From the NCBI GenBank assembly GCA_947452455.1, contig CANGBX010000003.1:248001-312000 (forward strand): a DNA stretch of 64,000 nucleotides, written 5' to 3'. Positions within the stretch are counted from its first letter, which is position 1. Each line of letters begins with the position of its first letter. The notes under the pieces are model-generated. The model ran no database searches. It was not told the origin of the DNA and was given only the letters and a program-made list of their open reading frames with translations. A program made the position numbers and the translations under genes. Of the stretch, positions 1 through 64,000 are shown piece after piece. This DNA is from Beijerinckiaceae bacterium. GTDB lineage: Bacteria; Pseudomonadota; Alphaproteobacteria; Rhizobiales; Beijerinckiaceae.

Positions 1-1
1 T

Positions 2-487
2 CTGCCCGATCTTGCTGGTCTCAAAGCTGCTCTGGGCGACAAAATGCCGGAGGGCGTGCGGCGCTATCTGGAACGCGAGCGGCCCATCGACCTGCGGATT
101 ATCGACCTCAAGCGTTTTGGCCCAAGGCCAGCTGGAACACCTCCCCGGACCGGACAGCGGATCTGGATGCGCGCCAAAGGATCGCTTCCCGACGATCCGG
201 CCATCCATCGTGCCACCCTCGCCTATCTCTCCGATATGACCCTGCTCGATACGACCCTCGTGCCGCATGATGGTTCGGTTTTTGATGGAAAGGTTCAGGC
301 AGCCAGCCTCGACCATGCCATTTGGTTTCATCGGCCGTTCCGCGCGGATGAGTGGATGCTCTACGACAAAGAGGCCCAGAGCACCCAAAGCGCGCGCGGA
401 TTATCCCGTGGCCGTCTTTTTTCGGCTTCTGGCGATTTAATTGCGACCACGATGCAAGAAGGCCTGATCAGACCTAAGGCATCCTGA
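2..487 (+). CDS. tesB: Acyl-CoA thioesterase II (TesB family), 3' part only
   Basis: The gene is cut by the left edge of the window; frame 2 is open from base 2 and gives the last 161 codons. TesB enzymes hydrolyse medium- and long-chain acyl-CoA to free fatty acid and CoA, using two fused hotdog domains. What is visible is the end of the first domain and the whole second one, including the conserved SDMTLLD stretch, which holds the catalytic Asp in the E. coli enzyme, and the terminal QEGLIR motif with the catalytic Gln. The first ATG visible, at 44, is internal. The gene ends 261 bases before glnK and is probably a separate transcription unit. The family call is firm; substrate range cannot be judged. 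Confidence 0.88.
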   Translation: MPDLAGLKAALGDKMPEGVRRYLERERPIDLRIIDLKRFGPRPAGTPPRTGQRIWMRAKGSLPDDPAIHRATLAYLSDMTLLDTTLVPHDGSVFDGKVQAASLDHAIWFHRPFRADEWMLYDKEAQSTQSARGLSRGRLFSASGDLIATTMQEGLIRPKAS

Positions 488-624
488 CCCAATTGCCGTA
501 ATTTTATGCATAACGCTGAGCTCTTTTGCCTATTTATACGCCAGCACGGCGCGGATTGAATCGATCTTACTCAACAAAAGCCGATTCTAGCCATGATTCC
601 GGTCCGGAATCGTAAAATCCCACT

Positions 625-640
625 TGGCACGCCGCTTGAA
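625..640 (+). promoter_or_regulatory. Possible sigma-54 promoter of glnK-amtB
   Basis: TGGCAC at 625-630 and TTGAA at 636-640 are separated by 5 bases, which is the -24/-12 geometry of RpoN promoters (TGGCAC-N5-TTGCW). The -24 element is perfect. The -12 element has GA where GC is expected, so the match is imperfect. Transcription would start near 650, leaving a leader of about 100 bases that contains a GGCGTC/GACGCC hairpin at 701-721. The glnK-amtB operon is a classic NtrC/RpoN target, which makes the site plausible. I did not see a convincing NtrC dyad upstream. Confidence 0.42.
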
Positions 641-712
641 TTGCAGATCGACAGCATAGATGCGTCTTCTCGTATCTAGGCCAGGATCGAGCCGGCAGGG
701 GGCGTCACGTAA

Positions 713-1087
<375 letters not shown>

Positions 1088-1115
1088 CGTCCCCTCCACC
1101 CCTCAGGAGAACGAA

Positions 1116-2603
1116 ATGAAATCCCTCTCAATGATTAAGTCCGCGGGTCTTGCGCTTGGCGCTGGCCTGACCTCGCTGGCCGTATCTGCCAGCGTTGCCC
1201 TTGCCCAGACTCCGGCCGCGCCGGTTCCCAATAAGGGCGATACAGCCTGGATGATCGTCGCAACCCTTCTGGTTCTGATGATGTCGATTCCGGGTCTTGC
1301 CTTGTTCTACGGCGGTCTTGTCCGTTCGAAGAACATGCTCTCGGTATTGAGCCAAGTCTTCATGATCGTGTCGCTCGTCTCGATCCTCTGGGTGACCTAC
1401 GGCTATTCACTGTCCTTCACCAGCGGCGGTAGCCTGAACGACTATGTTGGCGGTCTGTCGAAAGCCTTCCTCATGGGCGTGACGCCTGAGACAACGGCGG
1501 CCACATTCTCGAATGGCGTTGTCATTCCTGAATATATCTACATGGCCTTCCAGATGACCTTTGCCTGCATCACGCCGGCCCTGATCGTCGGCGCCTTTGC
1601 CGAACGCATCAAGTTCTCGGCTCTGCTGGTTTTCATCGTCCTCTGGGTTACGGTGATCTACTTCCCGATCGCGCACATGGTTTGGTACTGGGGCGGCCCG
1701 GATGCCATCGGCGATGCTGCTAAGGCTGTGGCGGAAGCTGCTGACGAAGCTGCCAAGACCGCGGCTATGGCCAAGCTCGAAGAAGTTAAGGCTGATGCAG
1801 GCCTCATCTTCAAGTGGGGTGCTCTCGACTTCGCAGGTGGTACGGTCGTTCACATCAACGCCGGTATTGCAGGCCTCGTCGGCGCTCTTATGCTCGGCAA
1901 GCGTGTTGGTTATCCGCGTGAAGCGATGACCCCGCACTCGCTGACCATGACCATGATCGGCGCTTCGCTCCTGTGGGTGGGTTGGTTCGGCTTCAACGCC
2001 GGTTCGAACCTGGAAGCCAATGGCACGACAGCTTTGGCCTTCGTGAACACCTTCGTCGCAACCGCTGCTGCCTCTCTGGCTTGGCTGTTCGTGGAATGGG
2101 GTACCAAGGGCAAGCCCTCGCTGCTCGGCATGGTTTCGGGCGCGGTTGCTGGCCTCGTGGCAGTCACCCCGGCTTCCGGCTTTGCCGGTCCGATGGGCTC
2201 GATCGTCTTGGGCGGTTTCGCTTCGGTCATGTGCTTCTTCTTCGTCGCTGTAGTGAAGAACAAGTTTGGCTATGACGACTCGCTCGACGTGTTCGGCATC
2301 CACTGCATCGGCGGCATCATCGGCGCCATTGCAACTGGTATCCTGGTTGACCAGGGCCTCGGCGGCACAGGCATCCCTGACTATGAAGCCAAGCCCGGCG
2401 AACTCGCCATTGCAGCCTATGACCTCGGTCCGGCAGTCATGGCTCAGCTGAAAGCAGTTGGTCTGACGCTGGTGTGGTCGGGTGTCGGTTCGGCGATCCT
2501 CTACAAGATCGTTGATCTGGTCATCGGCCTGCGTGTTCCAGTCGACGCTGAACGCGAAGGTCTCGATCTCGCAGAACACGGCGAACGCGCCTACAACCTC
2601 TGA
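1116..2603 (+). CDS. amtB: Ammonium transporter AmtB
   Basis: This 495-residue inner-membrane protein conducts ammonium. The ATG at 1116 follows AGGAG at 1105-1109 and gives a cleavable signal peptide (about 30 residues, ending ...VALA-QTPAA), followed by about 11 membrane segments. The twin pore histidines are recognisable in GGTVVHINAG and FGIHCIGG. Between the WYWGGPDA motif and the DAGLIFKWG motif lies an Ala/Lys/Glu-rich stretch of about 35 residues (roughly 1700-1800) that predicts as a charged helix and is absent from E. coli AmtB. From memory it also occurs in other rhizobial AmtB proteins. The gene is co-transcribed with glnK and closed by a strong terminator. Confidence 0.95.
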   Translation: MKSLSMIKSAGLALGAGLTSLAVSASVALAQTPAAPVPNKGDTAWMIVATLLVLMMSIPGLALFYGGLVRSKNMLSVLSQVFMIVSLVSILWVTYGYSLSFTSGGSLNDYVGGLSKAFLMGVTPETTAATFSNGVVIPEYIYMAFQMTFACITPALIVGAFAERIKFSALLVFIVLWVTVIYFPIAHMVWYWGGPDAIGDAAKAVAEAADEAAKTAAMAKLEEVKADAGLIFKWGALDFAGGTVVHINAGIAGLVGALMLGKRVGYPREAMTPHSLTMTMIGASLLWVGWFGFNAGSNLEANGTTALAFVNTFVATAAASLAWLFVEWGTKGKPSLLGMVSGAVAGLVAVTPASGFAGPMGSIVLGGFASVMCFFFVAVVKNKFGYDDSLDVFGIHCIGGIIGAIATGILVDQGLGGTGIPDYEAKPGELAIAAYDLGPAVMAQLKAVGLTLVWSGVGSAILYKIVDLVIGLRVPVDAEREGLDLAEHGERAYNL

Positions 2604-2628
2604 TCCAATCCGGATTAGAAAGACCCGC

Positions 2629-2657
2629 GGCGGCGCTCCCCAGCGCCGCCGTTTTCT
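2629..2657 (+). terminator. Rho-independent terminator after amtB
   Basis: A perfect 9-bp stem, GGCGGCGCT (2629-2637) with AGCGCCGCC (2642-2650), closes a CCCC loop and is followed by GTTTTCTT. It begins 26 bases after the amtB stop and ends the glnK-amtB unit before the ftsK promoter region. Confidence 0.9.
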
Positions 2658-2686
2658 TGTGAGAAGTCATAAAGTCACCCGCAGGG

Positions 2687-2701
2687 TTAAACAGACATTA
2701 A
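2687..2701 (+). promoter_or_regulatory. CtrA box upstream of ftsK
   Basis: TTAA (2687-2690), ACAGACA (2691-2697) and TTAA (2698-2701) form an exact match to the full CtrA recognition site TTAA-N7-TTAA. It is also flanked symmetrically by GG and CC. It ends 54 bases before the ftsK ATG and lies after the amtB terminator, so ftsK is the only plausible target. CtrA is the alphaproteobacterial cell-cycle master regulator. Whether it activates or represses here depends on the start site, which I cannot place. Confidence 0.65.
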
Positions 2702-2755
2702 CCTCGTCAGCCTAGCTTCGGACCTGATCTTCTTCTCGGGCCCGAAACGCCGTTC

Positions 2756-5260
2756 ATGCGAACGACCACCTATTCAAATCATCAACTTCTGCCAGAATCC
2801 GCGCGCGATTTTCTGTCACGCCGCGTGGCTGAATTTGTCGGTCTTTTACTGATCGGCTTTTGCGCTCTGCTCGCCGTCGCTTTGATGACGTGGTCTGTTC
2901 AAGACCCGAGCCTTAATCACGCGACATCAGCCCCAACGCGCAATCTGCTCGGGCCACCGGGCGCCATTATTGCAGACATCATCATGCAATTGTTCGGGCT
3001 TGCTGCGGCGGTCCTTCTGGTGCCGATTGCTTGCTGGGGATGGCGGCTGACGTCTCTGCGTCGCTTGGAGCGACCTCTTCTGCGTATCCTTTTTTGGATT
3101 GTCGGAAGCATCGCCATCACTGCGATTGTTGCGCTTTTTCCTGTTACCGAAAAATGGCCCTTGCCGACAGGGCTAGGTGGCGTCTTGGGCGATGCCATTC
3201 TTTCGTTGCCAAAGAAATTCGGACTGGATGGTGCGACCTCACAATTGATCGCGTCCATTTCATCAGGCGCAATTGCTCTTCTGTCGCTCATCATTTCTGC
3301 AGGCTTTGGTCTTTCAAGCGCCAATCCCGATGCGACTGAAGCTGAGCCTGAAAATACATCTGAGCGGCGCGTCATTGATGATGAGGAAGATGGTGCTGAT
3401 GAGCCGGGTTTTGGCCTCGTATCCATCGGTGCTTTCATTCACGCCCTGATGAGTGTGAAGGCGGCTTTTGCACGGCGTTTTAGTCGCAATTCCGAACCTT
3501 CCATGCATCGGTTGAATGATGAAGAGCCTGCGCTTCAGCGTGGCGCCATGCAACGCATGGAACCGACGCTTGAGCCAGCCATCAACACAAGAACCTTACG
3601 GCGTGACCCTGTTGATCTCGACGAAGTCGAATTTGACCAGCGCCCAACCAATACGCGCGTCACGGCACCTGCGCCTGCGATTAAGACAGGCAAACGCGCC
3701 TTGCGCGAAGCGCAACCATCGCTCCTTGGCAATAGCGATTATGAATTGCCGCCGCTTCTGCTGCTGGCTGAAGCCAAGAAGCAGGCTGTCACCAAAATAT
3801 CCGAAGATGCGCTTGAACAAAATGCGCGCCTTCTCGAAGGTGTGCTTGATGATTTTGGTGTCAAAGGCGAGATCATCAATGTCCGTCCGGGGCCTGTGGT
3901 CACACTTTATGAACTTGAACCCGCGCCCGGAATTAAATCCTCCCGCGTGATAGGCCTTGCAGACGATATTTCGCGCTCCATGTCGGCCATTTCTGCACGT
4001 GTAGCTGTTGTGCAGGGCCGCAATGCGATTGGCATTGAGCTGCCAAACCAGCGCCGTGAAACCGTCTATCTGCGCGAACTTCTCTCGTCAGAAGATTTTG
4101 AAAAGAACAAGCATCGCCTTGCCATTGCACTCGGCAAGACGATTGGCGGCGAGCCAGTCATCGTTGATCTTGCGCGCATGCCGCATTTGCTGGTCGCAGG
4201 CACAACGGGCTCTGGCAAATCGGTTGCTATCAACACCATGATCTTGTCGCTGCTTTATCGGTTGCGCCCCGAAGAATGCCGCTTGATCATGATTGATCCG
4301 AAAATGCTGGAATTGTCGATTTATGACGGTATTCCGCATTTGCTGACGCCGGTTGTGACAGATCCGAAGAAAGCGGTCGTTGCTCTGAAATGGGCGGTCC
4401 GCGAAATGGAGGATCGCTACAAGAAAATGTCCAAAGTCGGTGTGCGCAACATCGACGGGTTCAATGCACGCGTCGCAGAAGCTGCCGCCAAAGGCCAATC
4501 GATCACGCGCACAGTTCAAACCGGATATGATCGCGAGACAGGCGAGGCCATCTACGAAAAAGAGGAGATGGATCTCTCGCCACTCCCCTTTATTGTGGTG
4601 ATTGTCGACGAAATGGCCGACCTGATGATGGTCGCCGGAAAAGACATTGAAGGAGCAATCCAGCGCCTTGCACAAATGGCTCGTGCCGCCGGCATTCACC
4701 TCATCATGGCAACGCAGCGTCCGTCTGTTGACGTGATCACCGGCACAATCAAAGCCAATTTCCCGACCCGCATTTCCTTCCAAGTCACGTCGAAAATCGA
4801 CAGCCGCACGATCCTTGGCGAACAAGGCGCGGAGCAATTGCTTGGACAGGGTGACATGCTCTACATGGCAGGCGGTGGACGTATTTCACGCGTGCACGGC
4901 CCCTTCGTCTCAGATAGCGAAGTGGAAAAAATTGTCTCGCATCTCAAAATGCAAGGCGTGCCGGAATATCTTGATGCCATTACCGCCGAAGATGATCTGG
5001 TGGGTGAAGATGCAGAACCCGGCAGCATGGCTGCAGACGAATCGGGCGACCTTTATGATCGGGCGGTCAATATCGTCCTGCGTGATCGTAAATGTTCGAC
5101 AAGCTACATCCAGCGGCGTCTTTCGGTTGGTTATAACAAGGCCGCCTCACTGGTCGAGCGGATGGAAGAAGAAGGGGTGGTTGGAGCGGCCAATCACGCT
5201 GGCAAGCGTGAGATTCTGGTTGGCGGCGGGATTGATCGCGGCGCGTTCGACCCAGATTAA
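2756..5260 (+). CDS. ftsK: DNA translocase FtsK
   Basis: The 834-residue septal DNA pump moves chromosome termini and activates XerCD dimer resolution during division. Four membrane segments lie in residues 20-185, then comes an acidic/proline linker (about 190-330). The RecA-like motor has Walker A AGTTGSGKS near residue 482 and Walker B VVIVDEMADL near 620. The winged-helix gamma domain (about 765-810, with YIQRRLSVGYN) reads the KOPS sequences. Length and order are normal for the shorter alphaproteobacterial FtsK. The ATG at 2756 is the first in frame. The gene stands alone behind a CtrA box and is followed after 66 bases by lolA, possibly in the same transcript. Confidence 0.96.
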   Translation: MRTTTYSNHQLLPESARDFLSRRVAEFVGLLLIGFCALLAVALMTWSVQDPSLNHATSAPTRNLLGPPGAIIADIIMQLFGLAAAVLLVPIACWGWRLTSLRRLERPLLRILFWIVGSIAITAIVALFPVTEKWPLPTGLGGVLGDAILSLPKKFGLDGATSQLIASISSGAIALLSLIISAGFGLSSANPDATEAEPENTSERRVIDDEEDGADEPGFGLVSIGAFIHALMSVKAAFARRFSRNSEPSMHRLNDEEPALQRGAMQRMEPTLEPAINTRTLRRDPVDLDEVEFDQRPTNTRVTAPAPAIKTGKRALREAQPSLLGNSDYELPPLLLLAEAKKQAVTKISEDALEQNARLLEGVLDDFGVKGEIINVRPGPVVTLYELEPAPGIKSSRVIGLADDISRSMSAISARVAVVQGRNAIGIELPNQRRETVYLRELLSSEDFEKNKHRLAIALGKTIGGEPVIVDLARMPHLLVAGTTGSGKSVAINTMILSLLYRLRPEECRLIMIDPKMLELSIYDGIPHLLTPVVTDPKKAVVALKWAVREMEDRYKKMSKVGVRNIDGFNARVAEAAAKGQSITRTVQTGYDRETGEAIYEKEEMDLSPLPFIVVIVDEMADLMMVAGKDIEGAIQRLAQMARAAGIHLIMATQRPSVDVITGTIKANFPTRISFQVTSKIDSRTILGEQGAEQLLGQGDMLYMAGGGRISRVHGPFVSDSEVEKIVSHLKMQGVPEYLDAITAEDDLVGEDAEPGSMAADESGDLYDRAVNIVLRDRKCSTSYIQRRLSVGYNKAASLVERMEEEGVVGAANHAGKREILVGGGIDRGAFDPD

Positions 5261-5326
5261 GCCGTCTCAGATTTGCCACGCCTGACCTTTAATCAAGCGA
5301 TACGTTTCAACCTGCGGACCCTTTCA

Positions 5327-6019
5327 ATGATTCGACGCCTTCTGCCAGCCTTGATGGCCTGCCTGCTCAGCTTTGGTTTGGTTGGGGCAGCGCTGGCGCA
5401 GGGCGGCGCACCGCTCAATCTCGTGCCTCAGGCTCCTGCTAGCCAAGCCATTTCCAAACAGGCTCCTGTTTCAGGCAAGCCGACGATGGATGCGCCAACG
5501 GCTATTGCCAAAGCGAACCAATGGTTCAACGCCAATCTCACCATGGTCGCGGATTTCGTCCAGCTCGGAGCAGACGGCAAGCGGACGGATGGTAAGCTTT
5601 ATGTCCAGCGTCCCGGCCGTCTACGCTTTGAATATGCGCGACCTGCCACGCTGGAGATCATTGCGGATGGCACATCTGTCGCAGTGCGCGACCGCAAGCT
5701 TGCCACGCAAGATGTCTATTTTATCGGTCAGACCCCGCTCAAATTTTTGCTGAAAGAAAAGATCGACATCGCCAAGGACACACAAATCTTGGATGTGAAG
5801 GCCGATGAGCGTTCGGTCATGATCTTGATCGAGGATAAGGCCACGTTTGGCGGTACATCTCGTATTCGGCTCGTCTTTGACACAGCCAATTTTAGCCTGC
5901 GGCAATGGACTGTAACGGACCCGCAAGGTTATGAGACGCTCGTCTCACTCTCCAATCTTGAATTGGCGCAAAGGCCAGATCCGACGCTGTTCAAAATCAA
6001 TTACGAGAAATTCAACTGA
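5327..6019 (+). CDS. lolA: Outer-membrane lipoprotein carrier protein LolA
   Basis: This 230-residue periplasmic chaperone carries lipoproteins from the LolCDE exporter to the outer membrane. The ATG at 5327 was chosen because it begins directly at a Sec signal peptide (MIRRLLPALMACLL..., cleavage near AALAQ); an in-frame ATG at 5273 would add 18 residues that spoil it. After a Pro/Ala-rich linker, the LolA fold starts near residue 60, with TMVADFVQ, RPGRLRFEYA and IADGTSVAVRD, typical of the family. ftsK-lolA-xth is a common order in Rhizobiales. Family-level homology is clear; the level of identity to E. coli LolA is low, as usual for this group. Confidence 0.9.
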   Translation: MIRRLLPALMACLLSFGLVGAALAQGGAPLNLVPQAPASQAISKQAPVSGKPTMDAPTAIAKANQWFNANLTMVADFVQLGADGKRTDGKLYVQRPGRLRFEYARPATLEIIADGTSVAVRDRKLATQDVYFIGQTPLKFLLKEKIDIAKDTQILDVKADERSVMILIEDKATFGGTSRIRLVFDTANFSLRQWTVTDPQGYETLVSLSNLELAQRPDPTLFKINYEKFN

Positions 6020-6071
6020 GCGTCCTTTTGGGATAAGTTCTCAGAAGGGTTGATCCGCGGGCATGCTTTGT

Positions 6072-6097
6072 GTCACCTCCAAGAAAAGAGAGGTGAC
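6072..6097 (+). other. Hairpin covering the xth ribosome binding site
   Basis: GTCACCTC (6072-6079) is the exact complement of GAGGTGAC (6090-6097), giving an 8-bp stem with a 10-base A-rich loop. The right arm includes the only good Shine-Dalgarno sequence of xth (AGAGG, 6089-6093) and ends two bases before the TTG start. The structure is too short of downstream U residues to be a convincing terminator, so I read it as a possible translational switch. Confidence 0.5.
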
Positions 6098-6099
6098 CT

Positions 6100-6906
6100 T
6101 TGTCCTTGAAAATCGCCACTTGGAACATCAATTCCGTCCGCCTGCGCATGCCGATCGTCTTGCGCTATCTCAAATCTCACGGACCTGACGTTCTCTGTCT
6201 TCAAGAGACGAAATGCCGGGATAGCGAATTTCCCTCGAGTGACCTGCGCGCAGCTGGCTATGAGCATCTCGCGATCAATGGCCAAAAAGGATATCACGGG
6301 GTTGCCATTGCTTCTCGAATTCCCCTCACAAAAATTGATAAGCGCGAATTTTGCCAGATGGGCGATGCGCGCCATATTTCGGCAACTTTTTCAGCTGGCA
6401 AGCGCGATATCACGGTCCATAATTTTTATGTGCCCGCGGGCGGCGATATTGCAGATCGCGACCTCAATCCTAAATTCTGTCACAAACTCGATTTTCTCGC
6501 CGAAATGGCGGACTGGATACAGCAGGCCAAGCTTGCTGACACCAATGCAATTCTGGTCGGTGATCTCAATATTGCCCCGCTAGAACATGATGTCTGGAGC
6601 CATAAAGCGCTTGTCAAAGTGGTGAGCCACACACCGATTGAAGTCGAGCGCTTGCAGAAAGTTTTTGATGCTGGCCCCTGGGTCGATGCTCTGCGCACAA
6701 AAGTCCCTGCCGATCAAAAACTCTATACTTGGTGGAGCTATCGCTCGCCCGATTGGGAAACAGCCAATAAGGGGCGCAGGCTGGACCACATGTGGATCAG
6801 CCCTGATTTAAAGCCCGCGCTGAAAGACCTCGACATTCTCAAAGAGGCACGCGGATGGGATCGTCCCTCCGATCATGTCCCTGTCATGATCTCACTGAAA
6901 GACTGA
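6100..6906 (+). CDS. xth: Exodeoxyribonuclease III (AP endonuclease)
   Basis: The 268-residue DNA-repair nuclease of the ExoIII/EEP superfamily cuts at abasic sites and degrades 3' ends. It carries WNINSVRLR near the N terminus, the metal-binding LQETK, YHGVAIASR, the catalytic DLNIAP, the RRLDHMW motif and the terminal SDHVPV. Length is normal. There is no ATG at the right place; the TTG at 6100 (or a second TTG at 6106) with AGAGG six bases upstream is the start. The gene converges on a cyclic-nucleotide-binding protein with one base between the stop codons. Confidence 0.94.
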   Translation: MSLKIATWNINSVRLRMPIVLRYLKSHGPDVLCLQETKCRDSEFPSSDLRAAGYEHLAINGQKGYHGVAIASRIPLTKIDKREFCQMGDARHISATFSAGKRDITVHNFYVPAGGDIADRDLNPKFCHKLDFLAEMADWIQQAKLADTNAILVGDLNIAPLEHDVWSHKALVKVVSHTPIEVERLQKVFDAGPWVDALRTKVPADQKLYTWWSYRSPDWETANKGRRLDHMWISPDLKPALKDLDILKEARGWDRPSDHVPVMISLKD

Positions 6907-6907
6907 G

Positions 6908-7345
6908 TTATATCGCGCGTTTAGCAAGATTGTCCGACAGCCCGACAAGGCGTGCTTCAAGCGCAGCCCGAATGCGAACAGCTGTTTTTGGATATTCTTT
7001 CAAGACGCGATGAAAACCGTGACGCCCAATTTTCATCACGGTTGAAGGTTCGCGCGCAATCACGGTCGCCGGACGCTCGGTATTTGTGAAGAGCGCCATC
7101 TCACCAATCAACGTGAAGGCAGGGATGACTTTTTGGGAGCCGGGGCGGGCCGGATCTTCCAACTGGAACGAACCAGACAAAATAAAATAACCCGAGTCGG
7201 ACGGCTCACCTTTGCGGAAGAGCACATCGCCCAGACGCAGGATTTTTGTTTCAGCCGAAAAAGCCAGAAGCCTCAGGGCTTCTGGTTCAATTTCTTGAAA
7301 GAGTGGTAGCCGCGCAAGATCGCGGACATCATCATCAAGCGCCAT
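6908..7345 (-). CDS. Cyclic-nucleotide-binding domain protein without DNA-binding domain
   Basis: This 145-residue protein is little more than one cNMP-binding beta-barrel. It has the usual GDVLFRKGEPSDSGYFI, LSGSFQLED and IGEMALF...RPATVIA (phosphate-binding cassette with Arg) blocks, then a short helix. There is no helix-turn-helix, so it is not a CRP/FNR transcription factor. It probably acts as a sensor subunit for another protein. It lies 17 bases downstream of the CenR-like gene in the same direction, with a 7-bp hairpin between them, so the two are likely co-transcribed. The ATG at 7345 is preceded by GGGAC. The ligand is unknown. Confidence 0.85.
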   Translation of the reverse strand: MALDDDVRDLARLPLFQEIEPEALRLLAFSAETKILRLGDVLFRKGEPSDSGYFILSGSFQLEDPARPGSQKVIPAFTLIGEMALFTNTERPATVIAREPSTVMKIGRHGFHRVLKEYPKTAVRIRAALEARLVGLSDNLAKRAI

Positions 7346-7348
7346 GTC

Positions 7349-7371
7349 GTCCCGTTCATTTGTTACGGGAC
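7349..7371 (-). other. Intercistronic hairpin between the CenR-like gene and the cNMP-binding gene
   Basis: GTCCCGT (7349-7355) pairs with ACGGGAC (7365-7371), a perfect 7-bp stem with a 9-base loop. It spans the stop codon of the response regulator and ends just before the start of the downstream gene, partly covering its GGGAC ribosome site. There is no U-run. It may set the relative expression of the two genes. Confidence 0.35.
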
Positions 7372-8049
7372 GAGCTTATAGCCTCCGGCATCGGTCACCA
7401 AGAGCTGAGCGTTCGAAGGGTTCACTTCGATCTTCTGGCGCAAACGATAGATGTGCGTTTCCAGCGTATGCGTAGTGACGGCAGCATTATAACCCCACAC
7501 CTCACGCAGCAGGATATCACGCGTCACCACCTGCTGACCGGCACGGTAAAGGAAGCGCAAGATAGCTGTTTCCTTTTCAGTCAAACGGAGTTTTCCGCCC
7601 TTTTCGGTCGTCAGTAGCTTTGAACCCGGCTTGAATGTGTAGTGGCCGATGCGGAAAACAGCGTCATCGCTGGCTTCGTGCTGGCGCAAATGGGCGCGGA
7701 TACGTGCCAAGAGCACCGCGAATCGGAAGGGCTTGGTGACATAATCATTGGCCCCTGATTCGAGGCCGACCACCGTATCTTCATCCGTGTCATGACCCGT
7801 CAGCATAATGACCGGGTTTTTGAAGCCGCCTTCGCGCATCTCCTTGACCGCTTCGCGGCCATCGAGATCGGGCAAGCCCACATCCATCAGGATGAGATCT
7901 GGCGCATGCTCTTTGGCCGCCGCCATCGCCGCTTGGGCGCAATCAGCCTGAATAACGAAGAATTCGGGATGAAAGGCCAATTGTTCGGCAAGCGCCGAAC
8001 GCAGGTCATTGTCATCGTCAGCAATCAAAATCTTCCGGACTTGGGTCAT
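7363..8049 (-). CDS. cenR: CenR-like OmpR-family response regulator
   Basis: The 228-residue regulator has a receiver domain (residues 5-120) with the acidic pair DDD at 11-13, phosphorylation site Asp56 (LILMD), Thr in MLTGHD and Lys in VTKPF. An OmpR/PhoB winged-helix output domain follows (about 130-225, with VWGYN and LETHIYRLRQKIE). The sequence pattern matches CenR, a regulator of envelope integrity that is essential in Caulobacter and Rhodobacter, but I assign this from memory of the family. No histidine kinase gene is adjacent. The ATG at 8049 follows GTGGA. The neighbouring L,D-transpeptidase fits an envelope role. Confidence 0.7.
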   Translation of the reverse strand: MTQVRKILIADDDNDLRSALAEQLAFHPEFFVIQADCAQAAMAAAKEHAPDLILMDVGLPDLDGREAVKEMREGGFKNPVIMLTGHDTDEDTVVGLESGANDYVTKPFRFAVLLARIRAHLRQHEASDDAVFRIGHYTFKPGSKLLTTEKGGKLRLTEKETAILRFLYRAGQQVVTRDILLREVWGYNAAVTTHTLETHIYRLRQKIEVNPSNAQLLVTDAGGYKLVP

Positions 8050-8135
8050 GCTATTTCCACCCCACTTATGTCCAATGATGTATTACGAGAAGCGGGGGCC
8101 TTCCAGATCAAGACGGGCCGGATAAGCTCAACACT

Positions 8136-8678
8136 ATGTGTTCGACCAAAAAACTAAATCGGTTGATTGTTCGCCCAAGTCGGGTTGGCGGCTCCCCGGC
8201 AGCTGCGCGACTGCATATCGGCACATTGGTGCTGCGGGCAGCCATAGGCAAAAATGGCCTGAGCAATCAGAAGCGCGAGGGTGACGGAAAAACCCCCGTC
8301 GGCACCTTTAAACTTAAGGGTGGTTACTTCCGGAGTGACCGAATGCTGCGGATTTGCTGCACCCCGGGCCTATCTATGCTGCGCAGCAAATTGGGCTGGT
8401 GTGACCATCCCGGAAGCGGACTTTACAACCGCCCCATCGCTGTTGGGCACCGCCACTCCCATGAGCGTCTATGGCGGGAGGATCATGTCTATGACGTGGT
8501 TTTCCCCACTAGTCACAATGAGATTCCGCGGGTTCAGGGAGCGGGCAGCGCCATTTTTTTCCACCTCGCGCGCCCCGATTTTGCGGGAACCGAGGGTTGC
8601 ATTGCCATTTCAGCGGCTGACATGCGCCGCCTGCTGCCCCGCTTGGGCAAGCACGTCCAGCTGGTTGTCATGCGTTAG
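8136..8678 (+). CDS. L,D-transpeptidase family protein (YkuD domain)
   Basis: The 180-residue protein belongs to the YkuD/ErfK group, of the compact COG3786 type. The catalytic region reads FFHLARP...GTEGCIAI, with the conserved His and the nucleophilic Cys about 16 residues apart. This corresponds to the HGT...GC motif of L,D-transpeptidases that crosslink peptidoglycan or attach proteins to it. An early GKTPVGTF motif is also typical. I see no clear signal peptide, so export by an unusual route or a missed start is possible. It is divergent from the CenR-like gene, and its last 11 bases overlap the convergent PLP-homeostasis gene. Confidence 0.82.
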   Translation: MCSTKKLNRLIVRPSRVGGSPAAARLHIGTLVLRAAIGKNGLSNQKREGDGKTPVGTFKLKGGYFRSDRMLRICCTPGLSMLRSKLGWCDHPGSGLYNRPIAVGHRHSHERLWREDHVYDVVFPTSHNEIPRVQGAGSAIFFHLARPDFAGTEGCIAISAADMRRLLPRLGKHVQLVVMR

Positions 8679-9369
8679 TGGTGGGCTCCGGATAGTGGCG
8701 TGCGCCAAAAATGGCAGAGCCCACACGGACATGGGTCGCACCGAGCTGGATGCCCAATTCATAATCGGCGCTCATGCCCATAGACAATTTCGTAAGCCCA
8801 TTGCGCTTCGCAATCAGTGAGAGAAGCGCAAAATGGGGTGAGGCCTGCTCATCGGCTGGAGGAATGCACATCAGGCCCGTCACATTGAGGCCGAGCTGAT
8901 CGCGACACAACGCGATGAAACCATCCGCCTCTTCCGGCAAAATCCCTGCTTTTTGCGGCTCCCGGCCTGTATTCACCTCGATGAAAAGCTCTGGACTGCG
9001 GGCGCCTGACTGAATTTCCTTGGCCAGAGCCTCGGCCAGCTTGGGCCTGTCCAATGTTTCGATCACATCAAACAGTGCCAGCGCATCGCGCACTTTGTTT
9101 GTCTGCAGAGGGCCGATCAGGTGCAATTCGAGATCGGGGAACCGCTCGCGTAGCTCCGGCCACTTTTTCTGGGATTCCTGGACGCGGTTTTCACCAAAAC
9201 TCCGCTCACCCGCCTCCAGCGCGGGCAGGATGTCTGCAGCAATCTTGCCCTTGCTGACGCAGACGAGCTGGACGGTGCCTGGATCTCGGTCCGCATCACG
9301 TGCGGAGCGATCCATCCGGTCCTTCACCTCTTGCAGGGCGGCGGCAACATCATTGAGTGGCTCAGTCAT
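8668..9369 (-). CDS. yggS: Pyridoxal-phosphate homeostasis protein (YggS/PLPBP)
   Basis: The 233-residue cytosolic PLP-binding TIM-barrel protein belongs to the YggS/PROSC family, which buffers PLP and affects amino-acid and keto-acid pools. The PLP lysine sits in CVSKGK near residue 40. [19 protein letters not shown] and the C-terminal [10 protein letters not shown]...VRVGSAIFG motifs are all family hallmarks. The ATG at 9369 gives the usual length. The gene is transcribed away from leuS, and its end overlaps the L,D-transpeptidase gene. No catalytic activity is known for this family. Confidence 0.93.
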
Positions 9370-9528
9370 CCCGAAATTCCTTTCGGCGCAGGATTTAACA
9401 GGGACGAGACGAAATGCCTACAAAGGGCCGCAAAGATTGACCCCCGCTTGAAAATCATGCTCTTTGCCGAGCATTCGCAAAAGCCGCAGAGCCTTGAAGG
9501 CTCGCCACCCAAGAGCATTGATTTTTTC

Positions 9529-12153
9529 ATGACGTCGGAACGCTACAACCCGCGCGAAGCGGAAGGTAAATGGCAAAAGAAATGGGCGGAGCGGAACACG
9601 TTCCAAACCGATAATGCGGACCCGCGCCCCAAATATTATGTGTTGGAAATGTTCCCCTATCCATCGGGGCGTATCCATATGGGCCATGTCCGCAATTATG
9701 CCATGGGCGATGTGGTCGCCCGCTATAAGCGCGCCCGCGGGTTCAATGTTTTGCATCCGATGGGTTGGGACGCTTTCGGCATGCCGGCTGAAAATGCGGC
9801 CATGCAGAACAAGAGCCATCCCGCCAAATGGACTTACGACAATATTGCCACCATGCGTGGCCAGCTGAAGTCGATGGGCCTGTCGCTGGATTGGTCACGC
9901 GAAATCGCGACTTGTGATCCGACTTATTACAAACACCAGCAACGCTTGTTCTTGGATTTTCTGAAAGCGGGCCTTGTCACGCGCAAAAAATCCAAGGTCA
10001 ATTGGGACCCGGTTGATCAGACGGTTCTCGCCAATGAACAGGTGATTGACGGGCGTGGCTGGCGCTCAGGCGCGATCATCGAGCAGCGCGAGCTGACGCA
10101 GTGGTTTTTGAAAATCACGGATTTTGCACAAGACCTCACAGACTCACTCGATGATCTGCAACGCTGGCCGGAAAAAGTCCGGCTGATGCAGAAGAATTGG
10201 ATCGGGCGATCTGAAGGCTTGCGCGTTCGCTTTGCGCTCGAGAAAAATGCGATCGCGAAGGATTCGACGATTGAAGTTTATACGACGCGTCCTGACACTT
10301 TGTTTGGCGCAAAATTTCTGGCGCTTTCTGCCGACAATCCGCTCGCCATTGAAGCCGGAAAGACCGACCCGAAAATCCAGGCCTTCATCGAAGAATGTCG
10401 CCGCATGGGGACATCCGTCGCGACGCTGGAAACGGCTGAAAAGAAGGGCGTCGATACAGGTCTGCGCGTGCAGCATCCGTTTGATCCCGCATGGCAGATT
10501 CCTGTCTGGATCGCCAATTTCGTGCTGATGGATTATGGCACGGGCGCCATCTTCGGCTGCCCGGCACATGACCAGCGCGACCTTGATTTCGCACGCGCCT
10601 ATCACCTTGGTGCAACACCTGTTGTCTGCCCAGCCGGACAAAATGCAGCCGAGTTTGAAATCGGTGCGACCGCCTATGATGGCGAAGGCACGATGATCAA
10701 TTCGTACTTCCTCGATGGCATGGAAATCCCTGCCGCAAAGGAAGAAGTCACGCGTCGTCTTGAAAGCACAATGATTGACGGCAAGCCGCAAGGCGAACGC
10801 CAGGTCAATTTCAAGCTGCGTGACTGGGGTATTTCACGCCAACGCTATTGGGGCTGCCCGATCCCTGTCATCCATTGCGATGATTGCGGAACGCTGCCCG
10901 TTCCGGTTGCTGATCTTCCGGTCACCCTTCCCGAAGACGTAACATTTGATAAGCCGGGCAATCCGCTCGACCATCATCCGACATGGAAAAATGTCAATTG
11001 TCCGCAATGCAGTAAGGCTGCACGTCGTGAAACAGATACGATGGATACGTTCGTCGATTCATCTTGGTATTATGCGCGCTTTACCGATCCGCATTCGTCG
11101 GATCATCCGACAACAAAAGCCGCCGATCATTGGTTGCCGGTTGATCAGTATATTGGCGGCATTGAACATGCGATCTTGCATCTGCTCTATTCGCGCTTCT
11201 TTGCCCGCGCGATGAAGGCCACCGGCCATTTGAACGTGAAGGAACCTTTTGCGGGTCTCTTCACGCAAGGCATGGTTGTGCACGAGACCTATCGCGGGTC
11301 GGATGGGACATGGCGCACACCGGGTGAAATTCGTATTGATTCAACACCGGAAGGCCGGAAAGCCTTTTCACTTTCCGATGGTTCAACGATTGAAATCGGC
11401 GCCATCGAAAAAATGTCGAAGTCGAAGCGCAACACGGTTGATCCCGATGAAATCATCGGCGGCTATGGTGCGGACACAGCGCGCTGGTTCATGCTGTCCG
11501 ACTCGCCGCCCGACCGTGATGTGATCTGGAGCGAAGAGGGTGTGCAGGGCGCGTCCCGTTACGTGCAGCAAATCTGGCGTCTTGTTCATGAAATGCGGGA
11601 GCTGTCGGAGGGTGTCGCTATGCCCAGCGGCTCTCTGGATGAGCGCGCGACTGCGGTCCGAAAGATTGTGCATGGGCATTTGATGAAAGTGGAGGAGCAT
11701 ATCGAGCGCCTGCGCTTCAACACGGCCATTGCCGAAATTCGTAAAATGACCAATGCGCTGTCAGCTACGATTGCCGCGATCACATCGCCCGATCAGATCA
11801 ATAGCGACCTGCGTCAGGCCTATCGCGAAGCGCTGGATGTTATGATCCAGATGTTCGCCCCGATGATGCCGCATCTGGCGGAAGAGTGCTGGGCTGCCGC
11901 TGGCCATGAGAATTTGGTTTCCGAAGCAGCGTGGCCCCAACTCGACCGTGCCTTGGCGGCTGACGACAGGATTGTTATACCTGTGCAGGTCAATGGCAAA
12001 AAACGTGCTGAACTCGAAATCGAACATGATGCCGATGCAGCGCGCGTGGAAGCTGAGGCGCTCAAACTGGAAGCGGTGGCCCGTGAACTCAACGGACGGA
12101 CCCCGAAGAAAGTGATTATCGTTCCGAAAAGGATCGTCAATGTCGTGGTCTGA
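9529..12153 (+). CDS. leuS: Leucyl-tRNA synthetase
   Basis: The 874-residue class I synthetase charges tRNA-Leu. It shows the HIGH-type signature HMGHVRNY near residue 50, the Trp-rich catalytic core, an inserted editing domain (about 225-420, with the Thr-rich [10 protein letters not shown]), and the KMSKS loop (EKMSKSKRN) near residue 630. The C-terminal anticodon-binding domain follows. The frame is open upstream to 9331, but those 66 codons do not look like LeuS; family alignment puts the start at ATG 9529 ([12 protein letters not shown]). The ribosome site there is weak (AAGAG, 13 bases away). It overlaps lptE by 14 bases, suggesting translational coupling. Confidence 0.97.
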
Positions 12154-12646
12154 CCGCCTGAGCCGTTTCGGCCTTGTTATCGCACTGATCCTTCCGGTCA
12201 TGGGCTGCTTCAAGCCCATGTATGGCGGGATGGACGGCGCCGCGCTGCAAAACGAATTGCAGGCCATTGCGATAGATCCGATTCCGGACCGCACCGGCCA
12301 TTATCTGACCAATGAGCTGCGTTTTCTGCTGAATGGTACAGGTTCGGAAGTGCAACCGAAATATCGCCTGCAGATCACCCTGCGTGAACGCGTGCAAGCC
12401 TCTCTGGTGGATTCAACAAGCCAGCGCGCCTCTGCGGGTTCGATCATTATTGATGCGGATTATAAATTGATCACAGCGCAAGGCGGCAAGCCCGTCGCTC
12501 GGGGAGTGGCCTTTACCTTCGCCTCTTATGATCGCAGCAGCCAGCGTTTTGCCAATATTCGCGCTGCGCGCGATGCGGAGATTCGCGACGCTCGTGTGCT
12601 CGCCGAGCAAATCAAGACGCGCCTCGCGGCTGATTTGGCACGCTGA
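12140..12646 (+). CDS. lptE: LPS-assembly lipoprotein LptE
   Basis: This 168-residue outer-membrane lipoprotein plugs LptD and helps insert lipopolysaccharide. A lipoprotein signal peptide ends in the lipobox VMGC near residue 23, followed by FKPMYGG, which is typical of alphaproteobacterial LptE. The rest is a weakly conserved alpha/beta domain ([16 protein letters not shown]). Its position between leuS and holA is conserved across bacteria and supports the call. The ATG lies inside leuS, and the stop is one base before the holA start. Confidence 0.9.
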
Positions 12647-12647
12647 T

Positions 12648-13682
12648 ATGGTCGCAGTCCGCCATTGGGAGGCTGACAAGCTTCTGGCGAAGCCGCAATC
12701 GCATCTGACTTTTTATCTCTTCTTCGGCGCTGATACAGGCCTCGTCAATGAGCGCTTACGCCATGTTCTGCGTCAATCCATCGACGATCCGAATGATGCC
12801 TTTCAGCTTGTTCGCATCGATGGCGATGAGCTTTCCAGCGAAACGGGCCGGCTTGCAGATGAATGCAATACGATCGGGCTTTTCGGTGGCAGGCGTGCCA
12901 TCTGGGTGAAAGCTGGCTCGCGCAACATTGTTCCGGCCATTGAGGCTGTGATGGACATGGAGCTGAAAGACACTGTCGTTCTCGTTGAAGCAGGCGCGCT
13001 CAAACGCGACTCGGCTTTGCGCAAGCTATTTGAAAAAGAACGCCATGCGGCAGCCATCGAATGTTCGCATGATAGCCCGGAACAATTGCGCGCGCTGATC
13101 GCTGAAAATGCCCGTCAATCAGGGCTTTCTATTGATCGTGAGACCACCGAACTGCTCGCGCATTCGCTTGGCGCTGATCGCCTGACAACACGTTTGGAGC
13201 TTGAAAAATTACTGCTCTACAAGCACGGCGACAAAGAAATCACTGGCGCAGATATCGAGGCCGTCATTGCTGATGCCTCCGCTCTGAATTTGGATGCTGC
13301 GCTCAATGCAGCCTTCTCAGGCCGCCTTGACCTCGTTGATGAAACAGTCGCGCAAGCTCTTGCTGCCGGTAATGATGCAGGAATGTTGATCGGTATGGCT
13401 TCGCGTTACGCCGTGATGCTGCATCGGGCGAGACTTGACGTGGAGCGTGGTGTGCCACGCGATGCCGCCCTGGAAAAGGCCACCCGCAAGGCTTTTATCT
13501 TTCCCCGCAAAGATGCTTTGGCGATGCAATTCGATCGCTGGTCAACAGCGGCGCTCGCTCGTGCCATTGAAATTCTGGGTACTGCGCTCAGCGAGACACG
13601 TAAAGACGCGCGACTGGCTGAGCCTATCGCCATCCGCGCTTTTTGGACGATTGCCAATGCCGCACGCCGCGCGCGAGCTTAA
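12648..13682 (+). CDS. holA: DNA polymerase III delta subunit
   Basis: The 344-residue clamp-loader subunit opens the beta clamp. The ATG at 12648, one base after the lptE stop, begins the typical N terminus; the frame stays open upstream inside lptE, but that part is not coding. Features are the degenerate AAA+ fold starting LTFYLFFGADTGLVNERL, a weak Walker-B-like region, DSALRKLFEK, and the C-terminal collar domain with ASRYAVMLH. The gene is the last of leuS-lptE-holA and shares its stop tetranucleotide TTAA (13679-13682) with the convergent parB. Confidence 0.92.
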   Translation: MVAVRHWEADKLLAKPQSHLTFYLFFGADTGLVNERLRHVLRQSIDDPNDAFQLVRIDGDELSSETGRLADECNTIGLFGGRRAIWVKAGSRNIVPAIEAVMDMELKDTVVLVEAGALKRDSALRKLFEKERHAAAIECSHDSPEQLRALIAENARQSGLSIDRETTELLAHSLGADRLTTRLELEKLLLYKHGDKEITGADIEAVIADASALNLDAALNAAFSGRLDLVDETVAQALAAGNDAGMLIGMASRYAVMLHRARLDVERGVPRDAALEKATRKAFIFPRKDALAMQFDRWSTAALARAIEILGTALSETRKDARLAEPIAIRAFWTIANAARRARA

Positions 13683-14566
13683 GACTTCAACCGCTGGCAC
13701 AAAGCGTCGAGCTGCTCCAGTGACGAATAATGAATCGTCAACGAGCCGGATTCGCCCTGATGTGCAATCTCGACATTCATGCCGAGCACATCATTCAAAG
13801 CTTTCTCGAGTGCGCGCGTATCCGCATCTTTAGGAGGCTTTGGCTTGAGGCTTTCCGCACTTTTCTTGCTCAATGGGCCCGATGATTTGCTTGGCTCGGC
13901 TGCAAGCTTTTCAACATCACGAACGGTGAGACCTTCGGCAATAATCCGTTTCGCAACCGATTCGGCGTTTTCGAGACTGAGAAGCGCGCGGGCATGGCCC
14001 GCTGACAACAGCCCATCCCGCAACATCTGACGTACAGATTCAGGCAGCTTCAGAAGACGCAAGGTGTTGGCAATGTGGCTGCGGCTCTTGCCGATGATCT
14101 TCGCCAGATCAGATTGCGAGTAGCTATATTCTGTCGCCAGCTGCTCGTAGCCCAAAGCTTCTTCAATCGCGTTGAGGTCGCTGCGCTGGACGTTTTCAAT
14201 AATAGCGATTTCGAGCGCCTGCTTGTCATCGGCTTCGATGATGACAACCGGCACCTCATGAATGCCGGCCTTCTGGGCGGCGCGCCAACGGCGTTCGCCG
14301 GCGATGATTTCATAGGCGTCAGCCACGCGCGGGTTTGGGCGCACGACAAGTGGCTGGATCACGCCCTTTTCGCGGATTGAATCGGCCAATTCGGCCAGGT
14401 TTTCATCGTCAAAGCTACGGCGCGGATTGCGCGGGCTTGGCCGGATGAATTCAATCGGAATGCGCTTCTGCCCGGTTGCTGGTGCGCGCACCGATGGTTC
14501 CGGAGCCGAATCGCCGATAAGCGCGGCCAAACCGCGGCCAAGGCGCGGACGAGATTCCTCTGCCAT
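13679..14566 (-). CDS. parB: Chromosome-partitioning protein ParB
   Basis: ParB is a 295-residue CTP-dependent clamp that loads at parS and spreads to build the partition complex. It has an N-terminal basic segment (RPRLGRGLAALIG), the CTP-binding ParB/Srx domain with GERRWRAAQKAG, the HTH that reads parS (SQSDLAKIIGKSRSHIANTLRLL, about 155-180), and a C-terminal dimerisation domain. The ATG at 14566 follows AAAGGG. It is the last gene of the minus-strand block, 20 bases behind parA. Two perfect parS sites lie 1.1 and 3.4 kb upstream. Confidence 0.97.
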   Translation of the reverse strand: MAEESRPRLGRGLAALIGDSAPEPSVRAPATGQKRIPIEFIRPSPRNPRRSFDDENLAELADSIREKGVIQPLVVRPNPRVADAYEIIAGERRWRAAQKAGIHEVPVVIIEADDKQALEIAIIENVQRSDLNAIEEALGYEQLATEYSYSQSDLAKIIGKSRSHIANTLRLLKLPESVRQMLRDGLLSAGHARALLSLENAESVAKRIIAEGLTVRDVEKLAAEPSKSSGPLSKKSAESLKPKPPKDADTRALEKALNDVLGMNVEIAHQGESGSLTIHYSSLEQLDALCQRLKS

Positions 14567-14586
14567 GTGAGGCCCTTTCTAACTTA

Positions 14587-15396
14587 TCAGGCGGCGCGCA
14601 GGCGACGTTCGCGCTGGATCACTTCAGAGGCCAGCTTCAAATAGGCTTGGCTTCCGGTGCACTTCAAATCGTAGAGAAGCACGGGCTTGCCGTGAGACGG
14701 GGCTTCCGAAACACGCACATTGCGCGGGATCACCGTCTCATAGACTTTTTCGCCCATGAATTGGCGAACATCCTGGACAACCTGTGTCGCAAGATTATTG
14801 CGCGGGTCGAACATCGTCAGAACAATGCCATGAATGGTGAGGCTCGGGTTCAGCGTCTTCTTGACCTGCTCAACGGTCGAGAGCAGCTGCGAGAGGCCTT
14901 CAAGGGCAAAAAATTCGCACTGAAGCGGCACCAGAACCGAGTCGGAAGCTGATAAGGCATTGATTGTTAAGAGATTTAAGGATGGTGGGCAATCGAGCAA
15001 GACATAGGTGAAGCGCTCTTCACCGTCAATCGTTGCCGCCAATTCGCGAATGGCGGTACGCATTTTAAACGCGCGGTCCTTATCGCCTGCAATTTCGAGT
15101 TCAACACCTAAAAGATCCAGTGTTGAAGGTGCCACCCAAAGACGGGGGACGGCTGTCGCCTGAATGACGTCAGCGATGCGACGCTCGCCCGTCATCACAT
15201 CATATGTGGAACGGTCGCGGCTCTTGCGATCAATACCCAGACCCGTCGAGGCATTGCCTTGCGGATCCAAATCGATGATCAAAACTTTTTCGCCGATAGC
15301 GGCCAAAGCCGTGCCGAGATTGATCGTCGTGGTTGTCTTACCAACGCCGCCTTTTTGGTTCGCAAGAACCAAAACCCGCATTTCCGGAGTACTCAC
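14587..15396 (-). CDS. parA: Chromosome-partitioning ATPase ParA
   Basis: This 269-residue deviant-Walker ATPase binds DNA non-specifically and pulls ParB-parS complexes apart. The P-loop is KGGVGKTTT near residue 15, with the DLDPQGNASTG switch near 43 and LLDCPPSL near 128. The GTG at 15396 is preceded by GGAG with 7-base spacing and overlaps the rsmG stop by 4 bases. An ATG five codons later (15381) is the alternative. The order rsmG-parA-parB is the usual origin-proximal arrangement. Confidence 0.97.
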   Translation of the reverse strand: MSTPEMRVLVLANQKGGVGKTTTTINLGTALAAIGEKVLIIDLDPQGNASTGLGIDRKSRDRSTYDVMTGERRIADVIQATAVPRLWVAPSTLDLLGVELEIAGDKDRAFKMRTAIRELAATIDGEERFTYVLLDCPPSLNLLTINALSASDSVLVPLQCEFFALEGLSQLLSTVEQVKKTLNPSLTIHGIVLTMFDPRNNLATQVVQDVRQFMGEKVYETVIPRNVRVSEAPSHGKPVLLYDLKCTGSQAYLKLASEVIQRERRLRAA

Positions 15397-16031
15397 GACA
15401 GATCTCCATCCGAAGGGTCTCGTTTTGTCACGAGAACAAGCGCCCCATCGGATTGACTAATACTGGGGCGTAGGTCGATGTTGAACCTACTATCCCTTGT
15501 GAGAATGGTCAATTCATCCTGGTGACCTTTCCCTTTCGGAAAGACCCCGATAGCCCCCTTTTCCAACAGGGGAAATGACCAAGCCACGAGCTGATCCATG
15601 TCGGCCAGCGCTCTGGCGCTCACAGCTTCAATTCCCGTCAGATCAGCCGCCACGTCTTCGATACGCGCATGATGGACTGTCGTACGCAGACCTGTTTCAC
15701 GTGAAACAGCCCTGAGAAAAGCGCATTTGCGCCCATCTGACTCGACGAGATGCATATGGGCATCTGGTTCATCTGCGAGGAGAATGGCGGTCACGAGGCC
15801 TGGAAAGCCGCCGCCTGAGCCCAAATCGGCCCAGAGCTTGGCCTTGGGCATAACGCGTTGGACCTGGGCTGAATCGAGCAAATGCCGGACCCACAGATCA
15901 TTCAAGGCGGATGCGGAAACGAGGTTTTTGACGCTGGACCATTTGCGCACCAGCGTCTCATAGGCCGCCAATCGCTCTAGATCGACGGGTTTGAGCTCGA
16001 GGGCCGAAATGAGCCTCTCGCGTTCGCTCAT
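15393..16031 (-). CDS. rsmG: 16S rRNA (guanine-527-N7) methyltransferase RsmG
   Basis: The 212-residue SAM-dependent methyltransferase (GidB) modifies G527 of 16S rRNA; its loss gives low-level streptomycin resistance in other bacteria. The SAM site [14 protein letters not shown] is near residue 65. The ATG at 16031 overlaps the mnmG stop, and its own stop overlaps the parA start, so translation is probably coupled through mnmG-rsmG-parA. A perfect parS site lies inside the gene, where the palindrome encodes VSRET in the protein. Confidence 0.96.
15693..15708. other. parS centromere site inside rsmG
   Basis: The 16-base palindrome TGTTTCACGTGAAACA matches the universal bacterial parS consensus exactly, extended to 18 bases by the flanking C/G pair. 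It is embedded in the rsmG coding sequence. ParB from the gene 1.1 kb away should load here. Confidence 0.95.
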
Positions 16032-17902
16032 GACTGTACGGCCTTGGCGCGGGCTTTCTGGCGCCGCCTAAGAGCCACCGCCAAGAGTGTTATAGCCACA
16101 GGCGTGACGCCCTCCACACGGGAGGCCTGTCCGAGCGTCTCGGGACGAACGGCTGTCAGACGGGCTTTGATCTCGTTTGAGAGACCATCGACACTGTTAA
16201 AATCGAAGTCAGGCGGGATCGGAACCCCTTCATCGCGGCGGGCCGCAGCAATATCGGCAGTTTGGCGATCCAGATAAACGGCGTATTTGGCTTCAATCTC
16301 GATCTGCTCAGCCGTGCGGCGGTCGATTTCCGCAAGGTTTTGCCAGCCTTCAACCAAGCGGGCGAAGGTCATGTCGGGATAAGCCAGAATATCAAAGGCG
16401 CTGCGGCGAATGCCGTCCTTGTTGACATTCAATCCGACATCAGCCGCTTGCTTGGGGGTCACAAAGATTTCTGACAAAGCAGCTTTGGCCTTAGCCAGCT
16501 TCTCCATCTTGCGCATGTAAAAGCTCTGGCGGAAGAAGCCCACGCAACCGATATCAATTCCGATGGGGGTCAGTCGCTGGTCCGCATTATCGGCACGCAA
16601 GGAGAGGCGATATTCCGCTCGGGACGTGAACATACGATAAGGCTCGGTGACCCCACGGGTCACCAAATCATCGATCATAACGCCGATATAAGATGTATCT
16701 CGGCCGAAAGTGACAGGCCCCTTCCCTGCAGCGCGACGCGCAGCATTGAGGCCGGCGACCAAACCCTGCGCACCCGCCTCTTCATAGCCCGTACTTCCGT
16801 TGATCTGTCCAGCCAGGAAAAGGCCTTGAAGATTCTTGGTTTCGAGCGAGGATTTCAGGCCGCGCGGATCGAGAAAATCATATTCAATGGCATAGCCCGT
16901 CCGGATGATCTGGACATTCTCAAGACCCGGCATAGTCCGTATGAAAGCGGTCTGCACATCGGTTGGGAGTGATGAGGAAATGCCGTTTGGATAGATTGTA
17001 GGATCGTCGAGCCCTTCCGGCTCCAGGAAAACCTGATGGCTTTCCCGATCCGCAAAGCGAGCGATTTTATCCTCGATCGACGGACAATAGCGCGGACCCC
17101 GACCCGTAATCGCACCGGAATGGATGGCTGCACGGTGCAAATTATCCTGAATGATCTTATGCCCGGCAAGCGTCGTCCGCGTGATAAAGCATGAGACCTG
17201 TGGTTGTTTAATCCCAGATGAGAGGTAGGAAAAAGGTTCCGGTTCCGAATCGGCTTTTTGTTCTTCCAGAACGGACCAATTGATTGTCCGACCATCCAGA
17301 CGCGCCGGGGTGCCTGTCTTCAAGCGGCCAAGCTGAAAACCGTGTTTCAACAAGGAGTCAGACAGGCGATTGGAGGGCTCATCGCCAAAGCGGCCAGCGG
17401 CAATCCGCTCTTCTCCGATATGGATCATGCCCTTGAGAAAGGTTCCGGTAGTAATGACCACTGACACGGTTCCGAATCGACCAGCAGAAGTCTCTAATCC
17501 GGTCACGCCATTCTCATCAGCCAGAAGCTCCAGAGCTTCCGCTTCGATGATCGTCAGATTGGGATAATCCCGGAGCTCTGCCTGCATAGCGAGGCGGTAA
17601 AGTTTGCGATCTGCTTGCGCGCGGGGGCCACGAACTGCCGCGCCCTTTGAGCGGTTCAGCATACGAAATTGAATGCCCGCTTCATCAGCGATGCGTCCCA
17701 TCAAGCCGTCTAGCGCATCGATCTCGCGGACAAGATGCCCCTTCCCCAAGCCGCCAATGGCGGGGTTACAGGACATCACGCCGATGGTCTCGGTCTTCTG
17801 GGTGACTAGAGCTGTCTTCGCGCCCAGACGTGCAGCGGCCGCGGCGGCCTCGCAGCCCGCGTGCCCGCCACCGATGACAATCACATCGAAGGAACGATCC
17901 AT
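16028..17902 (-). CDS. mnmG: tRNA uridine-5-carboxymethylaminomethyl modification enzyme MnmG (GidA)
   Basis: The 624-residue FAD enzyme works with MnmE to install the cmnm5 group on wobble U34 of several tRNAs. It shows the FAD-binding [10 protein letters not shown] near residue 10, [12 protein letters not shown] near 150, [11 protein letters not shown] near 270 and the helical C-terminal MnmE-binding domain. The ATG at 17902 (MDRSFDV) gives the standard length. An in-frame TTG at 17956 would add 18 residues, the first of which are merely a translation of the parS palindrome, so I reject it. The stop overlaps the rsmG ATG. Confidence 0.96.
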
Positions 17903-17939
17903 TCTCAGTCTCTGTGTTAAACCGCTTCCGAATCGGACT

Positions 17940-17955
17940 TGTTTCACGTGAAACA
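17940..17955. other. parS centromere site between mnmE and mnmG
   Basis: This is a second exact parS consensus, TGTTTCACGTGAAACA. The symmetry extends to 20 bases (17938-17957). With mnmG starting at 17902, the site lies in the 72-base gap between mnmE and mnmG. The two sites are 2.2 kb apart. Confidence 0.95.
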
Positions 17956-17974
17956 AGCCCAGCCGGATGTCTTG

Positions 17975-19282
17975 TCACTTGCCCATACAGAACCGGGAGA
18001 AGATCGTGCCGAGGATATCCTCGACACCGATCCTGCCCATAAGTGCTTCCAGATCACGGGCAACGCGCCGCAAGTCATCAGCGACCAGTTCTAGGGCTTG
18101 ATCTTGATGTGACATGGCTTTTTGCAAATGTCGAGCGGCGGACTCGATACAGGCCTTTTGCCGCAGATTCGTGATTAGCGGAGGCTCGCCAGAAAGTGTT
18201 TTCTCGGCTTTTTGAGCCAGCAGAGACAAGAGTGGATCAATGCCAGAGCCGCTTTTGATGGAAATGCCGATATCTGCCCAAGGCGGCAAATCTGTAGCGA
18301 GATCCATTTTTGTAGCAAGCTTGATAACTTCGGCATCGATAACTTCTGGGGCACATGAAGAGCTAGCAACGTCTTCCAGCCAAAGAACCAAATCAGCCTT
18401 ATGAAGCTCGCGTCGGGTTCTCTCTACCCCAATGGCTTCAACGGGATCGCTCGTGTTTCTTAGGCCCGCTGTGTCGGCCACGATCACGGCAAAGCCACCC
18501 AGATCAAATTCGACTTCGATGACATCACGCGTGGTCCCCGCATGCTCCGAGACGATGGCAACATCTCTGCGAACAAGCGTATTCATAAGCGAAGATTTGC
18601 CGGCATTGGGGTGCCCAGCAAGGGCAATCCGGAAACCAGAGCGAACCCGCTCTCCCCGCTCCGCATCCAGAACGGCTTGCTGCAAGGATACCCCAAGTTC
18701 ACTCAGCATACGGCGAACCTGAGGCATGACTGCCGATGGGGCATCGCCCTCGTCCGCGAAATCAATTTCTGCTTCGAGCAAAGAATAGGCATCGAGGAGT
18801 TGGTCACGCCACTCGGCGGCCTGATCTGCGAGGTGACCGCCAGCTTGTGACAAAGCTTGCTTGTGTTGCGCTTCGGTGCGAGCATCAATCAAGTCAGCAA
18901 TGCCTTCGACGGAAGTCAGAGCGAGTTTGTTATTATCAAAAGCGCGACGGATGAATTCGCCTGGCTCGGCCATTCGACAACCGACTTCGGCCTGAAGTGC
19001 TGTAAATAAACGGGCAACTCCGGCGCGACTACCATGTATTTGAAATTCAAGGCAGTCCTCGCCTGTGAAGCTGGCAGGGGCTTGGAAAAAGAGAACGAGG
19101 CCGGTGTCGATCAACTCATTATTGCGCGGATCACGAATGGATTTATAGGCAGCTTGCCGCGGTGCAAAATTACCGCCACTAAACCGCTCCGCAATCGTCT
19201 TCGCTTTGGGTCCGGAGATCCGGATAACAGCAACGCCGCAACCAAGAGACCCGCTTGCCAGAGCGAAGATCGTGTCCTGCAT
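17975..19282 (-). CDS. mnmE: tRNA modification GTPase MnmE (TrmE)
   Basis: The 435-residue GTPase partners MnmG in tRNA wobble modification. It has an N-terminal tetrahydrofolate-binding domain (DTIFALASG...VIRISGP), a helical domain, and an inserted G domain with G1 GHPNAGKSS near residue 225 and G3 DTAGLR. The essential C-terminal FCMGK with its invariant Cys ends the protein. I use the ATG at 19282 with GGGG just upstream. A TTG at 19303 would add seven residues and overlaps less typical sequence. The G4 NKxD motif appears as TKMD. Confidence 0.95.
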   Translation of the reverse strand: MQDTIFALASGSLGCGVAVIRISGPKAKTIAERFSGGNFAPRQAAYKSIRDPRNNELIDTGLVLFFQAPASFTGEDCLEFQIHGSRAGVARLFTALQAEVGCRMAEPGEFIRRAFDNNKLALTSVEGIADLIDARTEAQHKQALSQAGGHLADQAAEWRDQLLDAYSLLEAEIDFADEGDAPSAVMPQVRRMLSELGVSLQQAVLDAERGERVRSGFRIALAGHPNAGKSSLMNTLVRRDVAIVSEHAGTTRDVIEVEFDLGGFAVIVADTAGLRNTSDPVEAIGVERTRRELHKADLVLWLEDVASSSCAPEVIDAEVIKLATKMDLATDLPPWADIGISIKSGSGIDPLLSLLAQKAEKTLSGEPPLITNLRQKACIESAARHLQKAMSHQDQALELVADDLRRVARDLEALMGRIGVEDILGTIFSRFCMGK

Positions 19283-19341
19283 AGAGCCCCACGAGTTGGT
19301 CAACCGCGGGGCGATGTCGCCCCGCTTTCACCAGACCGATA

Positions 19342-20610
19342 TTAGGTGTTCATCGATTCAAAGAAGCTGGCATTGCCCTTCGGTGTTTCACGCAATTTGC
19401 CGAGCAAGAATTCAATCGCATCAACCGTACCCATCGGGTTGAGGATGCGACGCAAGACATACATCTTCTTGAGTATGTCAGCCGGCACCAATAGGTCTTC
19501 TTTACGGGTGCCAGAGCGCGTGATGTCGAGCGCCGGGAATGTCCGCTTATCAGCGACCTTACGATCGAGGATAATTTCCGAATTACCCGTGCCTTTGAAT
19601 TCTTCGAAGATGACTTCATCCATACGCGAGCCCGTATCGATCAGGGCAGTCGCGATAATAGTGAGAGAGCCGCCTTCTTCAATGTTGCGTGCGGCACCGA
19701 AGAAACGCTTCGGACGCTGCAAGGCATTGGCATCAACACCGCCGGTAAGGACCTTACCCGAAGACGGCACAACCGTGTTGTAAGCGCGACCCAGACGCGT
19801 AATCGAGTCGAGCAAGATCACGACATCACGGCCATGTTCCACAAGGCGCTTTGCTTTCTCGATGACCATTTCAGCCACTTGCACGTGGCGAACGGCTGGC
19901 TCGTCGAAGGTAGAGGAGACGACCTCACCTTTCACAGAGCGCTGCATATCAGTGACTTCTTCCGGACGCTCATCGATCAACAAAACGATCAGATAGCATT
20001 CCGGATGATTGGCGGTGACAGACTGCGCAATATTTTGCAGCAAGACCGTTTTACCAGTGCGTGGCGGGGCAACGATCAAAGCGCGCTGGCCCTTACCAAT
20101 CGGCGATACAATATCGATGATGCGCGAGGACAAATCTTTGCGGGTCGGATCATCGATTTCGAGTTTCAAACGCTCGTCTGGATAGAGGGGCGTCAAATTG
20201 TCGAAGTGCACTTTATGGCGCACTTTTTCAGGATCTTCGAAATTGATCGTATTGACCTTCAGAAGCGCGAAGTAACGTTCACCTTCCTTGGGGCTGCGGA
20301 TCAAACCTTCAACAGTATCGCCGGTGCGCAAGCCAAAGCGACGGATCTGTGAGGGCGACACATAGATATCGTCAGGACCTGCAAGATAATTCGCGTCAGG
20401 TGAACGCAGGAAGCCAAAGCCGTCCAACAAAACTTCCACAACCCCTTCGCCAACGATCTCAACTTCGCGGCTCGCCAGCTGCTTCAAAATCGCAAACATC
20501 AATTCTTGCTTGCGCATGATCGATGCATTTTCAACTTCGTGCTCTTCAGCAAAGGCGAGCAATTCGGTCGGCGATTTACGCTTGAGATCTTGAAGCTTGA
20601 TTTCCCGCAT
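19342..20610 (-). CDS. rho: Transcription termination factor Rho
   Basis: The 422-residue hexameric RNA helicase ends transcription at Rho-dependent sites. Its N-terminal helical RHO_N domain ([18 protein letters not shown]) is followed by the cold-shock RNA-binding domain, the P-loop [12 protein letters not shown] near residue 177 and Walker [13 protein letters not shown]. The ATG at 20610 with AAGGA nine bases upstream is preferred over a TTG at 20628. The gene sits between hemJ and mnmE, as in most Alphaproteobacteria. The 194 bases up to hemJ should hold its promoter or leader; I see no clear element there. Confidence 0.97.
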
Positions 20611-20804
20611 GGGGGACAGTCCTTGCAATAAAAGCTCGCGGTGGTCCGGCGAGCGAAACAGGATCAGTGGAGAGGCAACGGTCAGGCGTCTAGAAGATGC
20701 AAGCCTGAGAAAACCGCGCCTTTTGAGGAGGGAGTTGAGACCTAGCTGAAAACAGAATGGGGATCAAGCAAACCTATAAGACCAAGGCAAAGCAGAATTG
20801 CGCC

Positions 20805-21233
20805 TTAGGCAAAAGGTTTCAAAATCACCAGACCGACGATGAAGATCATCAATAACGTCGGGACTTCGTTCAAGACACGAAAATAGCGCGACGACTTCTG
20901 GTTCGTCCCATCGGCAAGACGGCGCCTTAGCCCACCCAGAAAACCATGAACGCCTGACATGGCCACGACCAGAGCCAATTTGGATAGAAACCAAACCTCC
21001 ATCCAATAGCCCTGCGTGGCCGCCATATGCAGGCCGGTCAGCCAAGCCACAATCATGGCAGGGGTCATGATGTAGCGGTAAAGCCGCCATTCCATCGTTT
21101 CGAAGAGGCTGGCCTGCGGCGAACCGTGTTCAACATCGGCATGATAGACATAAAGGCGGGGCAAATAGAGAAGCCCAGCCATCCACGAAATAATCGCAAG
21201 AATATGGAGCGTTTTGATCCAGAGATAGATCAT
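20805..21233 (-). CDS. hemJ: Protoporphyrinogen IX oxidase HemJ
   Basis: This 142-residue inner-membrane protein with four predicted helices belongs to the UPF0093/HemJ family, which carries out the oxygen-independent oxidation of protoporphyrinogen IX in many Alphaproteobacteria. The conserved N-terminal His lies in IKTLHILAIISWMAGLLYLPRL, with further conserved Arg and Lys residues in the following helices. The ATG at 21233 shares a base with the hemE stop (TGATG), so the two heme genes are translationally coupled. Confidence 0.92.
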   Translation of the reverse strand: MIYLWIKTLHILAIISWMAGLLYLPRLYVYHADVEHGSPQASLFETMEWRLYRYIMTPAMIVAWLTGLHMAATQGYWMEVWFLSKLALVVAMSGVHGFLGGLRRRLADGTNQKSSRYFRVLNEVPTLLMIFIVGLVILKPFA

Positions 21234-22273
21234 CAAGCGCCCCTTACCCGCGCAACCAATTGTTCCACATGAGCAATGGGTGTTTCAGGCAGAATCCCAT
21301 GGCCAAGATTGAAGATGTATGGCTTGCCATCAAAGGCTTTTTTTATCCGGTCGACGGAATCATCCAAAGCGCGTCCACCAGAAATCAAAGCAAAGGGATC
21401 TAGATTGCCTTGAACGGTCTTTTTTGACTGGATTTCGCGAGAAACCCAATTCAAGTCAGCGGATGTGTCGAGGCTCAAAGCATTGATGCCTGGATGGATG
21501 GTAAAGGCTTCCAAATGGCTTCCAACCCCTCTCGGGAAAGCAATAATGCGGGCATGGGGCACGCGAGCCTTGAGGCCTTCCACGATGGCTAGAATTGGCT
21601 TTAAACACCATCTTTCGAATTCAGTTTGCGGGAGAACCCCTGCCCATGAATCGAAAATCTGGACAGATTCCACACCAGCAGCGAATTGGCGCTCTAAATA
21701 ATCAATAGAACCGCGCACCAAAAGGTCGATAAGCCTCTGGAATAAATCTGGATTCTGATAAGCGAAAAGGCGGGCAGGCTTTTGATCGGGGGTCCCTTTA
21801 CCAGCAATCATATAGCTGGCAACGGTCCACGGAGCGCCACAAAAACCAATCAAAGAGGTTTCAGCGGGGAGTGCCCCTTTGATCAGCTCAATCGCCTCAA
21901 AAACAGGACTAAGCTTTTCAAGATCAATCTCTTGCTTAAGGGCAGCTAGACCCGCGGCATCGCTGATTGGCGGCAAACGGGGTCCTTCACCCTGCTCAAA
22001 AGACACTTTTTGCCCAAAAGCGTCCGGAACAACCAGAATGTCACTAAACAGGATGGCAGCATCAAAACCAAAGCGACGAATAGGCTGAAGGGTCGCTTCA
22101 GTGGCAAGTTTGGGCGAATAGCAAAAGTCTAGGAAAGTTGGGACCGTTGCACGGATCTCGCGATATTCGGGGAGATACCGGCCGGCCTGACGCATCATCC
22201 AGAGAGGAGGTATTTTGTTCGATTTCCCATCCAAAGCTTGGATGAAGAGCTTTTGATCTGGATGCTGAGCCAC
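21233..22273 (-). CDS. hemE: Uroporphyrinogen decarboxylase
   Basis: The 346-residue enzyme decarboxylates uroporphyrinogen III to coproporphyrinogen III in heme synthesis. The signatures PPLWMMRQAGRYLPEYR near residue 22 and GFCGAPWTVASYMIAG near 140 are diagnostic. The start is GTG 22273, with AGGGA about 11 bases upstream. It is the first gene of the leftward block; the region immediately upstream is the candidate replication origin, the arrangement known from Caulobacter (hemE beside Cori). Confidence 0.96.
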   Translation of the reverse strand: MAQHPDQKLFIQALDGKSNKIPPLWMMRQAGRYLPEYREIRATVPTFLDFCYSPKLATEATLQPIRRFGFDAAILFSDILVVPDAFGQKVSFEQGEGPRLPPISDAAGLAALKQEIDLEKLSPVFEAIELIKGALPAETSLIGFCGAPWTVASYMIAGKGTPDQKPARLFAYQNPDLFQRLIDLLVRGSIDYLERQFAAGVESVQIFDSWAGVLPQTEFERWCLKPILAIVEGLKARVPHARIIAFPRGVGSHLEAFTIHPGINALSLDTSADLNWVSREIQSKKTVQGNLDPFALISGGRALDDSVDRIKKAFDGKPYIFNLGHGILPETPIAHVEQLVARVRGA

Positions 22274-22382
22274 GTCGTGTCTTTTCCCTAAAAGAATCCC
22301 TTAAAGATCTTTCGATCTTCTTTTTCTTCTTATTAAGCCCCGGAAAGCCGTGGCGCCTAAGCATGCACAGGCCCAAATAGAC

Positions 22383-22432
22383 TTGTCCACCTGTCCACAT
22401 GGATTAACAACCCAGCTGTCAATTGTGGATGG
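22383..22432. other. DnaA-box-like cluster at the candidate origin
   Basis: Three sequences match TTATCCACA at seven of nine positions: TTGTCCACC (22383-22391), CTGTCCACA (22391-22399), and the reverse-oriented TGTGGATGG (22424-22432). The last ends two bases before the CtrA box, an arrangement that would let CtrA and DnaA compete. Confidence 0.5.
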
Positions 22433-22433
22433 C

Positions 22434-22448
22434 TTAATAAAGTCTTAA
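22434..22448. promoter_or_regulatory. CtrA box in the candidate origin
   Basis: TTAA (22434-22437), TAAAGTC (22438-22444) and TTAA (22445-22448) match the full CtrA site exactly. In Caulobacter, CtrA bound at several such sites silences the origin in swarmer cells. Here I see a single perfect site between a DnaA-like box and a GATTC methylation site. Confidence 0.7.
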
Positions 22449-22649
22449 CGATTCCAACGGATCAGGCCAAGTAAATCTGTGAGTGAAAAACACACTCTCA
22501 CCGTGACTCACAATTTTCAGCCTTCAGCTGGCTTTCTCCTCCACCATATCTTTAATGTTGAAGGAAAATCGGGGCAGTGAGAGGTATGTTTCACACCGAT
22601 GATCAAAAGTACCTCTTTCTCCCCTTCTGTCCCCAGTCATACAGAGCCT

Positions 22650-22676
22650 TGTGGACAGTCCTGACCTTGTGGATCG
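22650..22676. other. Two DnaA-box-like sequences just before ppsR
   Basis: TGTGGACAG (22650-22658) and TGTGGATCG (22668-22676) are reverse-oriented seven-of-nine matches to the DnaA box, 18 bases apart. They end four bases before the ppsR GTG, so they could serve the origin or regulate ppsR. Confidence 0.42.
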
Positions 22677-22679
22677 CTC

Positions 22680-23513
22680 GTGGGCCGTAATTATTTTCAT
22701 CTTCATCTGGTCTCCGATGCGACTGGCGAAACCTTGATTGCGGTAAGCCGTGCGGTCACAGCCCAGTTTCAAGGCGTGTCCTCGATCGAGCATGTTTATC
22801 CTTTGATCCGGACCCGAGCACAATTAGACCGGGCGATTGCAGAAATTGAATCAGCGCCCGGTATCGTTCTTTTCACGCTCGTCGACCCGGAACTCTCAGC
22901 AGCTCTGGTCAATGCCTGTCGGGAATGTGGTAGCCCTTGCCTGTCGGTCCTCGAACCAATTTTTGGCATGTTCCAATCTTATTTGGGAACAGCACAAACA
23001 TCACGGCCTGGCGCCCAGCACATGTTGAACTCGGAATATTTCCGAAGAATCGATGCGCTGAACTTCACGATGATGCATGACGATGGCCAGCTGGTCGAAA
23101 ATCTCGAAGATGCAGATGTTCTTTTGCTTGGCGTGAGTCGAACATCGAAAACACCAACGAGTATTTATCTCGCCAATCGTGGCATCAAAACCGCGAACAT
23201 TCCGCTTGTACCAGGCGTGGCACTACCGCCCTTCGTCGAAAAACTAAAAAGACCCCTGATTGTTGGGCTTATCGCATCGCCTGAGCGGATTGTTCAGATA
23301 CGTCAGAATCGATTGCTTGCGCTCAATGCGGATCAGGAAAGTCCTTATGTAGACCGCATGGCCGTTGCAGCAGAAATTGCCCACTCCAAGCGGCTTTTTG
23401 CTGAACGCGGTTGGTCCATGATTGATGTGACGCGACGCTCAATTGAAGAGACGGCAGCGGCGATCCTTGATCTCTACAAAGAACACCGCCTAAAATTTAT
23501 TGCGCAAGGGTGA
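22680..23513 (+). CDS. ppsR: Pyruvate, phosphate dikinase regulatory protein (DUF299, RP001 type)
   Basis: The 277-residue bifunctional kinase/pyrophosphorylase of the DUF299 family switches pyruvate phosphate dikinase or PEP synthase on and off. Its P-loop-like motif is [11 protein letters not shown] near residue 155; the N terminus [11 protein letters not shown] is typical. The start is GTG 22680. This is the homologue of the gene called RP001 in Rickettsia, which borders the origin. No target dikinase gene is in the window, so the partner (PpdK or PpsA) is not determined. Confidence 0.92.
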
Positions 23514-23516
23514 GGC

Positions 23517-24137
23517 GTGACACAGTCTCTTTGGCGTAACGAGCGCCCACTCCTGCTCGCCTCAACCAGCAAAACACGGTTGAAGCTTCTGCAAGAAATC
23601 TTGCTCCCCGTTGAATCCCTGGGCGCTGATGTCGACGAGCGCGGCATTGAAGCAGGCCTACAAAAAGACGGCGCTGATCCAGTACAGGTGGCACTAGCCT
23701 TAGCGCGCGCCAAGGCTTCCGACGTCGCTCAGAAAAATTCGGATCGCTGGGTTGTCGGCGCAGATCAGACTTTGGCTTTGGGGACCGAGCAATTTCACAA
23801 ACCAACGTCGCTGGAAGGCGCTCGCGACCATTTGCAGCGCTTGCGAGGCAAGACACACCAGCTCCATTCCGCTGTCGTTTGTATGAACGGAGGCCGTGAA
23901 GTTTTTGCCCATGTCGAGACCGCTCATTTGACCATGCGCAATTTCGGGGATGATTTTCTCGAAGCTTATCTTGCGGCAGCCGGATCGGCCGTGATGCAAA
24001 GTGTCGGGGCCTATCAACTGGAGGGGCTTGGGATCCATCTATTTGATAAGGTCGAGGGAGATCACAGCACGATTCTGGGCCTTCCGCTTTTGCCCCTGCT
24101 CGCCTTTTTCCGGCAAGCCGGCCTCGTGGAGGCATGA
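23517..24137 (+). CDS. maf: Maf-like nucleoside triphosphate pyrophosphatase
   Basis: This 206-residue Maf/YceF-type enzyme hydrolyses non-canonical nucleotides and has been linked to septum inhibition. It shows the N-terminal LASTSKTRLKLL, the GADQTLALG motif replacing the more usual ADTVV form, the SLEGARDHLQRLRGKTH helix and AGSAVMQSVGAYQLEG. The GADQTL variant is common in the second Maf group of Alphaproteobacteria. The start is GTG 23517, three bases after ppsR. The stop is followed four bases later by coaE, whereas many relatives have aroE in between. Confidence 0.9.
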   Translation: MTQSLWRNERPLLLASTSKTRLKLLQEILLPVESLGADVDERGIEAGLQKDGADPVQVALALARAKASDVAQKNSDRWVVGADQTLALGTEQFHKPTSLEGARDHLQRLRGKTHQLHSAVVCMNGGREVFAHVETAHLTMRNFGDDFLEAYLAAAGSAVMQSVGAYQLEGLGIHLFDKVEGDHSTILGLPLLPLLAFFRQAGLVEA

Positions 24138-24141
24138 ATTG

Positions 24142-24720
24142 ATGCGGATTATCGGCCTGACAGGCTCAATCGGGATGGGAAAATCGGCAACAGCCGAGAT
24201 TTTTAGGTCTCTTGGCGTGCCGGTTCATGATTCGGATCGTGCGGTTCACGAAATTTATGCTGGATCCGCCGCCGCTTTGGTTTCCGCCGCCTTTCCGGGT
24301 GCGGCGGGACCCGACGGGATCGATCGGCGCAAGCTCGGGGATCTGGTTCTCAACAATCCCACGGAGATGAAAAAACTCGAGGCGCTCGTTCACCCTCTGG
24401 TGTCAGCTCATCGGAAAGCCTTTCTGGAGAAGGCGCGTGGCCAAGGGGCGCAACTAGCTGTTTGTGACGTGCCTTTACTTTTCGAAACCGGGCTCGACCG
24501 CGAAATGGACGCGATTGTTGTCGTGTCAGCGCCTTTTCAAGTGCAAAAGGACCGGGTCTTGGCGCGTCCGGGCATGACGGAGGCGCGCTTCAATGCCATT
24601 TTGCAAAAGCAATGGCCGGACGAGGATAAGCGCCGTCGCGCACATGTGGTGATCGATACGTCGCGCAGCATTGAAGATGCGCACCAACAGATCATCAATT
24701 TGCTCCGCGCTTTGGTGTAG
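24142..24720 (+). CDS. coaE: Dephospho-CoA kinase
   Basis: The 192-residue P-loop kinase does the last step of CoA synthesis, phosphorylating the 3'-hydroxyl of dephospho-CoA. The P-loop GSIGMGKS is at residues 8-15, followed by VPVHDSDRAVHE with the conserved Asp and DVPLLFETG near residue 112. The ATG at 24142 follows GGAGG with nine-base spacing; the open frame upstream overlaps maf and is not coding. It belongs to the ppsR-maf-coaE-dnaQ unit. Confidence 0.95.
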   Translation: MRIIGLTGSIGMGKSATAEIFRSLGVPVHDSDRAVHEIYAGSAAALVSAAFPGAAGPDGIDRRKLGDLVLNNPTEMKKLEALVHPLVSAHRKAFLEKARGQGAQLAVCDVPLLFETGLDREMDAIVVVSAPFQVQKDRVLARPGMTEARFNAILQKQWPDEDKRRRAHVVIDTSRSIEDAHQQIINLLRALV

Positions 24721-24747
24721 ATGGCCAGTCAAAAATCGGAAATTTAA

Positions 24748-25446
24748 ATGCGGCAGATTATTCTCGATACAGAAACGACAGGTCTTGATCCGGCAACGGG
24801 TGATCGTCTTGTCGAAATAGCTTGTGTCGAGACGATCAACACGGTTCCGAGCGGCGAAAATTTTCACGTTTACATAGATCCGCAGCGAGACGTGCCGGAT
24901 GAAGCTTTTCGTGTTCACGGCCTTTCGACCGAGTTTTTGAAGGGCAAGCCGCTTTTTGATCAAGTGGCAGATGACTTCCTCGCCTTCATCGGCGATGCGA
25001 CACTCGTCATCCACAATGCTGAATTTGATATGCGCTTTATCAATTCGGAATTGCAGCGCTCCGGTCGCCCGCCGCTTCCGATGGATCGTGTTATCGATAC
25101 GCTGGCGATGGCGCGCCGCAAACATCCAGGATCGCCTGCTTCGCTGGATGCTTTATGTTCGCGCTACCGCATCGACAACTCACGTCGCGTGAAACATGGC
25201 GCCTTGCTTGATGCCGAGCTTCTCGCCGAAGTCTATGCAGAATTGAGCGGCGGACGGCAGTCGGCCTTGGTGCTGGCGTCTGAAATCAAAGTTGCGCAGG
25301 AGATTGAAGCTGTCGAAGCACGCCCGCGCTCTCAGCCCCTTACGCCTATGATTGCCGTTGAAGAAGAAAACGCCCATCGTTCCTTTATCGGAAAGATGGG
25401 CGATAAAGCCGTTTGGCTCAAATATATGAGCGCGACTGAGTCTTAA
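24748..25446 (+). CDS. dnaQ: DNA polymerase III epsilon subunit (proofreading exonuclease)
   Basis: The 232-residue DEDDh 3'-5' exonuclease proofreads for the replicative polymerase. It shows ExoI DTETTGL at residues 7-13, Exo[12 protein letters not shown] near 90, and Exo[17 protein letters not shown] near 150. The C-terminal tail, which normally contacts the alpha subunit, follows. The ATG at 24748 gives the family N terminus. The gene converges on secB and shares the TTAA at its end with it. Confidence 0.95.
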
Positions 25447-25922
25447 GAGACGCTGGTCGGTTGCTGCTGCGCTTCCGTCATACGCTGGCGATAAAGACCA
25501 ACGAAATCGATCGGATCAATCAACAGCGGCGGGAAGCCGCCGCCGCGAATGGCGTTGGCGATAATTTCACGTGCAAAGGGGAAGAGCAGGCGCGGGCATT
25601 CGATCATCAAGATCGGATGCATTTCCTGTTCGGGAATGTTCACGATCCGGAAGACGCCGGCATAATTCAGATCGAATTTGAACAAAGTGTTTGTTCCTTC
25701 GACAGCCGACCCTTCCAGCAAAAGCTCAACTTCGAAGTCTGATTCTGCCAATTGGCGCAGGTTGATATTCACCTGAATCGAGATTTCAGGAGCACCCTGC
25801 TGCTGGCCGAGCGAACGCGGCGCGTTTGGATTTTCGAAAGACAGGTCCTTCGTATATTGGGCGATGACATTCAGCTGCGGAGCGGCCTCTGTGGCGGCAC
25901 CGTTTCCATTGGCTTCAGTCAT
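25443..25922 (-). CDS. secB: Protein-export chaperone SecB
   Basis: The 159-residue tetrameric chaperone holds preproteins unfolded and delivers them to SecA. It has [13 protein letters not shown] near residue 25, [20 protein letters not shown] and the conserved [32 protein letters not shown] toward the C terminus, given here as positions roughly 110-145. The ATG at 25922 follows a strong GGAGGG. SecB next to dnaQ is conserved in Rhizobiales. Confidence 0.96.
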
Positions 25923-25982
25923 TGATCACCCTCCGTAATTGATAGAATGGGGCGGGTAACACGCTCCTCCTCGCTGCACAAG

Positions 25983-26480
25983 TCACGCGGAGGGTTGAGA
26001 TGAACCCGGCTTTTTCTCTAAAGCAATGGGAGCGCTGGACTTCTCGTCCGTTTGTCGCCATTCGGTCGCATCAAGATCGACAAAATCTGCGCGTTGCGTG
26101 GTGTATTTGCGGCTGATCGTTGTCGAAAAAATTTGTCCAAACAAAGGGATGGCAAGAACAAGGCCGATGAAGTCCGAGAGGAAGCCGGGCAGGATCAGCA
26201 GCACCGCGGCCAAGATGCGCGCAGGACCCAGAAGAATGACGGTCAGGCCGCCTTCCGGACGTGCATTAAGTTGTTGGAGCGTGTCGCGGCTTGCCTTGCC
26301 AAGCAGCAAGAAGCCGCAGGCGGTCGTGACGAAGCCCAAAAGCAGGGTGAAACCGAGGCCGATTGTGCCAACCAACAGAAAAAAGACCGCCAGCTCAGCT
26401 GCCAGCCAAGCAAGGAAGACCCATTTGAGGATCAAACCTAGTCTCACGATCACGTCCCCGTCAGGTAAGCCGTCTTCCAT
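25983..26480 (-). CDS. fxsA: FxsA family membrane protein
   Basis: This 165-residue protein has three to four predicted membrane segments, with the FxsA core (LAELAVFFLLVGTIG, the glycine- and leucine-rich second pair, and LLILPGFLSDFIGLVLAIP). In E. coli FxsA modulates exclusion of phage T7 by the F plasmid; its cellular role is unknown. The open frame extends to 26687, but the added part overlaps the divergent Tim44-like gene and is not membrane-like. I take the ATG at 26480. The C-terminal tail is hydrophilic. Confidence 0.85.
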   Translation of the reverse strand: MEDGLPDGDVIVRLGLILKWVFLAWLAAELAVFFLLVGTIGLGFTLLLGFVTTACGFLLLGKASRDTLQQLNARPEGGLTVILLGPARILAAVLLILPGFLSDFIGLVLAIPLFGQIFSTTISRKYTTQRADFVDLDATEWRQTDEKSSAPIALEKKPGSSQPSA

Positions 26481-26567
26481 GGTGGCAAAATGCACACCTG
26501 CGACTATTTGATATATAAGAACGCTCCGCGCCCGCTCAAAGGCGCTTCTGCACTTGGATGTCATTTT

Positions 26568-27269
26568 ATGGACGCGACCACTCTGATTTTCGGGCTCTTG
26601 GCTGTTTTCGTGGTCTGGAAGCTCCGTTCCGTTTTGGGAACGCGCACCGGCCATGAACAGCCGCCGGTCGATATGTATCGCCGCCACGCGGGTGAGCCTG
26701 CCAATGATGGGGGCTCAAATCCTTCTTCGCAGGGAGCTGAAGCGGGTGCCGCCACCCTTGAGCCGAGCGCAGATGACCGTCGGGCCATTTGGCTGCGGCT
26801 CCCCGGTGTCGAGCAAAATGTTCTGCCCGGTCTGGAAAACATTGCTGCCGCTGACAAGAGCTTCGACCCGAAAGAATTTATCGAGGGCGCGAAGGCCGCT
26901 TATGAAATGATCATCATGTCTTTTGCGGCAGGAAATCGCACAGCTTTGCGCGATCTTCTCGCCAAGGATGTTTATGAAAGTTTTGTCGCCGCCATCGCGG
27001 ATCGTGAATCGCGGGGCGACACGGTCGATACGACATTCGTCTCCATCGATCGTGCGATGATTGAAGTTGCGCAATTGCGCGATAGTTCAGCCCAAGTGAC
27101 CATGCGGTTCCAATCGAAACTGATTACAGCGACGCGCAGCAGCGATGGACGTATTGTCGATGGCAATCCCGATAAGGTCGTGGATATGATCGATGTTTGG
27201 ACTTTTGCGCGCGAAACATCTTCGCGCGATCCGAACTGGCGTCTTATTGCAACAGAAGTCGGCGCCTGA
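26568..27269 (+). CDS. timA: Tim44-like domain protein (TimA)
   Basis: The 233-residue protein has one N-terminal membrane anchor (TTLIFGLLAVFVVWKL), a low-complexity linker and a C-terminal Tim44/TimA domain from about residue 100 (FIEGAKAAYEMIIMSF and the following beta strands). It is the bacterial relative of the mitochondrial import-motor scaffold Tim44 and is found in this same context, beside fxsA/secB and mltA, in many Alphaproteobacteria. Its bacterial job is not settled. The ATG at 26568 is chosen because it starts the anchor; an earlier ATG at 26490 would add unlikely sequence. Confidence 0.85.
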   Translation: MDATTLIFGLLAVFVVWKLRSVLGTRTGHEQPPVDMYRRHAGEPANDGGSNPSSQGAEAGAATLEPSADDRRAIWLRLPGVEQNVLPGLENIAAADKSFDPKEFIEGAKAAYEMIIMSFAAGNRTALRDLLAKDVYESFVAAIADRESRGDTVDTTFVSIDRAMIEVAQLRDSSAQVTMRFQSKLITATRSSDGRIVDGNPDKVVDMIDVWTFARETSSRDPNWRLIATEVGA

Positions 27270-27274
27270 TTTTG

Positions 27275-28411
27275 ATGGCCGAAAGTGGTTTTCCTGGCGC
27301 GCAATTAAAGCGCCTCACTTTCGGCGATCTAAACGGTTTTGCAAAAGATGATTTGCAAGAGGCATGGCCTGCTTTCTTGCTGTCTTGCGAAGCCATGCTG
27401 AGTGAGACACCCCATCAAAGATTGGGGGTCGCATATTCAGAATCTCAAAAAGACATTGCAAAGAAAGCTCTGAAAATTGGGCTCAATTTAACACCCCAAG
27501 ATATTCGGCTTTTTCTTGAAGAAAATTTCATCCCCTTTTTGATTGTGCCAGAACAAAGCAAGGATGAGGCTCATCCAGCTTTCTTCACCGCTTATTATCG
27601 TCCGGAAGTTGCTGCCTCTCCTGTTGCGACAGAAAATTTTTCTGAACCATTATTCGCGCGACCGGCTGACCTTGTGACATTGCAGCCCGGTGAAGATCTG
27701 CCCGGCCTTGCTGGCCTTGCAGCAGCAAGGCGTTGGGATGATGGCGCGCTTGCCCCCTATCCAACACGCGCCGAGATTGATTCTGGCAAGCTTGGCACTT
27801 TGGCTGTCCCGCTCGCCTATGTGGCGGATGCGATTGAAGCCTTTATGATTCACGTGCAGGGCTCAGCGCGTCTGCGGTTTCCCGATGGACGCTGTGTCGA
27901 TCTCACTTATGCCGGACGCAATGGACGACCTTATTCATCGATCGGGAAAATCCTGATCGCGGACGGGGCTCTGTCTTTGGAAGATATGTCCCTTGCCCGA
28001 TTGAAGGCTTGGGTGCGGGCGAACGGGCAGAACCTTGGTGATAAGGGCCGTGCGCTCCTTCATCGCAATGAATCCTTTGTTTTCTTTTCATCGTCGCCTG
28101 TTGAAGACGCGACAATGGAGCCGGTAGCGGCTGCAAACGTCCGGCTCACCGCGCATAGGTCCATCGCGATTGACCGCAGCCTTTGGTCCTATGGCCTTCC
28201 CTTCTGGATTGAAGCGGACCTGCCGTGGCATGATGGGCAAATGAATCACTTTCGCCGCTTGATGATCGCGCAAGATACGGGCTCGGCCATTCTCGGGTCG
28301 GCCCGTGCGGATCTCTATTTCGGTACAGGTGACGAAGCTGGCGTGATGGCAGGCAATATTCGTCATTCAGGGCGCATGATCGTTTTCTTGCCTCACGGCT
28401 TTGCGCCATGA
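27275..28411 (+). CDS. mltA: Membrane-bound lytic murein transglycosylase A homologue
   Basis: The 378-residue protein matches MltA, which cleaves glycan strands to 1,6-anhydro-muropeptides. Conserved blocks are FFTAYYRPE, PYPTRAEID, FMIHVQGSARLRFPDG, YAGRNGRPYSSIGK, and the catalytic-Asp region IAQDTGSAI...DLYFGTGDEAG near the C terminus. Oddly, I see no signal peptide or lipobox: the N terminus MAESGFPGAQLKRL is hydrophilic, and an upstream extension of the frame does not help. Local A+T is raised around 27440-27560. The 3' end overlaps smr by four bases. Confidence 0.9.
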   Translation: MAESGFPGAQLKRLTFGDLNGFAKDDLQEAWPAFLLSCEAMLSETPHQRLGVAYSESQKDIAKKALKIGLNLTPQDIRLFLEENFIPFLIVPEQSKDEAHPAFFTAYYRPEVAASPVATENFSEPLFARPADLVTLQPGEDLPGLAGLAAARRWDDGALAPYPTRAEIDSGKLGTLAVPLAYVADAIEAFMIHVQGSARLRFPDGRCVDLTYAGRNGRPYSSIGKILIADGALSLEDMSLARLKAWVRANGQNLGDKGRALLHRNESFVFFSSSPVEDATMEPVAAANVRLTAHRSIAIDRSLWSYGLPFWIEADLPWHDGQMNHFRRLMIAQDTGSAILGSARADLYFGTGDEAGVMAGNIRHSGRMIVFLPHGFAP

Positions 28412-29007
28412 AAACGCGCTCCCCCTCAAAGAGCCGTGGCGGTCGCCTGTCGCGCGAAGATGTACGTCTTTGGGTTGAAGTCGCAAAGACTGTGACACCC
28501 AAGCCAGATGCTTCTTTGCCAGATCATTCTGATGATCAGACCGAAGATCTCACCGCTGTATCGTCTTCCCCCCCGATAAAGGTCTCGGCGCCCGAGATTC
28601 GGGCGGCAACGCCCGAAAAGCCAAAGCCCCTGCCTTTGGCGCCTTTGGAGAGACGCTTGCGGCAGCGTCTTTCGCGCGGGCAGATCGATGTGCCGATGAA
28701 GCTTGATCTGCATGGATTGCGGCAGGGGGAAGCACACACTGTCTTGCGGGATTTCCTTTTGCGCGCTTTTCAAAATGATGTGCGCATCGCCCTTGTTGTG
28801 ACCGGAAAAGGAAAGACCACCTCTCGCGACGAGGGGGGGTTTTCAGATCATCCTGGCGTTCTACGGCGCATGGTTCCGCATTGGTTGTCGGAACCAGAGC
28901 TGCGTCACATTGTGCTCGGCTTTGAAGAAGCGGCACCTAGCCATGGCGGGAGCGGCGCGCTGTTTGTCCGCTTGCGGTCGAATCGTCGGTCGGTGGCCAA
29001 AAGCTGA
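28408..29007 (+). CDS. Smr/MutS2 domain protein
   Basis: This 199-residue protein has a disordered Pro/Ser-rich N-terminal half and a C-terminal Smr domain from about residue 90. The domain carries the LDLHG and TGKGK motifs and the terminal GGSGALFVRLR. Stand-alone Smr proteins bind or nick branched DNA or act on RNA in stalled translation; which applies here is unknown. Overlaps with mltA (four bases) and with the downstream XRE regulator (one base) suggest a three-gene operon. Confidence 0.85.
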   Translation: MKTRSPSKSRGGRLSREDVRLWVEVAKTVTPKPDASLPDHSDDQTEDLTAVSSSPPIKVSAPEIRAATPEKPKPLPLAPLERRLRQRLSRGQIDVPMKLDLHGLRQGEAHTVLRDFLLRAFQNDVRIALVVTGKGKTTSRDEGGFSDHPGVLRRMVPHWLSEPELRHIVLGFEEAAPSHGGSGALFVRLRSNRRSVAKS

Positions 29008-29390
29008 TGACACCATTCGGACAAAAATTGCGTACCATGCGGGCCGAGCGCGGTATCACCCTGAAAGATATGGCAGGCGCTCTGGCCGTGTCGCCTGCCT
29101 ATCTTTCTGCTTTGGAGCATGGCCATCGCGGGGCGCCCGCTTGGTATCTGGTCCAGCGGATCATCACCTTCTTCAATGTGATTTGGGATGAGGCTGAGGA
29201 AATTGAGCGTCTGGCGCAAATCTCCCATCCGCGCATTGTGGTGGATACGTCCGGCCTTGGCCCCGAGGCGACCGAGCTTGCCAATAAATTTGCGCGCCAA
29301 ATCGGCACTTTGTCGGAAACCGATATCCGTGCCCTGCTTGGCCTTCTGAATGAACGTGTTGCCGCTGCTTCCAAGCGGTCACGCTCTTGA
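29007..29390 (+). CDS. XRE-family helix-turn-helix regulator
   Basis: This small regulator of 127 residues has a Cro/C1-type HTH at residues 5-60 (LRTMRAERGITLKDMAGALAV, then SPAYLSALEHGHRG), followed by a short helical tail ending in basic residues. No ligand-binding domain is present. It overlaps the smr stop (TGATG) and is followed by a 7-bp hairpin (29399-29420). The target is unknown. The conserved linkage to mltA-smr suggests a housekeeping or envelope role rather than a phage origin. Confidence 0.85.
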   Translation: MTPFGQKLRTMRAERGITLKDMAGALAVSPAYLSALEHGHRGAPAWYLVQRIITFFNVIWDEAEEIERLAQISHPRIVVDTSGLGPEATELANKFARQIGTLSETDIRALLGLLNERVAAASKRSRS

Positions 29391-29398
29391 CCCTTGAT

Positions 29399-29420
29399 CA
29401 GGCGGGTGCCACACCGCCTG
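29399..29420 (+). other. Intergenic hairpin after the XRE regulator
   Basis: CAGGCGG (29399-29405) and CCGCCTG (29414-29420) form a perfect 7-bp stem with an 8-base loop. No T-run follows, so it is at best a weak terminator or an mRNA stabiliser before the kinase gene. Confidence 0.4.
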
Positions 29421-29443
29421 CGGAATGATGTGAGGAGCAGACT

Positions 29444-30451
29444 ATGCCCGCAGAAAAATTTGAAGTCCTCGGCCTTGGCAATGCGATTGTCGATGTGATC
29501 GCGCGCACGGAGGATGACTTTCTCATCAAGCACGGTCTTGCTAAGGGCGGCATGATGCTGGTCGATGAAGCGGCCGCCGACCGTCTTTATGAGTCCATGG
29601 GCGCGGCCACGGTCATTTCTGGTGGCTCGGCAGCCAATACAATTGTCGGCCTTTCCTCTTTCGGTATCCGCACATCATTTGTCGGAAAATTGCACGATGA
29701 TGAAGCAGGCCGGTCTTTCGCCCATGATATTCGCCAAAGCGGCGTTCATTTTGAAACACCTTTTGCCAAGGAGGGTTCCTCAACCGCTCGTTGCCTTGTG
29801 CTTGTGACGCCTGATGGCGAGCGGACGATGAATACTTATCTTGGCGCCTGCCAAAATCTTGGACCTGACGATATCAATGAAGAGATCGTGCGCAATTCCT
29901 CGATCCTTTATCTCGAAGGCTATCTCTGGGATCCGCCAGCTGCAAAAGACGCTTTCAAAAAGGCAGCAGCGATTTCACATGCTGCAGGCAATAAGGTTGC
30001 ACTGACTTTGTCGGATTCGTTCTGCGTTGATCGCTATCGCGATGAGTTTTTGGAACTCATCCGGCACAAAGTTGTCGATATTGTCTTCGCCAACCAGCAT
30101 GAATTGAAGGCGCTTTATCAGACAGCGGATTTTGATACGGCTGTTGCTGCTTTCCGCAATGAAGGTGTTTTGGGCGCTGTGACGCGATCTGAACAAGGTT
30201 GCATTGTCGTCACGCGCGAAGAGACGGTCGCGGTTCCGGCTTCACCCATCGAAAAACTGGTCGATACGACCGGCGCCGGTGATCTCTTTGCAGCAGGCTT
30301 TCTGGCCGGATTGGTGCGCGGTTGCGATATGCGCGATGCCGGACGTTTGGGTGGCCTCGCGGCGGCTGAAATTATTCAGCATTATGGCGCCCGTCCCAAT
30401 GTGAACCTTGCCGACCACGCTGCTGAAAATGGCCTGACGATTCCAGCCTGA
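29444..30451 (+). CDS. PfkB-family kinase, probably adenosine kinase
   Basis: The 335-residue ribokinase-like sugar/nucleoside kinase has the substrate-binding GLGNAIVDVIA at the N terminus, SGGSAANT near residue 60, and the C-terminal PfkB signature DTTGAGDLFAAGF with its catalytic Asp near 265. Sequences of this rhizobial type are usually annotated as adenosine kinase, phosphorylating adenosine to AMP; the sequence alone does not prove the substrate. The ATG at 29444 follows GAGGAG. The gene abuts coaA tail to tail; the palindrome TGATCA supplies both stop codons. Confidence 0.88.
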   Translation: MPAEKFEVLGLGNAIVDVIARTEDDFLIKHGLAKGGMMLVDEAAADRLYESMGAATVISGGSAANTIVGLSSFGIRTSFVGKLHDDEAGRSFAHDIRQSGVHFETPFAKEGSSTARCLVLVTPDGERTMNTYLGACQNLGPDDINEEIVRNSSILYLEGYLWDPPAAKDAFKKAAAISHAAGNKVALTLSDSFCVDRYRDEFLELIRHKVVDIVFANQHELKALYQTADFDTAVAAFRNEGVLGAVTRSEQGCIVVTREETVAVPASPIEKLVDTTGAGDLFAAGFLAGLVRGCDMRDAGRLGGLAAAEIIQHYGARPNVNLADHAAENGLTIPA

Positions 30452-31414
30452 TCAGAGTTTTCTAAGCGCGACTTTTTCAATCTTATGGTTCTGGCCTTTC
30501 GTCAGAACCAGACTGGCTCGTGCGCGGGTTGGGAGAATGTTTTCGTGCAAATTGCGCAGATTGATCCGGCGCCAAATATCGCGGGCGGTACGCTCGGCAT
30601 CTTCATCGTTCAAATCGGCATATTTACGGAAATAGGATCGCGGATCCCGGAAGGCTGTTTCGCGTAATTTCATAAAGCGCGCAACATACCAACGCTCGAG
30701 ATCATCGTCTGGCGCATCAAGATAAACAGAGAAGTCAAAAAAGTCGGAGACGAAGGGAATGTCCTTACCGGGCTTATTGGGCAGAAGAACATTCAAACCT
30801 TCGACGATCAGAATATCGGGTCGGTCGACGACAACGCTTTTGCCGGGCATCACATCATAGACAAGATGCGAATAAACGGGCGCCTCGACATTGCGCTTGC
30901 CGGCTTTGATTTCCGAGAGAAAACGCAACAGACTTGTGCCGTCATAGCTTTCCGGAAAACCTTTGCGGTCCATAATCCCTTCGCGTTCGAGCACGGAATT
31001 GGGATGCAGAAAGCCGTCCGTGGTGATCAGCTCGACCTTCGGTGTGTTGGTCCAGCGCGAGAGCAAAGCTTTCAGCACGCGCGCTGTGGTGGATTTGCCA
31101 ACAGCGACTGATCCGGCGATGCCGATGATATAGGGCATTTTGCCATCTTCAGCGCCCAGAAATCGCTGCGTTGCTTTGAACAGACCTTGTGTGGCGGCAA
31201 CATAAAGCGCCAGCAGGCGCGACAAGGGCAGATAAATGGCAATGACTTCGTCAACCGAAATCGGGTCGTTCATCGACTGGAGTTTTTCCAGATCTTCGAT
31301 GGTGAGCGTCAGAGGCGTGTCGGCACGCAGAGCTGCCCATTCGCTGCGCGTGAAATGGCGGTAAGGCGAAAGTTCTTGCGGTGGCATCGAGGTCGCTGCG
31401 GTTTTGTTTTTCAT
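30452..31414 (-). CDS. coaA: Pantothenate kinase, type I
   Basis: The 320-residue P-loop kinase commits pantothenate to CoA synthesis and is normally feedback-inhibited by CoA. The Walker A motif is [12 protein letters not shown] near residue 105; [22 protein letters not shown] and VEGLNVLL are all family motifs. The ATG at 31414 gives the standard length. It is the distal gene of the minus-strand his cluster, 30 bases after hisE, as in other Rhizobiales. Together with coaE and coaBC, three CoA-pathway loci lie in this window. Confidence 0.96.
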
Positions 31415-31444
31415 GTCTCATTCCCGCCCGAGCATTTTAGGGGC

Positions 31445-31759
31445 TCAGTCCCGAGCGGCTTTTTCCTCATGTCCTGACATGCCGGTGCGTCGGCCAAGTT
31501 CGTCCAGAACATCTTGCAATGGAATTCCGGCGGCCTGAAGCGCTACCATAAGATGATAGAGCACATCGGCGGCCTCAGCCGTCATCGCGCCTTTGTCGCC
31601 TTGCGCGGCGGCAATAGCGAATTCAACCGCCTCTTCGCCAAACTTCTTGCCGCAATGGGTCACGCCCTTGTCGAGCAACGACTTTGTATAGGATTTTTCG
31701 GCGCTGGCGGCTGCGCGAGCGGCAATGATCGCTGACAGGTCTTCAAGACGGAAAGCCAT
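31445..31759 (-). CDS. hisE: Phosphoribosyl-ATP pyrophosphatase
   Basis: This 104-residue all-helical MazG-like enzyme performs the second step of histidine synthesis, hydrolysing PR-ATP to PR-AMP. It shows the motifs KKFGEEAVEFAIAA and EAADVLYHLMVAL, with the metal-binding acidic residues. The start ATG at 31759 follows GGAGATCGAGAC. HisI is not fused here and is not in the window. The gene is 13 bases behind hisF. Confidence 0.95.
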   Translation of the reverse strand: MAFRLEDLSAIIAARAAASAEKSYTKSLLDKGVTHCGKKFGEEAVEFAIAAAQGDKGAMTAEAADVLYHLMVALQAAGIPLQDVLDELGRRTGMSGHEEKAARD

Positions 31760-31772
31760 GTCTCGATCTCCT

Positions 31773-32534
31773 TTAATCCATGCGAACGGGCAGGCCCGCG
31801 TTCTTCATATGCTCTTTGGCCTGACGAATGGTGAATTCGCCAAAATGGAAGATCGAAGCGGCCAGAACCGCCGTGGCATGGCCATCACGAACACCATCGA
31901 CCAGATGGTCCAGATTGCCGACACCGCCTGAGGCAATCAAGGGTACTTGAACCGCATCGGCAATAGCCCGCGTTAGCGTAATATCGAAGCCGGATTTTGT
32001 GCCGTCGCGGTCCATCGAGGTCAGAAGAATTTCACCAGCGCCCAGCGCCACCACTTCCTTGGCATATTGTATGGCATCCAAGCCGGTGGGCTTGCGCCCG
32101 CCATGTGTGAAGATTTCCCAGCGGTTCGGCGCAACCTGTTTGGCATCAATAGCCACAACAATGCATTGGCTGCCGAATTTTTCAGCTGCTTCCCGGACAA
32201 AATCGCGGTTGTTGACCGCGGCCGTCATGATCGAAACTTTATCGGCACCGGCCAGAAGAAGATTGCGAATGTCATCTGTTGTGCGCACACCACCACCAAC
32301 GGTGAGCGGCATGAAACAGGCTTCGGCTGTGCGCTGTACGACATCGAGGATCGTGCCGCGATTTTCATGGCTGGCGGTAATATCGAGAAAGCAGAGTTCG
32401 TCAGCGCCCGCTGCATCATAGGCAATGGCACTTTCAACCGGATCGCCTGCATCTTTCAGATCGACGAAATTCACGCCTTTGACGACGCGTCCATCTTTTA
32501 CATCAAGACAGGGAATGACGCGGCATTTAAGCAA
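31773..32534 (-). CDS. hisF: Imidazole glycerol phosphate synthase, cyclase subunit
   Basis: The 253-residue (beta/alpha)8 barrel combines with HisH to make imidazole glycerol phosphate and AICAR. Catalytic Asp11 is in PCLDVKDG and the second Asp in VVAIDAKQ near residue 130. I choose a TTG start at 32534: it sits six bases after GGGAGG and gives the family N terminus [11 protein letters not shown] with Asp at position 11. A GTG at 32555 would lie upstream of that ribosome site. The TTG start overlaps the hisA stop by eight bases, pointing to coupled translation. Confidence 0.95.
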
Positions 32535-33282
32535 GCCGAGCCTCCCGTGCCGCACGGATCAAACGCAGGGCCTGCGCAGGATCAAGGCGACCATCGTAAA
32601 GTGCACGCCCCGTGATCGCGCCTGCAAGCTTGTTGCAGTCGGGCATCAACAGGCGCTCCACATCGGCGAGCGAGGCAAGACCACCGGATGCAATGACCGG
32701 AATGGAGATCGCGTCAGCCAATGCGAGGGTTGCCTCAATATTGAGGCCCTTCAAAACACCATCGCGCGAAATGTCCGTGTAGATAATGGCTGCAACACCA
32801 GCATCTTCAAAACGCTTGCCAAGCTCGGGTGCTGTGACTTGCGATACTTTGGCCCAGCCATCGACGGCTACCAAGCCATCGCGCGCATCAATGCCAACGG
32901 CAATCTTGCCCGGATAGCGGCGCGCAGCTTCGCGTACAAGATCAGGGTCGCGCACGGCTGCTGTTCCGATGATGACGCGCGACACGCCTTTTGAGAGCCA
33001 GCCATCAATCGTGCGCATGTCACGAATGCCGCCGCCCAATTGCACGGGCATTTTGACCCGCTTCAAAATGGCTTCGACGGCGTGCGCATTGCGCGGCTCG
33101 CCGGCGAAAGCGCCATCAAGATCGACCACATGCAGATATTCGAAACCCTGATCTTCAAAGGCTTGCGCCTGAGCAGCAGGATCTGTGTTGAAGACGGTTG
33201 CCTGATCCATATCGCCATGGATCAGGCGCACGCATTCGCCCTGCTTGAGATCAATCGCGGGAAAGAGGATCAAGGTGCCCAC
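32527..33282 (-). CDS. hisA: Phosphoribosylformimino-5-aminoimidazole carboxamide ribotide isomerase
   Basis: The 251-residue barrel enzyme catalyses the Amadori isomerisation before the HisF/HisH step. The catalytic Asp lies in [10 protein letters not shown] near the N terminus and the second in VGIDARDG near residue 130; GGGIRDM and ASGGLAS phosphate-binding loops are present. The start is ambiguous: GTG 33282 is used here, but TTG 33273 would put the Asp at the canonical position 8. Either overlaps the end of hisH. Confidence 0.94.
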
Positions 33283-33914
33283 CTGAGAAAATTAGCGATA
33301 AGAGCCAGTCCAAGTTTTTGGCTCTTCTCGGGATGAAATTGGGTGCCGACAATATTGTCGCGACCAACCATAGCAGTCAGCTCACCGCCATATTCAGTCG
33401 TGGCGACAATATGCGCCGGATCAGCCGTTTTCAGATGATAGGAATGGACGAAATAGGCATGCAGGCCATGTTCGCCAACCGGAATGTCGTTGAGAAGCGC
33501 ATGCTGACGGCGCACTTCAAGCGTATTCCAGCCCATATGTGGAACTTTGAGATCGGGTGATGCCGGCTTGATCTCGACGACTTCGCCGGGAATCCAGTTC
33601 AGTCCTTGCGCCACGCCATGTTCGAGGCCGCGCGAAGCGAGCAATTGCATGCCGACGCAAATCCCCAAGAAGGGCCTGCCACCTTTGATGACGCTCTCTT
33701 CCAGCGCTTCGACCATGCCAATCACATTGTCGAGGCCGCGGCGGCAATCGGCGAAAGCGCCAACACCTGGCAAGACGATGCGATCTGCGCGGCGCACAAG
33801 ATCCGGATCTGACGTGACGATAACGCTCACACCTTGCTCGGCGGCAGCGCGCTCTACGGCTTTGTGAGCCGAGTGGAGATTGCCTGACCCATAATCAACA
33901 ATTGCGACGCTCAT
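33270..33914 (-). CDS. hisH: Imidazole glycerol phosphate synthase, glutaminase subunit
   Basis: The 214-residue class I glutamine amidotransferase feeds ammonia to HisF. It begins [13 protein letters not shown] and has the nucleophile in GICVGMQLL near residue 90, with the His/Glu pair in FHPEKS near the C terminus. The ATG at 33914 is chosen over the longer frame start because it gives the conserved N terminus and follows GGGAG. It overlaps hisA downstream by about a dozen bases and is preceded by a DUF2628 gene. Confidence 0.95.
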
Positions 33915-33918
33915 CTCA

Positions 33919-34377
33919 TCAGGCTCCCGAAGATGGGAAAAGGCCAACGAGATGGGGAGCTCCCGAAGTCGTAGCAGTGCGTGTTGCGGGCGCAGAATGG
34001 CTTATTTCAAATCGCGTGAAAAAACGACGCTCAGCATCTGCCAAGCTGCCGTCTTGAACAACATCGACCAAATGAAAACCGCGGCGACGCAAAACATAGC
34101 GGCGGATAGAGGCCGCTTCAAAGCCAAGCGCCAGTGCGATGAGCAATTCCAAAAGGCTTTGCGCACCGATGTGAATGATCTGATTCTGCATAAGCAGTCC
34201 AAGACCAACTTGGATAAGGCTCCAGATCAAGAAGCCAATCCATGCACGATTCCAAAGAAGCCAGAGAGGGCCAAACAATAAAGCCCACCAGCTAAAACCG
34301 TCACGCACGAAAACCGCCCGCTCGAAAGCGGACGGTTGATCGGAAGTTTCCTTCATATGCACCGTATAGATGCTCAT
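33919..34377 (-). CDS. DUF2628 membrane protein within the his operon
   Basis: This 152-residue protein has the DUF2628 pattern: an aromatic-rich [18 protein letters not shown] followed by two or three hydrophobic helices (about residues 30-90), then a soluble tail. Function is unknown. It sits between hisB and hisH, four bases before hisH, and is co-directional with all his genes, so it must be transcribed with them. The same placement occurs in other Rhizobiales, which suggests a real functional link or a regulatory convenience rather than chance. Confidence 0.82.
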
Positions 34378-34397
34378 GCGTGCGATGCTCTCTGGCC

Positions 34398-34985
34398 TTA
34401 AAGGCTGCCCTTGGTCGATGGCACGCGATCTTTTTGGCGCGGATCAATGGCAATGGCCGCACCAAGCGCACGGGCAAGGCCCTTGAAACATGATTCAGAA
34501 ATATGGTGATCGTTGATCCCATAAAGCGTCTCAACATGCAGCGTGATGCCGGCATTCATGGCGAAAGCCTGAAAGAATTCGCGCACAAGGTCCGTATCGA
34601 ATTCGCCGATCTTGCTGTGATGGAAGGTCGTGCGGAACACGAGGAAGGGGCGTCCGGACACATCCAGCGCCACGCGTGTCAGCGTCTCGTCCATCGGCAA
34701 GAGGCAATCGGCATAGCGGGTGACGCCACGCAGATCGCCAAGCGCTTGACGGATCGCCTGACCGAGCACGATGCCTGTGTCTTCCACCGTGTGATGCTGA
34801 TCAATGTGCAGATCGCCCTTGGCCTCGATCTCGATGTCGATCAGGCTGTGACGGGCGATTTGGTCGAGCATGTGATCGAAGAAGCCGATACCGGTCTTGA
34901 TCGCAGCCTTTCCCGTTCCGTCAAGCTTGACGGTCGCCTTGATCTCGGTTTCGCGCGTCTGGCGCGAAAGGGTGGCGCTACGCAT
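34398..34985 (-). CDS. hisB: Imidazoleglycerol-phosphate dehydratase
   Basis: The 195-residue monofunctional HisB dehydratase, without a phosphatase domain, has the Mn-binding [12 protein letters not shown] near residue 45, [12 protein letters not shown] near 70, and the second-half motifs [10 protein letters not shown] and NDHHISE. The ATG at 34985 follows AGGA. It is the first gene of hisB-DUF2628-hisH-hisA-hisF-hisE-coaA. The promoter should lie in the 168-base gap to the divergent hslV. Confidence 0.96.
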
Positions 34986-35094
34986 GGATCCTGTCCTTGA
35001 ATTGATGCTGCGGCTTCTAGCAAGCCCGGTGCCGTATGGCTACCTCGCTGCCGGATCGCATATGATTTTGAGCTCTTGTGTTACCCCAAAGGCC

Positions 35095-35123
35095 CTTGTC
35101 AGTCTGTTACCGGCTTCATAAAT
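35095..35123 (+). promoter_or_regulatory. Possible heat-shock (RpoH-type) promoter of hslVU
   Basis: CTTGTC (35095-35100), a 16-base spacer and CATAAAT (35117-35123) resemble the CTTGAA / CYTATNT-like elements used by alphaproteobacterial RpoH. The position, 30 bases before the hslV ATG, is suitable, and hslVU is a typical heat-shock operon. Both elements are imperfect, so this is a weak call. Confidence 0.33.
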
Positions 35124-35153
35124 GCGACCTTTCACTCCCTTCGGAGCTTGTCC

Positions 35154-35729
35154 ATGACCGAACCCGCACAGCAATCCGGCTCCGGCTGGCACGCGACCAC
35201 GATTTTGATGGTCCAGAAGGGCGGCCGGACGGTCATCGGGGGTGATGGGCAGGTCAGCCTCGGACCGACCATTATCAAGGGCAATGCCAGGAAGGTGCGT
35301 CGCCTCGGCAAAGGGGACGTGATTGCTGGTTTTGCCGGTGCCACAGCCGATGCTTTTGCCCTTTTTGAGCGGCTCGAGACCAAAATTGACCAATATCCGG
35401 GCCAATTGCTCCGCTCTTGTGTCGAATTGGCCAAAGATTGGCGCACGGACCGCTATTTGCGCCGATTGGAAGCCATGATGCTGGTCGCCGATAACAAGGT
35501 CGCCTTGGTGCTGACCGGCACGGGCGATGTGTTGGAGCCCGAGCAGACCGAGCACGGCGCTGTGATGGCCATTGGTTCTGGCGGCAATTATGCGCTGGCA
35601 GCCGCCCGCGCACTTTTGCCGACAGATCAGGATGCGGAGACCATTGTCCGCTCGGCGATGAAAATTGCCGCCGAAATTTGCGTTTATACGAACACCAGTC
35701 TTGTTATTGAATCGATCGAGAAGCGCTGA
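35154..35729 (+). CDS. hslV: ATP-dependent protease subunit HslV (ClpQ)
   Basis: The 191-residue N-terminal-nucleophile peptidase of the HslUV protease is related to proteasome beta subunits. Processing should expose a Thr in [12 protein letters not shown], so about 14 residues form a propeptide, longer than in E. coli. [10 protein letters not shown] and the Gly/Ser-rich [13 protein letters not shown] are conserved. I chose the ATG at 35154; the frame is open upstream to 35076, but that part does not resemble HslV. hslU follows two bases after the stop. Confidence 0.95.
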
Positions 35730-35731
35730 CC

Positions 35732-37036
35732 ATGACCGATTTTTCTCCGCGTGAGATCGTCTCCGAGCTGGATCGATTCATCGTTGGCCAGAATGAAGCC
35801 AAACGTGCGGTTGCCATTGCGCTGCGCAATCGTTGGCGGCGTTTGCAGCTCACAGGCGCGATGCGCGAGGAAGTGCTGCCAAAAAATATTCTCATGATTG
35901 GGCCAACCGGATGCGGCAAGACGGAAATTGCGCGCCGCTTGGCAAAGCTCGCTGGCGCGCCCTTTCTCAAAGTGGAAGCGACCAAATTTACAGAAGTCGG
36001 CTACGTCGGGCGCGATGTCGAACAGATCGTGCGCGATCTTGTCGAAGTTGGTATTTCCCTGGTGAAGGAAAGCAAACGGCGCTCGGTTTCTGTCAAGGCT
36101 CAGGCAGCTGCCGAAGAGCGTGTCTTAGATGCGCTGGTTGGTAAAAGTGCCTCTGGCGCAACGCGCGATACGTTTCGCAAAAAATTGCGACAGGGAGAAC
36201 TCGACGACAAAGAGATCGAAATTGAATTGGCACAATCCAGCGCGGGTATGCCCATGTTTGAATTGCCCAATATGCCCGGTGCTTCTATGGGCGCAATTTC
36301 GATTGGAGATATTTTCGGAAAAATGGGGCAAAAAACCCGCACGCTGCGCACCAGCGTGAAAGAGGCTTACGAACCGCTGGTGACTGAAGAAAGCGACAGG
36401 CTTTTGGATCAGGATCAGCTTGTCCAGGAAGCGATCCGCGAAGTTGAAAATAACGGGATCGTTTTTCTCGATGAGATCGACAAAATCTGCGCGCGTGAAA
36501 ATCGTGGTGGTGCGGATGTGTCGCGTGAGGGCGTTCAGCGTGATCTTTTGCCCCTGATCGAGGGCACGACCGTTTCAACCAAGCACGGTGCGGTGAAGAC
36601 GGATCATATTCTTTTCATCGCTTCAGGCGCCTTCCATGTCTCCAAGCCGTCTGACCTTTTGCCGGAGTTGCAGGGCCGACTGCCGATCCGCGTCGAGCTC
36701 AAATCGCTCACCGAAGATGATTTCAAGCGGATCCTGACCGAGACCGAGGCCAGCCTGATCAAGCAATATACGGCTTTGCTCCAGACCGAAGGCGTCAAAC
36801 TGACCTTTACCCCCGATTCGATCGATGTTTTGGCGCGCATGACCGTTCAGGTGAATTCGACCGTCGAAAACATTGGGGCGCGGCGGCTGCAGACCATGAT
36901 GGAAAAACTGCTCGAAGAGGTGAGTTTTTCGGCACCCGACCGGTCTGGTCAGGAAATTGTCATCGACGGCCCTTTCGTCGAAAAGCAGATTGCTGATCTC
37001 GCCCGCAATGCCGATTTGAGCCGCTTCGTTCTTTAA
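35732..37036 (+). CDS. hslU: HslU (ClpY) unfoldase ATPase
   Basis: The 434-residue AAA+ ring unfolds substrates and feeds them to HslV. Walker [10 protein letters not shown] is near residue 55, GYVGRDVE (the pore loop) near 90, the inserted I domain spans about 110-230, Walker B is VFLDEIDK near 245, and the C terminus LSRFVL inserts into HslV to activate it. Length and domain order are standard. The start at 35732 is two bases after hslV. Confidence 0.97.
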
Positions 37037-37106
37037 GATTGAAAGGCTTGCCAGAAGGTCTTCGCATTTGCGATAAGGCGGGCCTTGCTATCGGAGCCGT
37101 GTTGCA

Positions 37107-38141
37107 ATGCAAGCCTTCCCCCAGCTCGTTTTTTCCGGCGTTCAGCCCACAGGTAATTTGCATCTTGGCAATTATCTCGGCGCGATCACCAAGTTTGTGG
37201 CTCTGCAGGACACGCATGATTGCATCTATTGTGTGGTCGATCTGCATGCGATCACCGTGGCCCAGAAGCCGTCGGAATTAACTTCGAATATTCGCGAAGT
37301 CACAGCGGCATTTATTGCGGCAGGCGTCGATCCGACGCGTCACATTGTTTTCAATCAGAGCCAAGTGGCCGAGCATGCGGAGTTGGCCTGGATCTTCAAT
37401 TGCGTGGCACGCATCGGCTGGCTCAACCGCATGACGCAGTTCAAAGAAAAGGCTGGCAAAGACCGCGAAAATGCATCGGTCGGCCTTTATGCCTATCCGA
37501 CTTTGATGGCAGCTGACATTCTCGTCTATCGCGCGACACATGTGCCGGTGGGTGAAGACCAGAAGCAGCATCTCGAATTGGCGCGCGATATTGCGCAAAA
37601 ATTCAATAATGATTTTCTGGTCGACAATCCAGCTTATGCCGACGGCAAAGGGTTTTTCCCGTTGCCCGAACCTTTGATTCAAGGCCCAGCTACGCGCGTC
37701 ATGAGCTTGCGCGATGGGTCGAAGAAAATGTCGAAGTCAGATCCGTCTGATAATTCGCGCATCAACCTCGCTGACGATGGCGATACAATTGCGCAGAAAA
37801 TTCGCAAAGCAAAGACCGATCCCGACGCGCTGCCGTCTGCGCTCGAGGGTCTCGCTGGTCGCCCTGAGGCGGATAATCTGGTTGGCATTTATGCAGCACT
37901 TGAGGGCAAGACGAAGCTCAATGTCTTGCAGCAATTCGGCAGCGGCAATTTCTCGACCTTCAAATCGGCTCTTGTGGATTTGACCGTGGCCAAGCTTGCC
38001 CCGATTGGCTCCGAAATGCGCCGCCTTCAAGCGGATGCGCCCTATATTGACGGCGTTTTGCGCGATGGTTCCAACCGGGCACGGGAGCGTGCGGCCAAAA
38101 CCATGTCGGCTGTTCGCGACATTGTGGGTTTTGTGCGCTGA
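37107..38141 (+). CDS. trpS: Tryptophanyl-tRNA synthetase
   Basis: The 344-residue class I synthetase charges tRNA-Trp. It has the HIGH-type signature [11 protein letters not shown] at about residues 15-25 and KMSKS in [12 protein letters not shown] near residue 208. [13 protein letters not shown], which binds the adenylate, is intact. The ATG at 37107 begins [11 protein letters not shown], standard for the family. It lies 70 bases after hslU; a short AGGGG/CCCCT stem at 38171-38184 follows it. Confidence 0.96.
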
Positions 38142-38239
38142 GGGCGCGACACAATCGCCATTGATCTTAGAGGGGTTCACCCCTTATCTGGTGGGTGTCA
38201 TCCGTCGCCGGCCTTGAACCGGACGCCGTGGAGAGAGCC

Positions 38240-38803
38240 ATGTTCATTCAGACTGAAGCTACCCCTAATCCCGCGACCCTGAAATTTTTGCCAGGTCGCA
38301 CCGTTCTGCCCATCGGAACGCTCGAAATTCGCGATACGGATGCGGCCAAAAAATCGCCTCTGGCCAAAGCGCTTTTTGCCATTCCCGGTGTATCGACCGT
38401 GTTTTTTGGCTATGATTTTGTTTCCGTCAGCAAGTCGGACGGTGAATGGCAGCATCTGAAGCCCGCCGTTCTGGGCGCAATCATGGAGCATTTTGTCTCC
38501 GGCACGCCTTTGCTGGCCGAGGGCGAAAATAACGAAGGTTCGGAAGATGGCGAAGAATTCTTCGCTCCCGAGCATGCAGAGACGGTTGCCACCATCAAAG
38601 AATTGCTCGAAACGCGGATTCGTCCGGCGGTAGCGAGCGATGGCGGGGACATCACCTTCCGCGGCTTCCGTGATGGTGTGGTTTATCTTGCGATGAAGGG
38701 TGCCTGCTCCGGCTGCCCTTCCTCCACGGCCACGCTGAAGAGCGGAATTCAGAATCTTCTCAAGCACTTCCTGCCGGAAGTCCAATCGGTCGAGCAGCTC
38801 TGA
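38240..38803 (+). CDS. nfuA: Fe-S cluster carrier NfuA-like protein
   Basis: The 187-residue protein has an N-terminal Nfu_N domain (MFIQTEATPNPATLKFLPG) and a C-terminal NifU-like domain whose CSGCP motif (CxxC, near residue 150) binds a bridging [4Fe-4S] cluster in the dimer. It delivers clusters to target enzymes. This two-domain form is the one kept in Alphaproteobacteria and mitochondria (NFU1). The ATG at 38240 follows GAGAGAG; the open frame back to 38195 is ignored. It is followed four bases later by tsaB. Confidence 0.95.
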   Translation: MFIQTEATPNPATLKFLPGRTVLPIGTLEIRDTDAAKKSPLAKALFAIPGVSTVFFGYDFVSVSKSDGEWQHLKPAVLGAIMEHFVSGTPLLAEGENNEGSEDGEEFFAPEHAETVATIKELLETRIRPAVASDGGDITFRGFRDGVVYLAMKGACSGCPSSTATLKSGIQNLLKHFLPEVQSVEQL

Positions 38804-38807
38804 CCTC

Positions 38808-39491
38808 ATGAAACTCCTCGCCATCGATACATCTCAGGCGGCTGTTTCCGCCTGCATTATAAGAGATGACGGGGGTATTCTGGCGCGCGAGACGCTCCCC
38901 ATGGCGCGCGGCCATGCCGAAGCGCTCTTGCCGCTCTTGGAGCGCCTCTCCAAGGCGGCGGCTGTTCCTTTTTCAGGGCTTGGTCGGATTGCTGTTGTGG
39001 TTGGTCCGGGTTCTTTTACCGGGATCCGGATCGGCATTGCGGCTGCCCGCGCCATCGGTCTGGCTGCCGGTGTTCCGGTGGTCGGTGTCTCGTCTTTGGC
39101 GGCTTTTGCGGCCCCGCTAATCGGGCGGGAGGGCGCAGGCGTCATTGCGGCGGCTGTCGATGCCAAGCATGGTCAGGTTTATGTCCAGGGCTTTACGGCC
39201 AAAGGGCAGCCCTTGGCCCCGCCGCGCATCACCAATGTACGCGATGCGGTGCGGACGCTGGGGGCAGGCCCCCTCGTGTTCGCGGGCTCGGGGGCGACCA
39301 TGATGGCGATTGAGGCCTGGTCGCTTGGCGCGCAGGCCGAAGTGGCAGGCGAAACCATTACGCCGGATATTGGCTTTGTGGCCCGACTTGGCGCCCTTGC
39401 CGATCCGGCAACTGCTCCCGCCCGCCCCTATTATCTGAAACCGCCGGACGCCAAGCCGCAGGCGAATGGCGCAATTTCACGGTCTGCCTGA
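38808..39491 (+). CDS. tsaB: tRNA threonylcarbamoyladenosine biosynthesis protein TsaB
   Basis: The 227-residue ASKHA-fold protein activates TsaD in making the universal t6A37 modification of ANN-decoding tRNAs. It starts MKLLAIDTS, shows VVVGPGSFTGIRIG near residue 65 and PYYLKPPDA near the C terminus. It overlaps rimI by one base. TsaB is usually linked to rimI in bacteria, and this pair follows that pattern. TsaD and TsaE are not in the window. Confidence 0.93.
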   Translation: MKLLAIDTSQAAVSACIIRDDGGILARETLPMARGHAEALLPLLERLSKAAAVPFSGLGRIAVVVGPGSFTGIRIGIAAARAIGLAAGVPVVGVSSLAAFAAPLIGREGAGVIAAAVDAKHGQVYVQGFTAKGQPLAPPRITNVRDAVRTLGAGPLVFAGSGATMMAIEAWSLGAQAEVAGETITPDIGFVARLGALADPATAPARPYYLKPPDAKPQANGAISRSA

Positions 39492-39979
39492 TGAGGCTCT
39501 GGCCTTTTGGCTCCAAACCGCGTGAGGTCGCGGTCCGCCCCCTAGAGCCGCGCTGGTTTGCCGATTGCGCTCAACTTCATGCCCGTTTTTTTGCGCGCAG
39601 CTGGGCCATCGCTGATTTCGAGGATTTGATGCGAGACCGTCAGGTCATGGCCGACGGGGCTTTCGATGGTCCAGACAAGACCTGCTTTGGCTTTGCCGTG
39701 TCGCGACTGGTCGCTCCTGAAGCAGAATTGCTGTCAATTGCCGTGGACCCGCGCCATCAAGGGCGCGGTATTGGGCGACAATTGCTGAATGCCCATTTTA
39801 CTGGCCTCGCAGCCCATGGTGCGCGCGAGGTTTTTCTTGAGGTTGAACAGGGCAATAGCGGCGCTATTCACCTGTATGAGCAATTTGGATTTGCAAAGGT
39901 CGGCGAACGCGCTGGCTATTATCCGAAGAAAGATGGCTCCCGTGCCACAGCTCTGGTCATGCGCGCCCAGCTGAGCTGA
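39491..39979 (+). CDS. rimI: Ribosomal protein S18-alanine N-acetyltransferase RimI
   Basis: The 162-residue GNAT acetyltransferase has the acetyl-CoA pyrophosphate loop in VDPRHQGRGIGRQLL (R/QxxGxG/A type) near residue 80. FLEVEQGNSGAIHLYEQFGF follows, with the Asn and Tyr typical of RimI. RimI acetylates the N terminus of S18. Its start codon overlaps the tsaB stop. The call rests on the motif pattern plus the tsaB linkage; a different GNAT substrate cannot be excluded. Confidence 0.88.
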   Translation: MRLWPFGSKPREVAVRPLEPRWFADCAQLHARFFARSWAIADFEDLMRDRQVMADGAFDGPDKTCFGFAVSRLVAPEAELLSIAVDPRHQGRGIGRQLLNAHFTGLAAHGAREVFLEVEQGNSGAIHLYEQFGFAKVGERAGYYPKKDGSRATALVMRAQLS

Positions 39980-39980
39980 A

Positions 39981-40000
39981 GACTTTTGTTCTCAAAAGTC
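39981..40000 (+). terminator. Hairpin after rimI, possible terminator
   Basis: GACTTTTG (39981-39988) and CAAAAGTC (39993-40000) form a perfect 8-bp stem with a TTCT loop two bases after the rimI stop. The stem is AT-rich and no T-run follows, so termination would be weak. Confidence 0.4.
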
Positions 40001-40056
40001 GTGGATGGCACTAGAACGTCACAAAACTTCGCCTATCCTGCAGGGGTGGTCGAAGC

Positions 40057-41469
40057 ATGATCCTGAGCCGAGGTGAAACCCGCTTGAGTACGCCGACATC
40101 CGTTCAGACCAATAAGACTGAACGGCGAAAATTGTTCATCAAGTCCTATGGCTGCCAGATGAACGTCTATGATGCCACACGCATGGCAGACGTTCTTGCG
40201 CCGGAAGGTTACGAAGAAACAACGGATATGGCTGAAGCCGATCTGGTTGTGCTGAACACCTGCCACATTCGTGAGCGCGCTGCAGAAAAAGTTTTTTCCG
40301 AGCTTGGAAAAGTGCGCGTTTTGAAAGAAGAGCGCGCGAGCCGCGGCCTCGATATGAAAATCGCAGTGGCGGGATGTGTCGCCCAAGCTGAAGGTGCGGA
40401 AATCCTTCGGCGCCAAAAGGCTGTTGATCTTGTGGTTGGACCACAAAGCTATCATCGCTTGCCGGACATGTTGCGCAATGTTCAGAACGGTGTGCGGATC
40501 GAAACGGAATTTCCGACAGAAGATAAATTCGATCATCTGGCTGCGCCGGCACGAGCCAAAGTTGCGAGCCGGGGAATATCCTCTTTTCTGACCATTCAAG
40601 AAGGTTGCGATAAATTCTGCACTTTCTGTGTCGTGCCCTATACGAGAGGCGCGGAAACCTCGCGGCCCATTGCAAAGATCATCGATGAAGCGCGTCATCT
40701 GGTCGATGCCGGTGTGCGCGAGATCACATTGCTGGGTCAGAATGTGAATGCGTTTCATGGCCTTGATGAAAATGGCCATGTCGTTTCGCTGGCCGGATTG
40801 ACAGCAAGGCTTGCTGACATTCCGGGACTTTTGCGGGTGCGCTATATGACAAGCCATCCGAATGACATGGCGCAGGATTTGATCGATGCGCATGCGCAGC
40901 AACCCGCTTTGATGCCTTTCTTGCATCTGCCCGTTCAGTCAGGGTCAGATCGCATTTTGCATGCGATGAATCGCAAACATACAGCCAAAGAATATTGTGA
41001 TCTGATCGATCGCTTTCGTGCCGTTCGTCCTGATATTGCTTTGTCGTCGGACTTTATCGTGGGTTTTCCGGGCGAGACGGAAGAGGACTTTCAAGCCACG
41101 CTCGATTTGGTCCGACGGGTCAATTTTTCGAGCAGCTATTTCTTCAAATATTCCATGCGTCCGGGCACGCCGGGTGCGGAAATGGACGATCAGGTGCCTG
41201 AAGAAGTCAAAAGCGAGCGGCTCTATCGTTTGCAAGAACTCGTGGACGGGCAGCGTCACGCCTATAATGATGCGTCTGTCGGTAAGGTCATGCCGATTCT
41301 CTTTGAGAAGAAGGGGCGCGATCCCGGCCAGATTTCGGGTAAGTCGCCTTATCTTCAAGCCGTACAGGTTGATGGACCTGACACGTTGATTGGTTGCGTA
41401 GCGGATGTGTTGATTACGGAAGCCCTCACTAACTCGCTCAAAGGCACTCTCGTGGGAGAGGTTCGATGA
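40057..41469 (+). CDS. miaB: tRNA-2-methylthio-N6-dimethylallyladenosine synthase MiaB
   Basis: The 470-residue radical-SAM methylthiotransferase adds the ms2 group to i6A37 of tRNA. It has the N-terminal UPF0004 domain with cluster-ligating Cys in [19 protein letters not shown] and [11 protein letters not shown]. The radical-SAM cysteines are in [17 protein letters not shown] near residue 185, and a C-terminal TRAM domain follows. The ATG at 40057 has GGGG upstream; a TTG at 40084 is an alternative. It heads the miaB-ybeZ-ybeY-ybeX-lnt series conserved in Proteobacteria. Confidence 0.96.
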
Positions 41470-41491
41470 GTTTCGCAGGGGAGATCATCGC

Positions 41492-42541
41492 TTGAGATCA
41501 TCCGATAAGACTGGCGTAGCTGCCCCCGAAACATCAGGTGCTGCGGATATGGCTCAGGCAGAGAAGACCGAAGTCACCATCGCCTTTGACGATAATCGTC
41601 ATGCGTCGATACTCTTCGGTCATTACGATCAGAACCTGGCCCGCTTGGAGCGTCGCCTTGGCATTTCAGCTCATGCCAATGGCAATCATGTCACTTTGAA
41701 AGGCGCGCCTGAGGCTTGTGACCAAGCGCGACGCGTTCTTGAGGCTCTCTATGCGCGCGTGAAAAAGGGCCAGGCGATTTCTCTTGGTGATGTTGATGGC
41801 GCAGTTCAAGAGGGTGTCTTGCAAGGCAATCTCTTCCCCAAGGAAGATGCTGGACGAGCCGTTTTTGAAAGCGTCAACACGCGCAAACGCGGTGGTGTGC
41901 GTGCCCGCAACGCCGCACAAGATTTGTATTTGCGCGCATTGAAGCGCAACGAGCTTGTTTTTGCAGAGGGGCCCGCAGGCACCGGCAAGACATGGCTTGC
42001 CGTTGGCCATGCGGTTTCGTTGCTCGAACAGGGCGTCGTTGAAAAGATCATCTTGTCGCGTCCGGCAGTTGAGGCGGGCGAGCGGATCGGCTTTTTGCCC
42101 GGTGATATGCGCGAAAAGGTCGACCCCTATCTGCGCCCCATCTATGATGCGCTTTATGATTTTATGGATGGCCGCATGGTCGAGCGCGGCTTGCAGACCG
42201 GTATGATTGAAGTCGCACCACTGGCATTTATGCGCGGGCGAACATTGGCATCAGCCTGCGTCCTTTTGGATGAGGCACAGAACGCTACATCCATGCAGAT
42301 GAAAATGTTTCTGACGCGTCTGGGTGAAGGATCGCGCATGATCATCACGGGTGACCCAACCCAGGTCGATTTGCCGCCCAGCCAAAAATCCGGTCTCAGC
42401 GAAGCGGTGAATTTGTTGTCTCATCTTGAAGGCATTGGTCATGTACGCTTCCGCGATGCGGATGTGGTGCGCCATGATCTAGTACGCCGGATTGTCAGCG
42501 CTTATGAGGCCGCACATGCCGGAGCTGCGGGGCTGAAATGA
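41492..42541 (+). CDS. ybeZ: PhoH-like ATPase YbeZ
   Basis: The 349-residue PhoH-family P-loop protein has Walker A EGPAGTGKTWLA near residue 160, LSRPAVEAGE, and Walker B CVLLDEAQNAT near 253. It is a likely RNA helicase-like partner of the YbeY endonuclease in rRNA processing and quality control. The start is taken as TTG 41492 because GGGGAG lies nine bases upstream; an ATG at 41549 is the alternative and loses only low-complexity sequence. The stop overlaps the ybeY ATG. Confidence 0.94.
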   Translation: MRSSDKTGVAAPETSGAADMAQAEKTEVTIAFDDNRHASILFGHYDQNLARLERRLGISAHANGNHVTLKGAPEACDQARRVLEALYARVKKGQAISLGDVDGAVQEGVLQGNLFPKEDAGRAVFESVNTRKRGGVRARNAAQDLYLRALKRNELVFAEGPAGTGKTWLAVGHAVSLLEQGVVEKIILSRPAVEAGERIGFLPGDMREKVDPYLRPIYDALYDFMDGRMVERGLQTGMIEVAPLAFMRGRTLASACVLLDEAQNATSMQMKMFLTRLGEGSRMIITGDPTQVDLPPSQKSGLSEAVNLLSHLEGIGHVRFRDADVVRHDLVRRIVSAYEAAHAGAAGLK

Positions 42542-43041
42542 GCCTTCAATCTGACATCAGCATTGAATGCGAGCATTGGTCAAAGCTTGCTGATTTGGAT
42601 GCATTGGTTGAGCGGGCTTTGCAGGCTGCGCGCCTGGAAGCTGGCAAGACACTTATCAACGGTGCCGAAGTGAGCCTGCTTTTTTGTGATGACGTACGCA
42701 TTCAAGAGCTCAATCGCGATTGGCGTAGCTTGGACAAGCCGACCAATGTTTTGTCTTTCCCTGCGGCACCAGTGGAGCGTCTCGCATCTGCGCCCTTGCT
42801 TGGTGACATAGCGATTGCCTTTGAAACGGTCACAAAAGAAGCATCCGATGAAGATAAGACTTTGTCAGACCATACGTCACATATGATCGTGCATGGCTTT
42901 CTCCATCTTCTGGGCTATGACCATGAAAATGAGCAAGAGGCTGAGGAAATGGAAGATCTCGAACGCCGCGCCCTCGCGCGTCTCGGGATTGCCGATCCTT
43001 ATGCGGCCAGTGAACTTGTAAATGGAAAGAAAGCATCATGA
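42538..43041 (+). CDS. ybeY: Endoribonuclease YbeY
   Basis: The 167-residue zinc metallo-endoribonuclease matures 16S rRNA 3' ends and takes part in ribosome quality control. The metal site is HGFLHLLGYDH near residue 120, the H3 motif of the family, and the conserved NVLSFPA is present near 65. It overlaps ybeZ by four bases (ATGA) upstream and ybeX by four bases downstream, so the three genes are coupled. Confidence 0.96.
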   Translation: MSLQSDISIECEHWSKLADLDALVERALQAARLEAGKTLINGAEVSLLFCDDVRIQELNRDWRSLDKPTNVLSFPAAPVERLASAPLLGDIAIAFETVTKEASDEDKTLSDHTSHMIVHGFLHLLGYDHENEQEAEEMEDLERRALARLGIADPYAASELVNGKKAS

Positions 43042-44024
43042 GCCTGCCAGACACATCCCATGGGGAAAGTCGCGCGGAGCCTCCCAGTCTGATCGAGCGC
43101 ATTCGATCTTTATTCGGGCTGAACAATCCATCTATCCGCGATGACATTGAAGATGCGCTGGAAGATCACTCGGTCGAGAGTGATTTCACACCGCAAGAGC
43201 GGACCATGCTCAAAAATGTTCTCGGTCTGCATGAATTGCGCGTGCAAGATGTGATGGTGCCTCGCGCCGATATTATCGCGGTTGGCGTTGAAGATTCCTT
43301 GGCTGATGTGCTCTCGGTTTTTCGTACCGCAGGACATTCGCGTCTTCCCGTGCATGGTGAATCTCTCGATGATCCGCGCGGCATGGTCCATATCAGAGAT
43401 TTCGTCGATTATATTGCCGCTGCTGCTGAAGATTTTTGGAAAGGCCGCAGTGCTAAAAGTGAAACCTCGACCAAGCGTGACGCGGTCATGCGGTTGCGCG
43501 GGCTTGGTGAATTGGATCTATCATTACCGCTGTCCAAAGCGGGCATTATCCGCTCCGTTCTGTTTGTGCCGCCCTCTATGCCGGCCCTCGATCTTCTCGT
43601 GAAGATGCAATCAACCCGCACGCATATGGCGCTGGTCATTGATGAATATGGCGGGACTGACGGTCTGGCTTCGATCGAAGATATTGTCGAAATGATCGTC
43701 GGCGATATCGAAGACGAGCATGATGAGGATGACAGTCCACGCATTGATGTTCAGAGCGATGGGACCTGGCTTGTTGATGCGCGCGCGAGCCTTCAAGACG
43801 TTGGCGAAGCCATAGGCTTCGATTTCATTGCAATGAGCGGTGAAGAAAAAGTCGAAACTTTGGGGGGCCTCGTTACAACTTTGGCGGGCCGCGTTTTAGC
43901 GCGTGGCGAAACATACGAAGCAGAAGAATTGCTGCGTTTCGATGTCCTCGATGCTGATCGCCGTCGTTTGAAGCGCATTCGCATCACGCTTCTCTCGCAA
44001 CCAGTTTCAGCTCAGGGCAAATAG
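43038..44024 (+). CDS. ybeX: CBS-domain protein YbeX/CorC (hemolysin-C family)
   Basis: This 328-residue cytosolic protein has two CBS domains (about residues 65-205, with VMVPRADI and MALVIDEYGGTDGL) and a C-terminal CorC/HlyC domain. The N-terminal membrane domain of the full TlyC form is absent, as is usual for YbeX. The family has been tied to Co/Mg efflux and, in E. coli, to ribosome metabolism; the linkage to ybeZ-ybeY favours the second. lnt follows 15 bases later. Confidence 0.93.
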   Translation: MSLPDTSHGESRAEPPSLIERIRSLFGLNNPSIRDDIEDALEDHSVESDFTPQERTMLKNVLGLHELRVQDVMVPRADIIAVGVEDSLADVLSVFRTAGHSRLPVHGESLDDPRGMVHIRDFVDYIAAAAEDFWKGRSAKSETSTKRDAVMRLRGLGELDLSLPLSKAGIIRSVLFVPPSMPALDLLVKMQSTRTHMALVIDEYGGTDGLASIEDIVEMIVGDIEDEHDEDDSPRIDVQSDGTWLVDARASLQDVGEAIGFDFIAMSGEEKVETLGGLVTTLAGRVLARGETYEAEELLRFDVLDADRRRLKRIRITLLSQPVSAQGK

Positions 44025-44039
44025 CCTGATCGGAGCCCC

Positions 44040-45659
44040 ATGCTGTCGCTGGTTCACGCCATTACATTGTCTTACGGCTGGCGTCGGAATGCGATTGCTT
44101 TTGGTGCGGGTGTCTCAGGTGTGCTGGCGCTCCCGCCCATTCATTTTTTCCCAGCTGCTGCTATCCCGCTGGTCATTTCAGTTTGGCTTTTGGATGGGCT
44201 TGAGCCCGCAAAGCGTCTTCATTCGTTTCGGCTTGATACATCCGCGCTGAAACAAGCAGCTTTCATCGGGTGGTGTCTCGGCTTTGGCTATTTTGTTGCA
44301 AGCCTCTGGTGGCTTGGCGCTGCCTTTCTTGTTGAGGCGGAAGAATTTGCTTGGGCCTTGCCATTTGGTGTTGCGGGGCTGCCTGCCATTCTGGCGTGTT
44401 TCACCGCATTTGGTTTTGTCCTTGCCCGCTTGTTTTGGTCGGATGGCTCTGCGCGGATTCTCGCCCTTGCCTTTGGGTTGGGCGTGAGCGAGTGGCTGCG
44501 CGGCACGCTGTTTACGGGTTTTCCCTGGAACACATTTGGCATGGCATTGGGCGGCAATCTTGTGCTGGCACAAGTCGCGAGCCTTGTTGGCTTGCATGGA
44601 CTGACTTTTCTTTCAGTTTTTATTTTTGCAAGCCCTGCTGTCTTGGCTAGCCGCGTTACGGCGCGCCGCTCATCTGCCGCGTTCGTTGGCGCTTGCGCGC
44701 TTTTTGTGGCGATCACTTTGTTTGGAAGTTTGCGTCTGTGGACCGCGCCTGACGAATATCATCCGGCTTTGCGTATTCGCATCATGCAGCCCAATGCATG
44801 GCAGGATGATAAATTCAGGCCCGAAAATAAAGAGCAGATTCTTTCCCACTATATCGCCCTGACCGCACGCAAAAGTGCTCTGGCACCAAATGGCCTTTCA
44901 GACATTACGCATGTGATCTGGCCTGAGTCGCCCTTCCCATTCATTTTGTCGCGTGATCCGGAAGCGTTATCGCGCATTGCGCAATCTTTGGGACGCAGCG
45001 TTTTAATCACCGGATCAGCCCGTGCGGAGACAATCGGCTCGGCCTATCCCGGCGAAATTCGCAAAGTCTCCTATTTCAATTCGATTCAGGTTTTGACGTC
45101 ATCGGGGATGATCACCGATACATATGACAAAGTTCATCTCGTCCCCTTCGGGGAATATTTGCCGTTCTCAGGCCTTCTCGAAAAACTTGGTCTTCGCCAA
45201 TTCGTGCATATTCCAGGCGGCTTTGAGCCGGGTATTACACGCAAGCTTTTGCAGGTTCCGGGTCTTCCACAGGCTTTTCCACTGGTCTGTTATGAAGCCA
45301 TTTTTCCGGAATCTTTGTCGCCGGATTTACGAAATTCAGCTGGTCTCATGATCAATGTGAGCAATGATGGATGGTTTGGCCCGACCTTCGGCCCCTACCA
45401 ACATTTGGCCCAGGCACGTCTGCGCAGCATTGAAAGCGGGTTGCCATTTCTGCGTGCAGCTAACACGGGAATATCAGCAATCATAGATTCTTATGGGCGC
45501 ACTATTGATCAGCTAGCTCTCGGAACGGAAGGTGTTCTGGATGCGCGCTTGCCACTCGCGATAACACCACCACTCGCGTCACGTTTTCCTTTTTTAGCGC
45601 CTTTCTCTTTGGCGCTCTTTGGCCTTCTGGTTCTCATCGGGCTTCGCTTGCGGCGTTAA
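44040..45659 (+). CDS. lnt: Apolipoprotein N-acyltransferase
   Basis: This 539-residue inner-membrane enzyme adds the third acyl chain to lipoproteins, needed for their release by Lol. About six to eight membrane helices fill residues 15-230, then comes a nitrilase-like periplasmic domain. The Glu-Lys-Cys triad is in place: Glu near 296 (WPESPFP), Lys near 364 (YDKVHLVPFGEYLPF) and Cys near 417 (LVCYEAIFPE). A last helix closes the protein. In rhizobia this gene was described as the acid-tolerance gene actA. It joins lolA in the same lipoprotein pathway. Confidence 0.96.
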   Translation: MLSLVHAITLSYGWRRNAIAFGAGVSGVLALPPIHFFPAAAIPLVISVWLLDGLEPAKRLHSFRLDTSALKQAAFIGWCLGFGYFVASLWWLGAAFLVEAEEFAWALPFGVAGLPAILACFTAFGFVLARLFWSDGSARILALAFGLGVSEWLRGTLFTGFPWNTFGMALGGNLVLAQVASLVGLHGLTFLSVFIFASPAVLASRVTARRSSAAFVGACALFVAITLFGSLRLWTAPDEYHPALRIRIMQPNAWQDDKFRPENKEQILSHYIALTARKSALAPNGLSDITHVIWPESPFPFILSRDPEALSRIAQSLGRSVLITGSARAETIGSAYPGEIRKVSYFNSIQVLTSSGMITDTYDKVHLVPFGEYLPFSGLLEKLGLRQFVHIPGGFEPGITRKLLQVPGLPQAFPLVCYEAIFPESLSPDLRNSAGLMINVSNDGWFGPTFGPYQHLAQARLRSIESGLPFLRAANTGISAIIDSYGRTIDQLALGTEGVLDARLPLAITPPLASRFPFLAPFSLALFGLLVLIGLRLRR

Positions 45660-45795
45660 GCACAAGCGTAAGTTGCTGATTGGCTCTCTTGCTCTCAGCT
45701 TTGACGAAGCGTTACAATTGCCCATTGTTTTATGAATTGCTTAAGTTTGAACGGAATGCGGCACCGTTCAGGTTTCGAGCGTGGAGACATTGCGA

Positions 45796-46230
45796 GTGAC
45801 CAAACCGCCGAATCCCATCGATCAACATGTTGGTAGCCGTGTCCGGATGCGCCGCGCCATTCTTGGCATGACGCAGGAGAAATTGGGCCTCGCGCTCGGG
45901 CTGACGTTCCAGCAAGTGCAAAAATACGAAAAAGGCACGAACCGCATCGGCGCCAGCCGGTTGCAGGCCATTGCCAAAATTCTGGATGTGCCGCCCTCTT
46001 ATTTCTTTGAGGGCACGTCCGAGATTTTGGGTGACCTGTCCGGATTTGCCGATGGCTCCCGGACCTTCGTCCCCGATCTTGTGACAACGGCCGAAGGCCT
46101 CCAGCTCAACCGAGCCTTTGCCAAAATCACTGACCCTAAAATCCGCAAAAGGCTGGTCGATCTCATCGTCCAAATCGCCGATAGCCAGTCTGACGGAATG
46201 GACGAGTCGGTTGCGGGAAGCTCTGTCTGA
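45796..46230 (+). CDS. XRE-family regulator, PhrR-like
   Basis: The 144-residue regulator has a Cro/C1 HTH at about residues 10-65 (VRMRRAILGMTQEKLGLALGL, then QQVQKYEKGTNRIGASRL) and a helical C-terminal part ending ITDPKIRKRLVDLIVQIA. I chose GTG 45796 because GGAG lies nine bases upstream; GTG 45781 would add five residues before that ribosome site. Its place after lnt and before metK matches the low-pH-responsive phrR beside actA of Sinorhizobium, as I recall it. The target is unknown. A GTTCTT/AAGAAC hairpin follows the stop. Confidence 0.85.
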   Translation: MTKPPNPIDQHVGSRVRMRRAILGMTQEKLGLALGLTFQQVQKYEKGTNRIGASRLQAIAKILDVPPSYFFEGTSEILGDLSGFADGSRTFVPDLVTTAEGLQLNRAFAKITDPKIRKRLVDLIVQIADSQSDGMDESVAGSSV

Positions 46231-46370
46231 GCGTTCTTTAAAAAGAACAAAAACTCCCGTCTGGCTTGACCTGACGAACGGCCAATGGCACAAGATTTCG
46301 CCCTAAAGAAGGGTTGAATCGGGTGGTCCGGTCAATCCTCAGCTTCTTTACGCGACCAGCGGAGATGAGT

Positions 46371-47558
46371 GTGACCAGACAGAATTATTTGTTCACCAGC
46401 GAGTCGGTTTCTGAAGGTCATCCGGACAAGGTCTGTGACCGCATTTCTGATGAAGTGGTCGACCTGTTTTTCCGTGAAGGCGCAAAAGCGGGCATCAATC
46501 CTTACGACATTCGCGTGGCTTGCGAGACGCTCGCGACGACCAATCGCGTTGTGATTGCCGGCGAAGTGCGTGGCCCCGTCTTCTCGGAAGACACGATCAT
46601 TCATCTGGCCCGTCAGGCGATCCGCGACATTGGTTATGAGCAGGACGGCTTCCATTGGGAACGCGCTAATATTGAAGTTCTGCTTCATGCGCAGTCTGTC
46701 GATATTGCACAGGGCGTCGACTCTGCAGGCAATAAGGATGAAGGCGCGGGCGACCAGGGCATTATGTTTGGTTATGCCTGCCGCGAAACGCCTGAGCTTA
46801 TGCCAGCTCCGATCTATTATTCGCATAAGATTTTGCAGCTTCTGTCCGAAGCGCGTCGCTCGGGTGTCGAAAAGCATCTCGGCCCTGATGCAAAGAGCCA
46901 GGTCACCATCCGCTATGAAAATGGCAAGCCTGTTGAAGCAACGCAGATCGTCGTGTCGCATCAGCATGTGAAGGAAGATCTGACCTCACAGCAGATTTCC
47001 GACATTGTGCGCCCGCATGTTGAAAAGGCGCTGCCGGCTGGCTGGATTACGAAGAACACCAAGTGGCACATCAATCCCACCGGCAAGTTCTACATCGGCG
47101 GGCCTGATGGCGACACGGGCCTCACGGGCCGTAAGATCATCGTTGATACTTATGGTGGCGCAGCTCCTCATGGCGGCGGCGCTTTCTCTGGTAAGGATCC
47201 GACCAAGGTCGACCGTTCGGCTGCTTATGCGGCGCGCTATCTTGCGAAGAATGTTGTGGCCGCAGGTCTCGCGGATCGTTGCAGCATTCAGCTCGCTTAT
47301 GCGATTGGCGTGGCTGAGCCGCTGTCCATTTACGCTGATCTCTATGACACGGGCAAAGTTGATCCTGACAAGCTCGAAAATGTTCTGCGCGATGTGATGA
47401 AGCTGACGCCGCGTGGCATCCGCGAGCACCTGCAGCTCAATCGCCCCATTTATGCCCGCACTTCTGCCTACGGTCACTTCGGTCGTGCACCGGATGCAGA
47501 CGGCGGCTTCTCATGGGAGAAGACAGATCTTGTCGACGCGCTGAAGAGCCGTTTCTAA
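46371..47558 (+). CDS. metK: S-adenosylmethionine synthetase
   Basis: The 395-residue enzyme makes SAM from methionine and ATP. It has the conserved [15 protein letters not shown] at the N terminus, [12 protein letters not shown] near residue 125, and the phosphate-binding [16 protein letters not shown] near 270. The start is taken as GTG 46371, six bases after GGAG, giving the family N terminus MTRQNYLF. An ATG at 46365 directly abuts the GGAG and is less likely. I looked for a SAM riboswitch in the 140-base leader and did not recognise one. A weak TTGACC -35 element lies at 46266-46271. Confidence 0.95.
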
Positions 47559-47582
47559 GATCGTCTTTTAAGAGGATAAAAC

Positions 47583-48293
47583 ATGTGTGCGGATGAGGCT
47601 GCCGGTTCAACCGGTCCAATCAACCGCACACTTTACGGCCGCCGCAAAGGCAAGAAGCTCCGCACCTATCAAGCGGGGCTTGTGTCAGAGACACTTCCGC
47701 AACTTTCCATCGATTGCTCAAGCCCGATTGAGCCCGCCGCGCTGTTTTCTGAAAAGCGTGATGAGTTTCGTATGGAAATAGGCTTTGGCGGAGCTGAACA
47801 TCTCGTTCATGAGGCAGATCGTCATCGGTCTATCGGCTATATTGGTTGTGAGCCCTTCATCAACGGCGTGGCGAAACTGCTTACGCAGGTTGAAGAGAAA
47901 GAGCTCATCAACATTCGCCTGCATCATGGCGATGCACGCGAGGTCTTGCTGCGCCTGCCTGATGCAAGTCTGACACGCGTAGATGTTCTTTATCCGGATC
48001 CTTGGCCGAAATGGCGCCAACGCAAACGCCGGTTTTTGTCAGAGCAGAATATTTCTGAAATTGCCCGCGTGTTGAAAAAGGGCTCAACCTTTCGTTTCGC
48101 CACGGACATTGATGATTATGCGGGCTGGGTTCTCGCACGCGTTTTGAAATCATCCCATTGGATGTGGCAGGAAGCACAGATTGGTGAACGTCCCTGGCAG
48201 CAAGCTTGGGATCATTGGCCAAGCACCCGCTACGAAGCCAAGGCGTTTCGTGAAGGGCGCAAGCCCGCTTATTTCACTTTCATTCGCACTTAA
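47583..48293 (+). CDS. trmB: tRNA (guanine-46-N7) methyltransferase TrmB
   Basis: The 236-residue SAM methyltransferase makes m7G46 in tRNA. It has the SAM motif MEIGFGGAEH near residue 65, the acceptor-binding LYPDPWPKWRQRKRR near 140, and the C-terminal STRYEAKAFREGR. It sits 24 bases after metK, so the SAM producer and a SAM user are probably co-transcribed. The ATG at 47583 is the first in frame. The stop shares a TTAA with the convergent metallopeptidase gene. Confidence 0.95.
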   Translation: MCADEAAGSTGPINRTLYGRRKGKKLRTYQAGLVSETLPQLSIDCSSPIEPAALFSEKRDEFRMEIGFGGAEHLVHEADRHRSIGYIGCEPFINGVAKLLTQVEEKELINIRLHHGDAREVLLRLPDASLTRVDVLYPDPWPKWRQRKRRFLSEQNISEIARVLKKGSTFRFATDIDDYAGWVLARVLKSSHWMWQEAQIGERPWQQAWDHWPSTRYEAKAFREGRKPAYFTFIRT

Positions 48294-49033
48294 TCGCCTG
48301 CGCCGTAACGGTGCAGCGAAGATCCATGCGCGTAAAGCCAAGCTTCGGCGTGGTCTGTGCGCGGAGCGAGTTTTTTTGTAACGGCCCAAAATTCATCCGA
48401 ATGATTCATATGGACGAGATGGGCTACTTCATGGGCTGCGAGATAATCCAGCACGAAAGGCGGCGCCATAATCAGCCGCCATGAAAAATTCAAAGATCCA
48501 CTGGCAGAACATGAACCCCAACGGCTCGTTGTATCGCGCAGGGAGACTTTGCGCGGGGCAAAGCCGAGAGAAGCACAATGCGTCTTGACCGCGGCTTCCA
48601 AATCTTTGCGCGCTTCCATCTTGAGATAATCATGAAGCCTGCGCGAGAGATGCTCGCCGCTACAAGAGACACGCAGGCGCTTTTCTTCGGCTAAGATTTC
48701 GATGCCACCACGTAAGCGCTCGATATGTTCAATGACGAGTTCTTCGCCACGAAATGGAAAGTGCGCGCCATGTACAAAAGGCACGGCTTGCGGAAGGCGA
48801 TGAAGACGCGCTGCAATCCACGCTGCATGGCGTTGCGCAAAATCGCGTGCGGCTGAGAGTGACCCTCGTTTCGGGAGCGTGATCACGACATCACGCGTCG
48901 CATTGCGAACGCGCAGAGTGAAGCGCCGCGCGGTCGGCATGCGTTTCAAAAGCACGCGATAGGATGCGCCTTCATGGACAACGTCCAGATGGTCAGGGAG
49001 AGGCGTAGGGTCTCGGCGAAACAGTCGCAGCAT
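48290..49033 (-). CDS. YgjP-like metallopeptidase (DUF45)
   Basis: The 247-residue protein of the M48-like YgjP family has the zinc site HEVAHLVHMNHSDEFW near residue 200, an HExxH with the third ligand supplied by the second His-rich segment. The upstream TSRWGSCSASGSLNFSWRLIMAPP block is typical. There is no signal peptide or membrane segment, so it is cytosolic. The substrate is unknown; members are often annotated only as metal-dependent hydrolases. It is divergent from nothing nearby; phaZ lies upstream in the same direction, 54 bases away. Confidence 0.87.
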   Translation of the reverse strand: MLRLFRRDPTPLPDHLDVVHEGASYRVLLKRMPTARRFTLRVRNATRDVVITLPKRGSLSAARDFAQRHAAWIAARLHRLPQAVPFVHGAHFPFRGEELVIEHIERLRGGIEILAEEKRLRVSCSGEHLSRRLHDYLKMEARKDLEAAVKTHCASLGFAPRKVSLRDTTSRWGSCSASGSLNFSWRLIMAPPFVLDYLAAHEVAHLVHMNHSDEFWAVTKKLAPRTDHAEAWLYAHGSSLHRYGAGD

Positions 49034-49087
49034 TGCGTCTGAAATCTAGCTGATTCCAGTAGTCTTTTACCAGAGGCCTGAAAGTGA

Positions 49088-50392
49088 TTAGCCGTTGGAG
49101 GCGGCCAGTTTCAGCTTTGCACCCTTGGAGCCGCGCGCCGCATCCTGTTCGAGATTTGAGATGAAATCACGAATGCGCGGTGCAATTTCCGAACGGAAAC
49201 GCGATCCGTTGAACACGCCATAATGGCCCACACCATTTTGCAGGTAGTGAACCTTCCGCTCTGCGGGGATATTCACGCAGAGTTCTTGTGCGGCATAGGT
49301 CTGACCGACGCCCGAAATATCGTCTTTTTCGCCTTCAACGGTCATCAGCCCCGTGCGGCGGATGGCCGTCAGATCGACAGGTTGACCACGATGCTTCATC
49401 TCGCCCTTAGGCAGGGAATGCTGCACGAAGACATTTTCAATGGTCTGCAAATAATAGTCAGCCGAGAGGTCCATCACGGCCATATATTCATCATAGAAGT
49501 CGCGTTGTTTTTCGGCGGAATCGCCATCGCCTTTGACCAGATGATTGAACATTTCGACATGGGCATTCACATGGCGATCCATGTTCATGGCCATAAAGCC
49601 CGAAAGCTGCAGGAAGCCCGGATAGACCTGGCGGCCAAAGCCGGGATAGGGGAAAGGCACGCTGAAAATGCAATTGCGGCGGAACCATTCGGTTCCGCGT
49701 TCCTGCGCCAGCACATTCACAGCCGTCGGGCTTTTGCGTGTGTCAATCGGCCCGCCCATCAGCGTCATTGAGGCTGGTGCAAGTGGATGATTTTCTGCTT
49801 CCAGACGTGCAACAGCTGCGATCAGCGGCACGGATGGCTGGCAGACACCAAGCGTATGCAAGCCTGCGCCCGTGATGTCTTTGCCAAGGAACTGATAAAT
49901 ATCGATCAGATAGTCGATGTAATCATCGAGATCGAAAGAACCCGCACTTAAAGGCACCATACGGGAATCAGCCCAGTCGGTGATGTAGACTTCATAATGG
50001 GGCAGGAAGGCTTCGACAGTGCCCCGCAGCAAGGTTGCGTAATGTCCCGAAAGCGGCGCAACGATCAGCAGGCTCGGTTGCGGCTTTGCCAATTGTGCAG
50101 CGCGAGAGAAATGAATCAGGCGGCAGAAGGGCTTTTCCCAAATGATCTCTTCTGTGACAGCGACCGTGACACCGTTCACGCTGGTCGTTTCGAGACCAAA
50201 ATTCGGTTTGCCATAGCGGCGCGTCAGTCGCTCAAATAATTCAGCAGATGCTGCCAAGTTTCGGCCAAAGGGCGTGTGCGTGAGCGGGTTGACCGGGCTC
50301 TTGAAGAGCATCCTCGTGGCGTCAGAAACGGCGCGGGCAGGAACGAGAGCCGCATGGGCCATCTCATACATGTGATAGGAGAAACGGTTCAT
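49088..50392 (-). CDS. phaZ: Intracellular polyhydroxyalkanoate depolymerase PhaZ
   Basis: The 434-residue depolymerase mobilises stored polyhydroxybutyrate. It resembles the intracellular PhaZ1 of Cupriavidus, with a nucleophilic Cys184 in LGVCQPS, the GHYATLLRGT and DWADSR blocks, and a terminal His in NGVGHYGVFNG. The C-terminal tail is basic. I chose ATG 50392, seven bases after GAGGG; a TTG at 50452 would add 20 poorly conserved residues. PHA synthase is not in the window, but this gene implies carbon storage. Confidence 0.92.
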   Translation of the reverse strand: MNRFSYHMYEMAHAALVPARAVSDATRMLFKSPVNPLTHTPFGRNLAASAELFERLTRRYGKPNFGLETTSVNGVTVAVTEEIIWEKPFCRLIHFSRAAQLAKPQPSLLIVAPLSGHYATLLRGTVEAFLPHYEVYITDWADSRMVPLSAGSFDLDDYIDYLIDIYQFLGKDITGAGLHTLGVCQPSVPLIAAVARLEAENHPLAPASMTLMGGPIDTRKSPTAVNVLAQERGTEWFRRNCIFSVPFPYPGFGRQVYPGFLQLSGFMAMNMDRHVNAHVEMFNHLVKGDGDSAEKQRDFYDEYMAVMDLSADYYLQTIENVFVQHSLPKGEMKHRGQPVDLTAIRRTGLMTVEGEKDDISGVGQTYAAQELCVNIPAERKVHYLQNGVGHYGVFNGSRFRSEIAPRIRDFISNLEQDAARGSKGAKLKLAASNG

Positions 50393-50598
50393 CCGATAGC
50401 CCTCGGCGGGAGGAGGAGGCACGGCTAATGCCTTGGCGATATAAGCGTTCAAGGCGAAAAGTCTCTTTGCAGCATAAGCTTGTCAGGTCATTGTGCAAGT
50501 GCACAAAAAGGACAAGACAGTCTTTTCCCGGGAGTTGGGTGTGGTTTTGACAATGGCATGGGTGGTCGGATCGCGGGTTCGGCCCTAGTTTGGTGATC

Positions 50599-51969
50599 AT
50601 GCGAGATTTAGCTGACCTCAACCTTGGCGGGCGCGCGCGGCGCCTCAGGGTCGATACAATCGTCCGATTGCGCTGGCTGGCCGTTGCCGGCCAGCTCTTG
50701 GCTATTCTCACGACCTATTTCGGCTTTGGCTTTTCCCTGCCGCTAGGTCTTTGTTTTCTCGCTATTTCTGCCTCCGCTTGGCTCAATATCGGGCTCCGGC
50801 TCCGGTTTTCCGCGAGTTATCGCCTCGGGGATCGGCTCGCTCTTTTTCTGCTCTGCTATGACGTTTTGCAGCTCTCGGGCCTCCTTTATCTGACCGGCGG
50901 TCTGCAAAACCCCTTCTCGATGCTTTTCCTCGCCCCGGTTATGATCGCGGCGGTGTCTCTGACGGCCATTGCGACCCTGCTTCTGGGCGCGCTCGTTGTC
51001 GCCCTTGCCAGCCTTTTGACTGTTTTTCACTATCCGTTGCCCTGGATGGGCGGCCAACCGCTGACATTGCCGACGCTTTACGTGGCGGGAATCTGGATCG
51101 CCATCGTGCTGGGAACCGCCTTTATCGGCATTTATGCGGCGCGCGTGGCCGATGAGGCCCGTCGCCTGTCAGATGCTTTGGCGGCGACAGAACTTGTGCT
51201 GGCGCGCGAACAGCACCTCACCCAGCTCGATGGCCTTGCGGCCGCGGCCGCGCATGAATTGGGAACCCCGCTTGCGACAATCACGCTGGTTGTCAAAGAC
51301 CTCGCCAAGCTTTTACCGGAAGATGGCGAAGCGGCTGCCGATGTGGCTTTGCTCGCGCAAGAGGTTCAGCGCTGCCGTACGATTCTGAGCAAGCTGGCTT
51401 CTCTGGGTAATGACAGCGCCAGCATGCTTGATCGCATGACCTTGTCGCATCTCGTTGAAGAGGTCGTTGCGCCCCAGCGGGATTTTGGCGTCAGCATCGA
51501 GATTTCAAAATCTGGTGATGGCATTGAACCCGTATGTCAACGCAATCCCGGTATCCTCTACGGGCTTGGAAATCTCGTCGAGAATGCGATCGATTTTGCG
51601 ACCACACGTGTGGCGATCATCATTCGTTGGGGATCTGCGCAAGTGCGCCTTACAATTGAAGATGACGGACCCGGATTTAAACCGGAAGTTTTGGCGCGTT
51701 TGGGCGACCCCTATATTTCCACGCGTGGACCTGATCGGCGCGCCAAATCGGAAGAAGGCGGTCTTGGCCTTGGCTTATTCATCGCGAAAACGTTGCTGGA
51801 ACGCTCTGGCGCTACCGTGGCAGTTTCTAATCGCCCGTTGCCTGAGACCGGTGCGCGGATCAGCGTCGTTTGGCCACGTGATCTTTTTGAACCAAATCCA
51901 CCTAGCGTGAAGCCGGGTGATGAAAAAACACTGATCGAGGCCTATATTCAAAGACAGGCCAAGGGTTGA
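50599..51969 (+). CDS. regB: Redox sensor histidine kinase RegB (ActS/PrrB)
   Basis: The 456-residue membrane kinase has six predicted helices, the quinone-binding heptad GGLQNPF near residue 100, and an H-box AHELGTPLATI with the phosphorylated His at 219. A redox-active Cys lies at 259 in VQRCRTIL (equivalent to Cys265 of Rhodobacter), followed by N, G1 and G2 boxes. All diagnostic RegB features are present. It senses the redox state of the quinone pool and drives RegA. The ATG at 50599 has no clear ribosome site; GTG 50593 and TTG 50590 are alternatives. regA follows after three bases. Confidence 0.94.
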   Translation: MRDLADLNLGGRARRLRVDTIVRLRWLAVAGQLLAILTTYFGFGFSLPLGLCFLAISASAWLNIGLRLRFSASYRLGDRLALFLLCYDVLQLSGLLYLTGGLQNPFSMLFLAPVMIAAVSLTAIATLLLGALVVALASLLTVFHYPLPWMGGQPLTLPTLYVAGIWIAIVLGTAFIGIYAARVADEARRLSDALAATELVLAREQHLTQLDGLAAAAAHELGTPLATITLVVKDLAKLLPEDGEAAADVALLAQEVQRCRTILSKLASLGNDSASMLDRMTLSHLVEEVVAPQRDFGVSIEISKSGDGIEPVCQRNPGILYGLGNLVENAIDFATTRVAIIIRWGSAQVRLTIEDDGPGFKPEVLARLGDPYISTRGPDRRAKSEEGGLGLGLFIAKTLLERSGATVAVSNRPLPETGARISVVWPRDLFEPNPPSVKPGDEKTLIEAYIQRQAKG

Positions 51970-51972
51970 GCG

Positions 51973-52548
51973 ATGAATGATCTAAGCAAGACGGCAGATG
52001 TGAGCAGTGAATTGGCAAGTTTTGAGGATCGCTCCTTGTTGCTTGCCGATGATGATCGCCCGTTTCTCACGCGCCTCACGCGCGCGATGGAGAGCCGTGG
52101 TTTTCAAGTGACCGCTGTTGATTCCGTGGCAGAGGGCCTGGCAACAATCCGGCGGACAGCGCCGGCTTTCGCTGTGGTCGATATGCGTCTGGGTGATGGT
52201 AATGGGCTGGATATTATTTCCGAGCTCAAGGCGCTGCGCCCGGATTCACGCGGCATTATTCTCACGGGCTATGGAAATATCGCCACCGCTGTGACCGCCG
52301 TTAAGCTCGGCGCGTTTGATTATCTGGCTAAGCCCGCGGATGCGGATGAAATTTATAATGCCCTTATGGCTATCCAGCATGACAAGGCGGAATTGCCCGA
52401 GAATCCCATGTCGGCGGATCGTGTGCGATGGGAGCATATTCAGCGCATTTATGAATTGTGCGGGCGGAATGTTTCGGAAACAGCTCGTCGTCTCAATATG
52501 CATCGCCGGACCTTGCAGCGTATCCTCGCCAAACGAGCGCCGCGCTGA
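51973..52548 (+). CDS. regA: Redox response regulator RegA (ActR/PrrA)
   Basis: The 191-residue regulator has a receiver domain with phosphorylation site Asp70 (VVDMRLGDG) and a Fis-like HTH at the very C terminus (NVSETARRLNMHRRTLQRIL) that is almost invariant in the family. RegA controls photosynthesis, CO2 fixation, nitrogen fixation, denitrification or respiration depending on the host. The usual companion senC/hvrA genes are not next to it here. It is three bases downstream of regB. Confidence 0.96.
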   Translation: MNDLSKTADVSSELASFEDRSLLLADDDRPFLTRLTRAMESRGFQVTAVDSVAEGLATIRRTAPAFAVVDMRLGDGNGLDIISELKALRPDSRGIILTGYGNIATAVTAVKLGAFDYLAKPADADEIYNALMAIQHDKAELPENPMSADRVRWEHIQRIYELCGRNVSETARRLNMHRRTLQRILAKRAPR

Positions 52549-52654
52549 TCTTGAACAGGCAAGAGGTCTCCAAAGGCTCCATGATCTTCTAGAGGCCGAA
52601 AACCCGTGCTAGGAAGCTTAAGCAGTTAGGCTTTTGAGGACGGCGACCGGCCCG

Positions 52655-53806
52655 ATGAACCCGCTTTTTGCTGATCTTCCCACCACCATTTTTGAAATGA
52701 TGTCATCGCTTGCTCGCGAGCATCAGGCCATCAATCTGGGACAAGGTTTTCCCGATGATCCGGGACCCGAAGATGTGCGACAGAAGGCGGCTGAAGCCTC
52801 GCTCTCTGGCTATAATCAATATCCATCCATGATGGGTATTCCCGAATTGCGCGAGGCGATTGCCAGCCATTATGGACGTTTCCATGGGCTGACTATCGAT
52901 CCGCTACACGAGACTATGGTCACATCTGGCGCAACAGAAGCTTTGACCGCGGCCATTCTGGCTATCGTTAGACCGGGCGATGAGGTCGTTCTTTTCCAGC
53001 CCGTTTATGATTCCTATTTGCCGATGGTGAAACTGGCAGGCGGTATCCCCAAGTTGGTGACGCTGAAACCACCGCATTGGCATTTCACGCAGGAAGATTT
53101 GGACGCGGTCTTTAGCCCCAAGACAAAAGCCGTTCTCATCAATACGCCGTTAAATCCAACCGGCACGGTTCTGCCGCGTTCCTTGCTCGAGATGCTTGCG
53201 GCTTATTGTGTGAAATTTGATGCCGTCTGCATCAGCGACGAAGTCTGGGAGCATGTGGTCTTTGAGGGCCATCAACATATCCCGCTCATGTCCATTCCCG
53301 GCATGCGGGAGCGCACAATCAAAGTGGGCTCAGCTGGCAAAATGTTTTCTTTGACCGGTTGGAAAGTCGGCCTTGTTGTAGCAGCACCCGATTTACTGCG
53401 CGTGGTCTCGAAAGCCCATCAATTTTTGACATTCACGACGCCGCCAAATCTTCAAGCAGCGGTCGCTTATGGCCTGATGAAGGATGCCACTTATTTCAAA
53501 ACGATGCGTGACACATTCCAGAAGAGCCGCGATCGCCTGACGGATGGTTTGCGTTCATTGGGTTTTGACGTGATCCCTAGCCAAGGAACTTATTTTCTGA
53601 ATATCGACATTTCGAGCCTTGGCGAGGCAGATGATTTTGAATTTTGTAAAAAGCTTGTCGTTGAACACAAGGTCGCGGCCATTCCCGTTTCCGCTTTCTA
53701 TGCGCAGAATCCGGTCAAGAATGTGATTAGACTATGCTTTGCCAAAAAAGATGAAACATTGGACGAAGGCCTGACGCGGCTTGCGCGTGCCATCGGTAAA
53801 AAATGA
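52655..53806 (+). CDS. PLP-dependent aminotransferase, class I/II
   Basis: The 383-residue fold-type I aminotransferase has NQYPSMMGIPELREAIA near residue 55, NTPLNPTGT near 170, CISDEVWEHV near 200, and the PLP lysine in SAGKMFSLTGWKVG near 232. It resembles the kynurenine/glutamine/methionine transaminase branch (YbdL type); the amino donor cannot be fixed from sequence. The ATG at 52655 is preferred over TTG 52634, with GAGGA about 13 bases upstream. The next gene starts ten bases after the stop. Confidence 0.9.
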   Translation: MNPLFADLPTTIFEMMSSLAREHQAINLGQGFPDDPGPEDVRQKAAEASLSGYNQYPSMMGIPELREAIASHYGRFHGLTIDPLHETMVTSGATEALTAAILAIVRPGDEVVLFQPVYDSYLPMVKLAGGIPKLVTLKPPHWHFTQEDLDAVFSPKTKAVLINTPLNPTGTVLPRSLLEMLAAYCVKFDAVCISDEVWEHVVFEGHQHIPLMSIPGMRERTIKVGSAGKMFSLTGWKVGLVVAAPDLLRVVSKAHQFLTFTTPPNLQAAVAYGLMKDATYFKTMRDTFQKSRDRLTDGLRSLGFDVIPSQGTYFLNIDISSLGEADDFEFCKKLVVEHKVAAIPVSAFYAQNPVKNVIRLCFAKKDETLDEGLTRLARAIGKK

Positions 53807-53816
53807 GGATAGCTTA

Positions 53817-54905
53817 ATGATGAAGCGCTTTCTCACCGCCTGTTTGCTGAGCGTCGCCTGCTTGCAGCCACTTGCCGCGCAAGAGCGCGTCATAAACGTC
53901 TATAATTGGACAGATTATATCGACGTAAAGCTGCTGGATGATTTTACCCGCGAGACAGGCATTAAAGTTGTCTATGACACTTATGATTCCAACGAAATGC
54001 TCGAAGCAAAATTGCTGGCTGGAAAGACGGGTTATGACATTGTCGTACCCTCTGGAACATTCCTGCAGCGTCAGATTCAAGCGGGCATTTTTCAACCTCT
54101 GGATATGAGCAAGATTCCCAATGCAAAGGGGCTATGGCCGGAGGTGACAGCGCGTTTAGCCGTCTATGATCCGGGCAACAAACATGCCGTGACCTATATG
54201 TGGTACACAACAGGCCTGTCTTACAATGTCGACAAGCTGAAACAGCGGCTTGGCAATCAGCCGATTGATACTTGGGACATTGTTTTCAAGCCTGAACTCA
54301 TCAAGAAAGTCGCAGATTGCGGTGTTTACTTCCTCGATAGCCCCGAGGATTTGATTTCCGTTTCGCTGCGCTATTTGGGCCTCAACCCGGATTCCAAAAA
54401 AGCAGATGATATCCGCAAGGCTGCCGCGCTGATTTCTCAGGTACGTCCTTACATCAAAAAATTTCATTCATCCGAATATATTAACGCGCTGGCAAACGGG
54501 GACATTTGTTTGGCGATTGGCTGGGCGGGTGACACATTCCAAGCACGCACACGCGCCGAGGAAGCCAAGAATGGGATCAACATAAATTATACGATCCCGA
54601 AGGAAGGCACATTGATGACCTTCGATTCATTCGCCATTCCGAAAGATGCGCCGCATGTGAGCGAGGCCTATGCCTTCATCGACTTTATGCTGCGTCCGCA
54701 AGTGGCGGCGCGTAACAGTAGCATCACCAATTATGCAAACGGGGTGCTAGCTTCAAAACCCTTTGTCGAAAAAAGCGTGCTTGAGAATCCGGCCATTTAT
54801 CCGGATGAAGCGACTATGGCGCGGCTTTTTACCATCACACCTTATGATGCTCAAACGCAGCGTGTTGTGACTCGTGAATGGACGCGTGTGAAAACGGGCA
54901 AATGA
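53817..54905 (+). CDS. Spermidine/putrescine-type ABC transporter binding protein
   Basis: The 362-residue periplasmic binding protein has a signal peptide (MMKRFLTACLLSVACLQPLAAQE) and the PotD/PotF pattern: VINVYNWTDYID, FTRETGIKVVYDTYDSNEML, YDIVVPSG and ICLAIGWAGD. It should bind a polyamine or related amine. No permease or ATPase gene is adjacent, so it is an orphan here. The ATG at 53817 follows GAGGA; a second ATG is next to it. It may be co-transcribed with the aminotransferase, ten bases upstream, which would fit amine catabolism. Confidence 0.88.
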   Translation: MMKRFLTACLLSVACLQPLAAQERVINVYNWTDYIDVKLLDDFTRETGIKVVYDTYDSNEMLEAKLLAGKTGYDIVVPSGTFLQRQIQAGIFQPLDMSKIPNAKGLWPEVTARLAVYDPGNKHAVTYMWYTTGLSYNVDKLKQRLGNQPIDTWDIVFKPELIKKVADCGVYFLDSPEDLISVSLRYLGLNPDSKKADDIRKAAALISQVRPYIKKFHSSEYINALANGDICLAIGWAGDTFQARTRAEEAKNGININYTIPKEGTLMTFDSFAIPKDAPHVSEAYAFIDFMLRPQVAARNSSITNYANGVLASKPFVEKSVLENPAIYPDEATMARLFTITPYDAQTQRVVTREWTRVKTGK

Positions 54906-54906
54906 A

Positions 54907-54929
54907 AAGGGCGGGTTTAACCCGCCCTT
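54907..54929. terminator. Bidirectional terminator between two binding-protein genes
   Basis: AAGGGCGGG (54907-54915) and CCCGCCCTT (54921-54929) form a perfect 9-bp stem with a TTTAA loop. ATTTTAT follows on the plus strand, and an A-run precedes the left arm, so it can end transcription from both sides of this convergent pair. Confidence 0.88.
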
Positions 54930-54932
54930 ATT

Positions 54933-55937
54933 TTATTCGATGAGATCGCGGGCTTTTTCCGCAAGATGTTTTGGCGTTGCTAAAACGCGCTTGACCACTT
55001 CCTGCATTTTCTCACCGCGCACCGGATCGACTTCGATGTTGGCAGCGCCAACTTCTTTGAGGAATTCGGGATCTTTCATCACTGAATCGAAAGCATCACG
55101 CAAAGCTTTGACGCGCTCAGCAGGCACACCTGGTGTTGTAGCGAGTGGGCGTCCCAGCAAAGTGCCAGATACGAGAAGTTCCACGATCTTGCGATTATCC
55201 GGATCGGGGATCACATCTTCAATAGATGGGACATTGGGCAGATCTGGGGCCTTCGGCCCAGCCTGTACAATGACAGTGATGTCTTTGTTGGCAAGCCAAT
55301 TGGGCTTGGTCACTTTCCAGCTCGACCATGTGTTGTTGCGCGCGCCAACTTCGCCACGCTCCATCGCGAGATTGACATCATTGCCGCCTGGATAGCCCGT
55401 GACGATTTTAAATTTGGTGCCTGCAAATTCATTCAGCATGGCAGGGAACATATAGGTGATGGCGCCACGGCCTGTTGCGCCGACAATGACTTCCTTGTTG
55501 CGTGCATCTTCAATGGATTTCACGCCGGTGGTTTTCCACATGGTCATGGTTTCAACGGTTGGGCAGATAGAGCCGATCCAGTTGAATTGGTTGGCATCAA
55601 ACATGACACCTTTGACGCCTGCCGCCTGCATGGCTGGAAACGTATTGGCGATCATGCCGATATTGGTTCCATCGCGCGCGGCGACTTCGTAGAGATAATT
55701 CGCCATTTTGAGCCCGCCTGCACCCGTCATGTTCTGGGGCACAACAGCAGGATTGCCGGGAATATATTTACCGATGTAGCGAGAGACGATGCGCGCATGC
55801 AGATCATATTCGCCACCAACAGCGACGCCGATCAGCACATTGACGTTTTTGCCGCGATAGAAATCCGCCACGCTATCGGCCTGTGCCGAGGATGCCGCAA
55901 TCAGTGCTGCGAGCGAGACAAGAGACGTGAGCTTCAT
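54933..55937 (-). CDS. TctC/Bug-family periplasmic binding protein
   Basis: The 334-residue tripartite-tricarboxylate-type binding protein has a signal peptide (MKLTSLVSLAALIAASSAQADS), then VADFYRGKNVNVLIGVAVGGEYDLHARIVSRYIG at about 25-60, VVPQNMTGAGGLKMANYLY and a two-lobed fold. Bug proteins bind organic acids and other small ligands; many lack the TctAB membrane partners, as here. The second ATG (55937) gives better spacing from GGGAGG than the first (55940). The ligand is unknown. Confidence 0.87.
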   Translation of the reverse strand: MKLTSLVSLAALIAASSAQADSVADFYRGKNVNVLIGVAVGGEYDLHARIVSRYIGKYIPGNPAVVPQNMTGAGGLKMANYLYEVAARDGTNIGMIANTFPAMQAAGVKGVMFDANQFNWIGSICPTVETMTMWKTTGVKSIEDARNKEVIVGATGRGAITYMFPAMLNEFAGTKFKIVTGYPGGNDVNLAMERGEVGARNNTWSSWKVTKPNWLANKDITVIVQAGPKAPDLPNVPSIEDVIPDPDNRKIVELLVSGTLLGRPLATTPGVPAERVKALRDAFDSVMKDPEFLKEVGAANIEVDPVRGEKMQEVVKRVLATPKHLAEKARDLIE

Positions 55938-55995
55938 CATTTCCTCCCGGTTTATTCTTGGCCGGTGTTCCGGCTCATTGGTTATTCATCTTAGC

Positions 55996-56877
55996 TTATT
56001 TTTGGCATTTCGGGCAGTAGAAGGTCGAGCGCCCGCTTTGCACAATTCTGCGAACGATGCCCCCGCAGTTTTTGGTGGGGCAAGTTTCGCCTTCGCGGTC
56101 ATAGACACGGAAATTGTGCTGGAAATAGCCAAGCGACCCATCCGTCTGGCGATGATCGCGCAGGGACGAGCCGCCTGCGCGGACGGCATCTTCCAGAACA
56201 AGCCGAATATCGGCGGCTAGCCGCTCGGCCCCCGGTGTCGGCGCGCCCGACTTCTTGGCCAAAGTCCCGGCCGCCCGCTTGGGCGAGAGGCCCGCCATAT
56301 GTAGGCTCTCGCAGACATAAATATTGCCCAAGCCCGCAATCAGCCTCTGGTCGAGGAGAGCGGCCTTGAGGGGTGCCTTACGACCCTTGAACAGACCGGC
56401 CAGATGCGCGCCGTCGAGCTCATTGCCCAAAGGCTCCAGCCCGAGGCTGCGGAAAAAGGGGTGTTCGGCCAATTCTGTTTGCGGGATCAGGTCCATGAAG
56501 CCGAAGCGGCGCGGGTCATTATAGGTGACACGGGCGCCAGAGGAGAGGTGCAGGACGATATGGTCATGGGCGGCCGCCTTGGAGCGTTCGTAATGAAAAT
56601 CGCCCGGTGTGCGGCTATCAGAGCCCTCTTCCACCCGAAAAGAACCGCTCATCCCCAGATGGCAGACCAGATCTACGCCATTGTCGAGGTGCAGGAGCAG
56701 ATATTTGGCCCGTCGCGAAAGGCCCGTGATGGTCCGGCCCTTGAGGCGGTCGGCAAAGCGCTCGGGGAGCGGGAAGCGCAGGTCCGGTCGGCGCTGCTCC
56801 ACCTTTTTGATCTTTTGACCGGCCATGGCGGGCTCAAGTCCCCGTCGAACGGTTTCGACCTCGGGCAGTTCAGGCAT
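55996..56877 (-). CDS. mutM: Formamidopyrimidine-DNA glycosylase (Fpg)
   Basis: The 293-residue bifunctional glycosylase/AP lyase removes 8-oxoguanine. The catalytic N terminus [13 protein letters not shown], with Pro2 as nucleophile and Glu3, is intact. The helix-two-turn-helix is [17 protein letters not shown] near residue 170. The C-terminal zinc finger has Cys in CPTKNC and YCPKC, the C-x4-C/C-x2-C form. The ATG at 56877 is fixed by the catalytic Pro. It is divergent from ubiE, and mutM beside ubiE is conserved near dnaA in Rhizobiales. Confidence 0.96.
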
Positions 56878-56978
56878 GGGCGTTAAGCACTCTCATTCTG
56901 CTTTGCTGTCAGGCGATAATCCTACATGGCCAATCCGGAGATGTCGCGCTATGGTCCCGGCCGCTCTGGAGTTCTTTT

Positions 56979-57758
56979 ATGGTTCAAGCATCTTCTTCCG
57001 CCCCACGCCCTGACGAGGAGACCCATTTCGGTTTCTCCACCGTGCGCCTCGGCCAGAAGCAGGCCCTTGTGGATGATGTCTTTCACAAGGTCGCGGATCG
57101 CTATGACCTGATGAATGATTTCATGTCGGCAGGCCTTCATCGGGCCTGGAAGGACGTGCTCGTGTCCATGGTGAAACCGCCGCGCAATCGTCCGTTCCAG
57201 CATCTTGATGTTGCTGGCGGCACGGGCGATGTGGCCTTCCGTGTGGCTGAAGCCGGCGGCCCGCAGACGCAGGTGACGATCCTCGACATTAACGGGGAAA
57301 TGTTGCGCGTGGGCGAAGAGCGCGCATTGACGCGTCATTTTCGAGATCAGCTGCGTTTTGTTGAAGCCAATGCGGAAGAATTGCCGCTGCCCGATAAAAC
57401 ATTCGACGCCTATACGATTGCTTTTGGCATCCGCAATGTGCCGCGCATTGAACTCGCTTTGGCAGAAGCATATCGCGTTTTGAAGCGCGGGGGCCGTTTT
57501 CTCTGTCTCGAATTTTCGAGCGTTGATATTCCCGGCCTCGACAAGATTTATGATTCTTATTCTTTCACGGCCATTCCGGCGATGGGCAAAGTCATCACTG
57601 GTGATGGGCATCCCTATCGCTATCTCGTCGAATCCATTCGTAAGTTTCCTCATCCGGAAGTTTTCCGCGATATGATCGAAGAGGCCGGATTTAGACGGGC
57701 TTCTTATACGCGTCTCACGGGTGGCGTTGTTGCAATCCACTCGGGCTGGAAGCTTTAA
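56979..57758 (+). CDS. ubiE: Ubiquinone/menaquinone C-methyltransferase UbiE
   Basis: The 259-residue SAM methyltransferase methylates the ring carbon in ubiquinone (and, where present, menaquinone) synthesis. The UbiE signatures are [14 protein letters not shown] near residue 42, the SAM motif LDVAGGTGD near 73 and [12 protein letters not shown] near 210. The ATG at 56979 follows GGAG with nine-base spacing. ubiB starts four bases after the stop, giving a ubiE-ubiB operon, and regB elsewhere in the window senses the quinone this pathway makes. Confidence 0.96.
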
Positions 57759-57761
57759 AAC

Positions 57762-59336
57762 ATGGCTTTCTTCGGCACGCTTGGTCATCTTTGGCGCTTG
57801 GGGCGCGCGGGTTTTGTGCTCGCGCGTGAAGGCGTGTTTTCCAATGTTGATCCATCCATGTTGCCGCCCACAGCGCGTTTGCCTTTGGCGTTTGCGCGGC
57901 TCATTGCACGCGGCGGCTCTGCGCCGCAGACGGCGCGTTTGGCTGTCGCAATCAGCCGCCTTGGCCCTTCTTATGTGAAGCTTGGACAATTCCTCGCAAC
58001 GCGTCCTGATGTCGTTGGCCCTGCGGTGGTGCGTGATCTTGAATTTTTGCAAGATCGTATGGCGCCTTTCCCGCAAGCTGTTGCAGAAGCGCAAGTGTCC
58101 GCTGCTTTCGACCGGCCTTTGAACGAGGTCTATACAGAGTTTGGTCCCTCAGTTGCTGCAGCATCTATTGCGCAAGTGCATCGGGCGCGCGTCAAAGACA
58201 TTCATGGCGAGCGCGATGTTGCGGTGAAAGTGCTGCGCCCCGGCGTGCAATCGCGCTTTGCGCGCGATCTCTCGGATATGTATGCCGCCGCCTATTTTGC
58301 CCAAGAGCATTTTAGCGGCGCGGATCGGCTACGACCCATTGAAGTGGTCGATACGCTTGAGCGTTCTGTCCGTATGGAGATGGATTTTCGTCTCGAGGCA
58401 GCGGCCGCTTCCGAATTTGCTGAAAATGTCGCGGATGATCCGGATTTCAGAATCCCCAGTGTCGATTGGGATCGCACAACGAGGGAAGTTCTGACGCTGG
58501 AGTGGATTGACGGGATCCCGTTGACCGATCTTGAAGCGCTGAAGCGCGCGGGTCACGATCTTCCCCGTCTTGGTCGCATCATCATTCAGTCGTTCTTGCG
58601 CCATGCCTTGCGGGACGGTTTCTTTCACGCTGACATGCATCAGGGCAATCTCTTCATCGATCCGCAGGGTCGTCTGGTTGCAGTGGATTTTGGCATCACG
58701 GGTCGCCTTGGTCCGAAAGAGCGCCGCTTCTTGGCCGAGATTCTCTATGGCTTCATCACGCGCAATTACCGCCGCGTGGCAGAGGTGCATTTTGAAGCGG
58801 GCTATGTGCCCGAGACATTCAGCATTGATGATTTTGCGCAGGCTGTGCGCGCTATTGGCGAGCCCATTCATGCGCGCACCGCTGACCAGATTTCCATGGC
58901 CAAATTGCTGACGCTTCTTTTCGAGATCACCGCGATCTTTGAAATGAAGACCCGCACGGAACTCGTCATGCTGCAGAAGACCATGGTTGTCGTGGAAGGT
59001 GTTGGCCGCACGCTCGACCCGCACCTCAATCTCTGGTCGACCGCTGAGCCCGTGGTGCGCTCGTGGATCGAAGAAAATCTCGGGCCGCGGGGTAAAATCG
59101 AAGACCTCGGGCGCCACCTTTCGTCCATCGCGCGTTTTGCCAATGATTTGCCCAATGTGCTGATCCGTGGTGAGCGGCTGGTCGAGCGGCTTGAAAAACT
59201 GGCGGCTGACGGGTTCGATCTCTCGGGGCCGACAGTGGAGCGCATCGGGCGCGCCGAGGCGCGCCGTGCCCGTTTGGGGCATGTTGCGCTTTGGGCAATC
59301 GTGATCGTTCTGGCCCTTGGTCTATGGCTGCGGTGA
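57762..59336 (+). CDS. ubiB: Ubiquinone biosynthesis ATPase/kinase-like protein UbiB
   Basis: The 524-residue atypical kinase (ABC1/ADCK family) has the KxGQ helix in YVKLGQFLATRPD near residue 75, the Ala-rich loop ASIAQVHRA near 135, the catalytic-loop DMHQGNLF and the metal-binding DFGITGRLG. One or two membrane helices at the C terminus (VALWAIVIVLALGLWL) anchor it. It has ATPase activity and supports ubiquinone assembly, but its exact substrate is not settled. It lies directly behind ubiE. Confidence 0.96.
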   Translation: MAFFGTLGHLWRLGRAGFVLAREGVFSNVDPSMLPPTARLPLAFARLIARGGSAPQTARLAVAISRLGPSYVKLGQFLATRPDVVGPAVVRDLEFLQDRMAPFPQAVAEAQVSAAFDRPLNEVYTEFGPSVAAASIAQVHRARVKDIHGERDVAVKVLRPGVQSRFARDLSDMYAAAYFAQEHFSGADRLRPIEVVDTLERSVRMEMDFRLEAAAASEFAENVADDPDFRIPSVDWDRTTREVLTLEWIDGIPLTDLEALKRAGHDLPRLGRIIIQSFLRHALRDGFFHADMHQGNLFIDPQGRLVAVDFGITGRLGPKERRFLAEILYGFITRNYRRVAEVHFEAGYVPETFSIDDFAQAVRAIGEPIHARTADQISMAKLLTLLFEITAIFEMKTRTELVMLQKTMVVVEGVGRTLDPHLNLWSTAEPVVRSWIEENLGPRGKIEDLGRHLSSIARFANDLPNVLIRGERLVERLEKLAADGFDLSGPTVERIGRAEARRARLGHVALWAIVIVLALGLWLR

Positions 59337-59354
59337 GTTTTGGGGGATGAAATC

Positions 59355-60593
59355 ATGACCCTGACCGGAAAGCGCATTCTCCTGATCATCGGTGGCGGGA
59401 TCGCGGCCTATAAGGCGCTTGACCTCATTCGTCGCTTGCGTGAACGCGGGGCCAGCGTGCGCCCTGTGCTGACGGCGGCCGGCAAGCAATTTGTGACACC
59501 TCTGTCTGTGGCAAGCCTCGCCGGCATGGCTGTTCACGAAGATCTGTTCTCGCTTACCGAAGAAGCGGAAATGGGTCACATAGAATTGTCCCGCGCTGCC
59601 GACCTCGTGGTTGTGGCTCCAGCGACCGCAGATTTGATGGCCAAAGCGGCCCATGGTCTGGCCAATGATTTGGCCTCCACCCTCTTGCTGGCGACCGACA
59701 AAAAAGTGCTCATGGCACCCTCTATGAATGTGCGGATGTGGTTGCATCCGGCAACCGCACGTAACGTTGCGCAATTGCAAGCCGATGGTGTTTTGTTTGC
59801 AGGCCCTGCCGATGGTGAAATGGCATGCGGCGAATTCGGGCCGGGCCGCATGGTCGAGCCGCTCGACATTGTGTCAGCTGTCGAAAAAGCGCTGGCAGGC
59901 TCAACATCAATTCCGCTCGCAGGTCACGGCCCGCTTGCTGGTCGTAAGATTGTCATCACCTCTGGCCCCACGCATGAGCCGATTGATCCCGTGCGCTACA
60001 TCGCCAATCGATCATCAGGAAAACAGGGCCACGCGATTGCGCAAGCTGCTGCGCGTGCAGGCGCACAAGTTGTCTTGATCAGCGGACCTGTATCCATCGC
60101 TGATCCAGCTGGTGTTCAAACGCATCATGTTGAAACGGCTCGTGACATGCTCGCCGCAGTTGATGCCTCGATGCCTGCCGATATTTTCATAGGTACCGCG
60201 GCAGTGGCCGATTGGCGCATTGAAAATGCAGGCGCGCAGAAGATGAAAAAGTCCCTGTCTGGCAGCCCTAATTTACAATTTACAGAAAATCCGGACATTC
60301 TAGCTCATGTTGCAAGCCAGACACCCGGACGACCAAAATTGGTTATCGGTTTTGCGGCCGAGACCCAGAATGTCATTGCCTATGCGCAGGATAAATTGGC
60401 GCGCAAAAAATGTGATTTGATTGTCGCCAATGATGTGAGCCCCGAAAGCGGCGTCATGGGTGGCGCGAAGAACGAAGTCCATCTGGTATCTAAATCGGGT
60501 GTTGAATCCTGGCCCCTTCTCGACAAAGAGGAAGTCGCCCGTCGTCTTGTTGGGACTTTGGCTGACCTTCTCACAAAGGGTGGCGCAGCATGA
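59355..60593 (+). CDS. coaBC: Bifunctional phosphopantothenoylcysteine decarboxylase/synthase
   Basis: The 412-residue fusion has an N-terminal CoaC flavoprotein domain ([24 protein letters not shown] near 120, and the substrate-clamp CGEFGPGRM near 157). The C-terminal CoaB synthetase has [24 protein letters not shown] at about 198-220 and the conserved Lys in KMKKS near 298. Together they make 4'-phosphopantetheine. The ATG at 59355 follows GGGGG. The stop overlaps the dut ATG. With coaA and coaE, this window holds three of the CoA-pathway genes. Confidence 0.96.
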
Positions 60594-61066
60594 GCGTCGA
60601 TGTGCGTGTGAAGCGTTTGCCGCATGGCAAGGATTTGCCGCTGCCGACTTATCAAACGGTGTCCTCTGCGGGACTTGATTTGCAAGCTGCTATCGCACCG
60701 CAAACCATATTGATGATTGAGCCAGGTTGCCGTGAATTGGTGCCCACAGGTCTTGCGATTGAATTGCCGGAAGGGTTTGAAGCGCAGATCCGTCCGCGCT
60801 CCGGTTTGGCGCTCAAAAAAGGTGTCACGCTCGTCAATACACCGGGGACGATTGATGCCGATTATCGGGGCGAGATCGGCGTCATCGTGATCAACCATGG
60901 CGCCGAGCCGTTCGAGATTGTGCGGGGCGACCGGATCGCTCAAATGATCGTGGCCCCAGTAGTCCAAGCCCGCCTAGTCGAGGTAGATGATTTGTCATCG
61001 TCTGATCGCGGGGCCGGAGGCTTTGGATCGACGGGTGTCACGCATTCGCAACGGAGCTCCGGATGA
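60590..61066 (+). CDS. dut: Deoxyuridine 5'-triphosphate nucleotidohydrolase
   Basis: The 158-residue trimeric dUTPase keeps uracil out of DNA and supplies dUMP for thymidylate. All five motifs are present: [17 protein letters not shown], the hairpin [25 protein letters not shown] and the C-terminal P-loop-like [10 protein letters not shown]. The ATG at 60590 overlaps the coaBC stop, and its own stop overlaps the Rrf2 gene. The coaBC-dut pairing is common in Proteobacteria. Confidence 0.97.
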
Positions 61067-61512
61067 TCTTGCTCTCGCGTCGCAGCCAGTTGGCCATAGC
61101 TGCGGTGGTCGATGTCGCCCTCCACGCCCGCCCCACGCCTGTGGCGGCGAAAGCTTTGGCCGCGCGCCACAACCTGCCCCCCCGGCATCTCGAGACGCTT
61201 CTGCAGGCGCTCGTGAAGGCCGGGATCCTCAAGGGTGTCCGTGGCCCCCGCGGTGGTTATGAGCTGGCTAAAGAGCGTCGCCGCATCACAGCCGGTGAGA
61301 TTGTCCGCGCTGCTATGGCTGACGGGGCGGAAGATGCTGATCCGGCACCCGATTCCAAGCTGGTTGAGCAAGTCATCCACCCGCTCGTTGAAAAGGCAGG
61401 CCGGCATTTCTTGGCCGAGCTGGATGCGGTCACGGTCGATGACCTCTGCCGAGAGTCTGGCGAGAAGGGCGTGTTCGAAGGCATGGCCGTCGGGGCAGAT
61501 TTCACAATCTGA
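61063..61512 (+). CDS. Rrf2-family regulator without Fe-S cysteines
   Basis: The 149-residue Rrf2 regulator has an N-terminal winged helix (residues 1-80, with [22 protein letters not shown] and the wing GPRGGYELA) and a dimerisation helix. IscR, NsrR and RirA carry three Cys in the region after the wing; here that region has none, and the only Cys is in DDLCRES near the C terminus. It therefore probably does not bind a cluster, which makes it more like the cysteine-metabolism regulator CymR. Its position just before cysK supports this idea, which is an inference. Confidence 0.87.
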
Positions 61513-61540
61513 AAACGGAATAATAATAAAACCTCGACCT

Positions 61541-61574
61541 GATCTGTAAAATCAATTTAGAATAGCAACAGATC
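61541..61574. promoter_or_regulatory. Inverted repeat in the cysK promoter region, possible Rrf2 operator
   Basis: GATCTGT (61541-61547) and ACAGATC (61568-61574) are exact inverted repeats separated by 20 AT-rich bases. They lie in the 81-base gap between the Rrf2 gene and cysK, ending 19 bases before the cysK ATG. The spacing is long for a single dimer, so it may bind two dimers or form a leader structure. Confidence 0.42.
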
Positions 61575-61593
61575 GACACAAGGGAGTGTTCCG

Positions 61594-62553
61594 ATGAGCA
61601 ATACTCGTCCCGGCCGCGGCCGCATCTATGACAATATTACGGCGACCATCGGTGACACACCGCTGGTGCGTTTGCAGCGTCTCGCCAAAGAGCGCGGCGT
61701 GAAGGCAAATCTTCTCGCCAAGCTCGAGTTTTTCAATCCGATTTCGAGCGTGAAAGATCGCATTGGTGTTGCGATGATCGACGCGCTCGAAGCAGCAGGA
61801 AAGATTGATCCGGCGCGCACGGTTCTTGTCGAGCCAACATCAGGCAACACGGGCATTGCACTCGCTTTTGTTGCGGCGGCGCGTGGCTATAAGCTGATCC
61901 TCGTCATGCCGGAAAGCATGTCGATTGAGCGCCGTAAAATGTTGGCGCTTCTTGGTGCGCAGCTTGAACTCACACCTGCTGCACAAGGCATGAAAGGCGC
62001 AATTGCCAAGGCGCAAGAAATCGTCGCCTCTACACCGGGCGCGATCATTCCGCAGCAATTTGAAAATCCGGCCAATCCGGAAATTCACCGCAAGACAACG
62101 GCTGAAGAAATCTGGAACGATACTAATGGCACAGTAGATGTGCTCATTTCTGGTGTTGGCACGGGTGGGACGATCACGGGTGTTGGTCAGGTGTTGAAGC
62201 AGCACAAACCGTCAGTCAAAGTCATTGCTGTCGAGCCGGAAGATTCTCCCGTTCTTTCAGGCGGCCAACCGGGGCCTCACAAGATCCAAGGCATTGGCGC
62301 GGGTTTTGTGCCGTCTGTGCTTGATCGCGCGGTGATCGATGAAGTGGTCACGGTCGGCAATCAAACGGCTTTTGATACAGCCCGTCAGCTCGCTCGTATT
62401 GAAGGCATTCCCGTTGGCATTTCCTCTGGTGCGGCTGTTGCGGCCGCTCTCGAAGTTGGTGCACGTCCTGAAATGGCAGGGAAGAATATCGTCATCATCA
62501 TCCCCTCTTTTGCAGAGCGTTATCTCTCGACCGCGCTGTTTGAAGGCCTTTGA
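61594..62553 (+). CDS. cysK: Cysteine synthase A (O-acetylserine sulfhydrylase)
   Basis: The 319-residue fold-type II PLP enzyme makes cysteine from O-acetylserine and sulfide. The PLP Lys lies in [11 protein letters not shown] near residue 50, the substrate loop is TSGNTGIAL near 78, the phosphate-binding loop is GTGGTITG near 187, and ISSGAAVAA closes the site. The ATG at 61594 follows AGGGAG. A strong terminator ends the unit. Confidence 0.96.
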
Positions 62554-62579
62554 GGGCGGATGCATTCTTAGTATGTCTA

Positions 62580-62606
62580 GAGGCGCCTTGAACGGCGCCT
62601 CTTTTC
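62580..62606 (+). terminator. Rho-independent terminator after cysK
   Basis: GAGGCGCC (62580-62587) and GGCGCCTC (62594-62601) form a perfect 8-bp GC-rich stem with a TTGAAC loop, followed by TTTTC, 27 bases after the cysK stop. Confidence 0.9.
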
Positions 62607-62657
62607 ATTTGTGTCATCCTGCATTAGCCATGCTCGTGATCATCGGGAGCGAGCGCC

Positions 62658-63428
62658 ATGGCATTTGAAACAGTACTGACCGAAACGCATGGTCCGGTTC
62701 GCCTCATCAGGCTCAATCGCCCTGAGGCGCTGAATGCGCTCTCTGTCCAGCTGATCAAAGATCTCAATGCGGCGCTCGACGAGGCTGAAGCTGCGCAGGA
62801 GATCCGCTGCATTATTCTGACAGGTTCCGAAAAGGCTTTCGCTGCTGGTGCCGACGTCAAGGAAATGCAGTCCAATTCATATTTGGACGGCTACCTTGGG
62901 GACTTTGTTGCGCAATGGGAGCGCGTTACCCAGATGCGCAAGCCCGTGATTGCTGCTGTGGCCGGATTTGCCCTCGGCGGTGGCTCGGAGCTCGCCATGA
63001 TGTGCGATTTCATCCTGGCGGCTGACAATGCCAAATTTGGTCAGCCCGAAATCAAGCTCGGGATCCTGCCCGGCGCGGGGGGGACCCAGCGCCTGACCCA
63101 TCTGGTCGGCAAGTCCAAGGCTATGGAAATGTGCCTGACGGGCCGCATGATGGACGCGGCCGAGGCGGAGCGGGCGGGCCTCGTCTCCCGGGTCATCCCG
63201 GCGGCAGATTTGATCACCGAGGCGATCAAGGTGGCCCAGTCCATCGCCGGCATGTCCCTTCCAGCCGTGATGATGGCCAAGGAATGTATCAACCGGGCCT
63301 ATGAGACCACGCTGAGCGAGGGTATCCGCTTCGAAAGGCGGGTTTTTTACGCCACATTTGCTACGCCCGACCAAAAGGAAGGCATGCAGGCCTTTGTCGA
63401 AAAGCGTCCGCCTGCCTTCAAGAGCTGA
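62658..63428 (+). CDS. Enoyl-CoA hydratase (crotonase family)
   Basis: The 256-residue crotonase adds water to 2-enoyl-CoA in beta-oxidation. The oxyanion-hole segments are KAFAAGADVKEM near residue 65 and GFALGGGSELAMMCD near 105. Catalytic Glu residues fit the hydratase pattern in GSELAM and QPEIKLGILPGAGGTQRL. The ATG at 62658 follows GGGAG. Its location beside rpsT and dnaA is conserved in Rhizobiales. Chain-length preference is not deducible. Confidence 0.93.
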   Translation: MAFETVLTETHGPVRLIRLNRPEALNALSVQLIKDLNAALDEAEAAQEIRCIILTGSEKAFAAGADVKEMQSNSYLDGYLGDFVAQWERVTQMRKPVIAAVAGFALGGGSELAMMCDFILAADNAKFGQPEIKLGILPGAGGTQRLTHLVGKSKAMEMCLTGRMMDAAEAERAGLVSRVIPAADLITEAIKVAQSIAGMSLPAVMMAKECINRAYETTLSEGIRFERRVFYATFATPDQKEGMQAFVEKRPPAFKS

Positions 63429-63574
63429 ATCCCGCTAAAGGGGCCAGATTCTCGCTCTCCTCGCATTGACGCGGGACGGGCTTCCCGTCTATATGCCCCA
63501 ATCTTCTGCGGGGAGCCCCGTAGACCAGAATTCTCCGGCCCCTTTTCAAGCGGGCTATCCTTCGAGGAAAACCT

Positions 63575-63841
63575 ATGGCGAATACCTCCTCGGCCAAGAA
63601 GGCCGTCCGCAAGATCGAGCGTCGCACCGCGGTAAACCGCACGCGTCGCAGCCAGATGCGCACCTATGTCCGCAAAGTCGAAGAGGCTTTGGCGACCGGT
63701 GATGCGAATGCTGCTCAGGCAGCGCTTGCCGCAGCTGAACCGTTGGTGATGCGCGCCGCGCAAAACGGCATCGTTCATAAGAACAATGCATCGCGCAAAA
63801 TTTCGCGCCTCACGGTGCGTGTGAAGGCTCTTGCGAAGTAA
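63575..63841 (+). CDS. rpsT: 30S ribosomal protein S20
   Basis: The 88-residue helical, very basic protein binds the 5' domain of 16S rRNA. It starts [18 protein letters not shown], with the conserved [16 protein letters not shown] and [19 protein letters not shown]. The ATG at 63575 follows GAGGA. In Alphaproteobacteria rpsT is normally the gene immediately before dnaA, so dnaA should start beyond base 64000. Confidence 0.97.
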
Positions 63842-63875
63842 GATTGCTTCAAAAAAGAGCGATATGAGTTCAAAG

Positions 63876-63902
63876 AAAGCCCGGCACTGCCGGGCTTTTT
63901 TG
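63876..63902 (+). terminator. Rho-independent terminator after rpsT
   Basis: AAAGCCCGGC (63876-63885), loop ACT, and GCCGGGCTTT (63889-63898) form a 10-bp perfect stem running into a T-tract. It isolates rpsT from the presumed dnaA promoter; the remaining 98 bases hold a GATTC methylation site near 63988 but no DnaA box that I can see. Confidence 0.92.
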
Positions 63903-64000
63903 CATTTTGAAACGCGAATTGCGAACGAGACACACTTTCGACTATTTCTTTTCGCGTTCTTGGCTAGCACAGCTGAAAGCCAAGAGATTCAAGCACTTGC

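Follow-up and report, generated by a model that had tools for sequence, protein, structure and literature searches.

The studied intergenic region separates two divergent genes, hemE and a gene of the ppsR type (Table 1), and belongs to a window of 64,000 nt, the whole stretch of DNA analyzed here. It is 406 bp long if bounded by the first in-frame start codons, has a GC content of 45.8%, and corresponds to positions 270,274–270,679 of the 392-kb contig C3 in a 3.05-Mb draft genome consisting of 13 contigs. An earlier note on this DNA had described it as a non-coding gap of this length between divergent hemE and ppsR and as a candidate chromosome origin with CtrA and DnaA-like sites; the coordinates and both gene identities (TIGR01464 and NF003742) agree with our analysis, and the observation as a whole is confirmed. 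A tRNA scan detected no tRNA genes in the window, and of the 18 records returned by a plasmid search with the hemE–ppsR junction none covers 80% of the junction.

Table 1. Genes and sequence elements at the hemE–ppsR junction (positions in the window; clade, the eight closest gaps; identities are to the window sequence).
Feature	Position	Strand	Evidence and conservation
hemE, uroporphyrinogen decarboxylase	21233..22273	-	TIGR01464, 389 bits
hemE–ppsR gap, candidate chromosomal origin (oriC)	22274..22679		GC-skew minimum at gap; gene pair as described for Cori (PMC1914354)
GANTC, CcrM methylation-type site	22294..22298		Motif scan
Conserved pyrimidine-rich tract	22314..22335	+	89–94% identity in clade
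DnaA-like box TTGTCCACC	22383..22391	+	89% column identity in clade
DnaA-like box CTGTCCACA	22391..22399	+	72% column identity in clade
DnaA-like box CCATCCACA, beside CtrA site	22424..22432	-	TGTGGA core 3–4 bp from CtrA site in 8/8 clade members
Full CtrA-type site TTAA-N7-TTAA, followed by C	22434..22448	+	Exact match; half-sites 97% and 100% identical, spacer 64% (8-member clade)
GANTC, one base after CtrA site	22450..22454		Motif scan; kept in 4/8 clade members (read by eye)
GANTC, third	22505..22509		Motif scan
Conserved CTTTAATGTTGA	22550..22561	+	92% identity in clade
Conserved TCCCCAGTCATA	22630..22641	+	86% identity in clade
DnaA-like box CTGTCCACA	22650..22658	-	92% column identity in clade
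DnaA-like box CGATCCACA	22668..22676	-	60% column identity in clade, least conserved
ppsR-type kinase/pyrophosphorylase (COG1806/DUF299)	22680..23513	+	NF003742, 334 bits

The gap contains one exact site of the TTAA-N7-TTAA type, so that the perfect match claimed earlier is verified. Two exact sites are found in the window, with 0.13 expected from shuffled sequences, three in the 392-kb contig, all of them intergenic, and 12 in the 3.05-Mb genome. In the clade, comprised of the window and loci L002–L008, the mean identity across the gap is 65%, to be compared with the values for the spacer and the half-sites in Table 1, and the exact site is kept in seven of the eight gaps, the eighth (L004) having a site with one mismatch. 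Judging from the motif and its conservation, this site is likely a landing site for CtrA.

DnaA-like boxes were defined as 9-mers within two mismatches of TTATCCACA. Five such 9-mers are found in the gap, all of them at two mismatches, as had been claimed earlier, including the one beside the CtrA site; boxes with zero or one mismatch to TTATCCACA are absent from the gap. The earlier remark that no box is perfect therefore holds, but this is not unusual, as 57 of 62 gaps (the window and 61 named relatives) have no perfect box. The box closest to ppsR, CGATCCACA at 22668–22676, is one mismatch away from TGATCCACA, which we take to be the Caulobacter G-box. A density of five boxes per 406 bp is reached by 0.08% of contig windows and is not unique to the gap, being attained at four more positions of the contig (near 80, 281, 289, and 319 kb). 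As for the TGTGGA/TCCACA cores, the gap has four in approximately 400 bp, a number that no other part of the 392-kb contig reaches.

Other elements of the gap are less specific. Three GANTC sites are present, compared to 1.6 expected from shuffling; the two noted earlier, at 22294 and 22450, are correct, while the third one, at 22505, had been missed. The AT-rich tract mentioned in the same note exists, yet is modest: the lowest-GC 100 bp, starting from 22397 and including the CtrA site, have 40% GC, a value reached by 0.4% of contig windows. The TGTTGA word within the conserved CTTTAATGTTGA may be a variant DnaA-box core, and TGTTGA/TCAACA is found in 55 of 75 gaps of the order, with 16 expected. 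The conserved pyrimidine-rich tract is possibly an unwinding element or a part of the hemE leader. A consensus scan of both strands of the gap yielded no match to the IHF patterns WATCAN5WTR and WATCAAN4TTR. Extended GANTC words are enriched in gaps of the order, AGACTCT/AGAGTCT being found in 18 of 75 gaps (1.4 expected) and AGAATCT/AGATTCT in 23 of 75 (3.4 expected).

Gaps of related bacteria were scanned for TTAA-Nx-TTAA at each spacing x between 0 and 15, those other than 7 serving as controls. The named set contains 80 loci, with hemE found beside ppsR in 62 gaps (the window counted). For the order of the source, which we take to be Hyphomicrobiales, ppsR was found in 164 of 199 genomes searched, and 89 gaps from 74 genera and 38 families were examined; several genomes (up to seven) were taken from each of the few genera whose loci were returned together with the matches, and some genera were skipped, as the match was near a contig end or not among the matches listed. 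Loci L083–L107 (records of the same genus, many of them genomes of named loci) were excluded from both the named and the order counts. The class sample is comprised of 60 gaps, one per family, selected from 133 matches in 192 genomes.

The spacing of 7 is found in 20 of 62 gaps of the window and its named relatives, and any other spacing in at most two. In the order sample it is present in 29 of 74 genera and 18 of 38 families, compared to at most four genera and four families for other spacings; if one gap per genus is taken together with the window, 30 of 75 gaps have the exact site, while shuffling yields 1.4 on average and four at most. In the 80 named loci, 26 sites fall in 35.7 kb of the gaps, only one in 104.6 kb of other intergenic DNA (delineated by rough ORF calls), and none in 1.06 Mb of coding DNA. 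Outside the order, the class sample has the site in six of 55 gaps with adjacent hemE, compared to at most two for any other spacing, and in none of the five gaps without adjacent hemE. Cultured relatives with an exact site in the gap include Stappia stellulata DSM 5886 (L060) and Afifella marina DSM 2698 (L071). The exact site is absent from 45 of 74 genera of the order sample; it is likewise absent from all five Bradyrhizobium loci (L055–L059) and from all seven genomes of one family (f20). A quick single-protein tree of PpsR with 81 tips requires at least 15 changes in the state of the site, and hence its gain and loss are frequent. In the open-licence literature, which leaves out most subscription papers, we found no publication describing CtrA sites across the order at rhizobial origins, and the exact CtrA-type element in about 40% of sampled genera goes beyond the published reports found. 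Individual cases may already stand in the outputs of Ori-Finder 2022, as this tool is described as annotating CtrA motifs.

As hemE and ppsR diverge from the gap, it presumably holds their promoters, and if one gap per genus is considered, 17 of 34 sites are localized 200–275 bp upstream of ppsR, with 5.8 expected. Both observations fit a reading where the gap is the origin, and the CtrA site is just a promoter element of hemE or ppsR that is there by chance. To this reading we compare gaps that have lost one of the neighbors. The set without adjacent hemE contains 34 records (13 with the site), ten of them from L083–L107; removal of seven exact duplicates of named loci leaves 27 distinct gaps, and nine of these have the site, other spacings being found at most once. 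Seven of the nine sites are 217–236 bp away from ppsR, compared to 246 bp in the window, the exceptions being L107 (270 bp) and the distant L229 (25 bp). For the set without adjacent ppsR, 20 of 35 genomes with no ppsR match were searched (those listed), of which 18 have hemE and 17 also usable upstream DNA. The site is present in eight of these 17 hemE-upstream regions (five genera) and other spacings in at most two of 17, with the provision that ppsR may lie elsewhere in these genomes, a weak ppsR match being known in G047. Three of the eight regions have one site, three have two, and two have three.

Hence, the loss of a neighbor does not go with the loss of the site. As the site is found both without adjacent hemE and without adjacent ppsR, it seems to be an element of the origin and not of a single neighbor gene, and a hemE-only or ppsR-only promoter element is made unlikely by the same counts. 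Moreover, intergenic DNA of these loci outside the gaps has approximately 1/76 of the site density of the gaps. The site may still act on a different single promoter in each case; we consider the promoter reading as a whole to be unlikely.

Some features of these loci deserve mention in their own right. Several relatives, Bradyrhizobium (L056) among them, no longer have hemE at the origin junction. In five of seven hemE-less loci that were read (L015, L023, L010, L056, and L061) the closest ORF upstream is hemJ-like, and in the other two a rough ORF call puts another frame over the upstream stretch. Three loci from one genus without adjacent ppsR (L378, L379, and L380) have two or three exact sites upstream of hemE, more like the Caulobacter array.

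CtrA is encoded in the genome (NF045991 equivalog, 422 bits with the cut-off of 350), and so are GcrA and a CcrM-type RAMA domain. In Caulobacter, ftsK and kinase genes are CtrA targets. The second exact TTAA-N7-TTAA site of the window, at 2687–2701, is 54 bp upstream of an ftsK-type gene, which by its position is possibly a CtrA-controlled division gene. Elsewhere in the genome exact sites adjoin two Flp pilin genes and cpaB, as well as two divergent sigma-54 activators; one more is beside a partial match to the kinase PdhS (89 bits, far below the cut-off, the gene being cut by the locus end), and the remaining ones are beside a dnaN/PBP1A-type pair, an acyltransferase, and a few metabolic or unassigned genes. 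The Caulobacter CtrA targets are described as including division, pilin, and flagellar genes (PMC2877005).

TTAA is palindromic, and dyads of the form TTAAC-N5-GTTAA account for 20 of 65 sites, which makes the orientation of half-sites ambiguous and could point to a factor other than CtrA reading TTAA-N7-TTAA at the origin. On the other hand, the spacing is exactly that published for CtrA (PMC1914354, PMC7200025), CtrA is encoded, and several other genomic sites adjoin genes of CtrA-type regulons, and thus another factor is very unlikely. The earlier assignment of the site to CtrA is supported by the conservation in the clade, the other genomic sites, and the encoded CtrA.

The cumulative GC-skew minimum of contig C3, at 271,619, is 0.94 kb beyond the gap; in ten-kb bins, the skew is negative in all 27 on the left and positive in all 13 on the right. 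The dnaA gene is at C3:313,241, 42 kb from the gap, and hence the minimum is not at dnaA. On this contig, the skew check suggested in the earlier note points to the hemE–ppsR gap, and its placement of the chromosome origin there is supported by the contig-wide minimum together with the bins of opposite sign. Among five other contigs of the genome, sampled as 20 stretches of 20 kb, C1, C6, and C7 are positive in 11 of 11 samples, C2 has four positive samples followed by two negative ones, as at a terminus, and C4 yields –0.053, +0.003, and +0.0002. In a two-contig genome of the same genus (G022) nine of ten samples ahead of the ppsR gap have negative skew and all ten samples beyond it have positive skew, the opposite change occurring at 1.2–1.6 Mb, approximately half of the 5.94-Mb contig from the gap; the latter also has an exact TTAA-N7-TTAA site. 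A one-contig genome of the same order with the site (G170) has noisy skew, negative in 11 of 12 samples on one side and positive in four of eight on the other. The third-position skew, based on rough ORF calls, is at its minimum in a gene located at 261 kb, approximately 9 kb away from the gap. In the named loci the skew of 6.5-kb flanks is higher on the right than on the left in 49 of 53 cases with hemE and in 10 of 14 without it, a comparison confounded by gene strand.

As the minimum is beside the gap rather than at dnaA, and the skew flips at the same junction in G022, the hemE–ppsR gap is very probably the chromosome replication origin. An origin elsewhere, e.g., at dnaA, the gap being an ordinary divergent promoter region, finds some room, as the skew data cover six contigs of the 13-contig draft and the samples of C4 are unclear, but it is hardly credible, given that over 392 kb the skew minimum coincides with the gap and not with dnaA, 42 kb apart, that the same flip is observed in G022, and that DnaA cores are dense in the gap.

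The Caulobacter and Rickettsia origins are described at the same gene pair (PMC1914354). The C. crescentus Cori resembles the gap in the hemE/COG1806 pair, the length (404 bp there, 406 bp here), five DnaA boxes, and TTAA-N7-TTAA, and differs from it in having five CtrA sites (PMC1914354), compared to one exact site here; unlike a Cori-type origin, the gap has no IHF consensus match. The origins predicted from sequence for Rickettsia, Wolbachia, and their relatives likewise lie in gaps of approximately 400 bp that border hemE and contain DnaA boxes and CtrA-type motifs, the motif counts in Wolbachia, Ehrlichia, Anaplasma, and Rickettsia ranging from zero to seven; however, these bacteria are from another order, the counts permit a mismatch, and several gaps border COG1253 instead of ppsR (PMC1914354). 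In Hyphomonas neptunium, CtrA binds beside the origin with the motif TTAA-N7-TTAAC, as observed by ChIP-seq (PMC7200025); this bacterium too is from another order, and in our case the site is known from sequence alone. According to a 2015 review, CtrA sites were not seen in origins beyond Caulobacter species and possibly Rickettsia (PMC4468827). Brucella CtrA is reported not to have bound the origin (PMC2877005).

In the window, one base separates the nonamer 22424–22432 from the CtrA site, and the distance between its TGTGGA core and the site is 4 bp. This closeness is a property of the eight-member clade plus one more locus (L027). We rejected the side-by-side arrangement of a DnaA box and a CtrA site as a rule for the order: only three of 30 sites of the order, that of the window included, have a DnaA core within 10 bp, compared to 24% for random positions. 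In this lineage, competition between CtrA and DnaA at the origin is plausible, as the DnaA core is 3–4 bp from the CtrA site in all eight clade members. A weak DnaA box beside a CtrA site agrees with Caulobacter, where weak DnaA boxes near CtrA sites and the exclusion of DnaA are described (PMC4468827).

Taken together, we have good confidence in a reading where the gap is the origin, DnaA acts on weak boxes, and phosphorylated CtrA binds at 22434–22448, probably hindering DnaA at the adjoining box. DnaA would assemble on the set of weak TCCACA-cored boxes and would open an AT-richer stretch, perhaps around 22397–22496. Phosphorylated CtrA would bind the full site and, in this lineage, would probably hinder DnaA on the abutting box, so that initiation would wait for CtrA to be dephosphorylated or degraded. 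CtrA binding and repression here, by steric exclusion of DnaA, are what we infer from Caulobacter.

Sinorhizobium meliloti belongs to the same order as the source, and we take the hemE–ppsR junction to be its chromosomal origin. In the S. meliloti record CP090106.1 (L146, L147) this gap is 405 bp long and has two TGTGGA/TCCACA cores and five GANTC sites; unlike the gap studied here, it has no CtrA site even if one mismatch is allowed. The S. meliloti origin is reported to have no CtrA motif and not to be bound by CtrA, and, as it has no CtrA site, the restraint of replication by CtrA is described there as indirect, with the mechanism unknown (PMC4433202).

The view that Rhizobiales differ rests on two bacteria with CtrA-free origins, S. 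meliloti and Brucella. Our data suggest that many relatives of S. meliloti from the same order have a CtrA site at the origin. We lean towards direct CtrA control of the origin being widespread in Hyphomicrobiales, with the element a part of the origin no matter which neighbor is gone, and with the CtrA-free state in S. meliloti and Brucella a derived loss and not the rule. Direct control may thus be tested by mutation of a single site in a cultured relative, and the absence of the CtrA site in model rhizobia becomes an evolutionary event that needs explanation.

One more observation concerns the annotation of CP090106.1. This 3.72-Mb S. meliloti record is labelled “plasmid pSymB,” begins inside the hemE–ppsR gap, with rho, mnmE, coaE, and dnaQ in the vicinity, and appears to be the main chromosome under a wrong label.
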